From contig SVUA01000001.1 in the NCBI GenBank assembly GCA_015063485.1, positions 124,001-188,000 on the forward strand: a stretch of 64,000 nucleotides of DNA. The letters are read 5' to 3'. This document shows positions 1 to 64,000 of this stretch, piece after piece (positions within the stretch are counted from its first letter, which is position 1; each line of letters opens with the position of its first letter). The notes beneath the pieces were generated by a model. That model was not told the DNA's origin. It saw only the letters and a program-made list of their open reading frames with translations, and did not search any database. Both the position numbers and the translations under genes were made by a program. The DNA comes from Oscillospiraceae bacterium (lineage in GTDB: Bacteria; Bacillota; Clostridia; Oscillospirales; CAG-272).

Positions 1-1
1 G

Positions 2-1363
2 CTTGTGCAAATGGATGGAATCGCAAAGCTTATTCGTGCAGAAAAGCCTGCAAGGGAAGCTAAAGGGATATTGCAGGGAAGTGAACTTACACCGATACAG
101 GAACAGTGGCTTGAAAAACGTCTTGAAAAGGCAGATTTCTCTGAAGCCATAAGACTTTATTATTATATTGGAACCGCACTTGGAGGATCAGAGGGTGAAA
201 AGCTTTTCGGTAAGTGCTTTGAAACTATATCGGAAACCATCCTTAAGGGTACTATAGATAATCTGCAGTATAATGAAAATTGCAGAATAACTGTAGACAA
301 GCATACGGTAAGATTACCCCTTCGCGTGAATTTTGGCGGAGGATGGTCAGATACTCCGCCATATTGTAACGAAAAAGGCGGAACTGTACTCAATGCGGCA
401 ATACTTCTAAACGGTGAAAAGCCAGTTGAGGTAACGTTAGAAAAAATAGATGCCCCCAAGATAGTTTTTGATAGCAGAGATATGGATGTACATGGGGAGT
501 TTGAAAGTATAGAGCCTTTGCAGATGACAGGTGATCCCATCGATCCGTTTGCGTTACAGAAAGCGGCACTTCTTGCTTGCGGAGTTCTTCCCAAGAAAGG
601 CGGAGATCTTAAAGAGATACTTGCACGTCTTGGCGGTGGATTTATAATGCATTCAGAGGTTACAAACGTACCCAAAGGAAGCGGTTTGGGAACAAGCTCA
701 ATTTTGTCAGCGGCTTGCGTTAAGGCTATATTTGAATTTATGGGAATTGATCATAACGAAGACGATCTATATCAGCATGTTCTTGTCATGGAACAGATCA
801 TGTCTACGGGAGGCGGCTGGCAGGATCAAGTAGGCGGTGTTACGGAAGGTATTAAGTATATTACTACTATGCCGGGAATTTCTCAGGTCATAAAGGTTAC
901 GCATATCGAAGTTTCGGAAGCAACAAAGAAAGAACTGAATGAGCGCTTTGTACTTATATATACAGGGCAACGCAGACTTGCAAGAAATCTTCTCAGAGAT
1001 GTTGTCGGTCGTTACGTTGGAAATGAACAGGATTCCTTGTTTGCGCTTAATGAAATACAGAAGGTCGCATCACTTATGCGTTTCGAGCTTGAAAGAGGCA
1101 ACGTTGACGAATTTGCAGCGCTTTTGAACTACCATTGGGAGCTTTCACAGAAGATCGACAAAGGTTCCACAAATACACTTATTGATCAAATATTTGCAAG
1201 TATTGATGACCTTGTGGCAGGAAAGCTCGTTTGCGGAGCAGGTGGCGGAGGATTTTTGCAGATCGTTCTTAAGCGTGGTGTAAGTAAGGCGGACGTGCGT
1301 ACGCGCCTTAAGGAAGTATTTCAAGATTCGTCGGTTGACGTTTGGGATTGTACCCTTATGTAA
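2..1363 (+). CDS. L-fucokinase-type GHMP kinase (C-terminal part; reading frame open to left window edge)
   Basis: GHMP motifs (RLPLRVNFGGGWSDTPPY, VPKGSGLGTSSILSAA, GKLVCGAGGGGFLQIV); frame is open to base 2 with no upstream stop; followed immediately by a FucU gene. Confidence 0.8.
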   Translation, partial: LVQMDGIAKLIRAEKPAREAKGILQGSELTPIQEQWLEKRLEKADFSEAIRLYYYIGTALGGSEGEKLFGKCFETISETILKGTIDNLQYNENCRITVDKHTVRLPLRVNFGGGWSDTPPYCNEKGGTVLNAAILLNGEKPVEVTLEKIDAPKIVFDSRDMDVHGEFESIEPLQMTGDPIDPFALQKAALLACGVLPKKGGDLKEILARLGGGFIMHSEVTNVPKGSGLGTSSILSAACVKAIFEFMGIDHNEDDLYQHVLVMEQIMSTGGGWQDQVGGVTEGIKYITTMPGISQVIKVTHIEVSEATKKELNERFVLIYTGQRRLARNLLRDVVGRYVGNEQDSLFALNEIQKVASLMRFELERGNVDEFAALLNYHWELSQKIDKGSTNTLIDQIFASIDDLVAGKLVCGAGGGGFLQIVLKRGVSKADVRTRLKEVFQDSSVDVWDCTLM

Positions 1364-1375
1364 AGGAGGAAAGAT

Positions 1376-1804
1376 ATGCTTAAAAATGTATCACCAATAA
1401 TTTCACCCATGTTGCTCAAGGTGTTGTGCGAGATGGGGCACTGTGACGAGATAGTTCTTGCCGATGCAAACTTTCCGGCTGAAAGTATAGCGCATAATAA
1501 TCAGATCATACGTGCGGACGGACTAGGAGTTCTTGATCTTTTGAACGCAATACTTCCGCTCTTTCCGCTGGATCAGTACGATGAAGAGAATTTTATTGTT
1601 ATGCAGGCCGAAAAAGGAGATCCAGATCCTGAAATTTGGGAAGACTTTCAGCAGATCATACAAAAGTACGAGCCTGAATGTAAAATGACTTTTATTGATC
1701 GCTTTGAATATTATGAGCGTTCTAAAAGTGCGTATGCGGTTATCGCTACTGGTGAAAAAGCACAGTATGCTAATGTTATCCTGAAAAAAGGTGTAATTTA
1801 TTGA
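1376..1804 (+). CDS. fucU: L-fucose mutarotase (RbsD/FucU family)
   Basis: MLKNVSPIISPMLLKVLCEMGHCDEIVLADANFPAES is characteristic of FucU; RBS aaaggaggaaag just upstream. Confidence 0.88.
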   Translation: MLKNVSPIISPMLLKVLCEMGHCDEIVLADANFPAESIAHNNQIIRADGLGVLDLLNAILPLFPLDQYDEENFIVMQAEKGDPDPEIWEDFQQIIQKYEPECKMTFIDRFEYYERSKSAYAVIATGEKAQYANVILKKGVIY

Positions 1805-1846
1805 TTTTTACAATCTTGACAAAGCTGTCTTTTTCACGGTGTTGAA

Positions 1847-1895
1847 AAAATATAACCCTATCAAATGTTAACCTCATTTGATAGGGTTATATTTT
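1847..1895. terminator. Bidirectional terminator between fucU and the BMC operon
   Basis: 21-bp perfect inverted repeat aaaatataaccctatcaaatg / catttgatagggttatatttt with A and T tracts at the two ends. Confidence 0.85.
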
Positions 1896-1907
1896 TATTA
1901 ATCTGTG

Positions 1908-2561
1908 TTAATCCATCTTCAAAAGCTTAGCCTTAAAGCCATTACCTACTCCAGCGGCGTTTGCATCGTCGGTATCGATATGCATCTCGAGGCGGAACGC
2001 CTTATTTACGCGTATCTGTACGTCGTAGAAGAGGCTTCTTCTCTCGCCGCAAAGTTCTACGTCTACGTAATCACCGTCGCTGACGCCGAAGGCTTTGCCT
2101 TCTTCCTCGCTCATATGAATGTGACGGTTTGCGATAATACAACCTTCTTTAAGAGTAACTATACCCTTAGGACCGATTATGGTAATAGGCGCAGAACCCG
2201 CAATATCACCCGATTCACGTACGGGAGGTTTTACTTTAAGAACGTAACTGTCAGTTCTTGAGATCTCTACCTGAGACGCCTTTCTTTCAGGGCCTAAAAC
2301 GCGTACGCCCTCGATAGCTCTCATAGAAGGTCCGACGATAGTAAGCTGTTCTTTACAAGCGTACTGACCGGGTTGGGATAGCTCCTTGAGCTGTGTGAGC
2401 TGATATCCCTTTCCAAACAAGATATCCACGTGCTCACGGCTAAGATGTATATGACGGTTGGAAATGCCTACGGGAATGTCCCCCTCTGCGCTCTTTCCGT
2501 CCTGAACGGCTTCGATCACCTTATTGACCAGAGCCTTTAATTCCTGTTCCGTATAAGTCAT
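1908..2561 (-). CDS. pduL: Phosphate propanoyltransferase PduL-like, N-terminal encapsulation peptide
   Basis: GISNRHIHLSREHVDILFG and IIANRHIHMSEEEGKAFGV metal-binding His motifs; start at MTYTEQELKALVNKVIEAVQDG (amphipathic helix). Confidence 0.9.
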   Translation of the reverse strand: MTYTEQELKALVNKVIEAVQDGKSAEGDIPVGISNRHIHLSREHVDILFGKGYQLTQLKELSQPGQYACKEQLTIVGPSMRAIEGVRVLGPERKASQVEISRTDSYVLKVKPPVRESGDIAGSAPITIIGPKGIVTLKEGCIIANRHIHMSEEEGKAFGVSDGDYVDVELCGERRSLFYDVQIRVNKAFRLEMHIDTDDANAAGVGNGFKAKLLKMD

Positions 2562-2574
2562 TGTTTTTCTCCCG

Positions 2575-4017
2575 TTAAATGATTCTGAAGTTATCTGCCA
2601 TAACGCATCTGCGCTTTCTTGTAAAGGAGCGCGCCGAGGTGATGCCCTCGCCCGTAGGACCTGCGATGGTAAAGGTCGTATGACCCTCACCGCCAAATCC
2701 TATACCTGCGTAAGAGGGGGCATTTTTAACGAATATAGTCGTCTCTACTGCCTTAGCGAAAGCGGAGAGGTGGTCTATGTTCTTTGAGTGCATATGAGCG
2801 GTGTGGCGGTTACCGTGCTCTGCCTTTACTGCGAGGTCGATAGCCTCTTCGATATTGTTTACTCTGACGATAGGAAGAATAGGCATCATAAGCTCGTGCT
2901 GAACGAAATCGTGCATAAAATCGGTCTCACAGATGATGCAACGTACGCTTTTGTCTACGCTAACGCCTATCTTTGCAAGGAGAACGTCTGCATCGCGTCC
3001 TACGCAGTCGCGGCTTACGGTCTTAACGGTCTTGCCCGCTTTATTCGTTTTTTCAACGAGAACGACTTTTGAAAGCTTATCAGCCTGTTCCTTGGTTATA
3101 AGGTAAGCGCCGTTCTTCTGCATTTCGGAAATGAGCTGATCTGCGATATTTGAGAAAGCGAAAACTTCTTTTTCTGCGATGCAGGGGAGGTTATTGTCGA
3201 AGGTACAGCCGTCGATGATATCCTTTCCCGCTTTTCTTATATCCGCGGTATCGTCAACGATAACGGGGGGATTGCCCGCGCCCGCACCGATAGCCTTTTT
3301 ACCCGAGGAAAGAACTGCTTTAACGACTCCGGGACCGCCCGTACAAACGAGAAGTCTTATCTTCGGGTGAGACTGCATGATAGCCGCACTTTCCATGGTA
3401 GGCTTATCCATCGAGCAAACGAGTATATCTGGACCGCCTGCTGCGGCAGACGCTCTGTTTACAAGGTCGACCGCGTAGTTGGAAACGCAGATAGCGTTGG
3501 GGTGAGGATTAAAAACGACTCCGTTACCTGCGGCGATCATGCCGATAGAGTTACAGATAACAGTTTCGGAGGGGTTGGTGCTGGGGGTGATAGAACCAAC
3601 TACGCCAAAAGGTGCCATTTCGGTGAGAGTAAGACCGTTGTCGCCTGTTTTTGCCTCGGATACGATATCCTCTGTTCCGGGGGTCTTATCTGCAACGAGA
3701 ATGTGCTTAAGTCTCTTATGATCGACTCTGCCCATTCCGGTCTCGGCAACGCCCATTTCAGCCATGATAGGAGCTTCAGCTACGGTAAGCTTACGGATCT
3801 CGGTGATTATCTTTTCTCTCTGTTCAACGGTCATTGCGCGAACTGCGCGATAGCCGCGCTCTGCGGCGTCAATAGCTTCGTTCATATCGGAATAAACGCC
3901 GATAAGCTTTCTGCCGTTGTATTCGGTGGAGCTATATTTCTGCGCGCTCGCGTTTGCAGTGCCTTTTATAATGCCTTCAACGATCTTTCGGATCTCGGCT
4001 TCTGTTATATTTGCCAT
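2575..4017 (-). CDS. pduP: CoA-acylating propionaldehyde dehydrogenase (PduP/EutE-like) with N-terminal encapsulation peptide
   Basis: ALDH-family motifs (FGVVGSITPSTNPSETVICNSIGMIAAGN, FDNNLPCIAEKEVF active-site Cys); N-term MANITEAEIRKIVEGIIKG. Confidence 0.9.
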   Translation of the reverse strand: MANITEAEIRKIVEGIIKGTANASAQKYSSTEYNGRKLIGVYSDMNEAIDAAERGYRAVRAMTVEQREKIITEIRKLTVAEAPIMAEMGVAETGMGRVDHKRLKHILVADKTPGTEDIVSEAKTGDNGLTLTEMAPFGVVGSITPSTNPSETVICNSIGMIAAGNGVVFNPHPNAICVSNYAVDLVNRASAAAGGPDILVCSMDKPTMESAAIMQSHPKIRLLVCTGGPGVVKAVLSSGKKAIGAGAGNPPVIVDDTADIRKAGKDIIDGCTFDNNLPCIAEKEVFAFSNIADQLISEMQKNGAYLITKEQADKLSKVVLVEKTNKAGKTVKTVSRDCVGRDADVLLAKIGVSVDKSVRCIICETDFMHDFVQHELMMPILPIVRVNNIEEAIDLAVKAEHGNRHTAHMHSKNIDHLSAFAKAVETTIFVKNAPSYAGIGFGGEGHTTFTIAGPTGEGITSARSFTRKRRCVMADNFRII

Positions 4018-4034
4018 TTTTCAATCGTCTCCTT

Positions 4035-5231
4035 TTATTTACTTGCAAGTCTTTGTGTATCGATAGCTATCATATATTCTTCGTTGGTGGGGATTATCCA
4101 GACCTGAACCTTTGCGCCGTCCTTCGTTATATTGAAGGGGATGCCGCGGGTGAAGTTTGCGTTTCTGTCGGTGTCTATCTCGATTCCGAGATAGCTCATG
4201 TTCTCACAGACCATTTCGCGAACGTTGGATTGGTTCTCTCCGATACCTGCGGTAAAGACGAGGGCGTCGAGTCCGTTCATTTCGGCAACGTAAGAGCCGA
4301 TAAGCTTCTTAATGCTATTAACGAGAAGCTTTATAGTCAACTGCGCGCGGTAATTTCCTTCCTCAGCCGCGGAGAATACGTTGCGAAGGTCGTTTGAGAT
4401 ACCCGAAACACCGAGCAATCCGCTCTTCTTGTTAAGGATATCCTCGACCTCCTGCGCGGTATAGCCCTTGGTCTTCATAAGGTAGGTTACGACAGTGGGG
4501 TCGATGCTACCCGAACGAGTACCCATTACAACACCCTCTTGAGGAGTAAAGCCCATAGAGGTGTCGATAGCTTTTCCGCCGTCGACTGCGGTAATGGACG
4601 AGCCGTTTCCAAGGTGGCAGGTGATCATCTTTAAGTCCTCGATAGGCTTTCCGACAGCTTTAGCAAGCTCTGCACTTACGTATCTGTGAGAAGTTCCGTG
4701 GAAGCCGTATCTGCGTATCTTATCGTTCTCATAGAATTCGTAGGGAATTGCGTAAACGAATCTGGAATCCTCAACGGTTGAATAGAACGAGGTATCGAAT
4801 ACCGCTACTTGAGGAACGTCGGGCATAAGAGCGAGACACGCCTTGATACCCGCGATAGCGGGAGGTCCATGAAGAGGATTGATGGGAACTATGGTCTCAA
4901 GATATTTAACAACGCTCTCTGTAATGAGAGAGGATTCCTTAAGCTTTTCACCGCCGTGAGCAACTCTGTGTCCTACGGCATCTATCTCCTTGACCGAGCC
5001 GATAACTCCATACTCTTTAGAGCAGAGAAGTGAAAGAACCTTTTCAAGAGCGACTCCGTGGTTCGGAAAATCGACCTCTTCGGAATAAGCCTCGTCTCCG
5101 CGCTTATGGGTTATAAAACCGCCCGCGCCTATGCGTTCGCAAGTACCCTTTGCAAGTACCTCGGAGCTTTCCATAAGGAAGAGCTGATATTTGAGCGAGG
5201 AGCTTCCCGCGTTCAATACAAGAATTTTCAT
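4035..5231 (-). CDS. ackA: Acetate (propionate) kinase
   Basis: MKILVLNAGSSSLKYQLF start, TCHLGNGSS, FTPQEGVVMGTRSGSIDP, FTAGIGENQ motifs. Confidence 0.95.
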   Translation of the reverse strand: MKILVLNAGSSSLKYQLFLMESSEVLAKGTCERIGAGGFITHKRGDEAYSEEVDFPNHGVALEKVLSLLCSKEYGVIGSVKEIDAVGHRVAHGGEKLKESSLITESVVKYLETIVPINPLHGPPAIAGIKACLALMPDVPQVAVFDTSFYSTVEDSRFVYAIPYEFYENDKIRRYGFHGTSHRYVSAELAKAVGKPIEDLKMITCHLGNGSSITAVDGGKAIDTSMGFTPQEGVVMGTRSGSIDPTVVTYLMKTKGYTAQEVEDILNKKSGLLGVSGISNDLRNVFSAAEEGNYRAQLTIKLLVNSIKKLIGSYVAEMNGLDALVFTAGIGENQSNVREMVCENMSYLGIEIDTDRNANFTRGIPFNITKDGAKVQVWIIPTNEEYMIAIDTQRLASK

Positions 5232-5270
5232 AATTTCTATCTATCCTTTCAAAACAATATTTTTTATATT

Positions 5271-6029
5271 TTACCAGATCAGCTCAATGCTCTTGTCGGA
5301 GCAAAGGCTGATCCATTTTTCAGAGGGTTCGGTATTGGTAGCGATGAGGTCGACATCTCCGAATTCGCATACCTTTACAAAGGATTTTTTATCAAATTTT
5401 TCGATATCGACGACAAGAATACTTCTTTCTGCCGAATGAAACATAGCTTGCTTTATAAGAGAGTCGCTTTCGTTTGAATCAGTCACGCCAAGCTCCGCGT
5501 CAAGTCCTTTACATGAGCATATCGCTGTATCCACGTGATAAGAATTTATCATTTTTTCGGCGGACGAGCCTGTCAAGGAAAGCGCGCCCTTTTTGAGAAT
5601 GCCTCCCGTTGAAAGCACGGTCCAATCGGGCTTGTCGGCAAGCTCAAGAAGTATCTTTACCGAGTTCGTTATTATAGTAAGATTCTTTTTATCTTTAAGT
5701 CTTTTGAGAACGTAAAGCGCGGTCGAGCTTGAGTCAAGCATCAGGCGATCGCCGTCGTGTATAAGGTCCGATATTGTTTCGGCGATTCGTTGCTTTTGCT
5801 CAATGTTTACGCTTTCTCTTACGTTGTAAGGCAGATCTATGGCGGACGAGTGCTTTGATACCGCGCCTCCGTAGGTCTTGGACGCAAGTCCCTCTTTGTC
5901 AAGCTTTTCAAGGTCTCTGCGTATTGTTTCTTCGGTAACGTTAAAGTCCTTTGCAAGCTCGGAAACTATGACCTTTCCGTTATTCGTCAGTCTTGCAAGG
6001 ATCTCTCTTCTTCTTTCGATGGCAAGCAA
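5271..6029 (-). CDS. DeoR-family transcriptional regulator inside the BMC operon
   Basis: N-terminal HTH MLAIERRREILARLTNNGKVIVSELAKDFNVTEETIRRDLEKL and sugar-P isomerase-like C-terminal domain. Confidence 0.92.
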   Translation of the reverse strand: MLAIERRREILARLTNNGKVIVSELAKDFNVTEETIRRDLEKLDKEGLASKTYGGAVSKHSSAIDLPYNVRESVNIEQKQRIAETISDLIHDGDRLMLDSSSTALYVLKRLKDKKNLTIITNSVKILLELADKPDWTVLSTGGILKKGALSLTGSSAEKMINSYHVDTAICSCKGLDAELGVTDSNESDSLIKQAMFHSAERSILVVDIEKFDKKSFVKVCEFGDVDLIATNTEPSEKWISLCSDKSIELIW

Positions 6030-6057
6030 AGGGTCTCACCTCCGTGTTTTTTATTAA

Positions 6058-6603
6058 TTAAAGAATGCTTTCCCAGAGCCTTTCGTCAGGACCCGCAATG
6101 ATAGATGTATCAAGGAGCAATCCGTCCTCAACACCCATCTTAGCACGCTCGATAGCGGCTGTGACGGAGGAAACGCTTCCCGTAAGGATTATGTACGACT
6201 TTCCGCACATACCTTTGGCAAGTCTGACCTCAACGAGCTCGACAAGAGCTGTCTTTGCGGCGGTGTCTGCGGCAACGACTGCGGAAGCCGCGGTAAACGT
6301 CTCCAGAATACCTATCGCGCTCTTATTCTTTATCTCAAGAGCACCGCAGATAGCGGGTTGAACCGACTCGTGCGGATTTCCGAGAATAAATTTATCAATA
6401 AGCATGGCGGAGTTAAATCTTTCCGCCGCCTCTATCGCGGCTTTTACCGAGCTTAATTCTCCCGCGATAGTAGCAAGATATTTGCCGGGACAAACAGGAT
6501 TAGCCTGAACGACCTCAACATCTGCGGTCTTAAGCATTATATCGGTTGCGGTGATTCCCGATGCAACCGTTTTAAATTCGATCATTCCAAGCGCTTTTTT
6601 CAT
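6058..6603 (-). CDS. pduT: Tandem-domain BMC shell protein, PduT-like (BMC-T with predicted Fe-S pore)
   Basis: Two BMC domains; NPVCPGKYLATIAG matches the PduT Cys-containing pore loop; next to pduS. Confidence 0.88.
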   Translation of the reverse strand: MKKALGMIEFKTVASGITATDIMLKTADVEVVQANPVCPGKYLATIAGELSSVKAAIEAAERFNSAMLIDKFILGNPHESVQPAICGALEIKNKSAIGILETFTAASAVVAADTAAKTALVELVEVRLAKGMCGKSYIILTGSVSSVTAAIERAKMGVEDGLLLDTSIIAGPDERLWESIL

Positions 6604-6632
6604 GTAATACTATCCTTTTCGCATAATGCGGT

Positions 6633-7952
6633 TTATTTTTTGATTTTTATATGTTTTTGTGTCACTGCGGTGACTTTTCCGTCGATAGATGCGTGAATAT
6701 TTACGCTCAACGCTCCGTCAACGGCAAGAGCGATAACGTCGCCCTTTTTCACCGTATCACCTTCCTTTACGCAAGGAACGGCGGGAGTTCCCAAGTGTTG
6801 AGATGTAAATATTTTTACGGATCCCGTTTCAAAATCCTCGGAAATGGGAGCGGGAACGTCATATTTTTTGAGTCCCAAACGCATCGTCAAGCGTTCGACC
6901 GATACTTTCTTAAATTCCGCGTCCTTTACGGGATCGGGCTTTATATTATCGGGCGGTTTGTGACCGCGCGCGCGAGCCATATTTTTCAGTTCAGCTATCA
7001 TGGCTCTTGGTGAAAGTCCTTGCGGACAGGAGTATGTCTCGCAAAGTCCGCAGCCCGAACAGAACAGGGAACCGTCAAGCGCATCAATGTCACCCTTGCC
7101 GCCATTTGAAAGCACTCTCATTACAAGGTGAGGTTCTACGGGATATCCGAGAACCCTGCGAGAGCAAAGGTCTGTACAGCTTCTGCACTGACAGCAGACC
7201 GACATCGTACGGCGCAGATTTATAGCGGCGTTGCGGTTTTTATTCATGATAACGTTGTGATCTGCGGGAAGAACTATAATGGCGTTTGACGTTTTGGTTA
7301 TTACGTCGTTTGGAGTAACGACATTTCCCATCATAGGTCCGCCGCAGATATACGCCGCGTCATCGACCGTAATACCGCCGACAGCCTTCAAAAGCTCGGC
7401 TATTTTTGTTCCTATCGGAACTTTAAGTGTTGCGGGGAGAGCGACCTCTCCTGCGACCGTTACGTATTTGTCGGTCACGGGTTTGCCTCTCATAGCCCTG
7501 TAAACGTTGAGCATCGATTCTACGTTACAAACGGTAACGCCTATTGATATAGGAAGTTTCCCAGGGTCTACGATCTTACCCGTTACCTCTTTTATAAGAA
7601 TTATCTCATCTCCTGCGGGATAAACGGCATCAAGCGTGTGTATAGAGAGGCTTGGATAGTCCCCTATCTCATTTTGGAGAGCCAAAAGCGCTGATCTGTA
7701 ATGCGATTTGATCGCTATTATTCCGCGTGTTGCGCCTACCGTTTTTACAAGATCCGAAAAAGCGGAAAGTATCTCTTCGGTGTATTCTTCAAGCACTTGT
7801 CTGTGAACCTTGAGCAAAGGCTCGCATTCAGCGCAGTTGAGAATGACCGTATCTGCCTTATCCGAGATCTTTGCGTAGCTCGGAAAACCTGCTCCGCCCG
7901 CGCCAACGACGCCCGCTTCGCGCAAAAGATCCTTCAATTTGTTCAATTCCAT
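6633..7952 (-). CDS. pduS: PduS-like RnfC-family flavin/Fe-S oxidoreductase
   Basis: Rnf-C N-term (VGAGGAGFPSYAKI), SLBB-like region, ferredoxin Cys motifs CCQCRSCTDLC and CSGCGLCETYSC. Confidence 0.9.
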   Translation of the reverse strand: MELNKLKDLLREAGVVGAGGAGFPSYAKISDKADTVILNCAECEPLLKVHRQVLEEYTEEILSAFSDLVKTVGATRGIIAIKSHYRSALLALQNEIGDYPSLSIHTLDAVYPAGDEIILIKEVTGKIVDPGKLPISIGVTVCNVESMLNVYRAMRGKPVTDKYVTVAGEVALPATLKVPIGTKIAELLKAVGGITVDDAAYICGGPMMGNVVTPNDVITKTSNAIIVLPADHNVIMNKNRNAAINLRRTMSVCCQCRSCTDLCSRRVLGYPVEPHLVMRVLSNGGKGDIDALDGSLFCSGCGLCETYSCPQGLSPRAMIAELKNMARARGHKPPDNIKPDPVKDAEFKKVSVERLTMRLGLKKYDVPAPISEDFETGSVKIFTSQHLGTPAVPCVKEGDTVKKGDVIALAVDGALSVNIHASIDGKVTAVTQKHIKIKK

Positions 7953-7978
7953 TGTTTTGAATCCTTGTTTTGTGCGAT

Positions 7979-8263
7979 TTATTCTTCGTTAATACCCGTA
8001 CCGCTATCGATTATACCTACGATCGCGGCATCGATGGGAGCGGTCTCCTGATCACAACCGATACGCGCCGCGCTTCCCGTTGCGACCAAAACCATCTCGC
8101 CGATACCCGCGCCTACGTTGTCAACGGCAACGATACGCTTTGCGTTGCCCGTATTTGCGCAGGGTTCAACTATCATAAATTTACTGCCTATAAGTTTTTC
8201 GTTTTTTCTTGTGGAAACTACGCTTCCAACGATTTTTCCGATCAACATATCTCTATTCTCCAA
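7979..8263 (-). CDS. BMC vertex protein (EutN/CcmL family, BMC-P)
   Basis: MLIGKIVGSVVSTRKNEKLIGSKFMIVEP...VAVDNVGAGIGEMVLVATGSAAR; canonical BMC-P; start most likely MENRDMLIG. Confidence 0.93.
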   Translation of the reverse strand: MENRDMLIGKIVGSVVSTRKNEKLIGSKFMIVEPCANTGNAKRIVAVDNVGAGIGEMVLVATGSAARIGCDQETAPIDAAIVGIIDSGTGINEE

Positions 8264-8381
8264 ATTTTTCTGTATTTTTGTGTTTATTTTCCCAGCGCCA
8301 AGCTTTGATAATTCAAAACCTGCCGCTCGGAAAATAAACCACGTGTTAACATGATTTATTTTCCGATAAGCTCAAACAGAA

Positions 8382-8660
8382 TTAGTTAAGAGAAGGAAGT
8401 ATCTTCTCAACGTCTGCATGAGGACGGGGAATAACGTGAACTGCAACGAGCTCACCAAGAGCAGAAGCGGCAACGCTTCCAGCCTCAGTAGCAGCCTTAA
8501 CAGCTCCAACGTCACCTCGTACCATAACGGAAACGAGTCCCGAACCGATCTTCTCGGTTCCGATAAGCTCAACGTTAGCAGCCTTGACCATTGCGTCCGC
8601 AGCCTCAATAGCGGCAACGAGACCTCTGGTCTCAACCATTCCAAGCGCTTCAAGTGCCAT
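8382..8660 (-). CDS. BMC-H hexameric shell protein (PduA/EutM-like), copy 1
   Basis: [61 protein letters not shown]...VHVIPRPH. Confidence 0.95.
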
Positions 8661-8695
8661 AATAAATGTACCTCCGTAAATTATTTTTTAAGTGA

Positions 8696-8974
8696 TCAGT
8701 TAAGAGAAGGAAGTATCTTCTCAACGTCTGCATGAGGACGGGGAATAACGTGAACCGCAACGAGCTCACCAAGAGCAGAAGCAGCAACGCTTCCAGCCTC
8801 GGTAGCAGCCTTAACAGCTCCGACGTCACCTCTTACCATAACGGAAACGAGTCCAGAACCGATCTTTTCAGTTCCGATAAGCTCAACGTTAGCAGCCTTA
8901 ACCATTGCGTCTGCCGCCTCAATAGCAGCAACGAGACCTCTGGTCTCAACCATTCCAAGTGCCAAAAGTGCCAT
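8696..8974 (-). CDS. BMC-H shell protein, copy 2 (nearly identical to copy 1)
   Basis: Differs from copy 1 only at residue 4 (L instead of E) in the translated track. Confidence 0.95.
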
Positions 8975-9006
8975 AATAATGTACCTCCAAATTATTTTTT
9001 AAGTGA

Positions 9007-9285
9007 TCAGTTAAGAGAAGGAAGTATCTTCTCAACGTCTGCATGAGGACGGGGAATAACGTGAACTGCAACGAGCTCACCAAGTCTGGAAGCAGCAACG
9101 CTTCCTGCCTCGGTTGCAGCCTTAACAGCTCCGACGTCACCTCTTACCATAACGGAAACGAGTCCCGAACCGATCTTTTCAGTTCCGATAAGCTCAACGT
9201 TAGCAGCCTTAACCATTGCGTCTGCAGCCTCAATAGCCGCAACGAGACCTCTGGTCTCAACCATTCCAAGTGCTTCGAGTGCCAT
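9007..9285 (-). CDS. BMC-H shell protein, copy 3
   Basis: As copies 1 and 2 but [10 protein letters not shown] instead of [10 protein letters not shown]; start set at MALEALG. Confidence 0.94.
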
Positions 9286-9307
9286 AATCAAATATCTCCT
9301 TTATTTA

Positions 9308-9700
9308 TTAGTTTTCTTTTTTTGCGTTTTCGTCCGAAACCTTAGCGTTTTCGGTCTTTTTAGCCGTTTGCTTTACGGTCTTTTTAACAGGCTTCGCCTT
9401 TTCTTTTGCTTGAGCCTTTTTTTCAAGCCTTTTTGCAGAAAGCTCAACGAGCTTTACCGTTTCGGCGTGCGGATTTGCGATGACTGCGCTCGCGCAAGGC
9501 TTTTTGATGCATTGCGCGCAAGCGTTTTCTACCGCCGCTGTTACAGCCGATACGCTTCCTGTGACAACGAGCGTTACCAGACGTCCGCCAAGCTTTCTTT
9601 CCCAAGTCACAAGGGTAACGTCCGCGCTCTTGCACATGATATCAAGCGCGTCAACTGCCGCAACAACTCCGCTCACCTCGACAAATCCAAGTGAATTCAT
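9308..9700 (-). CDS. BMC-H shell protein with Lys/Ala-rich C-terminal extension
   Basis: BMC domain MNSLGFVEVSGVVAAVDALDIMCKSADVTLV...VVTGSVSAVTAAVENA...VIANPH followed by KRLEKKAQAKEKAKPVKKTVKQTAKKTENAK tail. Confidence 0.9.
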   Translation of the reverse strand: MNSLGFVEVSGVVAAVDALDIMCKSADVTLVTWERKLGGRLVTLVVTGSVSAVTAAVENACAQCIKKPCASAVIANPHAETVKLVELSAKRLEKKAQAKEKAKPVKKTVKQTAKKTENAKVSDENAKKEN

Positions 9701-9738
9701 ATTGCCTCCGTGAGTTTTCGTGATATTTATATATCAGA

Positions 9739-10017
9739 TCAATCAAGAGAAGGAAGTATCTTCTCAACGTCTGCGTGAGGGCGGGGAATAACGTGAACCG
9801 CAACGAGCTCACCGAGCTTGGAAGCGGCAACGCTTCCTGCTTCGGTAGCAGCTTTAACTGCTCCAACGTCTCCTCTTACCATAACGGAAACGAGTCCCGA
9901 ACCGATCTTCTCAGTGCCGATGAGAGTAACCTCAGCAGCCTTGACCATTGCATCTGCAGCTTCGATAGCCGCAACAAGTCCTCTGGTTTCTACCATTCCA
10001 AGAGCTTCAAGTGCCAT
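9739..10017 (-). CDS. BMC-H shell protein, copy 4
   Basis: Same family as copies 1-3, with AAEVTLIG and SKLGEL substitutions; start set at MALEALG. Confidence 0.94.
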
Positions 10018-10052
10018 TTTTATAATTCCTTTCAATAAATTAAGTATGTTTG

Positions 10053-10376
10053 TTAGTTTTTGTCGAAAGCGTTTAGCTTCAACATCTTTTCGGTGGATTC
10101 CTCGGTGTTTGCGATGATATGCTTTGATACCACTCCGCTAACTCCGTTTGCCGCCGCTTCAGCCGCTTCGACTGCCGCCTTGACCGCGTCTACCGAGCCT
10201 CTGAATTTGATGCATACGATAAGCGGAACGGGGAGCGCGTCTGCGTTTCCGGGCTTGTTTTTGTCAAGAGTTTCAACGGTCACGTCAGCCGCTTTACAGC
10301 CTGCGTCTACCGCTACGAACGCGGTAGTAAGACCGAATACCTCAATAAATCCTGTGGCTTTTCCCATATCTGCCAC
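10053..10376 (-). CDS. Divergent BMC-H shell protein with extended internal loop
   Basis: [71 protein letters not shown]; insert between strands relative to the other copies. Confidence 0.88.
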
Positions 10377-10383
10377 CTATTTA

Positions 10384-11583
10384 TCACTCGTTTACGATAG
10401 CGATCTTAAGACCTTCCATTTTGAGATTGGTCTCAAGCGCTTCGTTGATCTTGTCGAGCGGATATTTGTGAGTGATGAGCTTTTCGAGCGGAATACCGAT
10501 AGCTTTTGCTCTCTTGAGGAAATCGAACGTGGTCGCGTAATCGCGGAGGGTATATACCCAAGAACCAACAGTCGTGATCTCCTTGGAGCAGATGTCGAAG
10601 TGGGGGTTGATGGTAGCATCGCCGCCGTTGATGAAGAAGCCGAGCTCACAAAGTCCGCCGCCGTTGCGAATGAACTTATAGATGTTAGCGTGAGCTATGG
10701 GCGAACCTGTGCACTGGAACGCGAAGTCCGCAAGGTAACCGCCGAAAGCGTCCTTAACAGCGTTTGCAAGTGCGTCAACACCCTTATGATCCTTAAAGTT
10801 TACAGTCTCGGTAGCGCCCATGAGCTTTGCAAACTCAAGACGCTTAGCCTCGCCGTCTACCGCTACGATGTTTTCCGTGCCGAGAGTGCGGAGAACAGCG
10901 ATACAGATAAGTCCGATAGGACCGCAGCCCTGAACGACTACGCGGGAGTTGAAGCGAAGAATGCCAGTGGTCTTTGCGCGCTCAACTGCGTGGATAAGTA
11001 CCGCGCAAGGCTCGATAAGGATTCTCGAATCAAGATCGAGATCGCTTACGTTGAATATGGTCGAGCCGCCTCTTACGAGAATGTAATCGGCAAACCAACC
11101 ATTGAGGTGCTTGTCATCGTCGGGAAGCAGACCGTAAACGTCTGCGCCGCCAACGTTCTGTTTGTTCAAATCGAACATAGTAACGTCGGGGTTGTCCTTG
11201 AAGATCATACAGGTAACGACCTTGTCGCCAACTGCGAGAGGCTTGCCTGCGCTGTCCTTCTTAACGTTTTTACCCATTTTTACGACCTCGCCCGTACCCT
11301 CGTGTCCAAGAACTACGGGGATAAGAGAGAAGGGGTCGCGCTTAAATTCGTGCGCGTCCGTGCCGCATACGCCGCAGCCTTCGACCTTAACGAGAACGTC
11401 ATCGTCGCCGATCTCGGGAATGGGATATTCCTGAATGTCGAAGTGCTCCTTCTGCGTAAGCATTGCTACGCGGCTCGTCGCAGGTACGGAAGCCGAAGCC
11501 GCGCTCGCGGGAGCGGACGTCGAGCCCATGCTCTCCAGCACCTGTCTGACGATCTTTTCGATATCAGAGGATTTCATATCCAT
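10384..11583 (-). CDS. Zn-dependent medium-chain alcohol dehydrogenase with N-terminal encapsulation peptide
   Basis: GCGVCGTDAHEFKRD, VVLGHEGTGEVV, VVVQGCGPIGLICIAVLR; N-term MDMKSSDIEKIVRQVLESMGS plus Ala/Ser/Pro linker. Confidence 0.92.
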   Translation of the reverse strand: MDMKSSDIEKIVRQVLESMGSTSAPASAASASVPATSRVAMLTQKEHFDIQEYPIPEIGDDDVLVKVEGCGVCGTDAHEFKRDPFSLIPVVLGHEGTGEVVKMGKNVKKDSAGKPLAVGDKVVTCMIFKDNPDVTMFDLNKQNVGGADVYGLLPDDDKHLNGWFADYILVRGGSTIFNVSDLDLDSRILIEPCAVLIHAVERAKTTGILRFNSRVVVQGCGPIGLICIAVLRTLGTENIVAVDGEAKRLEFAKLMGATETVNFKDHKGVDALANAVKDAFGGYLADFAFQCTGSPIAHANIYKFIRNGGGLCELGFFINGGDATINPHFDICSKEITTVGSWVYTLRDYATTFDFLKRAKAIGIPLEKLITHKYPLDKINEALETNLKMEGLKIAIVNE

Positions 11584-11615
11584 CTTTATTTCCTTTCGTG
11601 TATAAGCAATAGTTT

Positions 11616-12092
11616 TTAAATTTTTTGTTCAAAATACGCTTTTCCAAAGGCGGAAAGCGCGGTGTCCTGCTTCTCGCTTCCACCGCTTACTCCAAGACCG
11701 CCAACGATCTTGCCGTCCTCGTTCATCAGAGGATCGCCGCCGCCGAATATCACTATTTTACCTTGATTGGTAAATTGAATACCGTAAAGCGACTGGTTCG
11801 GTTGAGCCAAGGGCTTGAGAGCGATAGTGGACATCTTTAGCGCCACGACGGTAAATGCCTTGTTGACCGCCACGTCGTAGCTTGCTATGTAAGCGTCGTC
11901 CATGCATTTAACGAGCTTCGGATTCCCCGCCGCGTCGCTTACGCATACGACAGCCTTCACGCCTATTCTCTTTGCTTCCTCAAGGACTGCGTTTGCGACC
12001 CTTTCGGCAAGAGCGAGCGTCATGACCGACTTATCGGTCTTTATTTTGGAAAGAGTATCCTGAACGATCCTTTTGATCTCGGATTCGTTCAT
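11616..12092 (-). CDS. GlcG/HbpS-family (PduO C-domain-like) protein with N-terminal encapsulation peptide
   Basis: MNESEIKRIVQDTLSKIK followed by ALAERVANAVLEEAKRIGVKAVVCVSDAAGNPKLVKCMDDA...IFGGGDPL...GGLGVSGG. Confidence 0.87.
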   Translation of the reverse strand: MNESEIKRIVQDTLSKIKTDKSVMTLALAERVANAVLEEAKRIGVKAVVCVSDAAGNPKLVKCMDDAYIASYDVAVNKAFTVVALKMSTIALKPLAQPNQSLYGIQFTNQGKIVIFGGGDPLMNEDGKIVGGLGVSGGSEKQDTALSAFGKAYFEQKI

Positions 12093-12110
12093 AGGGCGTT
12101 TTCTCGGAAA

Positions 12111-12905
12111 TTATTTGCCGAGCTGCTCAAGAACGAGCTTGGTTACCATTGCAATGGTGTCTGCATCAGCAGAGCTTGACTTGCAAGAGCCGCCGCAACC
12201 GTGGCAGCTAGGCTTGCCTGCCTTTGCGTTGGGGCAGAGATCTGCGGGGTGCTTACCCTTGAGACCGAACTGACGTCTGATCTCGTAAAGTCTCTGAACC
12301 TGAGCGTCGGTGAGCTGCTTAGGACCGCCGAGAACCTTGGATTGATAAAGGAGCTGAGCGTAGAACTCGAGAGACTCCATCTTGTGATATGCGTTAAGGA
12401 GGCTATCGGAGTAAGAAAGCGCACCGTGGTTTGCAAGAAGAACTGCATCGTAGTGCTGGAGATACTTTGCGATAGCATCGGGGATCTCGTTTGTGGAAGG
12501 AGTACCGTATTCAGCTATCGGAACGCAACCGAGAGCGATAACTGCCTCAGGCATGATCGGCTCGGTAAGCGGGATACCTGCGATAGCGAAGGAAGTAGCG
12601 TAGAGAGGATGTGCGTGAACGACAGACTTAACGTCGGGACGCTCGCGGTAAACTCTCATGTGCATCTTGATCTCGGAAGAAGGCTTAAAGCCCTTGTTTG
12701 CCTGAAGAACGTTGCCGTTTGCGTCTACCTTACAGATGTACTCGGGGGTCATGAAGCCCTTGGATACGCCCGTAGGAGTGCAGAGAAATTCGTTGTCGCT
12801 GATCTTTACGGAAATGTTACCGTCGTTAGAAGCAACCATTCCCTTGTTGTAGATACGCTTACCAATCTCGCATATCTCTTTTTTGATTTCATACTCGTTT
12901 ACCAT
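12111..12905 (-). CDS. Class II aldolase (L-fuculose/rhamnulose-1-phosphate aldolase-like) with C-terminal encapsulation peptide
   Basis: GMVASNDGNISVKISD, VVHAHPLYATSFAIAG, VLLANHGALSY; C-terminal CHGCGGSC linker and DTIAMVTKLVLEQLGK helix. Confidence 0.9.
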   Translation of the reverse strand: MVNEYEIKKEICEIGKRIYNKGMVASNDGNISVKISDNEFLCTPTGVSKGFMTPEYICKVDANGNVLQANKGFKPSSEIKMHMRVYRERPDVKSVVHAHPLYATSFAIAGIPLTEPIMPEAVIALGCVPIAEYGTPSTNEIPDAIAKYLQHYDAVLLANHGALSYSDSLLNAYHKMESLEFYAQLLYQSKVLGGPKQLTDAQVQRLYEIRRQFGLKGKHPADLCPNAKAGKPSCHGCGGSCKSSSADADTIAMVTKLVLEQLGK

Positions 12906-12953
12906 TGTGTTTTTCTCCTTTTTTAATTATGATAATATTTTTAATTTTTTATT

Positions 12954-13379
12954 TCAGCTCTGCTTTCGCAGATAACTTTTAAGTTTTTCCACACCCTCTC
13001 CTGTGTGGGAGTTGATGGGGAATATCAGCTTACAGCCCGAGAGCCTCAGCCAATTTGCCGCCCGTTCGGGAGATGCCTTGTCTATCTTGGTAACTATCCC
13101 GATAACGTCGCGGTTTACCATGCAGGTGATGTTTGGCGGGAACAGGGAGTAATCGTCATCGGCGGATATCAGAAGCGCGACTACGTCCGCTTCATAAGCA
13201 TATATTGCCAAAGCCGCTCCGAGTCCGTGAACCTCGGCATACTCGCCGGGCGAATCAAGAAGCCAATCGCCGTAATCCATATATTGTGTTTTCACGTAAT
13301 GGATCTCTTCTCCCCGTAAGACTTGTTTGAGCGTCGTTTTTCCGACTCCGTGTCTGCCTACGAGAAGCGTTTTTTTCAT
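12954..13379 (-). CDS. PduV/EutP-like small GTPase
   Basis: P-loop LVGRHGVGKTTL, DSPGEYAE, VTKID; alternative upstream start gives end 13403. Confidence 0.86.
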   Translation of the reverse strand: MKKTLLVGRHGVGKTTLKQVLRGEEIHYVKTQYMDYGDWLLDSPGEYAEVHGLGAALAIYAYEADVVALLISADDDYSLFPPNITCMVNRDVIGIVTKIDKASPERAANWLRLSGCKLIFPINSHTGEGVEKLKSYLRKQS

Positions 13380-13381
13380 CT

Positions 13382-13744
13382 TTAGGTTTTCGTTATCTTG
13401 CATACCGTAAACCCAAGTGTTTCTTCTGCGTATTCAACTACTGCTTTAAGTGAGGCATCGACCTCCGAGTAAGTTCCCGTGATGATCACCGTTCCGCTGA
13501 ATCGATCGACAAATCCGAGCTGTACACCCGAGGATTTGATCGCGATATCTCCCGCGATTATAGCTGTTTCCGCGGGGCTCAAGGTCAGGATACCAATGGC
13601 AGACTTTGAATATTCCACCGCGGGATCAAGTCCGAGCTTTTTGTAAAGGATCTCGTCGGGATTCGCGATTATGTGAGCCAGCGTGATCTGTTTACCGGGG
13701 ACTAACTCCTGAATAATGCGTTGCTTTTCTGTGTAATTGTCCAT
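13382..13744 (-). CDS. PduU/EutS-like BMC shell protein (permuted BMC-H)
   Basis: [39 protein letters not shown]...[26 protein letters not shown]. Confidence 0.9.
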
Positions 13745-13766
13745 TTTCTTTTAGCTCTTACCTCCT

Positions 13767-14561
13767 TTATCCGCCGATCTTACCGATAAGTCCCGTTTCG
13801 TTGACTATTGCGAGCAGCTTTTCCATCTGCTCCTTTTTGGGAGGAGAGATGTGAGCCATCGTGTACTGTCTGCCAAGACCTGCGTACTTATCCGAGCCTA
13901 TTCTGTGATAGGGAAGAAGATGCATTTCGCGAACGCCGTCAAGGCTCTTTGCAAAATTCGCTATGCTTCTTATCTCGTCCTCGGTATCGTTAAAGGTCGG
14001 AATAACGGGAGTTCTTACGATAAGGCATTTGGCTTCTCTTGCGATGTGCTTTGCGTTTTCCAAGATCAAGCCGTTGTCGCGGGTGGTAAATTCCTTGTGC
14101 TTTTCGGGATCTGTGTGCTTTATGTCCATGAGTACCGTATCAACGTAAGGAAGCAAACGGCGTATCACGTCCATTTCGGCGTATCCCGTGGTCTCTATTG
14201 CCGTGGATATTCCGTATTCCTTCGAAGCCTTCAAAAGAGCTTCGGAGAAATCGGGTTGCCACAAACATTCACCGCCCGAAAGGGTAACGCCTCCGCCGCC
14301 CGAGCGATTGTAGTAAACTCGGTCTCGGAGTATCTCCTCCATGACCTCCTCTACCGTAACGTCACGTCCGACTTCTTTTGTAACGCCTCCCGTGACGATA
14401 GTCTCGTGCTTCCACTCCTGTGACTCGGGATTGCAACACCATCTGCAACGAAGCGGACAGCCTTTAAGAAAGATTATCGTTCGTATTCCCGGTCCGTCGT
14501 GGATCGAAAAGCGTTGAATGTTAAATATTCTGCCCTTCGTCTCTAAAATCTTGTTATCCAT
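13767..14561 (-). CDS. Glycyl-radical enzyme activase (radical SAM)
   Basis: IFNIQRFSIHDGPGIRTIIFLKGCPLRCRWCCNPESQ (CxxxCxxC), GGVTLSGGE; adjacent to the GRE gene; start set at MDNKILETKG. Confidence 0.93.
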   Translation of the reverse strand: MDNKILETKGRIFNIQRFSIHDGPGIRTIIFLKGCPLRCRWCCNPESQEWKHETIVTGGVTKEVGRDVTVEEVMEEILRDRVYYNRSGGGGVTLSGGECLWQPDFSEALLKASKEYGISTAIETTGYAEMDVIRRLLPYVDTVLMDIKHTDPEKHKEFTTRDNGLILENAKHIAREAKCLIVRTPVIPTFNDTEDEIRSIANFAKSLDGVREMHLLPYHRIGSDKYAGLGRQYTMAHISPPKKEQMEKLLAIVNETGLIGKIGG

Positions 14562-14582
14562 GTTGCTCTCTCCCAAGCCGAA

Positions 14583-17108
14583 TCAGAAGCCTTGTTGCTC
14601 GGTTCGGTTGATGATATCTTCCTGCAACCCCTTTGAAAGAGTTGTGAAGAGGGCGGAGTAGCCTGCAACGCGGACTACGAGAGACTTGTACTTTTCGGGG
14701 TGCTTTTGAGCGTCGCGGAGCGTTTCTCTGCTGACGACGTTGAATTGCATGTGGCTGCCCTTCTGATCGAAGTAACCGCGAACAAGTGCTACGAAGCTTT
14801 CAAGTCCGCTTCTTCCCTCAAGGGCTGATGGGTGGAACTTCATGTTGAAGAGCGTACCGTTTGAAGCGATATAGTGGTCAAGGTGCGATACCGAGTTTGC
14901 CGCCGCCGTAGGACCTTTAACGTCGCGTCCCGCCGCGGGAGAAACTCCGTCGGCGATAGGTGTGTAGGCAAGTCTGCCGTCGGGTGTCGCGCCCGTTTGA
15001 GCTCCGAGCGGAACGTTTGCCGAAACGGGATAAAGTCCCGCTTGGAAGATTCCGCCTCTTGGATTCTTGAACTGTTCTAAGGGTTTGGTGTAAGTATAAG
15101 CTATCTCTCTTGCGAAGTCGTCGATATTGTCGTCGTCGTTTCCGAATTTCGTCAAAGCCGAGATATCCGAGAGAAGCTGTTCGTATTTTTTCTTGTCCTC
15201 GTCGCTCGAGTGATTTTTTTGTACTGTAAGGTATATGGTCTTTATATCCTCGGCAGAAGGCATCTTTCCGCTCTCGGCAAGCGTTGCCGCGATCTGTTGC
15301 GTAAGCTTTGCTGCCATGTGAGAATCCATATCTTTTCCGTAGTTGTTGTCAAGCGCTTCCTTGATGAATGAAAGCGTGTATTTTTTATCCTCGAACACGA
15401 GCTTTTTGATAGCGTACATAGCGTCGGTCACGTTTGCGATACCGAAGCCTTGCGGACCTGTGAAGTTGTAGATCGCGCCGCCTTCCTGAAGGCTCTTGCC
15501 GCGTCCGATACAATCCTCGACCATGCAGGATTGGAAGGGAAGAGGACAACGCTCGCCGTGCGCTACGTCGATAGCGTTATCGGCGTTGACCATAAGCTCG
15601 ATAAAGTAATTCATCTGCTCTCTGTATGCGTTCTCGAACTCCTCATAGGACCTCATATCCGCTACGTTGCGAGTTTTCGGTCCTATCTGTACTCCCTTGT
15701 CAACTCCGCTTGAGAATACCATTTCAAGCGGACGGCACATATTGAAGAAAGCCGCATCGTGCCAACCGTCCGTCTTTGCCGCCTTTTGAGGCTCAACGCA
15801 ACCGATTATGTTGTAATCTCTCGCGTCCTCAAGCGTAAGACCTCTGCTTTGCAGAGAGGGAATAATTACTTCATCATTATAATAAGCGGGGAATCCGATT
15901 CCCGTTCTCGTAAGCTCTCCCGCGCGAATGAGAAATTCGTGCGGCGAGCCGTTCCAAACTCTTACGGAGAAGGAAGGCTGGGGAAGGAATACGTGCTCTG
16001 TCGCGGTGATCGCCATGAATGAGAGGTCGTTTGTTGCGTCCTTTCCGTATTTGGTTTGACCGCCGACGATGAGATTTTGGAACAAGCTGTATCCCGCAAA
16101 GCCCTCGGCGGATGCCGCGTCACGCACTTTGTTGAGGTCGTTGAGCTTGACCCAGATACAGTCCATAAGCTCTTGCGCTTCCTCGCGAGAGAGTTTACCC
16201 GCATCAAGATCCTTTTTATAATAAGGATACATATATTGGTCGAAGCGTCCGGGGGATATTGAATGTCCGCTTGATTCTGTCTGCAAGAGCATCTGAATGA
16301 ACCAAAAGGACTGACAAGCCTCGCGGAAGCTCTGCGCTCCGTTTTCGGGAACGTTCGCGCAAGCCGCGGCTATGTCCTCGAGCTCTTTTCTGCGTCCGAT
16401 ATCCGCGCAGGTCTTTGCCATGCTTCGCGCAAGATCGGAATAACGCTTTGCGTATTTGATAGCCGCTTCGCAGCTAATGAGTACTGCGTTCAGAAAGTGG
16501 CAGCGTTTAGCGTGATCCGCGTCTCCTGCGGAGAGCTTTGCAAGCTCTGCTTTGGTTTCTGCGATAATGCCCTTGTAGCCTATCGCAAGAACCTTGGGAT
16601 AATCGACGGTAACGTGTCCGATACCGTTATAGAAATAGTTGCCCGGGGTAAACATTCCGTGATCGATAGCGGTCTTTGCCTCATCTGTCATGTAAGCGGT
16701 CGCAAGCTCGCTCGTTGTTTTGCCCTTCCAGTATTTATATACCTCGCTAAGCGTTTGCTTGGTCTCCTCGGATATATAGAAGGGGTCTGCAACGCGGGTC
16801 TCGACCGTGTCAAATTCAGATTCGAGCCATTCAAAAGAATACTCGGGGAATACCTGACAGCTTCTCGGAGCTTTAGTCGCAGAACCGACGATAAGCTCAT
16901 TGTCGCGTATTACTATGGGAATATTTTCGAGAATGTGCCGAAAAGCTTTTGCCCTTCTCGTTATAATGGGCTCGCCCTCGGTCGCCTTGTAAGACTCTGT
17001 CAAGAGAACTGCTCTGTCGGCTTCTATTTGCGGCATTTTCTCAAAAAGAGCGTCTACAAGTTTCTGGATTCTCGGAGATTTTGGAATGGGTTCTGTATAG
17101 AACTTCAT
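14583..17108 (-). CDS. Glycyl-radical 1,2-propanediol/glycerol-type dehydratase (B12-independent)
   Basis: Active-site NIIGCVEPQ, glycyl-radical loop VVRVAGYSALFTTL, GPQGFGIANV; RBS gaggagg before MKFYTEP. Confidence 0.92.
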   Translation of the reverse strand: MKFYTEPIPKSPRIQKLVDALFEKMPQIEADRAVLLTESYKATEGEPIITRRAKAFRHILENIPIVIRDNELIVGSATKAPRSCQVFPEYSFEWLESEFDTVETRVADPFYISEETKQTLSEVYKYWKGKTTSELATAYMTDEAKTAIDHGMFTPGNYFYNGIGHVTVDYPKVLAIGYKGIIAETKAELAKLSAGDADHAKRCHFLNAVLISCEAAIKYAKRYSDLARSMAKTCADIGRRKELEDIAAACANVPENGAQSFREACQSFWFIQMLLQTESSGHSISPGRFDQYMYPYYKKDLDAGKLSREEAQELMDCIWVKLNDLNKVRDAASAEGFAGYSLFQNLIVGGQTKYGKDATNDLSFMAITATEHVFLPQPSFSVRVWNGSPHEFLIRAGELTRTGIGFPAYYNDEVIIPSLQSRGLTLEDARDYNIIGCVEPQKAAKTDGWHDAAFFNMCRPLEMVFSSGVDKGVQIGPKTRNVADMRSYEEFENAYREQMNYFIELMVNADNAIDVAHGERCPLPFQSCMVEDCIGRGKSLQEGGAIYNFTGPQGFGIANVTDAMYAIKKLVFEDKKYTLSFIKEALDNNYGKDMDSHMAAKLTQQIAATLAESGKMPSAEDIKTIYLTVQKNHSSDEDKKKYEQLLSDISALTKFGNDDDNIDDFAREIAYTYTKPLEQFKNPRGGIFQAGLYPVSANVPLGAQTGATPDGRLAYTPIADGVSPAAGRDVKGPTAAANSVSHLDHYIASNGTLFNMKFHPSALEGRSGLESFVALVRGYFDQKGSHMQFNVVSRETLRDAQKHPEKYKSLVVRVAGYSALFTTLSKGLQEDIINRTEQQGF

Positions 17109-17177
17109 ATCAATCCTCCTCTGCGGTTTATGTAAGCGGAAAAGTTCACAAAAAACGAGAAATGTTTTTGTCAAAGT

Positions 17178-17426
17178 AACACAAAACAACACGAATAGAG
17201 ACACTTTCCCTACTTTTCTAAATACATTCTAACATATTGTCATGTATTTGTCAATAGTTTTTATAAAAATATTTTTGTTTTTCTTTGTTTTGTGTTGGAA
17301 AATGTTTGAGTTTTTGAAAATCAAATACACGAAACAAGCGTGAAATATATTATATTTAAAAGAATTGATCAATCAAATATAGAACAATAAAGATTAAAAA
17401 TGTTGATTTTGTGTTGTTTTGTGTTG
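17178..17426. promoter_or_regulatory. Three copies of candidate operator TTGTTTTGTGTT in the divergent promoter region
   Basis: AACACAAAACAACAC at 17178-17192 is the exact reverse complement of GTGTTGTTTTGTGTT at 17411-17425; TTGTTTTGTGTTG also at 17285-17297. Confidence 0.65.
17226..17254 (-). promoter_or_regulatory. Putative sigma-A promoter of the BMC operon
   Basis: On minus strand TTGACA (17254-17249), 17-nt spacer, TAGAAT (17231-17226). Confidence 0.7.
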
Positions 17427-17442
17427 CTTTTGGCTTTTGTAT

Positions 17443-17470
17443 TGACAAAAATTTTTCGATATGCTAAAAT
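17443..17470 (+). promoter_or_regulatory. Putative promoter of the divergent gene at 17530
   Basis: TTGACA (17443-17448), 16-nt spacer, TAAAAT (17465-17470). Confidence 0.6.
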
Positions 17471-17529
17471 TATGTTAAATATAATAGAATAATAGGTAGT
17501 TTTTTAATTTATAGTTTTATGGAGGTAGT

Positions 17530-19671
17530 ATGTTTCTTGAAGAGAGAGAAGTAACACCGTTGCCTTATTTTACACCTAAAAAGTGGCAGACCTTGTTGCT
17601 TCGAAATTATGGAATCGTGTCTGCAAAAAGGATAGCGTCTGTTCTTCGGACTGACGAGGAGACCGTTGAAAGAGAAGCGGAGCGCCTTGGGATAAGCGAG
17701 ATAGTCTACGACCCAAAATGGAAAAAATACGGTTACATAAATATAATAAAGAACAACTGGCATCTCGTTCCGTATTCACAGCTTATGGAGCTTTTGGATA
17801 TGACCGCGGAGGAGCTTGACTATTGCTTGAAAGAGGACGATTTTCTCGGCGTTAAGTTGGGAAAATTTAAATCAAAGCTTGAAACCGTGGTGTACGAGCC
17901 ATTGACCGAATCGGAAATAGCGGAGACGGAGAGGATAGCGAAGCTCATAAGATCCGAATTTTTAAGCGATTACGCAAAACCGTTTGATTTTTACGGCTAT
18001 GCAAGAATGGACGGAAGCTCTTCCCAAAATAATAAAGGTGACTTTGACAATATAGTTTACAGCTATTCGATGCTTTACGGCGACACTTTGCTTGACGGAA
18101 ATGAGATAGTTTCAGATGAACAGCTTGCCGCTCTTAAAGCCGTTGGAGTAAACGGACTTTGGATACAGGGAGTGTTGTCAAAGCTCTCTCTTTATCCGTT
18201 TGTCGAGGGTCTTGATGAGGGCTATGAGATAAGACGGGAGAATTTGAAAAAGCTTATAGACAAATGCGCGGGATACGGAATAGGTATTTACTTATATTTG
18301 AATGAACCGAGAGGTGTTTCCGCGGAGCAGCTTACACCGATGACAGAAGCGATAAAAGGAACGTTTGATGATTGCACGTGGAGTCTCTGTACCGAAACAC
18401 AGCCTGTCAAGGACTATCTCTACGAAGCTGTAAAGGATCTTGTCACGGCTGTTCCCACGCTTAAGGGTATTATCACTATTACAATGTCGGAGAACATGAC
18501 CAACTGTCATAGTCGTGGAAATAATATATGTCCGTTCTGCAAGGATAAAAAACATCAGGACGTAGTGCCATGGGTGAACAATATCATTCAGAAAGCAATA
18601 GACGATGCGGGCGCAAAAACTCGGTTGCTGGCTAACCTTTGGGGCTGGGATAAGGGACACGGCTGGAGCATGGAGGATATCTTTGAGGGTATCGATCGCA
18701 TGGACAGAAAGATAGAGATACTTCCGATAAGCGAGAGAGGAACGGTACTTGCAAACGGAAAGCCGTATGCTGTGAACGAATATTCGATAAGCCGAGTCGG
18801 TCCGTGCGAGGAGTCTAAAAAGATTATCGAGTACGCAAAGATGCGCGGGCGTAAAGCTATGGCAAAGGTGCAGATAAATAATACATGGGAAATGGCGGTA
18901 GTGCCATATATCCCCGTGTTTGATCTTGTTATTGAGCATATGGAAAATCTTAAAAGGCTTGGAGTCGACGGGATCATGGCATCGTGGACGCTTGGCGGAT
19001 ATCCAACGGTATCGCTTGACCTTGCGCAGAAGGTCTTTTCAAATGATTTCGATTACGGTGTTTGGTTATGCGAGCATTTCGGAGACAGAGCAAAGGACGT
19101 AATGGAGGCTTCGGAGCACTTCTCCGCGGGCTTTAGACATTATCCTTTCTCGGTAGGAACTATTTACAGAGGAGTACATGAGCTTGGACCTTCCAATCTT
19201 ATGTATGAGAGCGCAACAGGCTACAAGGCAACGATGGTCACGTTTGCTTTCGATGATTATAATACATGGCGCGGAAGAGCCGCTGAAACCAACGAGGGAT
19301 TTTTAAGCTTGCTTGACAGCCTTATTGGCGAATGGGAAAAAGGTCTTTTGCTTCTTGCGGGGCTTGATGGCAACGATAAGTTTAAAGAGTTTTGCGGATT
19401 TGCGAATGTCGTATACGTCAATATAAAGAGCATGGCAGTTCAAATGAGATACAATATTGCAAGAGATGAGGGAAGGATCGCAGACGCGCGAGAGCACCTA
19501 TCAGAAGAAAAGGAGCTTGCAAGAAAGCTTTATGCGCTTGCTTCACAGGATTCCCGAATCGGATATGAAGCGAGCAATCACTATTATTTTACTCAAAATA
19601 ACTTCCTTGAGAAATTTGTAAATATCGATTTCATCGAAAGAGCGTTTGATAAAAAGATCAAAGGAGTATAA
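17530..19671 (+). CDS. Uncharacterised protein: N-terminal HTH-like region plus hexosaminidase/TIM-barrel-like domain
   Basis: 713 aa ORF with RBS ggaggtag; RNYGIVSAKRIASVLRTDEETVEREAERLG looks HTH-like; later GIGIYLYLNEPRGV, ITITMSENMTNCHSRGNNICPFCKDKKHQD, LLANLWGWDKGHGW look like a glycoside-hydrolase-type barrel. Confidence 0.6.
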   Translation: MFLEEREVTPLPYFTPKKWQTLLLRNYGIVSAKRIASVLRTDEETVEREAERLGISEIVYDPKWKKYGYINIIKNNWHLVPYSQLMELLDMTAEELDYCLKEDDFLGVKLGKFKSKLETVVYEPLTESEIAETERIAKLIRSEFLSDYAKPFDFYGYARMDGSSSQNNKGDFDNIVYSYSMLYGDTLLDGNEIVSDEQLAALKAVGVNGLWIQGVLSKLSLYPFVEGLDEGYEIRRENLKKLIDKCAGYGIGIYLYLNEPRGVSAEQLTPMTEAIKGTFDDCTWSLCTETQPVKDYLYEAVKDLVTAVPTLKGIITITMSENMTNCHSRGNNICPFCKDKKHQDVVPWVNNIIQKAIDDAGAKTRLLANLWGWDKGHGWSMEDIFEGIDRMDRKIEILPISERGTVLANGKPYAVNEYSISRVGPCEESKKIIEYAKMRGRKAMAKVQINNTWEMAVVPYIPVFDLVIEHMENLKRLGVDGIMASWTLGGYPTVSLDLAQKVFSNDFDYGVWLCEHFGDRAKDVMEASEHFSAGFRHYPFSVGTIYRGVHELGPSNLMYESATGYKATMVTFAFDDYNTWRGRAAETNEGFLSLLDSLIGEWEKGLLLLAGLDGNDKFKEFCGFANVVYVNIKSMAVQMRYNIARDEGRIADAREHLSEEKELARKLYALASQDSRIGYEASNHYYFTQNNFLEKFVNIDFIERAFDKKIKGV

Positions 19672-19675
19672 ATCC

Positions 19676-20404
19676 ATGGAATATAAAAAAAGCAAATATC
19701 AAGGCTTTGAAATGCTCGAGTTTGCGTTTGAGGGCAGAGAGTGTAAGCTCGTTATACCCAAAAATCCGCGAGAGGACAAAAAATGGTTTTACAAGACCGA
19801 ATATTTTACCGCGTTTCCGTCGTTTCAGATAGAGATGCTTAACAGAGGATATTACCTCGCTCATATGAAAAACATCACGCGCTGGTGTCCCGATGAGGAT
19901 ACAGACGCAAGACCGCGTTTTTGCGAGCTTCTCAAAAAGGAATTCGGACTTTCGGATACTTGTATGCCTATCGGCATGAGCTGCGGAGGAATGCAAGCGG
20001 TCTATTTCGCGGCAAAATATCCGCAGTACGTCAGCGCTATATATCTTGACGCGCCTGTGCTGAACCTTCTTAGCTGTCCTTGCGGCGTGGGGATCGCGGA
20101 GAATAAGCTTTACGAAGAGTTCCTCGGCGCGCGCGGTATAACGGCTTCAGACCTTATAAACTTCAGAAATCACCCGATAGACAACGTTTACAAGCTCATT
20201 GAAAATCGTATTCCCGTAGCTCTTATTTGCGGAGACAGTGACAGAGTAGTGCCGTACGTTGAGAACGGAAAAGCTCTCTCGGAGATGTATAAAAAAACAG
20301 ATATTCCATTCCTTGAAATAATTAAAGAGGGTTGCGACCACCACCCGCACGGAATTGACGATAACACTCCTCTCATAGAATTTGCGGAAAAATATTATAA
20401 ATAA
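19676..20404 (+). CDS. Alpha/beta hydrolase (esterase-like)
   Basis: GMSCGGMQAVYFA nucleophile elbow, ICGDSDRVVPY, catalytic His in GCDHHPHG. Confidence 0.8.
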   Translation: MEYKKSKYQGFEMLEFAFEGRECKLVIPKNPREDKKWFYKTEYFTAFPSFQIEMLNRGYYLAHMKNITRWCPDEDTDARPRFCELLKKEFGLSDTCMPIGMSCGGMQAVYFAAKYPQYVSAIYLDAPVLNLLSCPCGVGIAENKLYEEFLGARGITASDLINFRNHPIDNVYKLIENRIPVALICGDSDRVVPYVENGKALSEMYKKTDIPFLEIIKEGCDHHPHGIDDNTPLIEFAEKYYK

Positions 20405-20551
20405 CGACAAACGCTCTTACAAAAAGCTATTTTTTGCAAGACCGTTTTGATTGTTTTTACGAGCGTATTTAAATATTATATTTTAATAATTGATTTTTGT
20501 TTTTAACTATGGTATAATAAAAACTGAGTAAGCAGAAATGGGGGATCAGAA

Positions 20552-22534
20552 ATGAGCTTGAAGATATTTGAATACGATCCGTATCTTTTGCCGTTTGCGT
20601 CTGATATAGAGCAACGCGTAAAGAATTTTGAAAATAAAAAACGAGAGCTTGTGGGTGAGAAAGGCAGTCTTTTGGATTTTGCCAACGGTCACGAATATTT
20701 CGGCTTCCATAGAACGAATGACGGCTGGGTCTATCGCGAGTGGGCACCCGCGGCGGACGAGCTTTGGCTCATGGGTGATATGAATGGCTGGAACAGAAGC
20801 TCTTTGCCCTTGACTCCTATCGGAAACGGAGTTTTTGAGATATTTTTGTCGGGAACGGACGCCCTTTGGGACGGCTGTTACGTTAAAACTCTCGTGAGAA
20901 ACGGTGACAAAATATTTGAGAGAACTCCTCTTTATATACGCCGTGTGCTTCAAGATCCCGACAATTACACTTGGTGTGGCGTTATAGTGGACGAGCCCGA
21001 ATATAAGTGGAGAAAAAAGAAATTTACACCGAAAAAAGATCTCCTTATTTATGAATGTCATATAGGAATGGCACAGGAAAAAGAGGGGATAGGAACGTAC
21101 CGCGAGTTTTGCGAGAACGTATTGCCGCGCGTACGTGACCTCGGATATACCGCAATACAGATAATGGCGATAATGGAGCATCCGTATTACGCGTCGTTTG
21201 GCTATCAAGTGTCGTCTTTCTTTGCTCCTTGCTCACGATACGGAACGCCGAACGAATTAAAGGCTCTTATCGATAAGGCTCATTCGATGGGGTTAGCCGT
21301 TTTGCTTGACGTTGTTCATTCTCACGCAGTAAAGAACACGGCAGAGGGCATCAATGAATTTGACGGAACTGTGTGTCAGTTTTTCCACGAAGGACCGAGG
21401 GGCGATCACTCGGCGTGGGGGACAAAGCTCTTTAATTATAACAAAAACGAAGTGATTCATTTTCTGCTCTCGAATCTCAAATATTGGCTTTGCGAATTTC
21501 ACTTCGACGGCTTCCGATTTGACGGAGTTACGTCTATGATATATCACGACCACGGGCTTGGTACGTCGTTTGGAGATTATTCTAAATATTTTTCACTCAA
21601 TACGGATACCGAGGCGGTGACCTATCTCCAACTTGCCAATGCGCTTATCAAAGAGGTAAAGCCTGATGCGGTAACGGTCGCGGAGGATATGTCGGCAATG
21701 CCCGGAATGTGTCTGCCTATCGAGGAGGGCGGCATCGGATTTGATTACCGTCTTGCCATGGGAATTCCCGATATGTGGATAAAGATACTAAAGAATCAAA
21801 GCGACGAACAGTGGGACATGTGGCAGATATGGCATGAGCTTACGAGCCGCCGTCCCGCAGAAAAGTATATCGGATACGTTGAGTCGCACGACCAAGCGCT
21901 CGTTGGCGATAAAACAGTGATATTCAGGCTTTGCGACAGTAATATGTATACCTCAATGACAAAGCTTGTCAGCGACCCTGTGATAGATAGAGGAATAGCC
22001 TTGCACAAGCTTATACGCTTCGCTACGCTTACACTTGGCGGAGAGGGATATCTCAATTTCATGGGCAACGAGTTCGGTCACCCAGAGTGGATAGATTTTC
22101 CTCGCGAGGGCAACGGTTGGAGCTATTTTTATTGCCGCAGACAGTGGCATCTTGCCGATGATCCTCTCTTGAGATACGGCGACTTAAATGAGTTCGACCG
22201 AGAAATGATCGGCTTTGCGAAGAATAGCCGAATATTCAGGAAATATCCCAAGTGTCTGTTTATTGACGCAAATGCTCAAGTTCTCGTTTATGAGAGGGCG
22301 GGTAAGGTGTTTGCCATCAATTTCAACCCGAGCAATTCGTACGAGGGATATTATGTAGAGGTTAAGGGAAGGGGAGACTACCGAGTGGTCCTTTCGACCG
22401 ACGAGGCGCGTTTCGGCGGATATGACAGAATTTCGAAAGAATACGTTTATAAAGCCGAAAGGCAACCCGACGGAAAATATCGAATTCGCGTTTATCTTCC
22501 CGCAAGAACGGCGCTTTGCGTAGGTAAGGCTTGA
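20552..22534 (+). CDS. 1,4-alpha-glucan branching enzyme-like GH13 protein
   Basis: GWVYREWAPAADELWLMGDMNGW, DVVHSHAVKN, GFRFDGVTSMIYHDHG, VAEDMSAMPG, GYVESHDQAL, NEFGHPEWIDFPREGN. Confidence 0.92.
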   Translation: MSLKIFEYDPYLLPFASDIEQRVKNFENKKRELVGEKGSLLDFANGHEYFGFHRTNDGWVYREWAPAADELWLMGDMNGWNRSSLPLTPIGNGVFEIFLSGTDALWDGCYVKTLVRNGDKIFERTPLYIRRVLQDPDNYTWCGVIVDEPEYKWRKKKFTPKKDLLIYECHIGMAQEKEGIGTYREFCENVLPRVRDLGYTAIQIMAIMEHPYYASFGYQVSSFFAPCSRYGTPNELKALIDKAHSMGLAVLLDVVHSHAVKNTAEGINEFDGTVCQFFHEGPRGDHSAWGTKLFNYNKNEVIHFLLSNLKYWLCEFHFDGFRFDGVTSMIYHDHGLGTSFGDYSKYFSLNTDTEAVTYLQLANALIKEVKPDAVTVAEDMSAMPGMCLPIEEGGIGFDYRLAMGIPDMWIKILKNQSDEQWDMWQIWHELTSRRPAEKYIGYVESHDQALVGDKTVIFRLCDSNMYTSMTKLVSDPVIDRGIALHKLIRFATLTLGGEGYLNFMGNEFGHPEWIDFPREGNGWSYFYCRRQWHLADDPLLRYGDLNEFDREMIGFAKNSRIFRKYPKCLFIDANAQVLVYERAGKVFAINFNPSNSYEGYYVEVKGRGDYRVVLSTDEARFGGYDRISKEYVYKAERQPDGKYRIRVYLPARTALCVGKA

Positions 22535-22673
22535 AATCTCAAAGAATTTATAGGCAAATAAAAATATAATTATTGATATTTTTATTGCAATTAACAAAAA
22601 ATTATGTTATAATGTGCTTTGTTGCCTTAATTGGCAGCAAAGCACATTTTTAGATTTTTATGAAAGGGAAAAA

Positions 22674-23375
22674 ATGCGTAACTTTCCGACAAAAAAGGAG
22701 ATAAAGCAGGCGTTCGTCGCGACGATACCTGTGTTTACGGGATACATATTTCTCGGCATGGGCTTTGGAATGATGCTCTATTCAAAGGGCTTTGGAGCGA
22801 TATGGGCGTTTTTTATGAGCCTTACGATATTTGCAGGGTCGCTCGAATACGCGGCGGTCGACCTTCTTGCAAGCAGTGCGACGGTCATTACCACGGCAGT
22901 CGTATCCTTGGCGCTCAACGCGCGCCACGTTTTTTATGGAATATCTTTGATAGACAAATATAAAAACGTTAAGAAAAAGCCTTTTCTTATATTCGGACTT
23001 ACGGACGAGACTTATTCTCTCGTTTGCAACGACGTAGCTCTTGAAAAGGTGGAGAATAAGGAAAATTATTATTTTCTCGTTACTCTGTTTGACCACGTAT
23101 ATTGGATAACGGGAAGCGTTCTCGGCGCACTTGTCGGCGCAATATTGCCCTTCAGTACCGAGGGAATAGATTTCGTTCTTACAGCACTCTTCCTTACCGT
23201 GTTTGTAGAGCAGTGGTTAAGCACGAAAAATCATCTGTCCGCAATTTCGGGCGTCGTTGCGTCGGTCGTCGCGCTTCTTATCTTCGGCGCGGATAATTTC
23301 CTTATCCCCGCTATGATACTTATAGCCCTTGCCCTTACACTTCTCAGAAAAAAGGAGGGCATAATGAATGAATGA
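22674..23375 (+). CDS. azlC: AzlC-family branched-chain amino acid exporter subunit
   Basis: FTGYIFLGMGFGMMLYSKG, SLTIFAGSLEYAAVDLL, LNARHVFYG. Confidence 0.9.
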   Translation: MRNFPTKKEIKQAFVATIPVFTGYIFLGMGFGMMLYSKGFGAIWAFFMSLTIFAGSLEYAAVDLLASSATVITTAVVSLALNARHVFYGISLIDKYKNVKKKPFLIFGLTDETYSLVCNDVALEKVENKENYYFLVTLFDHVYWITGSVLGALVGAILPFSTEGIDFVLTALFLTVFVEQWLSTKNHLSAISGVVASVVALLIFGADNFLIPAMILIALALTLLRKKEGIMNE

Positions 23376-23697
23376 TCCTACGGTCCACGCTATTGTCCTT
23401 ATCGCCGTTATGGCGGTGGTGACCTTTGCGCTCCGCGCGTTGCCTTTTCTTGTTTTCGGCAAGAGAGAAACGCCGAAATTTATCACATATCTTGGCAAGG
23501 TCTTGCCATATGCCATGATGGGAATGCTCGTCGTATTTTGCTTTAAGGGCGTTAAAGTAACGCAGTTCCCTTACGGTCTGCCCGAACTTATCGCGGGAGC
23601 GATAACCGTCTTGCTCCACGTTTGGAGAAGAAATACTCTTATAAGTATCCTTTTCGGTACGGTGTCGTATATGCTACTTGTGCAGCTTGTATTTTAA
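23368..23697 (+). CDS. azlD: AzlD-family branched-chain amino acid transporter subunit
   Basis: Small membrane protein overlapping azlC: FALRALPFLVFGKRETPKFITYLGKVLPYAMMGMLVVF. Confidence 0.9.
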   Translation: MNDPTVHAIVLIAVMAVVTFALRALPFLVFGKRETPKFITYLGKVLPYAMMGMLVVFCFKGVKVTQFPYGLPELIAGAITVLLHVWRRNTLISILFGTVSYMLLVQLVF

Positions 23698-23703
23698 TAC
23701 AAA

Positions 23704-23740
23704 GAGGAGTCAGCTCGTCAAAACGGGCTAACTCCTTTTT
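23704..23740. terminator. Rho-independent terminator after azlD
   Basis: gagtcagctcgt-caaa-acgggctaactcc followed by ttttt. Confidence 0.75.
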
Positions 23741-23782
23741 GCTTTTGTAAAATATAAGCGGCGTGTCGGATATATTTTTAAA

Positions 23783-24388
23783 TTATTTATTGAAGATATC
23801 GGATTTTATCTTTGAAAATTCCTCTTCGGTAATTACCTGCTGATCAACAAGCTTTTTCCATTTTTTGAGGTCATCGATAGAATTCGTCTTTGCCGCGTTG
23901 TTTTCAAGTATCTTTTCCTTGAGCTCGGAAAACTCTTCTTCGGTAAGGACCTTTTCCTGTTGCATTTCTTTGTAACGCATCAGCTCGTCAAGGAGATTTT
24001 TATTATAATTTTCTGAGGGCTTTGTGCTTCCGTTCTTAACGAATCCGAAGAAAGCAAGGAGTTTTACAACGAAGTAAATGATCGCGCCAACTGCCATTAC
24101 GATAAATCCGATGTAGTAAACGAGGAAGCCTATGTTGTCATACGTTGAATTCAATACTAATGCCTTTAAGCTATCAATGATAAGCAATATTGATAACGTA
24201 TATCCAATATTCTTAATGATAGAATTGGAAGCGAATATAAAGGTTACTGCCAAAAGAGCTGCGATATTGCTTACTGTAGTAGCAGACATGAGAACAGGGG
24301 GATAACCGAGAAGTACCGCAAGACAAGCGCCAACTACTGCGACAATGAATCCTAGGATGATCAATATTTTGTTTAATTCTTTTTTCAT
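23783..24388 (-). CDS. Membrane protein with SHOCT-like C-terminal domains
   Basis: TM segments at N-term; two short repeats of VLTEEEFSELKEKILEN / VITEEEFSKIKSDIF. Confidence 0.75.
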   Translation of the reverse strand: MKKELNKILIILGFIVAVVGACLAVLLGYPPVLMSATTVSNIAALLAVTFIFASNSIIKNIGYTLSILLIIDSLKALVLNSTYDNIGFLVYYIGFIVMAVGAIIYFVVKLLAFFGFVKNGSTKPSENYNKNLLDELMRYKEMQQEKVLTEEEFSELKEKILENNAAKTNSIDDLKKWKKLVDQQVITEEEFSKIKSDIFNK

Positions 24389-24527
24389 GATAATGTCTCC
24401 CTTTGTAGAATTTTGTTTTTTTTAGACGAGCCGCTTTATTTTATTATAGTACAAATATTTACTAAAGTCAATAGTAAATTTATTTACTTGATATAATATT
24501 TTTAAGATGTTATATCGAGGTGAAGCT

Positions 24528-24734
24528 ATGTATTACGGATACGTTAAACGCATACGCGATCTCAGAGAGGATCACGATAAGACGCAACAAGAAATAGCGG
24601 ATATATTTGGAACGTCACAAACTATGTACGCGCGATATGAAAGAGGGGCAAATGAGCTGCCAATAAGACATCTGTTGGTTCTTTGCGATTATTATAAGGT
24701 CAGCGCGGATTATATTCTCGGAAGAGAGGAATAG
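24528..24734 (+). CDS. XRE-family HTH regulator
   Basis: RIRDLREDHDKTQQEIADIFGTSQTMYARYERGANELPIRHLLVLCDYYKVSADYILG. Confidence 0.88.
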   Translation: MYYGYVKRIRDLREDHDKTQQEIADIFGTSQTMYARYERGANELPIRHLLVLCDYYKVSADYILGREE

Positions 24735-24742
24735 AAAATAAA

Positions 24743-24772
24743 AAAAGAAGCAGGGCTCGCTCTGCTTCTTTT
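24743..24772. terminator. Terminator hairpin
   Basis: aaaagaagcag ... ctgcttctttt inverted repeat. Confidence 0.7.
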
Positions 24773-24838
24773 GGGAAGATAGAACCTCGGCAGAGTTTTG
24801 ATAGATTGTCGGGGGTTGTTCTTTGTTTTGAAGATTGT

Positions 24839-25018
24839 TTAATTCTCATCTTCAAGAAGAATAGTTCCGTGTTCCTTTTCATATTCTTCTACGCAAGCTT
24901 GAGCTAAAAATTCCAATTGAGCATTTAATGACCGTTTGTTTTGCTTTGCAACAATGGCTATTTTACTAAGCAATTCAGGCTCAAAACGTATTCCTGTTTG
25001 TATTTTCAATGTGGGCAT
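24839..25018 (-). CDS. Small Arc/ribbon-helix-helix-like DNA-binding protein
   Basis: MPTLKIQTGIRFEPELLSKIAIVAKQNKRSLNAQLEFLAQACVEEYE. Confidence 0.65.
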   Translation of the reverse strand: MPTLKIQTGIRFEPELLSKIAIVAKQNKRSLNAQLEFLAQACVEEYEKEHGTILLEDEN

Positions 25019-25128
25019 ACTAACACCTCGCAAACATAATGATAATATTATAATAATATTTTATCAATTTTTCTATTGGTTTTCTATCCACAAAGTGTTA
25101 TCATATTGTTATCAAGAGGAGGCTTTAT

Positions 25129-25362
25129 ATGGAAAAAGATAATTATATAGAAAATTTTAGCAAAAACATGAAAGCTATAAGAACGAAAAATAATATTTCC
25201 AAAAAGGAGATGGCTAAAATATTAGTAATAGGGATAGGAAGTCTTTTAAAAATTGAAAACGAAATACTTCCGCCAAAATTAGAAGCGAATATTTTAATAA
25301 AAATATATAACAAATTCGAAATTTTACCTTCAGAACTTTTTTCAAAAGAATCATTCGATTAA
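25129..25362 (+). CDS. Small HTH (XRE-like) protein
   Basis: FSKNMKAIRTKNNISKKEMAKILVIGIGSLLKIENEILPPKLEANILIKIYNKFEILPSELF. Confidence 0.7.
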   Translation: MEKDNYIENFSKNMKAIRTKNNISKKEMAKILVIGIGSLLKIENEILPPKLEANILIKIYNKFEILPSELFSKESFD

Positions 25363-25370
25363 AAAATATT

Positions 25371-25394
25371 ATGACTTCCTTTAAAGGAAGTCAT
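25371..25394. terminator. Bidirectional terminator palindrome
   Basis: atgacttccttt/aaaggaagtcat perfect palindrome followed by a-tract. Confidence 0.7.
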
Positions 25395-25403
25395 AAAAAA
25401 CAT

Positions 25404-26048
25404 TTAAAACATATTCACAAGGTCTGAAAATTTATGTAATTTTACCTTTCCGAGAGGACAGTCTACGGCACTTGCGTAAGCGACCGATAGCATACCGCCG
25501 CGGTTTGCCGCCTCAAGTCCTGCCTCGGCGTCCTCAATAACGGCGCAATTTTCGGGAGCTGTTCCGATAAGAGCCGCCGCCTTGAGAAATACCTCGGGGT
25601 CGGGCTTCGAGTTCTTTATGTCGTTGCCGTCGGCTATTGCGTCAAATGCGTCGGTAAGCTCTGTTTGAGAAAGAATAAATCTCGTGTTCTTGCTCGACGA
25701 GCCGACGGCAAGGGGATATCCCTTTTTGCGAAGTTCGGCAAGCGTTTCTCTTACCTCGTCCGCAACGTCTGCGGGGGTAAGGGTTTTCAGATACTCACGG
25801 TAGCAGTCGTTCTTTTCGGTCGCGAGTGCTATCTTTTCTTCCTCCGAAAGAGTAAGCGGCTTTTCGCTGAGGCTCAAAACTATCTCAAGGCTCTCCATGC
25901 GTGAAACTCCGCGCAATCTTTCGTTGTCCTTTTCGGTAAAGGTAATGCCCATTCTGTCGGCAAGCTTTTTCCAAGCGAGAAAATGGAAGCGGTCGGTCGA
26001 CAGCAGAACGCCGTCAAGGTCAAAAATAATACCTTTGATATTGCTCAT
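25404..26048 (-). CDS. pgmB: Beta-phosphoglucomutase-like HAD phosphatase
   Basis: IFDLDGVLLSTDRFHFLAWKKLADRMGI, LAVGSSSKNTRFIL, KPDPEVFLKAA, CAVIEDAEAGLEAA. Confidence 0.9.
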   Translation of the reverse strand: MSNIKGIIFDLDGVLLSTDRFHFLAWKKLADRMGITFTEKDNERLRGVSRMESLEIVLSLSEKPLTLSEEEKIALATEKNDCYREYLKTLTPADVADEVRETLAELRKKGYPLAVGSSSKNTRFILSQTELTDAFDAIADGNDIKNSKPDPEVFLKAAALIGTAPENCAVIEDAEAGLEAANRGGMLSVAYASAVDCPLGKVKLHKFSDLVNMF

Positions 26049-26063
26049 TTTTATGTCTCCTTA

Positions 26064-27800
26064 TTATTTATTTTTAAGTCCTTCGCATTCAGGTCCGAAG
26101 GAAACGCGCGCGTCCCACTTTCCGCAGAAGGCGTCGACGGGAGAAACGCCTGTAAATTCATCTTTGCCCATCAGTTTATCCATAAGAGCGTTGATTACAG
26201 CTGCAGAACCGTTATAGCAGTTTATAAACGTACGAACGTGCGGAACGTCAACGAGATGGTAGGGATTTGCTAAAGATACGAACACGGTAGGGATCGTGTG
26301 GCAAAGCGTTGGGATATTCGCGCCCTGAGGCTTTGACCAATTTATTCGCACGTCGGGTTGATAGTTGTTCTTTACAGACGCGGAATATATTATGATATCG
26401 TATTTTTTGACCATTTCGTCTACCGATGCCATTGCGCCCTCAGTTACTTTAAGCGGCTCAAATACCGTTACCTCAAAGCCGTTCTTTTCAAGGGCTGCTT
26501 TAAAATTACCGTTTGAGGTCTTTTCGTTCGCGTTGTTGCCGTCGAGGTCGAGAGGGCAGAAGAGAACTCTCGGAAAACGCGAGGGAGTTATCGGGAAGAT
26601 CCCCTTTTCCTCTTTTACGAGCGTTATAGCGCGGCGCGCGCACTCAACGCTCCACTCCTTGTAAACGGGATCTTTGAGAGATGCCTTTATCTCGTCGATG
26701 CTTGGAACGAGCGTTCCAGCCTTTTGCTTTTCGGGAAGGCCTAAAGAGGCCTTGAGAGCGAGTATTCTTGTCACTGCTTCGTCAAGTCGCGCATCGTCGA
26801 AAACGCCGTCGCGGTAGCCCTTTTCCATAAATGCGATATCCTCTTCGAGATTTTTCGTAAAGAGGAACATATCACAGCCTGCGGCTATGGTAAGAGGAAC
26901 GAGCATTTCACGGGGAAGGTGGGTAGCAAGTCCCGCCATAGCGGTGGAGTCGGTGACAACGAGTCCGTTAAAGCCGAGCTTGCCGCGCAAAAGTCCTGTT
27001 ACGAGCTCTTTGCTCATAGATGCGGGAAGCATATCGCCGTCCTTTATGTCGGGCGAGAAATAGCGTGTGTATGCGGGCTGGAGAATATGTCCGACCATTA
27101 CGGTCTTCGCGCCTGCGGCTATACATTCGGAATAGACTTTGCCGTAGCTTGTGTCCCAATCCTCGCAGGACAGCGAGTTGACGGATACGGAGACGTGTTG
27201 GTCGCGCTCGTCACAGCCGTCACCTGGGAAGTGCTTTATCGAGGCGGCAACGCCGTGCTTCTGTAATTCCTCAACGTAAGCCTTACCCATGCTTTTTACC
27301 GTCTCAACATCAGAGCCGAAGGTTCTGACGTTGGTGATCGGATTTCTCCAGTTGTAGTCTATGTCGATAATGGGAGCGAACGCCCAGTTTGCTCCGACCG
27401 AGCTGCCCTCAACTCCGCAGACCTCGCCAAGTCTGCGCGCAAATTCGGTGTCGGCGGTAGCGGCTATCTGCATAGGGTTTCCAAGAGGCGTACCCTCCTT
27501 GATAATGCCGTTTCCTCCCGCCTCCAAGTTTGCGGCTACAAGAAGCGGAATTTTCGAATAGCTCTGCATACGCGTAATGGCGTTCGCGCACTGCTCTGCG
27601 GTCATAACGCGGTTCATAAATCCGCCGGGGCGTATTTTTTCGCCGAGATAGCGGCAGGTCTCTTCGTCATCGTTATAGAGGACGAGGCAGAAAAGATGGT
27701 GTATTTTTTCCTCTGCCGTCATAGACGAGAGGGTATCTTTTACCCAAGATATCTGTTCGTCATTCAGAAAAAAGGGATTGGCTCGAAGATCGATACTCAT
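26064..27800 (-). CDS. Glycoside hydrolase family 3 protein
   Basis: SIKHFPGDGCDERDQH, FNGLVVTDSTAMAGL, AAGCDMFLF; GH3 N-domain motifs. Confidence 0.9.
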   Translation of the reverse strand: MSIDLRANPFFLNDEQISWVKDTLSSMTAEEKIHHLFCLVLYNDDEETCRYLGEKIRPGGFMNRVMTAEQCANAITRMQSYSKIPLLVAANLEAGGNGIIKEGTPLGNPMQIAATADTEFARRLGEVCGVEGSSVGANWAFAPIIDIDYNWRNPITNVRTFGSDVETVKSMGKAYVEELQKHGVAASIKHFPGDGCDERDQHVSVSVNSLSCEDWDTSYGKVYSECIAAGAKTVMVGHILQPAYTRYFSPDIKDGDMLPASMSKELVTGLLRGKLGFNGLVVTDSTAMAGLATHLPREMLVPLTIAAGCDMFLFTKNLEEDIAFMEKGYRDGVFDDARLDEAVTRILALKASLGLPEKQKAGTLVPSIDEIKASLKDPVYKEWSVECARRAITLVKEEKGIFPITPSRFPRVLFCPLDLDGNNANEKTSNGNFKAALEKNGFEVTVFEPLKVTEGAMASVDEMVKKYDIIIYSASVKNNYQPDVRINWSKPQGANIPTLCHTIPTVFVSLANPYHLVDVPHVRTFINCYNGSAAVINALMDKLMGKDEFTGVSPVDAFCGKWDARVSFGPECEGLKNK

Positions 27801-27816
27801 AATATTTCTCCTTTGT

Positions 27817-28632
27817 TTATATTATTGTGTTACTTTTGCGAATGCTTGTGGGCGTTGCGCCCGTGACCTCCGAAAAAACTCGGTTGAAAGAGCGTATGCT
27901 TTGGAATCCGCATCTGCTCGCGATATCCGACAGCGGCAGATCGGTTGAGCTTATCATTTCCTTTGCTCTTTCACAACGGCACATATTCAACAACGTACGG
28001 AACGGTATGTTGAAATTTTTTCTTAAAACTCTTGAAAGATAATGGTATTCGTATGAAAGTGAGTCGGCAAGCGTAGTTAGGGTTATATCCTCTGCGTAAT
28101 GCTCTTCAACGTAAGAGATTATTTTAAAAATAAGCTCGTTGTTTTGCTCCTTGTCTTTCCATTTTGCGACAGAGGAAAATTCATCGCAGATAGCGTAAAG
28201 GCAAGCTTTTATAGCGTACTGTGACGGTTTTTGCATTCGCACGGAATTGTGTCGCCGTTTCTCCTCGGCGACAAGCATTTGTGAACGAAGATATCGGGAG
28301 AGCGGCTCTGAGAGTGTAAAGGAAGCGTCTATCGGTTCTTTTAAAGCGGTAGAGGAAGCGAATTTATCAATGTAAGCGCCCGAAAAAACGGCTATAAATA
28401 TTTCTGAATCGGCAGCCGTTTTTAAAGAATGGAGCGCGTAGGGCGTTATCAGTAAAGCCTGTCCTTCGCTTAAGACATAATCTTTATTAGAGATGGTGGC
28501 ATAAAGCTTACCCGCTAAGACCCATACAAATTCATAGCCTCTGTGGTAATGCAGAGACCAAGAGTCGTTTTTGTACCAATCTCCGCGATAGAGGTCGTCA
28601 CCTATTGAATTGTAAAATTGATGAGAGATCAT
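27817..28632 (-). CDS. AraC-family transcriptional regulator
   Basis: Cupin-like N-term, C-terminal HTH LADSLSYEYHYLSRVLRKNFNIPFRTLLNMCRCERAKEMISSTDLPLSDIASRCGFQSIRSFNRVF. Confidence 0.92.
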   Translation of the reverse strand: MISHQFYNSIGDDLYRGDWYKNDSWSLHYHRGYEFVWVLAGKLYATISNKDYVLSEGQALLITPYALHSLKTAADSEIFIAVFSGAYIDKFASSTALKEPIDASFTLSEPLSRYLRSQMLVAEEKRRHNSVRMQKPSQYAIKACLYAICDEFSSVAKWKDKEQNNELIFKIISYVEEHYAEDITLTTLADSLSYEYHYLSRVLRKNFNIPFRTLLNMCRCERAKEMISSTDLPLSDIASRCGFQSIRSFNRVFSEVTGATPTSIRKSNTII

Positions 28633-28721
28633 AGCACACTCCCAAAAGATAAATTTTGTCTATAATAATTGTATAATAATATGCGAGATTTGTCAATATA
28701 TCTTTCAAAAGTAAATGAATT

Positions 28722-28940
28722 TTAAAACAACTTTTTTGGCGTGTCGGTAAGACCTGTGAGATAGTCAAGAGATATGTTATAATATTTTGCAAGCGCTATT
28801 ATGTGATGAAGCGGAATTTCCTGCGTTCCGCTTTCATATCTTGCATATTGCTGTTGCTTCATATTTAAAATTCTTGCGATCTCGGTCTGGCTTTTGTCGC
28901 TGTCTTCACGGATATCCTTTATTCTTTGATAAAAATACAT
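28722..28940 (-). CDS. Small XRE-family HTH regulator
   Basis: RIKDIREDSDKSQTEIARILNMKQQQYARYESGTQEIPLHHIIALAKYYNISLDYLTGLTD. Confidence 0.88.
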   Translation of the reverse strand: MYFYQRIKDIREDSDKSQTEIARILNMKQQQYARYESGTQEIPLHHIIALAKYYNISLDYLTGLTDTPKKLF

Positions 28941-28985
28941 GTAAAACCTCCAATATTTTTATAAAAAAGGGAATGAACCATATTT

Positions 28986-30146
28986 TTATTCTCTATCTAC
29001 TGTAATTACTACGAAATAAGTGGGATCAACTCGGCTGATGCGAGAGCTGATCTCTCGCTTGAGCTCCTCGTCGGACATTTTTAATTCAAAGGGAGCGACT
29101 ACGTCAAAAATAAGATTTGAGTGTGTAGTTCCTTCAACGTAGCGAAAATCGTGTATGTTCAGGCGTTCATCAATGGATAACACTGTTTTCAGAGTTATCT
29201 CGCGGAGAGCGGTCACTTTTTCGTCGTCGGTAACTATAGGGTCCATGTGTACGGTAGCTCTTACTCCAAGCTCAAGGAACAGACGCTTTTCGAGGTTGTC
29301 TATCACATCGTGTGTGTCAAAAATATTTGCCGCGCCGTCGACCTCTGCGTGAAGAGAAGCGATAGTGTTACCCGCGCCGTAATTGTGTATTACCATATCG
29401 TGTATTCCGAGGATCTCGGGATAGGAGAGCGCAAGGGAAGCGACGGCATCTACTACCTCTTGCTCGGGAGGAGAGCCGAGGATAGAGTTTTTCGTTTCGT
29501 TGAGTATCTTGATACCTGCGACAAGGATAAGCACGGCAACGATGATTCCCATATATGCATCGGTCTGGATATTTGTAAAATAGCCGATAAGAGCCGCGAT
29601 GAGTACGGCGGCAGTCGATGCCGCATCGGAGAGACTGTCGGCGGCAGTTGCCTTCATGACCGAGGAATTTATCTTTTTCGCAACCGTTCGGTTAAAGATG
29701 AAAAGCCAAAGTTTGCCTGCTACCGATACTCCGAGGATAATGAACACGGGGATAGAGAATTCGGTTGGCGATGGGTGGAGTATCTTGTTTACCGATTCGG
29801 TGAAAAGGTCAAGCCCTACGTGAAGAATAAGAAAAGATACTATCATCGAAGCTACGTATTCGATACGCGCGTGACCGAACGGGTGATCTCTGTCGGCGGG
29901 CTTTGCCGATATTTTAAAGCTTATTAGCGATATTATCTGCGAGCCCGCGTCCGAGACGTTATTTACCGCGTCCGCGGTTATTGATATCGCGCCGCTTATC
30001 ATTCCCGCAAAGAACTTTATGGCGGCAAGTAAGAGATTTGCTAAAATTCCGACGATGCTTACCATAGTTCCGTACGCTCGTCTGACGGCGGGGTCTTTTA
30101 CGTTTTCAGGGCTTTTGATAAATATTTTTGATAAAAGATAAGTCAT
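28986..30146 (-). CDS. Cation diffusion facilitator (CDF) family transporter
   Basis: GAISITADAVNNVSDAGSQIISLISFKISAKPADRDHPFGHARIEYVASM. Confidence 0.93.
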   Translation of the reverse strand: MTYLLSKIFIKSPENVKDPAVRRAYGTMVSIVGILANLLLAAIKFFAGMISGAISITADAVNNVSDAGSQIISLISFKISAKPADRDHPFGHARIEYVASMIVSFLILHVGLDLFTESVNKILHPSPTEFSIPVFIILGVSVAGKLWLFIFNRTVAKKINSSVMKATAADSLSDAASTAAVLIAALIGYFTNIQTDAYMGIIVAVLILVAGIKILNETKNSILGSPPEQEVVDAVASLALSYPEILGIHDMVIHNYGAGNTIASLHAEVDGAANIFDTHDVIDNLEKRLFLELGVRATVHMDPIVTDDEKVTALREITLKTVLSIDERLNIHDFRYVEGTTHSNLIFDVVAPFELKMSDEELKREISSRISRVDPTYFVVITVDRE

Positions 30147-30164
30147 AACGCAGCCTTTCAAAAG

Positions 30165-31571
30165 TTAAAATCTAAAGTATAAAAAGGGATTATATCCCGA
30201 GCTTACAAGATAAGAGGTTGAAATTATAAGAATAAAAACTGTAAAAACAGGCTTGAATAGGGGCGAAAAGCTTTTTTGCTTTTCGCTTATTTTTTTGCAG
30301 ATCTTCAAAGGCAAAGGGGTAGCTCCTACCGCCATTATAACGATAAGAGGAAGATTTCGCAGAAATTCGTAAAGAACTCTTTTTGAAATAAAAGAAGAAA
30401 CATCAATACCGAAAAAATTCCCCAACATACGCAGTCCGTCCGAAAGGGCAAGACCGTCCGAGCCGTCGCATACGAAGATAAGCCACCCTAAAAGTATAAA
30501 AACGAGAGCGTAAATATGCTGAAAAAGAGAGGGGAGCTTTTGCAGAGCGCGGAGCAAAAAGGCTTTTTCAAACACCAGAATAATAAAAAAGTAGATGCCC
30601 CACAATAAGAAATTCCACGACGCGCCGTGCCAAAGACCTGTCAGTGACCACACGCAAAACAGATTGAAATAGGTTCGTCCGCGTGAGCGGCGATTGCCGC
30701 CAAGCGGAATATAAACGTATTCGCGAAACCACGAAGAGAGGGTTATATGCCACCGCCGCCAAAAATCCGTAATGCTTTTTGCGGTATAGGGATAATTGAA
30801 ATTTTCGGGAAAGTCGAAACCGAATATTTTTCCAAGACCTATCGCCATATCGGAATATCCCGAAAAGTCAAAGTATATCTGAAAAGCGAAAAATACGAGT
30901 GCGAGAAACGCACCCAAAGAGGTCGGTTCTATTGCATTTAGTTCTCGCATAGAGTCCCACATCTGCCCCGCGGGATTCGCAAGTAAGACCTTTTTTCCAA
31001 GACCTATGCAAAAGCGAAGAGTAGCGCTTGACGCATAAGAGAAATTTTCTTGCCTTGAAGCAAGAGCTTTATCCACGTCACCGTATTTTACGATAGGCCC
31101 TGCGATAAGCTGTGGAAAAAGCGTTACGTACGCGCCAAATGAGATAATGTTTTTTTGCGGAGCGACCGCATTTTTATATATGTCTATAACGTAAGACAGG
31201 GCTTGAAAGGTGTAGAAGGATATTCCTATGGGAAGCGCGAGTTGAAACGGATTTTTCGCCGAAAATATTGATACTATAAGTCCAAAGTATTTAAAAAAAA
31301 CAAGCGTTGAAAGATTTAAAATTATAGCAGTTATAAGAAGCGTCTTTGCTGTTTTTTTGTTGTTTTGCGCACGAGAGATAAAAATACCGAAGGCGTAATC
31401 AACTATTATAGTCGCTACCATGAGAAACAGATATATCGGCTCACCGACGGCGTAGAATATAAGGCTCATTACGAGCAACACCGAGTTTCTTGCTCTTTTG
31501 GGAGAGATAAAATACAGAATGAGCGTAACGGGTAAAAACAAATATAAAAATTCAAGCGAAGAAAATAGCAT
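30165..31571 (-). CDS. MBOAT-family O-acyltransferase (AlgI-like)
   Basis: IGISFYTFQALSYVIDIY, FPQLIAGPIVKY, FNYPYTAKSITDFWRRWHITLSSWFREYVYIPLGGNR, GLWHGASWNFLLWG. Confidence 0.93.
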   Translation of the reverse strand: MLFSSLEFLYLFLPVTLILYFISPKRARNSVLLVMSLIFYAVGEPIYLFLMVATIIVDYAFGIFISRAQNNKKTAKTLLITAIILNLSTLVFFKYFGLIVSIFSAKNPFQLALPIGISFYTFQALSYVIDIYKNAVAPQKNIISFGAYVTLFPQLIAGPIVKYGDVDKALASRQENFSYASSATLRFCIGLGKKVLLANPAGQMWDSMRELNAIEPTSLGAFLALVFFAFQIYFDFSGYSDMAIGLGKIFGFDFPENFNYPYTAKSITDFWRRWHITLSSWFREYVYIPLGGNRRSRGRTYFNLFCVWSLTGLWHGASWNFLLWGIYFFIILVFEKAFLLRALQKLPSLFQHIYALVFILLGWLIFVCDGSDGLALSDGLRMLGNFFGIDVSSFISKRVLYEFLRNLPLIVIMAVGATPLPLKICKKISEKQKSFSPLFKPVFTVFILIISTSYLVSSGYNPFLYFRF

Positions 31572-31695
31572 ATTATAAGCCTTTCAGTTTTGATTTATAT
31601 AATATGTACTTTCTTTTTGTATGGTTATGTTAAAAAAATAGCGGTTTGTCGTGGAGAGCGTTATATCGATTGATTGGTTAAGATCGTTTATATTA

Positions 31696-31818
31696 GGACC
31701 GTCGAGGACGCCGGTCCCTACAAAATAAATTATGATCGTTAGGGTTTCCCATCGCCTCACGGCGAGGTATATGTGTGCAATTTTTACACACTGTAGGGAC
31801 CGGCGTCCTCGACGGTCC
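31696..31818. repeat. Palindromic intergenic element with 27-bp perfect terminal inverted repeats
   Basis: GGACCGTCGAGGACGCCGGTCCCTACA (31696-31722) and TGTAGGGACCGGCGTCCTCGACGGTCC (31792-31818); internal TCGCC-TCAC-GGCGA hairpin. Confidence 0.9.
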
Positions 31819-31968
31819 ATTGCCGTTCGGTTAAATTTATGCGAACATGACACACCGATAAATCAAAATTTGAAACCAACTATACGGGATTAAAAATAAC
31901 CCCTGCAAACGTTTTCTTTTTTTGGTTACTTTTTTCTTTTTTTAAAGAAAAAAGTAACATGCGTCCCC

Positions 31969-33231
31969 TTATAAAACCTTAAGAGCTTCCTCAGCGGCGG
32001 ACATGATTCCTATCTTGCCGCTTTCATAAGTAAGACCGCCTTGGAGATAAGCGGTGTATGGGGGGCGGAGAGGACCGTCCGCGGAAAGCTCGATAGACGA
32101 GCCTTGCGTAAACGCACCCGCCGCCATAATAACGGGATCGGAGTATCCGGGCATAGCCCAAGGTTCAGGAACAACGTGCGAGTCTATGGGCGAGCCCGCC
32201 TGAATGCCGCGGCAGATAGCGCAAAGACCTTCTGCCGAGTGTGTGATAACGGCTTGGATTATGTCGTATCTCGGCTCGTTCCAATCAGGCTCAACGTCAA
32301 AGCCAAGACCTTCTTTTCCAAATATATATGCCGCAAGATGAGCGGTCTTTATCGCTTGGGCGGTAGTGTGCGGAGCGTAGAAAAGTCCCTTGTAAAGACT
32401 CTTGTTTTGACCGAGAGTCGCGCCGACCTCACAGCCGACGCCTACCGAGGTCAAACGGTAAGAGGCAAGTTCAACTGCGCGAGCAGTTCCCGCGATGTAT
32501 CCGCCCGTTTCAGCCATTCCGCCGCCTGGGTTCTTTATGAGTGAGCCGATTATCATGTCCGCGCCGACTGCTGTCGGCTCGCGTGTTTCGGTAAACTCAC
32601 CGTAGCAGTTGTCAACAACGACATAAAAATCCTTGCCGAGCGTACGGACGTAGGAGATTATATCGCCTATCTCGTCAACGCAGAGAGTTTTTCTGTTGAG
32701 ATATCCCTTTGAACGCTGAATGAAAACGACCTTGATGCGCTCACCGTCCTCTGCGAATATCTTTGCTATCTTTTCTCTGTCAAACGAGCCGTCGGGCAAA
32801 AGGTCGGCTTCTCTGTATTCGACTCCGAAATCCTTGAGTGAGCCGTTGCCCGCCGTTCCCGTGTTGCCAATGACCTCATCGAGCGTGTCGTAGGGCTTAC
32901 CCGCAATAGAGAACATGATGTCTCCTGGGCGCAGAAGTCCGAAAAGACCTATCGTCAGAGCTTGTGTGCCGTTGACTATCTGATGGCGTACGAACGCGGC
33001 TTCCGCGTCCATGACCTCCGCCCAGATAGCGTCAAGCACATCGCGTCCGCGGTCGTCGTAGCCATAACCGCTTGTTGGATTGAAGACCGCTTCGCTGACT
33101 CTGTGCTCGCGGAATGCGTCCATTATTTTCTTTGTGTTTTCAAATGATATTTTGTCGATCTCTGCAAAGCGGGGTTGAAGAGCCTCTTCAGCTTTTGCAA
33201 CGAGATCGGTTATACGCTGTGAAAATTCCAT
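31969..33231 (-). CDS. Methionine gamma-lyase family / 'aluminium resistance' PLP-dependent protein
   Basis: FNPTSGYGYDDRGRDVLDAIWAEVMDAEAAFVRHQIVNGTQALTIGLFGLLRPGD; DNCYGEFTE; SLIKNPGGGMAETGGYIAG. Confidence 0.9.
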   Translation of the reverse strand: MEFSQRITDLVAKAEEALQPRFAEIDKISFENTKKIMDAFREHRVSEAVFNPTSGYGYDDRGRDVLDAIWAEVMDAEAAFVRHQIVNGTQALTIGLFGLLRPGDIMFSIAGKPYDTLDEVIGNTGTAGNGSLKDFGVEYREADLLPDGSFDREKIAKIFAEDGERIKVVFIQRSKGYLNRKTLCVDEIGDIISYVRTLGKDFYVVVDNCYGEFTETREPTAVGADMIIGSLIKNPGGGMAETGGYIAGTARAVELASYRLTSVGVGCEVGATLGQNKSLYKGLFYAPHTTAQAIKTAHLAAYIFGKEGLGFDVEPDWNEPRYDIIQAVITHSAEGLCAICRGIQAGSPIDSHVVPEPWAMPGYSDPVIMAAGAFTQGSSIELSADGPLRPPYTAYLQGGLTYESGKIGIMSAAEEALKVL

Positions 33232-33243
33232 GATTGCTCCTTT

Positions 33244-34245
33244 TTATTTCAATTTTTCGGTTACGAAAGCGTACGCAAGGTCAATACAAGCCTCGGCATC
33301 GGAGAGATCGCAAAGCTCGGTCGACGAGTGGATATATCTCGTCGGTATCGAAATAGCTCCCGCGCGTGTTCCTGCGCCTGCAAGCTGGATAGATGAGGTG
33401 TCCGTGCCTCCGCGCAAAAGTATCTCGCGCTGATAGGGGATCTTGTTTTTCTCCGCAAGAGCGCAAAGATCGGCAACTACTTCCTCGTGGCAGATGACCG
33501 ACGAATCCTTTATCTTGACCGCCGCGCCTCCGCCGACCTTACAAGCCATAGGAGTGTCGCCTATCGTGTCACCCGTTGCGGTAACGTCAAAGCAGAGGGC
33601 AAAATCGGGTGCAAGTCCAAACGCCGCGGGGCGTGCGCCTCGGCAACCGACCTCCTCTTGTACAGAGAATACGTAATCTATCTCGCCCGCGAAATTTCCG
33701 TCAGAGAAATTTTCTGCGATCGCAAGGATAACAGCACAGCCTACTCTGTCGTCAAGCGGTCTGCCCGCGACACGTTTGCCCGCAAGCTTTATAAGCTCGG
33801 GACGGCAGACGAAGAAATCTCCGATAGCCGTTTTTCTCTCGGATTCCTTTTTTGACGTCGTGCCAAGGTCTATATATAGCTTGTCGACAGAATATTCCTT
33901 AACGTCGCTCTGCGGAACGAGAACGCCAAGCGAACCCTTTTCGGATACAACGATGGTGTTTGCCGAAGCGGCGGCACGGATACCGCCAACGTTTGCAACG
34001 CGGAGCATTCCGCTATCCTCGATAAACGTAACGAGAAATCCTATCTCGTCCATGTGGGCGCAAAGCATTATTTTTGCTCCCGCCTTTTTTCCGCGCTTTT
34101 TGGCAATAAGATTTCCGAGCGCGTCTGTCGTTACCTCATCTGCAAATGGAGATATCAAGTCTGAGAGCTTTTCGCGTATTTTATTTTCTCTGCCCGAGAC
34201 AGAGGGGCAAAGGCATAGGCTTTTGAGAGTTGTATATAAATTCAT
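33244..34245 (-). CDS. M42-family metallopeptidase, copy A
   Basis: IMLCAHMDEIGFLVTFI, GRPLDDRVGCAVIL, VFSVQEEVGCRGA, IPTRYIHSSTEL. Confidence 0.92.
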   Translation of the reverse strand: MNLYTTLKSLCLCPSVSGRENKIREKLSDLISPFADEVTTDALGNLIAKKRGKKAGAKIMLCAHMDEIGFLVTFIEDSGMLRVANVGGIRAAASANTIVVSEKGSLGVLVPQSDVKEYSVDKLYIDLGTTSKKESERKTAIGDFFVCRPELIKLAGKRVAGRPLDDRVGCAVILAIAENFSDGNFAGEIDYVFSVQEEVGCRGARPAAFGLAPDFALCFDVTATGDTIGDTPMACKVGGGAAVKIKDSSVICHEEVVADLCALAEKNKIPYQREILLRGGTDTSSIQLAGAGTRAGAISIPTRYIHSSTELCDLSDAEACIDLAYAFVTEKLK

Positions 34246-34257
34246 TTTATTCTCCTT

Positions 34258-35325
34258 TTAAAGCTTTGAGTCAAAATTTCTTATAGCCGCTTCGCAGAGG
34301 TCGCGGAGCGATTCGTAATCGTCAAGAGAAGCGACACACGCGGGGGAGTGCAGATATCTCGTCGGAACGGAAAGAGCCGCCGTGCGCACTCCAACACCTG
34401 TTTTATGAATACTTCCCGCATCGTTTCCGCCTGAAACGTATCGCTTTATCTGCGCTTTTATATCGTTTTCTTTTGCCGTATTCAGTAGAAATTCAACGAA
34501 AGCCTTGTCGTATATTGTTGAGCGGTCCATGAGAGAGAGTACTCCGCCGCCTCCTACGTCCGCAACACGCGCTTCGGGAGAAGTGTTCGCGATATCTCCG
34601 ATAGCCGTCGTTTCAAGCACGAGCGCAAAATCGGGAGATATCGTGTTTGCCGCCGTTAACGCGCCCGAAAGACCTATCTCCTCGCGTACCGTAAAGCAGA
34701 AATAAACGTCAAGGTCAACGCTTGGACGGTTTTTTGCAAGAGCTCCCATTACCTCTATCATAGCCGCGCAACCCATTCTGTCGTCGAGAGCTTTGGATTT
34801 CACACGGCGTTCGTTCGTTCCAAATAAAACGAATTCCGAACAAAAAGTCGCAAACGAGCCTATCTCGGCATACCTTTCGGCTTCCTCTTTATTCGCTGCG
34901 CCGATATCTATATGCAGCTTTTCGGCGGAGAGGACTTTTTCTCTGTCCTCCTTTGATTTGTGATGTATAGCCTTTGAAGCGATAAGTCCGTTCACCTTGC
35001 CGTCTTTACCGCCAAGAGTTATACGTCTGCCCGCAAGAACGCTTCCGCTGATTCCGCCGACCGTGTCAAAGCGGAGATATCCGTCCTCGCATATCTCGGT
35101 CACCATAAATCCGACCTCGTCCATGTGCGAGGATACCATTAATTTTTTCGAGCCGTTTCCAAATGTCATTCTTGCGATAAGATTTCCCATGCGGTCGAGC
35201 TTTATTGAGTCTGCAAGATGGGATATCTTTGATTCTATAAGCCTTGCGACCTCGTCCTCACAGCCCGTAGGTCCGAAAGCGAGAGAAAGTTCGTGTATAA
35301 GCTCAATATTAGCTTTTTTACTCAT
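34258..35325 (-). CDS. M42-family metallopeptidase, copy B
   Basis: LMVSSHMDEVGFMVTEI, SKALDDRMGCAAMIE, CFTVREEIGLSGA, VPTRYLHSPACV. Confidence 0.92.
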   Translation of the reverse strand: MSKKANIELIHELSLAFGPTGCEDEVARLIESKISHLADSIKLDRMGNLIARMTFGNGSKKLMVSSHMDEVGFMVTEICEDGYLRFDTVGGISGSVLAGRRITLGGKDGKVNGLIASKAIHHKSKEDREKVLSAEKLHIDIGAANKEEAERYAEIGSFATFCSEFVLFGTNERRVKSKALDDRMGCAAMIEVMGALAKNRPSVDLDVYFCFTVREEIGLSGALTAANTISPDFALVLETTAIGDIANTSPEARVADVGGGGVLSLMDRSTIYDKAFVEFLLNTAKENDIKAQIKRYVSGGNDAGSIHKTGVGVRTAALSVPTRYLHSPACVASLDDYESLRDLCEAAIRNFDSKL

Positions 35326-36416
35326 GTTGAACTCTCCTTTCTAAAGCCTTCCGCGATTTTTTCAGAACAGATAAAGGCTTTGACAAGCTCTGCGAGAGTT
35401 TCTGCGTCCTTCATGGAGAGGACTTCGTTGTAGGTGTGCATATTTTTCAAGGGCAGACCTATATCGACTACGGGTACACCGTCTCTTACGAGATTGACAG
35501 ACGCCGCGTTAGTGCCCGTTGACGCGGGAGCGGCAACGGTACAGAAGGGTATTTCTTTTTCCTCGCAAAGAGCTTTTGTCATTTGAGTAAGACGGCGGTC
35601 GGTCGCTGCCGATATCGATATAGAGATGCCTTTGGCAAAGGGCACTGTATCGATAGCCTTCGTGTCGGGAACACGGGCAAGATTTACGTCTATTACCATT
35701 GCGTAATCGGGATCTACTCTGTACGTTGCGGGAGAAACTCCGCCGAGTCTGCTCGTTTCCTCGTAAGCAGAGAAGAGGAGACAGACATTTGCCGCAAGTT
35801 CTTCTTTAGGTGTGTTTATGACCGCGAAAGCCGCGCAAGCCCCGCAAGCCTTGTCGTCAAAGCTCTTTCCGACGAGTATCTCTCCGTTTTCTCCGTTACA
35901 CGAAAGCGTACCGTAATTTTCGGGAAAGCCGACGGGAGTGCCTACGGGAATGATCTCCGAAAGCGCGTCTTTGTCAAGCTCAAGTCCCGTATCGATAAGC
36001 ATTTCGGTGATCGCGGGAAGCTTTTTCCCGTCTCCCTTTATCAAGTGGGGAGGGGTCGAAGCAACGACTCCGCGTATTTTTCCTTTTGCGTATATAACGA
36101 CGTCAGACGCCTGCATTATGGCGGGGTCGACTCCGCCCATGGAGGTCATGCGGAGAAATCCGCCGTCGAGAGTTTCGGTAACGATAAAGCCTATCTCGTC
36201 GAAATGCGCGTCAACGAGGACAGTAGGCGCGCCTTTCTTTTCGCAGTCTTTATAAAAGTAATGATTTCCGACGGCATCTGTCTCGTATCGGTCGAAATGT
36301 GAGCCGATAAGGGAGTTGAGTTCGTCTTTGCCGCGACCCTCAAAGCCCGATACAGACATAATGCCGCAGGTCGAGAAGATAAGCTCCTTTAAGCTTATCG
36401 GAAGCTTGTTTTCCAT
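35322..36416 (-). CDS. M42-family metallopeptidase, copy C (more divergent)
   Basis: VLVDAHFDEIGFIVTET, GKSFDDKACGACAAF, LFSAYEETSRLGG, GLPLKNMHTYNEVLS; start set at MENKLPISL. Confidence 0.9.
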   Translation of the reverse strand: MENKLPISLKELIFSTCGIMSVSGFEGRGKDELNSLIGSHFDRYETDAVGNHYFYKDCEKKGAPTVLVDAHFDEIGFIVTETLDGGFLRMTSMGGVDPAIMQASDVVIYAKGKIRGVVASTPPHLIKGDGKKLPAITEMLIDTGLELDKDALSEIIPVGTPVGFPENYGTLSCNGENGEILVGKSFDDKACGACAAFAVINTPKEELAANVCLLFSAYEETSRLGGVSPATYRVDPDYAMVIDVNLARVPDTKAIDTVPFAKGISISISAATDRRLTQMTKALCEEKEIPFCTVAAPASTGTNAASVNLVRDGVPVVDIGLPLKNMHTYNEVLSMKDAETLAELVKAFICSEKIAEGFRKESST

Positions 36417-36442
36417 GTTAAGATCCTTTCTGGATATGAATG

Positions 36443-37984
36443 TTAGCCCCAATATTTTTTATCAAGGCTTCTGTACTGTATAGCTTCTGCCACGTGCTTT
36501 GCGGTTATAGTTTCGCTCTTGTCAAGGTCGGCAATGGTACGCGCTACGCGCATTACTCTGTCGTAGCCGCGCGCCGACATTCCAAGACGTTCGTATGCGG
36601 AGCGGAGAAGATTTTGCGCCGCATCATCGGTCTTGCAATATTTGCGTATCTGTGAAGAGCCCATTTGAGCGTTGCAGTATATGCCTTTTTCTTCACTCAT
36701 TCGCGCGGCGGCAAAGGCTCTTGCCTCGGTCACTCTTTGTCTTACCGTTTCGGAGCTTTCCGCGGGAGCGCTCTTTGCCGAAAGGTCGTCGTAGGAGAGA
36801 GAGGGAAGCTCTATTTGTATATCTATTCGGTCAAGCAAGGGTCCGCTTATGCGCGAAACGTAACGCTTTACGTCTGCTTGCGAACAGGTGCATTTTTGAG
36901 TTGGGTGTCCGAAATATCCGCATCGGCAAGGATTCATGGCTCCAACGAGCATGAATGAGCAGGGATAAGTAACTCGTCCGTGAGCGCGTGTTATGGTAAC
37001 GGTCCTGTCCTCGATAGGCTGACGCAGAGCATCTGTGACCTGCTTTGGAAATTCGGGGAGCTCGTCAAGGAAAAGCACTCCGTTATGCGCAAGAGACGCT
37101 TCACCGGGCAGAGGATTTACTCCGCCGCCGACGAGACTTACGGTACTCATCGTATGGTGAGGTGAGCGGAATGGTCTTGCCGAGACGAGAGAAACGCCCT
37201 CGGGCAGAGTTCCCGCTACCGAATGTATTTTGGTAGCCTCTATCGCTTCCTCAAAGGTAAGCGGAGGCATTATCGACGGCAAACGCTTTGCAAGCATCGA
37301 TTTTCCCGTTCCTGGAGGGCCTATGAGCAAGATATTATGACCGCCCGCGGCGGCTATCTCCATAGCTCTCTTTGCCATAGCCTGTCCGCGTACGTCCGCA
37401 AAATCAAGCTCACAGCTTCTGATTGCGTTATTAAAGGCTTCCTTATCGCACGGAGTTGGAGATATGAGAGAGTTTCCGTTCAAGTGGTCGACGAGCTGAC
37501 GAACGTTCTTTACGCCGTAAACGGTGATACCCTCAACCGCGGCGGCTTCACCCGCGTTCTCCGCGGGAACGTAAAACTCCTTGATCCCCGCGTTTCTCGC
37601 CGCCACGCACATACAAAGAGTTCCGCGTACCGAGCGAAGCTCACCCGAAAGCGAAAGCTCACCGACAAAGCAGCGTGAGGAAAGGTCGACTTCATGACGA
37701 ACTATCCCGCCGCAACGTAAAATACCGAGCAAAATGGCGGTATCGAACGCCGAGCCCTCTTTTCTTCTGTCTGCGGGTGCGAGATTCAGCATAAGGTCGA
37801 GAGACGGAAAACGGTATCCGCTGTTTTCACAAGCAGTCCTTACACGTTCCTTTGCCTCTTTAACTGCCGCATCGGGAAGACCGACCAGCTCAAATTCGGG
37901 TATTCTGTTAAGTCCGTTACATTCGACCGATACGATGTATCCGTCAATTCCAAAAAGACCTGCGCTATACACGGTCGTCAACAT
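36443..37984 (-). CDS. YifB/ComM-family Mg-chelatase-like AAA ATPase
   Basis: [73 protein letters not shown]. Confidence 0.95.
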
Positions 37985-38174
37985 ATCAAAAACCTCGATT
38001 TCTTTCAATATTATATCTATTTTAACACATTTTATGTATTTTTACAATAGTTAGAAAAAACTAAAAAATATTTTATTTTAACAAGTGTGACATAAAATAA
38101 AAATCTTTGCTCAATACTAATTTATGATTTTTAAATTGAGATCATATAAAGAAAACGGAAAAGAGGTTTTTGAC

Positions 38175-39845
38175 ATGATAACTCTAAAGGGAAAGGGAGC
38201 GCACGGCGGAGTTGCTATCGGACGCGCGGTGTTTTTTCGACGTGCGCAGATAAGCGTTGAAAGGAGAAATGTTGCCGACGTTGAAGGAGAGCTTTCTCGT
38301 TTCAGATCCGCAAGAGAACGCACCGCGCAGGAACTTCGGCGTCTCTATGAGCGTGCGCTGTCGGATATAGGACAAAGCGGAGCGCAGATATTCGAGATAC
38401 ACGAAATGATGCTTTTTGACGAGGATTACAACCATTTGGTCGAGAATACTATAAGGGTTGAAAACGTCAATGCGGAATACGCGATAAGCGTTGCCGCAGA
38501 GCATTTTGCGAAAATATTTTCCTCTATGGGTGATCCTTACATGAGCGCGCGAGCCGCTGACATTAAAGACGTGTCAAGACGTTTATGCAAGATACTTTCG
38601 GGAGCGGAGGATATGGGCGTATCGGGAAAAGGAATAATATTGTGCGCTGACGATCTTGCTCCGGGAGAGACTATGCAGCTCGATAAAGAAAGCATATTGG
38701 CTTTTGTTACGTCCGAGGGTTCGGTAAACTCTCATACGGCTATTCTTGCGAGAACTATGGGAATACCCGCTGTCGTAGGCGTGGGAGAAAGGCTTATGTC
38801 TCTCTCCGACGGAACTCTTTTAGCGGTGGATAGCTTTTGCGGAGAGGTGTATTCAGACCCCGACGGAGAAACTCTGTCAAGGCTTGAGAAAAAGCGCAAC
38901 GAGCAAAAAAAGGCGGAGGAGCTTCTTGAAAAATACCGCGGTCTCGACAACGTGACTCTTGACGGAAGGCGTATAGACGTTTTCGCGAATATACAAACCA
39001 TCTCGGAGGTTGGAGCGGCTATCAAAAACGATGCGGGAGGGATAGGACTTTTTCGAAGTGAATTTTTATATATAGGACGTGATATGCCGCCCGATGAGGA
39101 GGAACAGTTTTCGGCATATCGTACCGTACTTTCAAGTATGGGAAACAAGAAAGTCGTCATCAGAACGCTCGATATAGGGGCAGACAAGCAAGCTCCGTAT
39201 TTGGATCTTCCAAAAGAAGAAAATCCCGCGCTTGGAATGAGAGGTATCCGCATCTGCCTTACAAACGAAGAGCTTTTCAGAACTCAACTCCGCGCTCTGT
39301 TTCGCGCATCGGTGTTCGGAAAGCTTTGCGTTATGTTTCCTATGATAACCTCGGTGTCGGAGGTCGACGAGATCCTAACTGTTTGCCGCCGTGTAAAAAA
39401 CGAGCTTGTTGAAGAAGGGCATCGGGTTTCGGACAATATCGAGCTTGGTATCATGATCGAAACGCCCGCCGCCGTTATGATAAGCGACAAGCTTGCTCCG
39501 CTTATTGATTTTTTCAGTATAGGAACGAACGATCTCGGACAGTATACTCTTGCGATAGACAGACAAAACAGAAGCGTGGACAGATTTTTTGATCCGCATC
39601 ACGAGGCTGTTTTGAGAATGATACGCATAGCCGTCGATAACGCTCATAAAAACGGCAAATGGATAGGGATATGCGGAGAGCTCGGCGCGGACCTTTCGCT
39701 TACCGAGACTTTTTTGAGAATGGGAATAGACGAGCTTTCGGTATCGCCGTCATCTATATTGCCTTTGCGCGATAAGATACGGAATATTGATCTTGAAAAA
39801 GAAAACAATGAAAAATCGGAGGATATTTATGGGTTTGATAAATAA
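38175..39845 (+). CDS. ptsI: PEP-protein phosphotransferase (PTS enzyme I)
   Basis: FVTSEGSVNSHTAILARTMGIPAVVG, DNGIGLFRSEFLY-like AGGIGLFRSEFLY, FFSIGTNDLGQYTLAIDR, ICGELGAD. Confidence 0.95.
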   Translation: MITLKGKGAHGGVAIGRAVFFRRAQISVERRNVADVEGELSRFRSARERTAQELRRLYERALSDIGQSGAQIFEIHEMMLFDEDYNHLVENTIRVENVNAEYAISVAAEHFAKIFSSMGDPYMSARAADIKDVSRRLCKILSGAEDMGVSGKGIILCADDLAPGETMQLDKESILAFVTSEGSVNSHTAILARTMGIPAVVGVGERLMSLSDGTLLAVDSFCGEVYSDPDGETLSRLEKKRNEQKKAEELLEKYRGLDNVTLDGRRIDVFANIQTISEVGAAIKNDAGGIGLFRSEFLYIGRDMPPDEEEQFSAYRTVLSSMGNKKVVIRTLDIGADKQAPYLDLPKEENPALGMRGIRICLTNEELFRTQLRALFRASVFGKLCVMFPMITSVSEVDEILTVCRRVKNELVEEGHRVSDNIELGIMIETPAAVMISDKLAPLIDFFSIGTNDLGQYTLAIDRQNRSVDRFFDPHHEAVLRMIRIAVDNAHKNGKWIGICGELGADLSLTETFLRMGIDELSVSPSSILPLRDKIRNIDLEKENNEKSEDIYGFDK

Positions 39846-40326
39846 AATGTTTTCTAAAAAAAGCGCGTACGTTACGCTTTCATCACCGCTTGAGGGAACG
39901 GTGATCCCTTTATCGGGCGTAGAGGACGAGGTCTTTTCAAAAAAGATACTTGGAGACGGCTTTGCCATAATTCCGACGGGCAGAGAAATACACGCGCCAA
40001 CCGACGCTACGATAGATACGGTCTTTGATACCGGTCATGCGGTGTCTATGACCGCGGACTGCGGTGTGGAGCTTCTTATACACTGCGGGATCGATACGGT
40101 AAAACTCAAGGGGAAGGGCTTTGAGCCCATGGTAAAGGCAGGTCAGAGGATAAAGACGGGAGATGTCCTTTTGAAATTTGATCCGAACGTTATAAAGGAC
40201 GGCGGATATTTGAACACGACACCCGTAATAGTTCTTAATTCGGATAGATTTTCGATAGCCTCTGTCTCGTCGGGCGATTGCAGAGTGGGCGATAAAATAG
40301 CCGAGCTTGAAGAAAAAAAGAGATGA
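39829..40326 (+). CDS. PTS glucose-type EIIA component
   Basis: GDGFAIIPTGREIHAPTDATIDTVFDTGHAVSMTADCGVELLIHCGIDTVKLKGKGF. Confidence 0.93.
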   Translation: MGLINKMFSKKSAYVTLSSPLEGTVIPLSGVEDEVFSKKILGDGFAIIPTGREIHAPTDATIDTVFDTGHAVSMTADCGVELLIHCGIDTVKLKGKGFEPMVKAGQRIKTGDVLLKFDPNVIKDGGYLNTTPVIVLNSDRFSIASVSSGDCRVGDKIAELEEKKR

Positions 40327-40344
40327 TCATATATGGAGATTTAG

Positions 40345-40599
40345 ATGAAGAATTTTGAAATTACTGTTTTCGATCCCGTAGGAATACACGCGCGACCCGC
40401 GGGAGTGCTCGTTAAGGAGGCGCAAAAGCTTTCGTCTGATATAACTGTTACGTGCAGAGGAAAGAGCGCGGACGCAAAAAAGCTCCTTGCCGTTATGAGT
40501 CTTGGCGCAAAATGCGGCGATACGTTATCCGTGTCAGTTGAAGGAGAAAACGAGATAAATGATGCAGAAAAAATTAAAAGTGTAATGGAACAGTTATAA
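40345..40599 (+). CDS. HPr-family phosphocarrier
   Basis: GIHARPAGVLVKEAQKLSSDITVTCRGKSADAKKLLAVMSLGAKCGD. Confidence 0.93.
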   Translation: MKNFEITVFDPVGIHARPAGVLVKEAQKLSSDITVTCRGKSADAKKLLAVMSLGAKCGDTLSVSVEGENEINDAEKIKSVMEQL

Positions 40600-40610
40600 A
40601 AAAAGCTCGG

Positions 40611-40645
40611 CGGCAGAGTAAATTCTCTTGCGCCGAGTTTTTTTG
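40611..40645. terminator. Terminator between HPr and GH78 genes
   Basis: ctcggcggcagag-taaatt-ctcttgcgccgag flanked by A and T tracts. Confidence 0.8.
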
Positions 40646-40646
40646 T

Positions 40647-42821
40647 TTATTTTATTATTTTCACACCGTCAGGAGCATCTACTGTCACTTGCGGTGTCCC
40701 GTTTTCATCGCGCTTCCAAGAGACCGTGACTTTTCCTGTGGGAAGCTCGTGCCATGCACTTGCATAGTCGAGGTCGTCAACGAATACGGGAGATACCTTA
40801 ATTGTATTACTGTCAACAACGGTAAGACCTGCGAGAGTCGTCATAAACCAGCGCGCGTAGTCGCAGAGAAAATGATGGTTGTGAGATGCGCAATCATAGG
40901 GATTGGGTAACATCATTTCGACCATAGCGGTCTCACCTATATCGAGAAAATATTTATAAGAGGGGAACTCGTCTCCCATTATCATTTTATACGCGAGGTC
41001 GGTATAGCCAAATTTTGATAGAACGTGGAATATGCAATGAAGTCCGATAAATCCGCAATCGTATGCGTCACCTTTTTCGTGAATAAATTCAACAAGACGG
41101 TCGCACGCGGCTTTTTCCTCGTCTTCGTTGAAAACGCCATAATACAGAGGTATGCATTGGCTGCTCTGACAATTACCCTTTACGGTCATAGTGTTAAGAT
41201 CGATAAGCTCTCGGCGTACCGTCTCACGCATTTCTTTTGCTATCCCGTTTGCGTATTCGGCATCATGAGTATATCCGATGGCTGTAAACATTTCGCCCGC
41301 CTTTTTTGCTATATCCATTACCATTACAGAATCCGTAAGGGCTAAAGGAGCATCATAATGGCTCGCGTGCAGTTTGCCTACGGGTACCCAGTCGCCAAGA
41401 CCGATAGCAACAGTTCCGTCCTCGCTTCTACGGGTCATAACATAGGCGAGATAACGCATCATAGCGTGCGCGTTTTCGCGTATAACGTCGGTATCGTTTC
41501 TGAATTTGTAGAGCATATACGGAAGATTGAAAAGAACGCTGTCCCACGTAGGTCCGTTGCCCCATTTAAATCCCCAGCCCGTTGTGGGGACGATACCGGG
41601 TAGCTCTCCTCTGTCATTTTGTGCCTTGCGTATGTTGTCGAGCCAAACGCGCCATGAAGTATCTACGCCGTAAAGAAGAGCCATTCTGTCGGCAGACATT
41701 GCGGCATCGCCCGTCCAGCCGTTCTTTTCTCTGTGAGGGCAATCGGTGGGGAAGTAGAAGAAGTTTGAACGGTCGGCATTCACCGCCATATCAAACAGCT
41801 TGTTTACGGTTTCATTCGAGCATTCGAATCCGCCTATGGTTTTAATATCGGACGACATAACAAGATAGGTGAGAAGATCTTCGGTCGCCTGCTCTTCGGT
41901 TATACCCTCGACCTTTACGTAGCGGAAGCCGTAATACGAGAAGTATGGTGTGTAGACCTCCGTTCCCTCGCCCGAAGCGATATAGCGAACAGTCTGATTG
42001 TAGTTATCGTAATAGCTGCAATCTATGTTTTTTCGGAAAAAGCGGATCCTGTCGTTGTTAAACTTTCCTTCGTGTATAAGCTCACCGTGCCACATGGTAA
42101 TTCTCTGATTCTTTTCTGCATTTATCGAGAGACGGCATACGCCCGCGGTGTTTATTCCGAAGTCGTAGATATACGCATCGTCTTCTTTAGTTATACTTAC
42201 GGGCTTTAATTCTTTTATAATGACGATAGGCTCGGCTTCGCAAGACTTCATATCTCCTCTCGGAGTTTCTGCGGTGAGTGCGGGAGTCCATGCGGAATCG
42301 TCAAAGCCTACGGTGTTCCAACCGTTAAGCTTGAGATTTGCATCGTATGTTTCTCCGAGACGGAGATCGTCAAAAAGAATGGGAGACGGATGCGCTTTAA
42401 AGCTCTCGTCGGCTATAAACGAAAACTCGCCGTTCGCGGTCTCTGCTTTGAATTCAAGAGCAACTCTCGGCGCGCCGCGAAAATCCGCCTTTTCAAAATC
42501 CCAGATAGCACCGCCAAAGCTATTCAAAAAACCGTTCCCGAGCATTATACCGATAACGTTTTCTCCAACGTTTAAAAGCTGTGTAACGTCGTAGGTGTCA
42601 TAATAACAGAGATGATCGGGATTGCTTACGTAGGGAGCGATTTGCCCTTTGGTAATGTTTTTTCCGTTTATAAACAGAACGTAAAAACCAAGACCGCAGA
42701 TGGATACAGACGCTTTGCCTACAGGCGCGTTGATATTAAAGCTCTTACGCAAAAGCGGGGCGGGAACGTGCTCGTTTGCATCGCAATAGTTTTCTGTTGC
42801 TTTAATAAAATTTTTATTCAT
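40647..42821 (-). CDS. GH78 alpha-L-rhamnosidase-like protein
   Basis: FINGKNITKGQIAPYVSNPDHLCYYDTYDVT, NFFYFPTDCPHREKNGWTGDAAMSADRM, GDWVPVG, C-terminal beta-sandwich typical of GH78. Confidence 0.92.
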   Translation of the reverse strand: MNKNFIKATENYCDANEHVPAPLLRKSFNINAPVGKASVSICGLGFYVLFINGKNITKGQIAPYVSNPDHLCYYDTYDVTQLLNVGENVIGIMLGNGFLNSFGGAIWDFEKADFRGAPRVALEFKAETANGEFSFIADESFKAHPSPILFDDLRLGETYDANLKLNGWNTVGFDDSAWTPALTAETPRGDMKSCEAEPIVIIKELKPVSITKEDDAYIYDFGINTAGVCRLSINAEKNQRITMWHGELIHEGKFNNDRIRFFRKNIDCSYYDNYNQTVRYIASGEGTEVYTPYFSYYGFRYVKVEGITEEQATEDLLTYLVMSSDIKTIGGFECSNETVNKLFDMAVNADRSNFFYFPTDCPHREKNGWTGDAAMSADRMALLYGVDTSWRVWLDNIRKAQNDRGELPGIVPTTGWGFKWGNGPTWDSVLFNLPYMLYKFRNDTDVIRENAHAMMRYLAYVMTRRSEDGTVAIGLGDWVPVGKLHASHYDAPLALTDSVMVMDIAKKAGEMFTAIGYTHDAEYANGIAKEMRETVRRELIDLNTMTVKGNCQSSQCIPLYYGVFNEDEEKAACDRLVEFIHEKGDAYDCGFIGLHCIFHVLSKFGYTDLAYKMIMGDEFPSYKYFLDIGETAMVEMMLPNPYDCASHNHHFLCDYARWFMTTLAGLTVVDSNTIKVSPVFVDDLDYASAWHELPTGKVTVSWKRDENGTPQVTVDAPDGVKIIK

Positions 42822-42997
42822 AAAAAACTCCTTGTCAATAAAATATGATCGGCAAGGAGATTATATCATTTTTGTTTTTGGAATTCAAGGTTTTTCGAAA
42901 AAATCTAACGCATAATAAAAAAACATATTGAAATTTCGATTTTTATATGGTAAAATATAAATGAAAACAATAAGATAATATTAATGGGAGGTACAAT

Positions 42998-43603
42998 ATG
43001 AACCAGATCATTACTATCGGACGTGAATTCGGAAGCGGCGGACGCGAATTCGGACGAAGACTTGCTGAGGAATTGGGCTATGAATATTACGACAAGGAGA
43101 TCATAGACGAGATATCTGCGCGTACCGATCTGTCGGTAGAATACATTCATCAGATAATTGAAAATAAACCGCATAATCTTTTGCCGATCACTGTCGGAAA
43201 GAGCTTTACTTACGTCGATCACCATACTCTCAATCAGCTTCAAAAGGTATACGGTGAGCAGATGCAGGTCATTCGCGATATGGCTGAAAAGTCAAATTGT
43301 GTTATAGTAGGAAGATGCGCAAGCTACATATTGAAGGATCAAAAGCCTTTCAGAATATTTGTTCATGCGGACATGGATAGCCGTGTGCGTCGTTGTATGG
43401 AGCATATGGACGGCTCAGAAGGCTTTACCGCGAAGCAGATGAAGCGTCATATTAAGCAGGTGGATAAGGCAAGAGCGAAATATTTCCATTTCTATACAGA
43501 AAGAAAATGGGGCGACAGATCCAATTACGATCTGTGTGTAAACACTACGGACGTAGTTATTAAAGATATTGTACCCGTTATTGCAAAACTATTTAAAAAT
43601 TAA
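42998..43603 (+). CDS. Cytidylate kinase-like family protein
   Basis: MNQIITIGREFGSGGREFGRRLAEELGYEYYDKEIIDEIS; CVIVGRCASYIL. Confidence 0.92.
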   Translation: MNQIITIGREFGSGGREFGRRLAEELGYEYYDKEIIDEISARTDLSVEYIHQIIENKPHNLLPITVGKSFTYVDHHTLNQLQKVYGEQMQVIRDMAEKSNCVIVGRCASYILKDQKPFRIFVHADMDSRVRRCMEHMDGSEGFTAKQMKRHIKQVDKARAKYFHFYTERKWGDRSNYDLCVNTTDVVIKDIVPVIAKLFKN

Positions 43604-43635
43604 ATCGAATAATAGAAAAAATTTATAAAACACTC

Positions 43636-43664
43636 TTGACAAAGCGGTTTTATCGTGTTAAAAT
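43636..43664 (+). promoter_or_regulatory. Promoter of T-box/ABC transporter operon
   Basis: TTGACA - 17 nt - TAAAAT. Confidence 0.8.
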
Positions 43665-43679
43665 GTTAAAGTCAAAAGC

Positions 43680-43950
43680 GATGATCGAAAAGAAGTAGAT
43701 TGATGTGCGCGTACAGAGAGCTGTCGGTTGGTGCGAGACAGACGTGGCGGCGGTTGAAATACATTTCGGGAGCTACTTGTTGAACACGGGAGACCGAAAA
43801 GTAAGCAATGTCGGGTGCGACCGTCATATCGCAAGGACACCAAAAGTGCCCGCCAAGGCTTTATCCTGTAAGGGAAAAGCGAAGCAGAGTGGTAACGCGG
43901 CAAATTTTGTTCGCCTCTGTATCTCACAAAAGGGATACGGAGGCTTTTTT
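43680..43950 (+). ncRNA. T-box leader, apparent UAC (Tyr) specifier
   Basis: Stem I base AAGTAG/CTACTT, apical CTGTCGGTTGGTGCGAGACAG, T-box motif AGAGTGGTAACGCGG (43886-43900), terminator gcctctgtatc...gatacggaggctttttt; specifier loop GAAATACATTTCGGGAG. Confidence 0.92.
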
Positions 43951-44041
43951 GTTCCTTTTGCTTGACCTTTAACGTATTTTTTAGGCGAAAAAACAAAACG
44001 TCTTGAAGATAAATAAAAAACATTTTTAAGGAGAAATTATT

Positions 44042-45007
44042 ATGAAAAAAATTCTCACACTTGCGCTTGCGCTTGTAATGATGGCGCTTTGCGTAACATC
44101 ACTCGCATCTTGCGGAAATTCGGCAAAGTATACCGTAGGCGTTCTTCAGCTCGTTCAGCACGATGCTCTTGACGCTGCAACAAAGGGCTTTAAGGATGCT
44201 CTTGTAGCAGAGCTTGGCGAAGAAAACGTTGAGTTCGTAGAACAGAATGCAAATGGCGAATCCGCAGTATGTAATACGATCGCTGCAGACTTCGTTTCCA
44301 AGAAGGTAGACCTTATTCTTGCTAACGCGACTGCTGCTCTTCAGGCGGCTTCTGCGGCTACCGAGGATATTCCCGTTCTTGGAACTTCTATTACAGAGTA
44401 TGGAGTAGCTCTTGAGCTTGAAAACTTCAACGGAACTGTTGGCGGTAACGTTTCGGGTACTTCCGACCTTGCTCCTCTCGATCAGCAGGCAGCTATGGTC
44501 AAGGAGCTTTACCCCGATGCAAAGAAGGTAGGACTTCTTTTCTGCTCCGCAGAGCCTAACTCCAGATATCAGGTGGACAAGGTAAAGGAAGAGCTTGGAA
44601 AGCTTGGTTATGAGTGCAAGGAATTCAGCTTTGCAGACTCTAACGACGTTGCAACCGTTGCTTCAGCAGCTGCGGCTGACAGTGACGTTCTCTACGTTCC
44701 TACCGATAACACTGCGGCTTCTTGCACCGAATCTATTCTCGGATCTATCGGAACGACCCCTGTTATCGCAGGTGAACCCGGTATTTGCGGCGGATGCGGA
44801 GTTGCAACTCTTGGTATCAGCTACTACGACCTTGGCGTAACCACAGGTAAGATGGCTGCTAAGATCCTTAAGGGTGAGGCAAAGGTTTCCGAAATGCCTA
44901 TCGAATACACCACCGCATCCAAGATGTATAACAAGGAAAGATGCGAAGAGCTCGGAATTGACACCGCCGCTCTTGAGGCAAAGGGATACTCCGCTATCGA
45001 AGGATAA
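44042..45007 (+). CDS. ABC transporter substrate-binding lipoprotein (TrpX-like)
   Basis: Lipobox VTSLASCGN; YTVGVLQLVQHDALDAATKGFKDAL, ILANATAALQAASAATEDIPVLGTSITEYG. Confidence 0.93.
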   Translation: MKKILTLALALVMMALCVTSLASCGNSAKYTVGVLQLVQHDALDAATKGFKDALVAELGEENVEFVEQNANGESAVCNTIAADFVSKKVDLILANATAALQAASAATEDIPVLGTSITEYGVALELENFNGTVGGNVSGTSDLAPLDQQAAMVKELYPDAKKVGLLFCSAEPNSRYQVDKVKEELGKLGYECKEFSFADSNDVATVASAAAADSDVLYVPTDNTAASCTESILGSIGTTPVIAGEPGICGGCGVATLGISYYDLGVTTGKMAAKILKGEAKVSEMPIEYTTASKMYNKERCEELGIDTAALEAKGYSAIEG

Positions 45008-45051
45008 TTGAAGTATATCAGTATAATATAATTACAGGAGATTTTGACGAT

Positions 45052-45939
45052 ATGTTTATGAACTGGCTCGGCACTCTTCCGAGTGCTGCCGCACAGGGAC
45101 TTATCTGGGGTATAATGGCTATCGGCGTTTATATCACTTATAAGATACTTGATATCGCAGATCTTACGGTAGACGGCTCCATCTGTACAGGTGGAGCTGT
45201 CTGCGCTGTTTTAATGGTGAACGGCGTAAACGTTTGGATAGCGATGTTAGCGGCACTTATTTCAGGAATGTTGACAGGACTTGTGACGGGATTTTTTCAT
45301 ACCTTTATGGGTATTCCCGCAATACTTGCGGGAATTTTGACTCAGCTTATGTTATGGTCTGTAAACCTTAAGATCATGGGCAAAGCAAACCAAGCGCTTT
45401 CAAATAAAGTGTTTAAGATAGTAAAACAGATCGAACCTATACTTTCTGTTGTTGTATTGTTCGCCTTTGTTGCGTGCGTGGTAGCGATCCTTTATTGGTT
45501 CTTTGGTACGGAGCTTGGATGCTCTATGAGAGCTACGGGCTGTAACCTTAACATGAGCCGCGCACAAGGTATCAACACATCCTTTACCACTATTCTCGGT
45601 CTTATTATTTCTAACGGTATAGTTGCTCTTTCGGGAGCGCTTCTCGTTCAGTATCAAGGCTTTGCTGATATCAACATGGGCCGAGGCGCTATCGTTATAG
45701 GTCTTGCGGCGGTCGTTATCGGAGATGCTATCGTGTCTAAGATATCGAGGAACTTCGCGGTTCGTCTGTTCGGAGTCGCGATAGGCGGGATCGTTTATTG
45801 GTTTGTTTATCAGACGGTCATTTTCCTCGGACTCGACCCCGACCTTCTAAAGCTTCTCTCGGCAATTGTCGTTGCTATATTCCTCGGAGTTCCGTATTGG
45901 AAAAAGAAATATTTTTCAAAGCGGAGAAAGGAGAAGTAA
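45052..45939 (+). CDS. ABC transporter permease (TrpY-like)
   Basis: AAQGLIWGIMAIGVYITYKILDIADLTVDGS; multiple TM helices. Confidence 0.93.
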   Translation: MFMNWLGTLPSAAAQGLIWGIMAIGVYITYKILDIADLTVDGSICTGGAVCAVLMVNGVNVWIAMLAALISGMLTGLVTGFFHTFMGIPAILAGILTQLMLWSVNLKIMGKANQALSNKVFKIVKQIEPILSVVVLFAFVACVVAILYWFFGTELGCSMRATGCNLNMSRAQGINTSFTTILGLIISNGIVALSGALLVQYQGFADINMGRGAIVIGLAAVVIGDAIVSKISRNFAVRLFGVAIGGIVYWFVYQTVIFLGLDPDLLKLLSAIVVAIFLGVPYWKKKYFSKRRKEK

Positions 45940-45942
45940 ACT

Positions 45943-46779
45943 ATGGCAAAGAATAAAACTGAAATTATGAATGAAAGTGAATATGCTTTAGAGCTGTGCA
46001 ATATCGTAAAGACGTTTAATGCGGGTACGATAAATGAAAAGGTCGCGCTTAACGGACTTGACCTTAAACTGAAAAAGGGTGATTTTGTAACCGTTATCGG
46101 CGGAAACGGAGCGGGAAAATCGACTATGCTCAACGCCATCGCTGGCGTTTGGAAGCCCGATTCCGGTAAGGTCATTATCGGTGGTAAAGACGTTACGGCA
46201 GATCCCGAGCATAAGCGCGCGGCACACCTTGGACGCGTATTCCAAGATCCCATGATGGGAACGGCCGCGGATATGGAGATACAAGAGAACCTTGCTCTCG
46301 CCAAAAGACGCGGAAAGAGCCGCGGCTTGAAGTGGGGAATTACAAAAGCAGAGAAAAAAGTCTTTTCCGAGTTGTTAGCCCCCCTCGGACTTGGACTTGA
46401 AACGAGACTTACCTCAAAGGTCGGTCTGCTTTCGGGCGGTCAGCGTCAGGCGGTCACGCTTCTTATGGCTACCTTGCAAAGACCAGAGCTCCTTCTCCTT
46501 GACGAGCACACCGCCGCGCTTGACCCAAAGACCGCGGCAAAGATACTTGAGATAACCGATAAGATAGTTTCCGAAAACGATCTTACCACACTTATGGTAA
46601 CGCACAACATGAAGGACGCTATCGCTCACGGTAACAGACTTATCATGCTCAATAACGGTCATATAATCCTCGATATCTCGGGTGAGGAAAAGAAGAACCT
46701 TACCGTCGAGATGCTCCTCGAGCAGTTTGCAAAAGCAAGCGGTCAGGAATTTACCAACGACAGAGCCCTCTTGTCTTAA
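45943..46779 (+). CDS. ABC transporter ATPase (TrpZ-like)
   Basis: VIGGNGAGKSTMLNAIAGVW, LSGGQRQAVTLLMATL, LLLLDEHTAALDP. Confidence 0.95.
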   Translation: MAKNKTEIMNESEYALELCNIVKTFNAGTINEKVALNGLDLKLKKGDFVTVIGGNGAGKSTMLNAIAGVWKPDSGKVIIGGKDVTADPEHKRAAHLGRVFQDPMMGTAADMEIQENLALAKRRGKSRGLKWGITKAEKKVFSELLAPLGLGLETRLTSKVGLLSGGQRQAVTLLMATLQRPELLLLDEHTAALDPKTAAKILEITDKIVSENDLTTLMVTHNMKDAIAHGNRLIMLNNGHIILDISGEEKKNLTVEMLLEQFAKASGQEFTNDRALLS

Positions 46780-46870
46780 GGATGCAGGGACGCAGGGACG
46801 CGATGAGGGAACTTTTTGGAAAAAGTTCCCTCAAACTCCCTCAAAAACTTTCAAAAAATAAAAGCAATAA

Positions 46871-46905
46871 ACCCTCGACGACCATAAGGTTATCGAGGGT
46901 TTGTC
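46871..46905. terminator. Terminator hairpin
   Basis: aaaccctcgacgaccataaggttatcgagggtttgtctttt. Confidence 0.65.
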
Positions 46906-46908
46906 TTT

Positions 46909-47871
46909 TTAATTGTTATTATGCTTTAATTCATATCTTGTGAGCAAAAATGAGAGGACAAAGCCTATTGCAAGGAGTACGACACCGATCATAATACTTA
47001 GAATAGGATTTCCGTTGCCGTTTGCCCAAGCCGTATATACCTCGTACACGTCGGGGTTGATAAACATAGAGATTATCGAGCCTACCGACATACCTGTTAT
47101 CATAAAGAAAGCGGTCACCTTATGCTTTGCGAGTATTGAAGAAAAGAGTCTCGAGATAAGCACGATACCCGCGATAAAGCCAATTCCGAGAGAAGCGTAA
47201 AGTCCGAGGACTTGAGGATTTTCAAGAATGTATGAAACCGAAACGCTATTGAGTATCGGTCCGAACTGACCGAAAGCCATGAGTATAGCCGTCGCGCTGA
47301 GTCCGGGAACTATCTGTGTTATTGAAACAATAAATCCGAGGGGAATATAGAGTATATAGCGCCATATCGGAAAGCTTGTAAAGGTCGCGGTATCCGACGC
47401 GTCTGCGCCACTCGTAAGGATTATCGAAAGCACACCGATAGCGATAGGTATTATAAGACCTAAGGGGAAAAGTATCGAGCGCGTAGGCGATAGCTTTTGT
47501 CCCTTTATCTCCTGCGTTATTGCGGGAAGCGCGCCGACCATAAGACCGACGAAAAGGCAAACTATCGAGAAAAGATATTTTCCGAATATCTTCTGAATAA
47601 CTATAAAGCCCGCGCCAAAGCCCACGACAGCTCCGAGAGCAAGGGGGATAAGGAAGACTACACAACGCTTGAAATCGTTGAATATATTTCCGAGAGCGTA
47701 GAGCATGGCGGTGTAAAGTCCAAATATAATAGCTATCGTCGAGCCGCTGACACCCGGAACGATGACCGCAAGACCGATGAAAATCCCGAGAACAAAGGTC
47801 AAAAGTTTGCTTTTTGATTTAAGATCGGGAGTTTCAACTTGAATTTTATCCATATTTTCTTTGTTATCCAT
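46909..47871 (-). CDS. DUF368-type polytopic membrane protein
   Basis: LGIFIGLAVIVPGVSGSTIAIIFGLYTAMLYALGNIF; GLSATAILMAFGQF; multiple TMs. Confidence 0.88.
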   Translation of the reverse strand: MDNKENMDKIQVETPDLKSKSKLLTFVLGIFIGLAVIVPGVSGSTIAIIFGLYTAMLYALGNIFNDFKRCVVFLIPLALGAVVGFGAGFIVIQKIFGKYLFSIVCLFVGLMVGALPAITQEIKGQKLSPTRSILFPLGLIIPIAIGVLSIILTSGADASDTATFTSFPIWRYILYIPLGFIVSITQIVPGLSATAILMAFGQFGPILNSVSVSYILENPQVLGLYASLGIGFIAGIVLISRLFSSILAKHKVTAFFMITGMSVGSIISMFINPDVYEVYTAWANGNGNPILSIMIGVVLLAIGFVLSFLLTRYELKHNNN

Positions 47872-48170
47872 TTTTATATCCTTTCATTTGTAGATCGAAA
47901 GAGGAAGATCAGTTCTATTAATTTTAACATATATTTAAATATATGTCAATAGTATGTGAAATGCAAAAAGATAAATATATCTAAAATGAAATTTAAAAAT
48001 TCGCAATTGTTTGTGAAATGTATATTGACTTTCAGGCGAATTTGTGTTATTATTAATGCATAAAGCACATAAAATTCATACAACCAAGCGAAAAAAGAAT
48101 AAAAATCCCCTTAAAAAATTTAAGCAGAGAAATATCTGTTTGAAAATAAAAAATTAAAAAAGGAGAATTT

Positions 48171-49649
48171 ATGAAAACTTTGCTCAGATGTGTGGCTCTT
48201 TTGATCGTGATCATTATGCTTGGAACGGCTTTTCTTGCGTGCGGTAAAAAAGAAGAGCCTCAAACCGAAAACACGGGAGAAACTGTGGCTACGAATGAAG
48301 ACGATGGCTTCAAGATAGCTCCGACAAATTGGGAAAAGACGTTTAAGATACTTGCGCCTAATTGGGGGTGCTACAAGGAATTCTACGAATTTAACGAGGA
48401 GGCAGGCGATACGGGTGAGCCTATCGACATGGCTCTTTATACCCGTACGGAGAGAATAAAATCTCACCTTGGCGTAACTCTTGACTTTGTTATTGACGGT
48501 GGCTTTGACGATGCATTCAATACGATGAAATCGACTATCTCTTCCGGAGATGACGTATATCAGCTTTGCCTCACGCATACCTTTAACAATGTTGCCGCAG
48601 TAGTTACCGACGGATTGGCTTACGACTTTAAGCTTTTTAAGGATATAAATCTTGAGGCTGACTATTGGAATAAAGCGGCTATGGAAGAGCTTGAGATAAA
48701 CTCAGCGTTCTACTACGGACATAGCGATTTTATCCTGTCAGACCCGAACGCTATCTTCTTTAACAAGACCATGCAGGAAAACTATAAGGTTAAAAATCCT
48801 TACGAAATGGTTCGCGACGGTACGTGGACACTTGAAAATATGACTTTGGAATCCTACAAGATCGCCGAGCAAGGTGATAAGTCTTCTAAAAATCTTGGAT
48901 TTGCCGCTATCGGAGAATGGTATTTTATGTCGTTCCTTGATTCTTGCGATACTAATATAGTAATTGACGATGGCGGATATAAAACGCTTAATATGGGCGC
49001 GGACAACGAACGTTACTCAAACGTTTACGATCAGATAGATACGCTTTGCGCAGCGGATTCGTCATTGATATATAACGCGCAGGTTGGCGGTAACGCAGAT
49101 AGCGACAAATCGATATCCAGCGGACGAGTACTGTTTACTCTTATACCCTTACGTCAGGCTAACCAATATCGCGCTACTGAAGTTAAGTTCGGCATACTTC
49201 CTTATCCTAAATACGACGTTGACCAGAAAGAATACCGTTCTTTTGACTGGTCGGGACTTATGTGTGTTCCGCTGAGCATTCAAAATCACGATATGGTAGG
49301 TCAAGTGCTTGAATGTTTGTCTTATTTTAGCGGACATGGAGAAAACGATCTTCATACGGCATATTACGAGAATCTTCTTGGTTCGAAGCTTGCTGAAGCT
49401 CCCGATGATTACGATATGCTTAAGATAATTTTTGGCAATATCGTAACAAACTCTGCTATCAATATGATTCAAGGAGCGGGATCTAACAGTACAACGGAAG
49501 GTCTTGGAGCGCTTGCATATGCATATAAGCACGTTGCTTATGCATATACCGAAAAAGGTGCCGGCAATAAGCCTGACGGTATAGCTGTTCAGTGGGCATC
49601 TCACAAGGATCTTGCACAGAAGGCGCTTGACAACACAGTCAATAGTTAA
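48171..49649 (+). CDS. Extracellular solute-binding-like lipoprotein (stand-alone)
   Basis: Signal peptide with lipobox AFLACG; SBP-like fold signatures; no permease adjacent. Confidence 0.75.
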   Translation: MKTLLRCVALLIVIIMLGTAFLACGKKEEPQTENTGETVATNEDDGFKIAPTNWEKTFKILAPNWGCYKEFYEFNEEAGDTGEPIDMALYTRTERIKSHLGVTLDFVIDGGFDDAFNTMKSTISSGDDVYQLCLTHTFNNVAAVVTDGLAYDFKLFKDINLEADYWNKAAMEELEINSAFYYGHSDFILSDPNAIFFNKTMQENYKVKNPYEMVRDGTWTLENMTLESYKIAEQGDKSSKNLGFAAIGEWYFMSFLDSCDTNIVIDDGGYKTLNMGADNERYSNVYDQIDTLCAADSSLIYNAQVGGNADSDKSISSGRVLFTLIPLRQANQYRATEVKFGILPYPKYDVDQKEYRSFDWSGLMCVPLSIQNHDMVGQVLECLSYFSGHGENDLHTAYYENLLGSKLAEAPDDYDMLKIIFGNIVTNSAINMIQGAGSNSTTEGLGALAYAYKHVAYAYTEKGAGNKPDGIAVQWASHKDLAQKALDNTVNS

Positions 49650-49667
49650 AAATATAAACAAATATTT

Positions 49668-49698
49668 CGGAGCGGTCATTCGACCGCTCCGTTTTTTG
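49668..49698 (+). terminator. Rho-independent terminator
   Basis: cggagcggtc-attc-gaccgctccg followed by tttttt. Confidence 0.9.
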
Positions 49699-49781
49699 CA
49701 AAAAACACTTGATAAAGTTTAATTGATGTGTTATAATGATGACAAGCCTATTTGCTTGCAAAATAAAAAGGAGGTGCAGTT

Positions 49782-50525
49782 ATGGAGTGTACTCCTCAAA
49801 AGCCGTTGACAGATTCCGAAAGAGCCGCTATTGATTACATAAATAAGCAGAGGTATATCATAAATCTGCTTTCAATAGAGGATATCGCGGCGGGAGCTTT
49901 TGTTTCTAACGCTACTGTTTCCAGAGCTATACGCAAGTGCGGATTTTCCTCTTTTTCGGAGATGAAATACCGTCTTTCCGAGGAAGCGAAGGACAACGCG
50001 GAAACGTATGAGATGAACCGTGTGCTTTCAAAATCCTATACCGAATGTGTCGAGACGATAAAGCGTATCGATATACCGTCGGTTATTAAGGTCGCGCAAA
50101 TGATAAGAGAAGCGTCGCTCGTTTATCTTATAGCAAACGGCATTACGTCTCTTATAGCAAACGAATTCGCAATACAGCTTCAATGTCAGAAGATAAGAGT
50201 GTGTGTTATCTCTGACTCTGTAATGATGCGAAAGATGGACCTTTTTGCTACGGAGGACGATCTTGTTTTTGCGATCTCGGTAAAAAATTCCGCACCTGAG
50301 GTTGCCATAGGCGCGCGTCTTGCAAGGAAAAAGGGCGCAAAGGTCGTTTCTTGCTGTTGCACACCGGGAACGGAGCTTGACGAGGTATCGGACATAATGC
50401 TCTACGGATACAGCCAGCCGATCTACCCGAATCTCCTTTTCGGAGGTGCTTCGCGTCTCGGACTTATGATAATTACGCGAACCATCGTAGAGTATATGGC
50501 GAGCGAAAATGATGAAAATGATTAA
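49782..50525 (+). CDS. MurR/RpiR-family transcriptional regulator
   Basis: N-terminal HTH SIEDIAAGAFVSNATVSRAIRKCGFSSFSEMKYRL and C-terminal SIS domain. Confidence 0.9.
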   Translation: MECTPQKPLTDSERAAIDYINKQRYIINLLSIEDIAAGAFVSNATVSRAIRKCGFSSFSEMKYRLSEEAKDNAETYEMNRVLSKSYTECVETIKRIDIPSVIKVAQMIREASLVYLIANGITSLIANEFAIQLQCQKIRVCVISDSVMMRKMDLFATEDDLVFAISVKNSAPEVAIGARLARKKGAKVVSCCCTPGTELDEVSDIMLYGYSQPIYPNLLFGGASRLGLMIITRTIVEYMASENDEND

Positions 50526-50532
50526 AATAAAC

Positions 50533-50572
50533 AAAAACGGCAAGTTTTAAAAGCTTGCCGTTTTCTTTTGTT
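50533..50572 (+). terminator. Rho-independent terminator
   Basis: aaacggcaagttttaaaagcttgccgttttctttt. Confidence 0.8.
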
Positions 50573-50590
50573 TGTTGACCGATAGAAAGG

Positions 50591-51523
50591 TCAACCTTTG
50601 GCGTGTATTGTGTTAGATTGCGAGATCTCACCCGTTGTGATATCGACCATGACGCATTTTAGATTTTCATAATAAGTATTATCAACGAACCAATATAAGC
50701 AAACGTGATATTTCTCTCCGTCCCTATAAGCATCAAAACGATAACGGTATCCTGTTTCTTCGTCAAAACTGCCGTTTTCTATATTCCAATGCTTTGAGGC
50801 AAGTTCGATAGCCTTTCCTTCGTTGAGCGCAGACATATCAATAGGTGTAAACTCTATGGCTGTTTTTTGGTTTTGACCAATATATTCATAATATTTCTCT
50901 TCCGTGACTTCTACACCGTCAACGTAGAATTTATGATAGTTTTCGTTTCTGTAAAGCTCTTGGAATTTAAGCCTTCCGTTTACAAACGAAATTCTGCTGA
51001 CGCCGTATTCATTTATGTTATTTTCATAATGACGCCAAGAAAAAGAGCCGTCGGCGTAGAGGGTTTGCATGGCATCATATAAAAAATCAAAGCCGTACAC
51101 GAGATCGTTTTCATAGTGAAGAATTACTTTTTTTCCATTGTTTACGACTATCATTTCATCAATTCCGTCTTTGTCCATATCAATGATAGCTTGAGTTGCG
51201 TTGTTGTATTGACCGAAATTATATATTTTTTTGATGTATATCTCGTCGAATTCTTTGGAATTGTGAAGCGGGTATTTCAGAGTACGCTCGTTGTTCAACA
51301 CCGCGATATACGCTTTCATCGCAAGCTCCTTTTTGGAAAGCGTAGGCTTTGTTTGGGTTGAGGGAGCCTTATTTACACCGTTGTTTTTCGAAGTTGAAGC
51401 TTTGTCGCTTGCGTAAGTGGTCTCGTCAGTCGTTTTTTCGTTCATTTTGTCCGTGCCTTTTTCGCAAGAAAACAGGCTTAGGCACATCAAAAAGCAAAGA
51501 GTAAAAGCAAGTATTTTTTTCAT
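50591..51523 (-). CDS. Uncharacterised lipoprotein
   Basis: MKKILAFTLCFLMCLSLFSCEKGTDK lipoprotein signal; Thr/Ser-rich linker; no recognised domain. Confidence 0.75.
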   Translation of the reverse strand: MKKILAFTLCFLMCLSLFSCEKGTDKMNEKTTDETTYASDKASTSKNNGVNKAPSTQTKPTLSKKELAMKAYIAVLNNERTLKYPLHNSKEFDEIYIKKIYNFGQYNNATQAIIDMDKDGIDEMIVVNNGKKVILHYENDLVYGFDFLYDAMQTLYADGSFSWRHYENNINEYGVSRISFVNGRLKFQELYRNENYHKFYVDGVEVTEEKYYEYIGQNQKTAIEFTPIDMSALNEGKAIELASKHWNIENGSFDEETGYRYRFDAYRDGEKYHVCLYWFVDNTYYENLKCVMVDITTGEISQSNTIHAKG

Positions 51524-51674
51524 AAATATCCCCCGTATCGTTTGTTGTGATTTTAGTATAGCATACCTAAAAAAGCAAGTCAATAGGGTGGGGGAAAGTT
51601 TTTTTAAAAGGCATTTTTTTATAGAAAAGTGGGGAAAAACAGAAAATATCCTTCGAAAAGATATAAGAGTTTTT

Positions 51675-52511
51675 TTATTTTGCGTCGCGTGATGTTTTGT
51701 TTTGTCTGTATTCACTTGGCAAGATACCAAATTGTTTTTTAAATGTCTTTGCGAAATAAGACTTGCTGTTGAAGCCGCAACTTTGAGCTACTTCGGAGAT
51801 GCTTATTTTGTTTGTGATCAAAAGTCTTTTCGACATCTCGCATCGTAATTTGTTCAAATAAGATACGAATGTAAATCCCGTTATAGTACGAAATTCATGC
51901 GCGAAATAATACTTATTAAGACCAACATGGTTGGCGACATCGTCTAAAGAAATATCTTTTTCATAATTTGTGCTTATAAAATCGATAGCTTTTTTTATTG
52001 AAGAGGATATCTTTGAATCTGTGTGCTCGAAATCTCTCGGAGTGCTGTGCTCAAGGCAGAGATGCTTCATTATCTGAAGAACGATCGCTCGGATCTTTAA
52101 CGTGCGGTACGGTGAAGAGGTGGGAAGACTCCATTCGTGAGACAGTTCTTCCATTAGACTTGAGATGTTTTCGTCAACGAAATGGTTGTCAAACTCAAGA
52201 AAGCTTGAATCAAATCCGTTTGAAATGCAGAAGCTTCTGTCAATTATCAAGCACCTGTATGAAAATTTTTTTGATTCGGCAGAAAACGAAAGAAGGTGAT
52301 TTGCGTTTATTACCGCAAGTTCTCCAAGCTTTGTGTAAATGCGTTCCGAATCGCTTGTGATCAGTCCACAGCCCTCCGTGGTTTGCAATAGCTCAATGTT
52401 TTTATGCCAATTTGTTCTGCCAAAACTCAAATCTTTTATAAGTGTAAAATTTTCATGATAAATTATCGGTAGTTCAGAATTTTCGAGATTATGGTTTTCA
52501 TATAAATTCAT
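51675..52511 (-). CDS. AraC-family transcriptional regulator
   Basis: C-terminal HTH VANHVGLNKYYFAHEFRTITGFTFVSYLNKLRCEMSKRLLITNKISISEVAQSCGFNSKSYFAKTFKKQFG. Confidence 0.92.
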   Translation of the reverse strand: MNLYENHNLENSELPIIYHENFTLIKDLSFGRTNWHKNIELLQTTEGCGLITSDSERIYTKLGELAVINANHLLSFSAESKKFSYRCLIIDRSFCISNGFDSSFLEFDNHFVDENISSLMEELSHEWSLPTSSPYRTLKIRAIVLQIMKHLCLEHSTPRDFEHTDSKISSSIKKAIDFISTNYEKDISLDDVANHVGLNKYYFAHEFRTITGFTFVSYLNKLRCEMSKRLLITNKISISEVAQSCGFNSKSYFAKTFKKQFGILPSEYRQNKTSRDAK

Positions 52512-52553
52512 TTTTTCTCCAAATTAAACAAAAATATACGCCGAAAAAGCAAT

Positions 52554-53092
52554 AGGCATACTTTGAGCGCAATAGCGCACAGCCTCTTTGGGGATTTGAA
52601 AATTGGTATCTTGATTATAACAGATGCGGCGGAGGTATAACCGATATACATATCCATGATGTCGATATTGTAAGATATCTTTTCGGAGAGCCCGATGCGG
52701 TAAGCTGCCGCGCAAGCGATTGCCATACAAGATACGATCTTATGCATACAGATCTTTATTACGAAAAAACTCCGATAACCGCACACGGCGGCTGGTCTGG
52801 CGGCAGAATAAAGTTTGCTGCTTCCTATAAGGTGGATTTTGAAAAGGCGAGCGTTCTTTACGAGGGCGGTAAAGTTACCGTTTATCCCTCTGATGTAGAA
52901 CAAGAGCCGTTCAATCCCGAATTCAGCGGCTACGGATGGTACACGGGCGAGATAGCTTTCTTCTGCGACGTTGTTGCGGGCAGGGTAGTAAATACTAAGA
53001 ATCCCGCGTCGAGCGCGGCGAATACCGTTCGGCTTGTCGAGGCTATGAAGCGCAGCGCTGATATGGGCGGAGCGATGGTTAAGTTTGATTGA
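52554..53092 (+). pseudogene. 5'-truncated Gfo/Idh/MocA-family oxidoreductase remnant
   Basis: Frame reads AYFERNSAQPLWGFENWYLDYNRCGGGITDIHIHDVDIVRYLFGEPDAV... to VKFD; no NAD-binding Rossmann half and no plausible start; in-frame stop just upstream. Confidence 0.8.
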
Positions 53093-53103
53093 CGATAAAA
53101 GGG

Positions 53104-53133
53104 AACGTCCCGCGCATTGCGCGGGACGTTTTT
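53104..53133 (+). terminator. Rho-independent terminator after pseudogene
   Basis: aacgtcccgcgc-att-gcgcgggacgtt followed by ttt. Confidence 0.85.
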
Positions 53134-53230
53134 AGAATAGAGCGTCAAACCTTTTTGAAAATTAAATATTGACAATACAAATTAAACGTGATATAATATT
53201 AAAGCATAATTTAAGTGGCAAATTTAATAT

Positions 53231-53313
53231 GCGGGCGTGGCGGAATTGGCAGACGCGCAAGATTTAGGATCTTGTGTTAATTCGTGCAGGTTCAAGTCCT
53301 GTCGCCCGCACCA
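53231..53313 (+). tRNA. tRNA-Leu (UAG anticodon), CCA encoded
   Basis: gcgggcg acceptor / cgcccgc, D arm tggcggaattggcaga, anticodon stem caaga-tttagga-tcttg, long variable arm, GGTTCAAGTCC, terminal cca. Confidence 0.95.
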
Positions 53314-53369
53314 TCGAAAGCCTTGAAAACACTACGTTTTCGACGCTTTTCTCTTTCAAAAATGTTAGA

Positions 53370-53420
53370 GCAGACACGTAACAGCTGTGTATCAGCTTGT
53401 GTTACGTGTCTGCCATTTTT
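53370..53420. terminator. Strong hairpin downstream of tRNA-Leu
   Basis: gcagacacgtaaca (53370-53383) / tgttacgtgtctgc (53400-53413), with internal agctg/cagct, followed by catttttg. Confidence 0.6.
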
Positions 53421-53489
53421 GTATTCTGAAAACCACCAGCACACACGGCTGGTGGTCATTACTTTCGTAAGGAGTCGTGTATTGCTTTT

Positions 53490-55439
53490 TTAAGTCAGGG
53501 GGATATCTATCTTTGGATCGGCAATAACACTTTCCCAATCATTTCCAAAATGCTTTTGCCATCGTTCAAGGTCATATTTATTACCGTCCTTGTTTATCCA
53601 AAGAATCGGTGGTTTATTTTCTGTGCTCCACAATGTATTCCGCCGTGCCAACAACCGTTGAGGTGATTTTATCACGCCATATATCGGCGAGTTGTCTGTA
53701 ATAAAAACATTTTCTTCGAACAGTATCTGATCATGATCCTCTTCTTTGCTAACACGGATGCAAGAGGTATCTCCGCCAAATAATAAATTGCCTCTTACCG
53801 TGTTGTGAGATCCATAGTGCAAATGGAAGCACTCTCTACCTGTACGATATACAACGTTTCTCTCAACGGATACGTAACTCGATCCTTCATCAAGGTATAT
53901 TCCCCATGCTCCATAGCTAAAGCATTTTACATCGTGTATCCTGTTTTCAGAGACTACCGTACCGCGTTGCTTACCCAAAAGATATATAGCGCCAAGATCC
54001 GAGAGATTTCCCTTTCCGATATTGTATATGTGGTTCTTTTTTATTATACATCCATAGGTTGTACTTTCCGAGTACCCCCAAATCCATCCCACAGAAATTC
54101 CCGAATATTCCAAATCGTATATCTCATTTTCCGATATTTCACAGTTGTTTGCGTGCATGATCAGAATACCGCACCCTGCCAGATATCGTTTATCGCACTC
54201 ATAAATGCGGTTATTTCGGATAATACAATTTGAAACCGCAAGCGTTTTATCTTTAACAAGTTCCTCCGCATCACCGCCACATATACGTATTCCTCCGGCG
54301 GACAAATCATATATCCTATTATTTTCGATACGTATATTGTCACACCCACAAAGAATTTCTATCCCGTAGACTCCTGCGCCGTGAATATCGCAATTATATA
54401 TTCCGCATCGTTTAGCATTTTTAAAGAGGATTGCGCCCGGAGCATAGCATGCGGACTGTATGTCACTTGCAAACATTTCCGAGTCAGGAGTTTTGTCTGT
54501 ATAATGATATTTGACAGTACTTACGTATTCGCTCTTGGTGCAGGTCAATTCAAGATCACGAACAAATATATCCTCGCCTGAAATCACAAATAACCTATCG
54601 GAGATTGGCGCAACCGCTTCTATATTTTCATGTGATATATCATCACTCGTTGGAATATAGTAAACAGTACGTGTCTTTCTGTCAAGATACCACTGTCCTT
54701 TCTCCTCAAAGCAATTCGGTATATGGGATAAATAATATTGAGGCGCTGCGTTGGGATTTTCGTCATAGGATGAGCTTATCGCAAAACGAGAGGTATATTT
54801 CATAACCAGCTTACCGTTATTCTTATCATAGCTTTCAATCGGGGAATGCTCATCCACCCAAAAATGATTGTAGTTTATTATTGCATCTTCAACATTATCT
54901 ATTCCCGACAGATCATCGGGATCAACTAAAAACCACTTAGACGAGCACTTTATATGTTCACTTGAAACATGCTTCCCTTTGAGACAATTTTCGGCATCAG
55001 CTATCCTAAGAGTTCCCCCCTTTGGAAAACGCGTGACCTTAGCGCGCTCTCCGTTTACATAAAGGTCGGTAAAAGCTATCGAAATATTTTCGGGCACGTA
55101 TGCACACAAACATGGCTTACCGTTAAATTCACTTTTTTTCCAATTACTGAGGCATACGCCTCCAACAATACGCTTTCTCTGTCCGTAAGAACTAAGCGTT
55201 ACACCGTATAACCCCGAAAGATCGATCGGACAAGATAAAAAATAGTCATCGACGAATGATATGGTAATAGGACGATCATATCCTATCTGTCTGTATCCCT
55301 TTATAACTTCCACGGCGCGTTCAACCGTTTTATAAGGTCCGTTCCCCTTTTTATCTTCTTTTGGAGATGTGCCTGAAAATAAATCGTTTCCCGACACTTG
55401 AGACACAAAAAATGTTGATATATTTTTCAAATCTATCAT
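53490..55439 (-). CDS. Right-handed parallel beta-helix repeat protein (polysaccharide-active-like)
   Basis: Repeated N-x-I/C-x-N-N-x-I-Y pattern (CDNIRIENNRIYDLSAGGIRICGG..., NCIIRNNRIYECDKRYLAGCGI, NNCEISENEIYDLEYSGISVGW). Confidence 0.85.
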   Translation of the reverse strand: MIDLKNISTFFVSQVSGNDLFSGTSPKEDKKGNGPYKTVERAVEVIKGYRQIGYDRPITISFVDDYFLSCPIDLSGLYGVTLSSYGQRKRIVGGVCLSNWKKSEFNGKPCLCAYVPENISIAFTDLYVNGERAKVTRFPKGGTLRIADAENCLKGKHVSSEHIKCSSKWFLVDPDDLSGIDNVEDAIINYNHFWVDEHSPIESYDKNNGKLVMKYTSRFAISSSYDENPNAAPQYYLSHIPNCFEEKGQWYLDRKTRTVYYIPTSDDISHENIEAVAPISDRLFVISGEDIFVRDLELTCTKSEYVSTVKYHYTDKTPDSEMFASDIQSACYAPGAILFKNAKRCGIYNCDIHGAGVYGIEILCGCDNIRIENNRIYDLSAGGIRICGGDAEELVKDKTLAVSNCIIRNNRIYECDKRYLAGCGILIMHANNCEISENEIYDLEYSGISVGWIWGYSESTTYGCIIKKNHIYNIGKGNLSDLGAIYLLGKQRGTVVSENRIHDVKCFSYGAWGIYLDEGSSYVSVERNVVYRTGRECFHLHYGSHNTVRGNLLFGGDTSCIRVSKEEDHDQILFEENVFITDNSPIYGVIKSPQRLLARRNTLWSTENKPPILWINKDGNKYDLERWQKHFGNDWESVIADPKIDIPLT

Positions 55440-55477
55440 AATTCCTCCCTGAATTTTTTATTTGAATATTTAGATAA

Positions 55478-56389
55478 TTATATTACTACGGCAACACAGG
55501 CAACGGCAGCCGCAATGTAGGCAAACACGCCTAACCTTTCTCTGAATATCAACGATCCTACCAATCCAACGATAATCCCCAGTGCTGAGGATATCGGCGA
55601 ATATATCGAAACGTCTAACTGCGCTACGATCAATACGCTTACGAGGGACGATATATTGGAGCATACGGTGTTTCCTCCAATTGCGATAAGCTTCTTGGGA
55701 TGCAATAATTCGGCAGAATTCTTGAATTCTCCCTTTTTTTGTATACACTCCGCCATAAAAATGGTCAAAGCGACGATCAGTAAAAATACGTTTGTAAGGA
55801 AGAAAAAAGAATTTTCATCGGTTACCTTTTTCGACATAGCAAAGGCTTTAAGCACCACGGTATTTGCGCACCCACAGACAGTAATGATAGTTATTATTAT
55901 AGCAAGAGAAAAAAGATCTCCCTTTTTTCTTTCCATCGTTGGCTTTATTGCGCTCTCTTTCTTTTTTTGATCAAAAAATACGAACACGATGGCAACAAGC
56001 ATAATGATAAGACGAATGATATTTAACCGATCCACCTTTTCAGTGAAAAAAATCCATCCTACAATGGCAGTACATATCATTCCGCAAGAGCTCGACACTA
56101 CGTTCACGTTGGAAATACTTGCATATCTGTAAACAACAACGCCCGATATGATAGATACTGCGGCTATAACCGCATATATGACCGAGTAAAGAAATGTGGC
56201 TCTGTTTACGGCTATTTTGAAGCTCCCGAATATTCCGAAGAATAAACAGGCAACAAAGCTGTTTATTATAAGAATAAGTGAATATTTTGCAACGGAATTT
56301 TGGGTCAATATGTTACTGCATAGCTTTAAAAAGGCTTTTGAGCCGAGACTAACAACTGCCGTAATCAAAAACAAAAGCGGAATACTCAT
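55478..56389 (-). CDS. EamA/DMT-family transporter-like membrane protein
   Basis: ~10 predicted TM helices in two halves; ...ISSALGIIVGLVGSLIFRERLGVFAYIAAAVACVAVVI C-terminus. Confidence 0.78.
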   Translation of the reverse strand: MSIPLLFLITAVVSLGSKAFLKLCSNILTQNSVAKYSLILIINSFVACLFFGIFGSFKIAVNRATFLYSVIYAVIAAVSIISGVVVYRYASISNVNVVSSSCGMICTAIVGWIFFTEKVDRLNIIRLIIMLVAIVFVFFDQKKKESAIKPTMERKKGDLFSLAIIITIITVCGCANTVVLKAFAMSKKVTDENSFFFLTNVFLLIVALTIFMAECIQKKGEFKNSAELLHPKKLIAIGGNTVCSNISSLVSVLIVAQLDVSIYSPISSALGIIVGLVGSLIFRERLGVFAYIAAAVACVAVVI

Positions 56390-56504
56390 TGCTCCCTCCT
56401 TTTTAGTTGGATCAAAAGTTTTTTAAAATTATATCAAAAACGCTTTACTATTGCAAGTCATATATGGTATAATAAATAGACATATTTTAGCGAGGTTTTG
56501 GATT

Positions 56505-57296
56505 ATGGAAAAGGAAATTATGATAAAGGACGGAAATATTGATTATTTGTTTTCCTCCGCAAAGCATATAGACGTAGAATGTGTAACTCATATTCACATA
56601 ACTATGGAAATAGTTATTGTCACGGACGGAGAATTAAATATGACGATAAACGGCAAAGAATACGTCATACCAAAGGGCTACGGTGTATTTATACCGCCGC
56701 TTGAGCCGCATACCTTTCATTCACAAAATCCAAATCAATGCCACGTACTTATGTTCTCCGAGGAGCTCATAGAATATTTTTCCGAATTTACTAAAGCTCA
56801 TTCGTTTGACAGACATATTTTTCCCGTTTCAAATGCCTCAATAGAGCTTGTAAACACTATCCTGACGAATGAGACAAACAATGTTGATTGGATAAGCGCA
56901 AATGCGGTTATAGCTCCTCTTTGTTATGATATTATTCATAACTGTGAAATTAAAGAAAGAAGAACCCCTTTTGACGAGACGGCATACCGCATATTTGAAT
57001 ACATTAACACCCACTTTTGCGAAAACATTACTTTGGATCACATTTCCCATGCAGTCGGAGTTCATCCCGTAACCGTCAGCAAGATTTTCTCCAAACAAAC
57101 CAGACACGGATTTTCCTATTATCTCCAATATGCTCGCTGTACTTATGCGGCAAAGCTTATAAAAACAAAAAGCCTTACTCTTTCGGAAATTGCTTACGAA
57201 TCGGGCTTCGGTTGTATTCGCAGCTTCAATCGAGCCTTTCTTAATGTATATGGTATCACCCCTACAGAATATAAAAATCAAATAAATATAATATAA
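56505..57296 (+). CDS. AraC-family transcriptional regulator
   Basis: Cupin N-term and HTH ISHAVGVHPVTVSKIFSKQTRHGFSYYLQYARCTYAAKLIKTKSLTLSEIAYESGFGCIRSFNRAF. Confidence 0.92.
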   Translation: MEKEIMIKDGNIDYLFSSAKHIDVECVTHIHITMEIVIVTDGELNMTINGKEYVIPKGYGVFIPPLEPHTFHSQNPNQCHVLMFSEELIEYFSEFTKAHSFDRHIFPVSNASIELVNTILTNETNNVDWISANAVIAPLCYDIIHNCEIKERRTPFDETAYRIFEYINTHFCENITLDHISHAVGVHPVTVSKIFSKQTRHGFSYYLQYARCTYAAKLIKTKSLTLSEIAYESGFGCIRSFNRAFLNVYGITPTEYKNQINII

Positions 57297-57740
57297 ATTA
57301 CCGTTTCGCCGAGTGTCGACAAATCACCGAGAATACGCTACCATAAGGTTCCGTTGGGGGCGACTTTGCGCGGGTTTAATCTCTGTTACCCGACCACCGA
57401 CAGTGTCGGTCTCAAAAATCGGGGACTGACACTGCTGTTTTTTGCTTTATCACACTATGGCGGAGTTTCGTTATGACTATCCGCACCAAACAGTAGAAAT
57501 CCGAACCTTATCACACGACGGTGGGGGTCGTTTTTTCTCTTTTTATTTATATACATTGTTTTTTGAGATTTATTTCGATGTCGAATAATTATGCAAAACT
57601 TATGAATAATTTTTCGCGCGAAAGCAAAGACGAAAGCAAAGCTGTGCGTGCAATTTACACAAATGGGTAACCGATAATTTATTGATAATACAACAAATTT
57701 CCGAAAATACGAAAAGCTAAAAAAAATATTATATTATCTA

Positions 57741-57768
57741 TTGACAAATTTAAAAAAAGTTGTATAAT
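57741..57768 (+). promoter_or_regulatory. Promoter of arg operon
   Basis: TTGACA - 16 nt - TATAAT upstream of argG. Confidence 0.8.
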
Positions 57769-57791
57769 ATATGCATAAACCAAAAAAACAA

Positions 57792-57805
57792 TGAATAAAT
57801 ATTCG
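57792..57805 (+). promoter_or_regulatory. Candidate ARG box (ArgR/AhrC operator)
   Basis: TGAATAAATATTCG close to TGNATWWWWATNCA, between promoter and argG start. Confidence 0.5.
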
Positions 57806-57821
57806 AAAGGAAATACACACC

Positions 57822-59042
57822 ATGAATAAAAATGAAATTAAAAAAGTTGTTCTCGCCTACTCGGGCGGACTTGATACCTCTATCATCATTCCGTGGCTCA
57901 AGGAAAACTACAATAACTGCGAGGTAATCGCTGTTTCGGGTAACGTCGGACAGGCTGACGAGCTTGAGGGCCTTGAGGAAAAGGCTATCAAGACGGGTGC
58001 TTCCAAGCTTTACGTTCTTGACCTCACAGACGAGTATGTTGACGAATACATAATCCCCACCATGAAGGCTGGTGCTATCTACGAGGAATATCTCCTCGGA
58101 ACGAGCCACGCGCGTCCTTGCATCGCAAAGGGCCTTGTTGAGATCGCTCTCAAGGAGGGCGCGGACGCTATCTGTCACGGTTGTACGGGTAAGGGTAACG
58201 ATCAGGTTCGTTTTGAACTTGCTATCAAGCATTTTGCTCCCAATATGCCTATCATCGCTCCTTGGCGTGAGTGGGACATCAAGTCTCGTGACGAGGAGAT
58301 AGACTACGCAGAGGCGCACAACATTCCTCTGAAGATAAACCGTGAGACCAATTACTCCAAGGACAAGAACCTCTGGCACTTGTCTCACGAGGGACTTGAC
58401 CTCGAGGATACGGGCAACGAGCCTTTGTACGAAAAGGAAGGATTTCTTGAAATGGGCGTTTCTCCCATCAAAGCGCCTGACGTTCCTACCTACATCGAGC
58501 TTGATTTCGAACAGGGTATTCCCGTAGCATACAACGGACAGAAGATGAGCGCAAAGGAGATAATCCTCGCGCTTAACGAGGTTGGCGGAAAGAACGGTAT
58601 AGGACTTCTCGATATCGTTGAGAACCGTCTTGTCGGCATGAAGTGCCGCGGCGTTTACGAGACTCCCGGTGGATCTATTCTTTACAAGGCGCACACCGTT
58701 CTTGAGAGCATCTGCCTTGATAAGATGACAATGCACGAAAAGCAGAAGCTTTCCATTACCTTTGCGGAGCTCGTTTACAACGGTCAGTGGTTCACACCTC
58801 TCCGCGAGGCTCTCAGCGCGTTCGTTGATAAGACTCAGGAAAAGGTTACGGGCAAGGTTCGTCTCAAGCTTTACAAGGGCAATATGATAAACGCAGGCGT
58901 ATGGAGTCCCTACTCCCTTTACAGCGAGGAGATCGCTACTTTTGGTGAGAGCGATTACGACCAGAAGGATTCCGCAGGATTCATCAATCTGTACGGTCTG
59001 CCGATAAAGGTTCAGGCTATCGTAGACGCAAAGAACAAGTAA
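57822..59042 (+). CDS. argG: Argininosuccinate synthase
   Basis: [36 protein letters not shown]; full-length 406 aa. Confidence 0.97.
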
Positions 59043-59052
59043 TCATTTTATG

Positions 59053-59099
59053 CCGTCCTGCGAGGGATTTTTCTTGCAGGACGGATTTTGGCGTTAAAT
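59053..59099 (+). terminator. Hairpin downstream of argG
   Basis: ccgtcctgc ... gcaggacgg followed by atttt. Confidence 0.5.
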
Positions 59100-59124
59100 A
59101 AGGCTGATTTTTAAGGAGAAAAAC

Positions 59125-60048
59125 ATGACGAAGGTATTTATAGACGGAAGTGCGGGAACGACGGGACTGCGCATTTACGAGCGGATCGGAGCGCGAAAAG
59201 AGATAGAGATGATAACTCTTTCAGAGGAAAGACGAAAGGATAGCGGTGCGAGAGCGGAGGCTCTTGCGGCGGCAGACGTTGCGTTTCTTTGCCTTCCCGA
59301 TGCGGCGGCAATAGAAGCGGTCGAGCTTGCGGGAGACGCAGGTGTTGCTATAATAGATACGTCGACGGCGCACAGAACGAACAGCGCGTGGACGTACGGT
59401 TTCCCCGAGCTTTCGGGACTTAGAGAAAAAATAGCTGTGTCAAAGCGTATCGCAAATCCGGGTTGCCACGCGAGCGGATTCGTTTCTCTTGTCGCGCCTC
59501 TCGTTGAGGCGGGTATAATTTCGCGTGACGCAAAGCTTTCGTGTTTTTCTCTTACAGGATACACGGGCGGTGGCAAAAAGATGATCGCCGAATATGAGGA
59601 CACGGGAAGAGATGCTCTTCTCGATGCTCCGAGAATGTACGGACTTACGCAGACTCATAAGCACCTTCCCGAAATGAAGGCTCTTTGCGGACTTGAAAAT
59701 GCTCCTGTTTTCTGTCCTATCGTAGCTCCGTTTGCTTGCGGAATGGAGGTCACAGTACCTTTGTTTGCGAGTGATGTCAAGGGAACTCTTGACGATATAA
59801 AGAACGTTTATCGCGAATATTATAAAAAAGGGCTTGTCAGATTCGTCGACGGTGAGAGCGAGGGAGGCTTCCTCTCAGCAAACGCTTTTTCGGGCAGAGA
59901 CGATATGCAGATAACGGTCTGCGGAAATGACGAGAGATTCACGCTTGTGGCGCGATTTGACAATCTTGGCAAGGGCGCGTCGGGCGCGGCTATTCAAAAC
60001 ATGAACATTTTACTCGGACTTCCCGAGGATACGGGACTTAACGTTTGA
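59125..60048 (+). CDS. argC: N-acetyl-gamma-glutamyl-phosphate reductase (short, type 2)
   Basis: MTKVFIDGSAGTTGLRIYERI, IANPGCHASGFVSLVAPL, 307 aa. Confidence 0.93.
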   Translation: MTKVFIDGSAGTTGLRIYERIGARKEIEMITLSEERRKDSGARAEALAAADVAFLCLPDAAAIEAVELAGDAGVAIIDTSTAHRTNSAWTYGFPELSGLREKIAVSKRIANPGCHASGFVSLVAPLVEAGIISRDAKLSCFSLTGYTGGGKKMIAEYEDTGRDALLDAPRMYGLTQTHKHLPEMKALCGLENAPVFCPIVAPFACGMEVTVPLFASDVKGTLDDIKNVYREYYKKGLVRFVDGESEGGFLSANAFSGRDDMQITVCGNDERFTLVARFDNLGKGASGAAIQNMNILLGLPEDTGLNV

Positions 60049-60067
60049 AAATAAAGGAGATATAAAT

Positions 60068-61282
60068 ATGAAAACTATAAACGGAGGAGTTTGCGCGGCA
60101 AAGGGCTTTAGCGCAAACGGAGTACATTGCGGAATACGTAAGAACCGCACAAAGCGCGACCTTGCGCTCATTTACAGTGAAGTACCCGCAACGGCGGCGG
60201 CAGTTTACACGACGAATCTCGTTAAGGGCGCGCCCCTTACGGTCACAAAGTCTCATATAGCGGACGGCTACGCACAGGCGGTCATCTGCAACAGCGGAAA
60301 CGCTAACACCTGTAACGCAAACGGCATTGAGATAGCAGAGCAGATGAGTGAGCTTCTCGCTAAAGAGATGGGTATCAAGGCTTCCGACGTAGTAGTTGCA
60401 TCTACGGGCGTTATCGGTCAGCCTCTTGACATTGAGCCTATCAAGAACGGTATTCCCGCGCTTGTAGCAGGACTTTCAAAGGACGGAACGGACGCCGCGG
60501 CAGAGGGTATCATGACGACAGACGTCGCGAAAAAGGAGATAGCCGTTGAGTTTACCGTTGGTGGCAAGACCTGCCATATAGGCGGTATCGCAAAGGGAAG
60601 CGGAATGATACATCCGAACATGGCTACCATGCTCGTGTTTATCACGACCGACGCGGCTATCAGCGCCGAGATGCTTCAAAAGGCATTGTCAAGCGATATA
60701 AAGGATACCTTTAACATGGTAAGCGTTGACGGAGATACGTCGACCAACGACATGGTGACCGTTCTTGCAAACGGAATGGCAGGAAATGCGGAGATAACTT
60801 CCGAGGGCGAGGATTTCTCCGAGTTCATGAAAGCGCTCAATACAGTTACCGTTTATCTTTGCCGTATGATTGCGGGTGACGGTGAGGGAGCTACAAAGCT
60901 TCTCGAATGTAAGGTCTCGGGCGCAAAGGACGTAGCGACCGCAAAGACCGTTGCGAAGAGCGTTATCTGCTCGAGTCTTCTCAAGGCGGCTATGTTCGGC
61001 GCTGACGCTAACTGGGGACGTGTTCTGTGCGCTATCGGTTACAGCGGTGCAGACGTTGACGTAAATGCGGTGGACGTTTCGTTCAAGAGCGTAAAGGGAG
61101 AAATTACTGTTTGCGTAAACGGCGCGGGCGTGGAATTCTCCGAGGAAAAGGCAAAGGAGATACTTCTCGAACGCGATATAGAGATAATCATTTCAGTTGG
61201 CGACGGTGAGGGTACGGCTACCGCTTGGGGCTGTGACTTGACCTACGATTACGTAAAGATAAACGGCGATTACCGCACGTAA
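60068..61282 (+). CDS. argJ: Bifunctional ornithine acetyltransferase/N-acetylglutamate synthase
   Basis: NSGNANTCNANG, MATMLVFITTDA (processing site), SRDGDTSTNDM-like VDGDTSTNDM. Confidence 0.95.
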   Translation: MKTINGGVCAAKGFSANGVHCGIRKNRTKRDLALIYSEVPATAAAVYTTNLVKGAPLTVTKSHIADGYAQAVICNSGNANTCNANGIEIAEQMSELLAKEMGIKASDVVVASTGVIGQPLDIEPIKNGIPALVAGLSKDGTDAAAEGIMTTDVAKKEIAVEFTVGGKTCHIGGIAKGSGMIHPNMATMLVFITTDAAISAEMLQKALSSDIKDTFNMVSVDGDTSTNDMVTVLANGMAGNAEITSEGEDFSEFMKALNTVTVYLCRMIAGDGEGATKLLECKVSGAKDVATAKTVAKSVICSSLLKAAMFGADANWGRVLCAIGYSGADVDVNAVDVSFKSVKGEITVCVNGAGVEFSEEKAKEILLERDIEIIISVGDGEGTATAWGCDLTYDYVKINGDYRT

Positions 61283-61301
61283 TATCAAAAGGAGAAAATC
61301 A

Positions 61302-62168
61302 ATGATAGACAATCATTTTTCAAATATGGAGCGCGCGGAGGTACTTACGCAGGCGCTTCCTTATATCAGACGTTACACGGGTAAGGTCGTAGTTATCAAA
61401 TACGGCGGAAACGCTATGATAAACGAGCAGCTTAAAGAACAGGTAATGGAGGACATTGCACTTTTGTGGCTTATAGGTGTAAAGGTCGTTCTCGTTCACG
61501 GCGGCGGACCTGAGATAAACGAGCTTATGGATAAGCTCGGAAAGAAGCCCGAGTTTGTAAACGGACTTCGCGTTACCGACAAGGAGACTATGGACATCGT
61601 TCAGATGGTGCTTGCGGGAAAGGTCAACAAGACGCTTGTAAATTTGCTTGAGATGAAGGGCTGTAAGGCTATGGGTATCTCAGGTATGGACGGCAGACTT
61701 ATTGAGTGTAAAATAAAGGACGAGCAACTCGGATACGTTGGAAAGATAACGAAGATACATATCGATCCCGTTATAGATCTTCTCGAAAAGGGATATACTC
61801 CCGTTATATCTACGGTAGGCTGCGATAAAGCCGGAAATACCTATAATATCAACGGAGACACCGCAGCGGCTTATATCGCGGGTGCGCTCAACGCGGAGAG
61901 ACTTATTATGATGACCGATATCGCGGGGCTTTTGCGCGACAAGGACGACTCTTCAACTCTTATTGCGGAGGTTACAGTTCCCGAAGCCAAAGAGCTTCAA
62001 AAAGAGGGAATTATTTCGGGTGGTATGATACCGAAGGTCGAGTGTTGCATCGAGGCAATAGAGAAAGGCGTTAAAAACGTTATTATCATGGACGGACGCG
62101 TACCGCACTCCATTCTTATGGAGCTTCTCACCGACGAGGGCGCGGGTACTATGGTAACGGGAGGCTGA
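61302..62168 (+). CDS. argB: Acetylglutamate kinase
   Basis: VVIKYGGNAM, VLVHGGGPEINELM, NINGDTAAAYIAGAL. Confidence 0.96.
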   Translation: MIDNHFSNMERAEVLTQALPYIRRYTGKVVVIKYGGNAMINEQLKEQVMEDIALLWLIGVKVVLVHGGGPEINELMDKLGKKPEFVNGLRVTDKETMDIVQMVLAGKVNKTLVNLLEMKGCKAMGISGMDGRLIECKIKDEQLGYVGKITKIHIDPVIDLLEKGYTPVISTVGCDKAGNTYNINGDTAAAYIAGALNAERLIMMTDIAGLLRDKDDSSTLIAEVTVPEAKELQKEGIISGGMIPKVECCIEAIEKGVKNVIIMDGRVPHSILMELLTDEGAGTMVTGG

Positions 62169-62169
62169 T

Positions 62170-63348
62170 ATGAGCGATATACAGATTCGCGACAAGGAAT
62201 ATATTGCGGGTACGTACGCAAGATTTCCCGTTGAGATAGTAAGCGGAAAAGGCTCGGAGGTATATGATACTGAGGGCAAAAGATATATAGATATGGGTTC
62301 TGGAATAGGAGTTACCGCTTTCGGTATTTCGGATAACGAATGGGTAGCGGCTGTCACAAGCCAGCTTTCAAGGGTTCAGCATATGTCGAACCTTTATTAT
62401 ACCGAGCCTTGCGGAAAGCTTGCCGAAATGCTTTGTACCCGTACGGGAATGAGCAAGGTCTTCTTTGGCAATTCGGGTGCAGAAGCTAACGAATGCGCTA
62501 TAAAGGTCGCTCGCAAATACGCCGCGGAAAAGAAGGGCAATGATTATTTTACGATAATCACGCTTGAAAACGGATTCCACGGAAGAACGCTGACGACACT
62601 TGCTGCTACGGGACAGGAGCATTATCATGAGCTGTTCCAGCCTTTGACTCCCGGATTTATCCATACTCCCGCAAACGATTTTGACGCATTTTTGAAGCTC
62701 GCAAAAGAGAATAAGGTTGCGGGTATTATGATAGAATGTATTCAGGGAGAGGGCGGAGTGAACGTACTTGAGCCCGATTTTGTAAAGGGCGTTGCCGCAT
62801 ACGCAAAGGAAAACGATATAGTTCTTGTCGTTGACGAGGTACAGACGGGCAACGGACGTACGGGTGAGCTTTACGCTTATATGCATTACGGAATTTCTCC
62901 CGATGTTGTTACTACCGCAAAGGGTATCGGAGGCGGACTTCCGCTCGGAGCGGCTATTCTTTCCGAAAAGGTTCAAAACGTTCTCGGCTTTGGCGATCAC
63001 GGCTCTACGTTTGGCGGAAACCCCGTCGCTTGCGCGGGCGGTGTCAGCATTATTGAGCGCATAGACGAAAAGCTTCTTGCCGATATAAAGGCAAAGAGCG
63101 AGTACATCTTTTCCGCATTTGACGGAGCGAAAGGTGTAAAGTCTGTAAGCGGTCTTGGACTTATGGTGGGGATCGAGACCGAAGCGGCGGCTTCCGACGT
63201 GGTCAAAAAATGTATCGAGCGCGGAGTTCTTTGCTTGACGGCAAAGCATAAGGTAAGACTTTTACCCGCTCTCAATATTCCCATGGACGTACTCAAAGAG
63301 GCGGTAGAGATAATAAAGTCGGTTGCCGCCGAGCTTTCAAACTCATAA
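62170..63348 (+). CDS. argD: Acetylornithine aminotransferase
   Basis: FFGNSGAEANECAIKVARKYA, FHGRTLTTLAATGQ, VDEVQTGNGRTG, GDHGSTFGGNPVACA. Confidence 0.96.
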   Translation: MSDIQIRDKEYIAGTYARFPVEIVSGKGSEVYDTEGKRYIDMGSGIGVTAFGISDNEWVAAVTSQLSRVQHMSNLYYTEPCGKLAEMLCTRTGMSKVFFGNSGAEANECAIKVARKYAAEKKGNDYFTIITLENGFHGRTLTTLAATGQEHYHELFQPLTPGFIHTPANDFDAFLKLAKENKVAGIMIECIQGEGGVNVLEPDFVKGVAAYAKENDIVLVVDEVQTGNGRTGELYAYMHYGISPDVVTTAKGIGGGLPLGAAILSEKVQNVLGFGDHGSTFGGNPVACAGGVSIIERIDEKLLADIKAKSEYIFSAFDGAKGVKSVSGLGLMVGIETEAAASDVVKKCIERGVLCLTAKHKVRLLPALNIPMDVLKEAVEIIKSVAAELSNS

Positions 63349-63363
63349 ATTTGGAGGAAACAA

Positions 63364-64000
63364 ATGTTGAATTTAAAGGGAAAGAGCTTTTTAAAGCTTC
63401 TTGATTTCACTCCTGCGGAGATAGAGGGACTTATCGACCTTGCCGCAGAGCTTAAGGCAAAGAAAAAGGCGGGAGTACCGCACAGACTTTGCGAGGGCAA
63501 GAATATAGCTCTCGTATTTGAAAAGACAAGTACCCGTACGCGTTGCGCGTTCGAGGTTGCGGGCGCAGACCTCGGTATGCACCCTGTGTATCTCGATCCC
63601 ACGGGCTCGCAGATAGGCAAAAAGGAAAGCATTGCCGATACGGCTCGTGTTCTTGGCAGAATGTTCGACGGTATAGAGTACCGCGGATACGGTCAGGAGA
63701 TAGTTGAAGAGCTTGCCTCGTATGCGGGTGTCCCTGTATGGAACGGACTTACAAACGAGTTCCACCCCACACAGATACTTGCGGACTTTTTGACGGTACG
63801 TGAGCATTTCGGAAAGCTCAAGGGCATAAAGCTCGTTTATATGGGCGACGCGCGTTACAACATGGGTAACTCCCTCATGGTAGGCTGCGCGAAGATGGGA
63901 ATGCATTTCGTCGCTTGCGCGCCGAAAAAGTATTTCCCAGATTCCGCTCTTGTAAACGAGTGCATGGCTATCGCCAAGGAAACGGGTGCTGTGCTTGAAT
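63364..64000 (+). CDS. argF: Ornithine carbamoyltransferase (truncated by right window edge)
   Basis: Reading from ATG 63364: [37 protein letters not shown]...[22 protein letters not shown]; no stop before 64000. Confidence 0.93.

Follow-up and report, generated by a model that had tools for sequence, protein, structure and literature searches.

The described systems closest to the gene analysed here are glycoside hydrolases. They include the rhamnogalacturonan-II enzyme BP0997 of GH138, a family defined by alpha-galacturonidase activity, the GH20 beta-hexosaminidases and lacto-N-biosidases, in which the Asp of a D-E pair serves substrate-assisted catalysis, and the GH67 alpha-glucuronidases, which carry the Glu acting as general acid in a 'DSE' motif. 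In GH42 enzymes of clan GH-A the zinc ligands are a Cys cluster that follows the acid/base Glu. The gene itself lies in a 64,000-nucleotide stretch of an Oscillospiraceae bacterium genome (contig SVUA01000001.1; hereafter the window), and its product is in our judgement likely to be a glycoside hydrolase, cytoplasmic and probably exo-acting, from an unnamed family within the TIM-barrel superfamily of GH20, GH67, GH84, GH89 and GH138. The gene (hereafter the barrel gene), its signals and the gene following it are:

17530–19671, + strand: glycosidase-like protein of 713 aa from an unnamed family; it has a tandem HTH-like domain, a TIM barrel and a helical bundle (ORF, relatives, model)
17521–17525, + strand: ribosome-binding site GGAGG of the barrel gene
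17442–17470, + strand: sigma-70-like promoter of the barrel gene, TTGACA-17-TAAAAT (11/12)
19676–20404, + strand: alpha/beta-hydrolase gene (Pfam), with its start codon 4 bases past the barrel-gene stop

The ORF begins with ATG and is real, with its own ribosome-binding site and promoter-like site. The alpha/beta-hydrolase gene is probably part of the same transcript, and is rarely conserved as a partner of the barrel gene. Elsewhere in the window, positions 20552–22534 encode a divergent GlgB-like protein that scores 304 bits against the NCBIfam branching-enzyme model (cut-off 577), and there are three M42-type aminopeptidase genes in tandem at 33244–36452.

The window protein has no match in Pfam-A or NCBIfam at E≤1 and no meaningful match to PDB sequences, and a 66-row family profile has zero matches to PDB sequences. 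A literature search, thin on subscription papers, found no account of the family. The original prediction had proposed something undescribed here, and this holds insofar as the family is unnamed.

An AlphaFold2 model built from 66 sequences (mean pLDDT 94.3, pTM 0.93) has an all-helical N-domain, a TIM barrel and a C-terminal helical bundle, arranged as follows:

17575–17700, + strand: HTH-like repeat 1, residues 16–57 (model, hhalign)
17710–17874, + strand: HTH-like repeat 2, residues 61–115, with invariant W77, D104, F105, K109 and K114
17875–18039, + strand: linker, residues 116–170, of low confidence around 151–170; the GH20b-like zincin domain of type B relatives sits here (model)
18040–19029, + strand: TIM barrel, about residues 171–500 (model, Foldseek, profile alignment)
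19039–19668, + strand: C-terminal helical bundle, residues 504–713 (model)

A Foldseek search of the PDB with this model, a check suggested with the original prediction, places GH138 at the top (E=2.6e-11), followed by GH20, GH67, GH84 and GH89. The alignment to BP0997 extends over about 725 columns, but at only about 11% identity and a TM-score of about 0.43, and neither the protein nor its profile has a PDB sequence match; we know of no tandem HTH-like domain in GH138. TM-scores to the PDB matches as a whole are low (about 0.3–0.5) and the rmsd is large, and therefore the superfamily is shown rather than the family, and the catalytic partner is unreadable from superposition. A search of a viral structure library gave generic barrel matches only. 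At the level of sequence profiles, a 24-row alignment spanning four architectures of the wider family matches GH20 lacto-N-biosidase chains in the PDB with E=2e-6 and 4e-4, the first of these covering the zincin domain and the first barrel strands. In hhalign comparisons with GH20 and GH67 alignments, built locally with genomes taken from the window's own class and phylum, the wider family scores 98% and 96% respectively; the profile match to GH42 is weak (67–78%), and NAGLU (PF05089), sought for a GH89 alignment, is absent from 150 genomes of the phylum. The GH20-type barrel proposed originally is thus seen as a TIM barrel in the model with a distant likeness to GH20 and GH67, and both the fold and the profile evidence support the cytoplasmic glycosidase that had been suggested with it.

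Scanning of one-genome-per-species contigs confirmed 486 stretches of the family, the best 80 of which are from Clostridia, Planctomycetota, Lentisphaerota, Chloroflexota, Omnitrophota, Hydrogenedentota, Armatimonadota and Kiritimatiellae. Barrel-protein matches are present in 12 of 59 relatives and in 30 of the 291 genomes of the class, and in a tree the window protein groups with Clostridia, mostly ruminant-gut ones. There are four architectures. Architecture A, the window form, has the tandem HTH-like domain, then the barrel, then the helices, and architecture B (about 830 aa) has a GH20b-like zincin domain between the HTH-like domain and the barrel. Architecture C (about 900 aa) consists of zincin, barrel, helices and a C-terminal extension, and architecture D (about 700 aa) of zincin, barrel and helices, without the Cys4 site described below. 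The insert in B aligns to the N-domains of C and D at 97% (hhalign), and the simplest reading, in which the direction of change is assumed, is that the zincin domain was lost from the window form. The zincin-TIM-helical order of the sister forms is also a likeness to GH67, and their zincin domain a likeness to GH20, whereas the window protein lacks the GH20b zincin-like N-domain. Neither Pfam nor NCBIfam assigns architectures C and D (L013, L119–L124, L011–L016) above cut-off, and these are unnamed as well. Genes neighbouring family members include those for GH38, GH78, GH2 and DUF4838/GH67N proteins and AraC regulators. One example is a DUF4838/GH67N protein, predicted to be glycosidase-like, that is encoded immediately upstream of a barrel homologue (L037:7920–9941); another neighbour is a 907-aa protein without any Pfam match directly after a barrel homologue (L079:5404–8124).

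The candidate active-site residues and the Cys cluster are:

18301–18312, + strand: NEPR motif, residues 258–261, at the end of beta3; in types A and B both E259 and R261 are invariant
18388–18390, + strand: C287, invariant; proposed zinc ligand
18487–18495, + strand: S320-E321-N322, at the end of beta4; E321 is the proposed general acid, and Ser replaces the GH20 Asp
18505–18540, + strand: Cys cluster C326, C334 and C337; proposed zinc site together with C287 (invariance; GH42 alignment)
18733–18735, + strand: E402, beta6; candidate second carboxylate, Glu/Asp in all four architectures
18865–18891, + strand: K446...W453-E454, beta7; E454 is a candidate second carboxylate, Glu/Asp in all four architectures

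All of the candidate catalytic acids are invariant in the alignment of 66 relatives. By hhalign, E321 aligns with the catalytic Glu of the GH20 D-E pair and with the general acid Glu of the GH67 'DSE' motif, and it would protonate the leaving group, with E402 or E454 as the putative base or nucleophile. GH67 differs in that it has no certain counterpart of E402 or E454, and the Pfam GH67 models do not match the window protein. At the GH20 Asp position there is Ser320 (Ser in 64 of the 66 relatives, Ala or Gly in the other architectures), and therefore canonical GH20 chemistry is not expected; of the catalytic acid pair to which the original prediction drew attention, the Glu is conserved and its Asp partner is absent. 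A GH20-type beta-N-acetylhexosaminidase might be supposed because sequence profiles place GH20 closest among the characterised families, but with the Asp for substrate-assisted catalysis replaced and no match to the Pfam Glyco_hydro_20 model at E≤1 we consider this improbable.

The CH..CPFC cluster noted originally is real, and comprises C326, C334 and C337 together with C287; all four are invariant in the 66 relatives and across architectures A, B and C, and judging from sequence they are likely to form a zinc site. This set resembles the GH42 zinc cluster in that a CxxC cluster comes after a catalytic Glu and a further Cys lies upstream, after beta3, and, as in GH42, the four Cys may hold a structural zinc beside the active site. 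The window protein differs in having a helical C-domain rather than the GH42 C-terminal domains, and S-E-N rather than N-E at beta4.

A more specific version of the glycosidase reading is an alpha-uronidase or similar exo-enzyme that partners GH78 rhamnosidases on rhamnogalacturonan-type oligosaccharides. The invariant basic residues R261, K446, K109 and K114 could bind a carboxylate, and the top fold match is a rhamnogalacturonan-II enzyme, with the GH67 alpha-glucuronidase among the next. However, fold rank is no predictor of substrate, and R261 is lost in architecture C; the neighbouring genes that bear on this alternative are described below.

The two HTH-like stretches of the original prediction are all-helical in the model and form a tandem repeat, in that the halves of the N-domain align to each other at 93% (hhalign), against no more than about 2% for 11 segments from elsewhere in the protein. 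Predicted alone, the N-domain has a pLDDT of 93.5, and its Foldseek matches are nearly all HTH regulators. These features favour an alternative in which the protein is a sugar-sensing transcription factor, with the tandem HTH binding the divergent promoter region and a catalytically dead or weak barrel sensing the sugar. However, the Foldseek matches are weak (best E-value 0.28, query TM below 0.3), such that none is a significant match to a DNA-binding fold, and matches to the Pfam HTH models are all sub-threshold. The N-domain is also acidic (median pI 5.5), and a dead barrel fits poorly with the invariance of every candidate catalytic acid.

The family's distribution bears on the same alternative. 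The window protein lacks a signal peptide, in agreement with the original prediction, but about ten planctomycete and omnitrophote members, which form one supported clade in the tree, have a hydrophobic Sec-like signal immediately before the family start (called by hydropathy and by eye), and a cytoplasmic location is not upheld across the family. These homologues have the same invariant N-domain and barrel residues and, from their sequences, appear to be exported; W77, D104, F105, K109 and K114 are common to all 66 relatives. Because the exported-looking clade shares its invariant residues, the conserved role of the HTH-like domain is probably not DNA binding. Most likely it has a structural part in the enzyme, as an accessory domain that would pack against the barrel. 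The sugar-sensing regulator offered originally as the second choice is disfavoured by these exported-looking homologues, the acidic domain and the want of a significant DNA-binding fold match.

The barrel gene is divergent from a GRM5-like BMC operon on the opposite strand, as originally described and as seen in the ORF and operon annotation. The operon encodes the enzymes GRE, a radical-SAM activase, a class II aldolase, an alcohol dehydrogenase, acetate kinase and an aldehyde dehydrogenase, as well as an EutP/PduV-like GTPase, an HbpS/DUF336-like protein, BMC shell proteins, an RnfC-like protein and a DeoR regulator, a content that agrees with the fucose/rhamnose type (PMC4207490). Two copies of a 16-mer are present in the intergenic region:

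17411–17426, + strand: 16-mer GTGTTGTTTTGTGTTG, a candidate operator that lies upstream of the barrel promoter
17177–17192, − strand: the same 16-mer, with A as the last base, in the GRE-operon leader

These two are the only exact copies in the window's genome. The 23-nt arms around them match at 21 positions, which is reached in 0 of 300 shuffles, and conservation of the 16-mer upstream of GRE in relatives is weak at most. A third, partial copy is at 17282–17297. The 16-mer was also considered as the mark of a genome-wide regulon and rejected as such, a one-mismatch copy being downstream, not upstream, of the L-fucose isomerase gene located elsewhere in this genome (L222:845–2677). We note that the gene divergent from the isomerase is AraC-like, as judged by N-terminal sequence only. 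As a candidate operator, the 16-mer might be the target of the DeoR regulator that the operon encodes. The divergent arrangement and the repeated 16-mer would also suit the sugar-sensing transcription factor, but the BMC operon has its own DeoR regulator, and taken with the evidence above we regard that alternative as quite improbable. Least probable of all, and to us far-fetched, is a bifunctional trigger enzyme, whose HTH-like domain in the cytoplasmic Clostridia members would bind the 16-mer and whose barrel substrate would relieve the binding, coupling glycan cleavage to BMC expression.

Association of the barrel gene with GRM loci, raised in the original prediction, does not extend beyond the window. 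GRE is kept at 82–86% identity in eight same-genus genomes, and in none of these is the barrel gene, or any of the genes following it, beside GRE within the flank examined (about 0.5 kb in G008). A barrel homologue is present in just one of these genomes (G014), at another place, and G008 has no barrel match anywhere; nor are there BMC genes in the flanks of the nine closest barrel homologues. Since the eight GRE genomes and the nine closest homologues lack it, BMC linkage is not a family property, and the BMC neighbourhood of the barrel gene is mostly incidental, with a local functional tie possible.

There are several instances of GH78 genes near GRE or barrel homologues. The gene divergent to GRE is GH78 rhamnosidase-like in two relatives (G012 and G017), and in L019, where the barrel protein shares 62% identity with that of the window, homologues of both these genes come after the barrel gene. 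A GH78 gene also adjoins the barrel gene in L085, and the window contains a GH78 alpha-L-rhamnosidase gene (40647–42821), consistent with rhamnose use. The L-fucose isomerase gene mentioned above is a further hint in the direction of rhamnose. GH78-like genes of the G012/G017 type are at just 2 of 80 barrel-homologue loci (tblastn), and GH38 accounts for 4 of 105 immediate neighbours of family members. The GH78 links are indirect hints of rhamnose-bearing glycans, GH38 being equally common as a family neighbour, and a functional tie of the barrel gene to rhamnose or fucose in the window's genome, through the 16-mer and the GH78 links, is plausible. The adjoining GH78 genes are also what an alpha-uronidase acting with rhamnosidases would predict, but pectin genes are missing from most neighbourhoods and GH38 occurs equally often, and this narrower assignment seems doubtful. 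For the exo-acting glycoside hydrolase that we favour, the substrate might be oligosaccharides with L-rhamnose or a neighbouring uronic acid, and the released L-rhamnose might go to the adjacent GRM5-like BMC pathway; the rhamnose/uronide link is a weak one, drawn from few neighbourhoods.

The window protein represents a widespread bacterial family that has been missed by current domain libraries, and its features are now named. Enzymatic confirmation would make it the founder of a new family of glycoside hydrolases, one that combines an unusual accessory domain of HTH-like shape with a probable zinc site close to the active site. It would also show a DNA-binding-like fold put to new use in an enzyme, whether exported or cytoplasmic.
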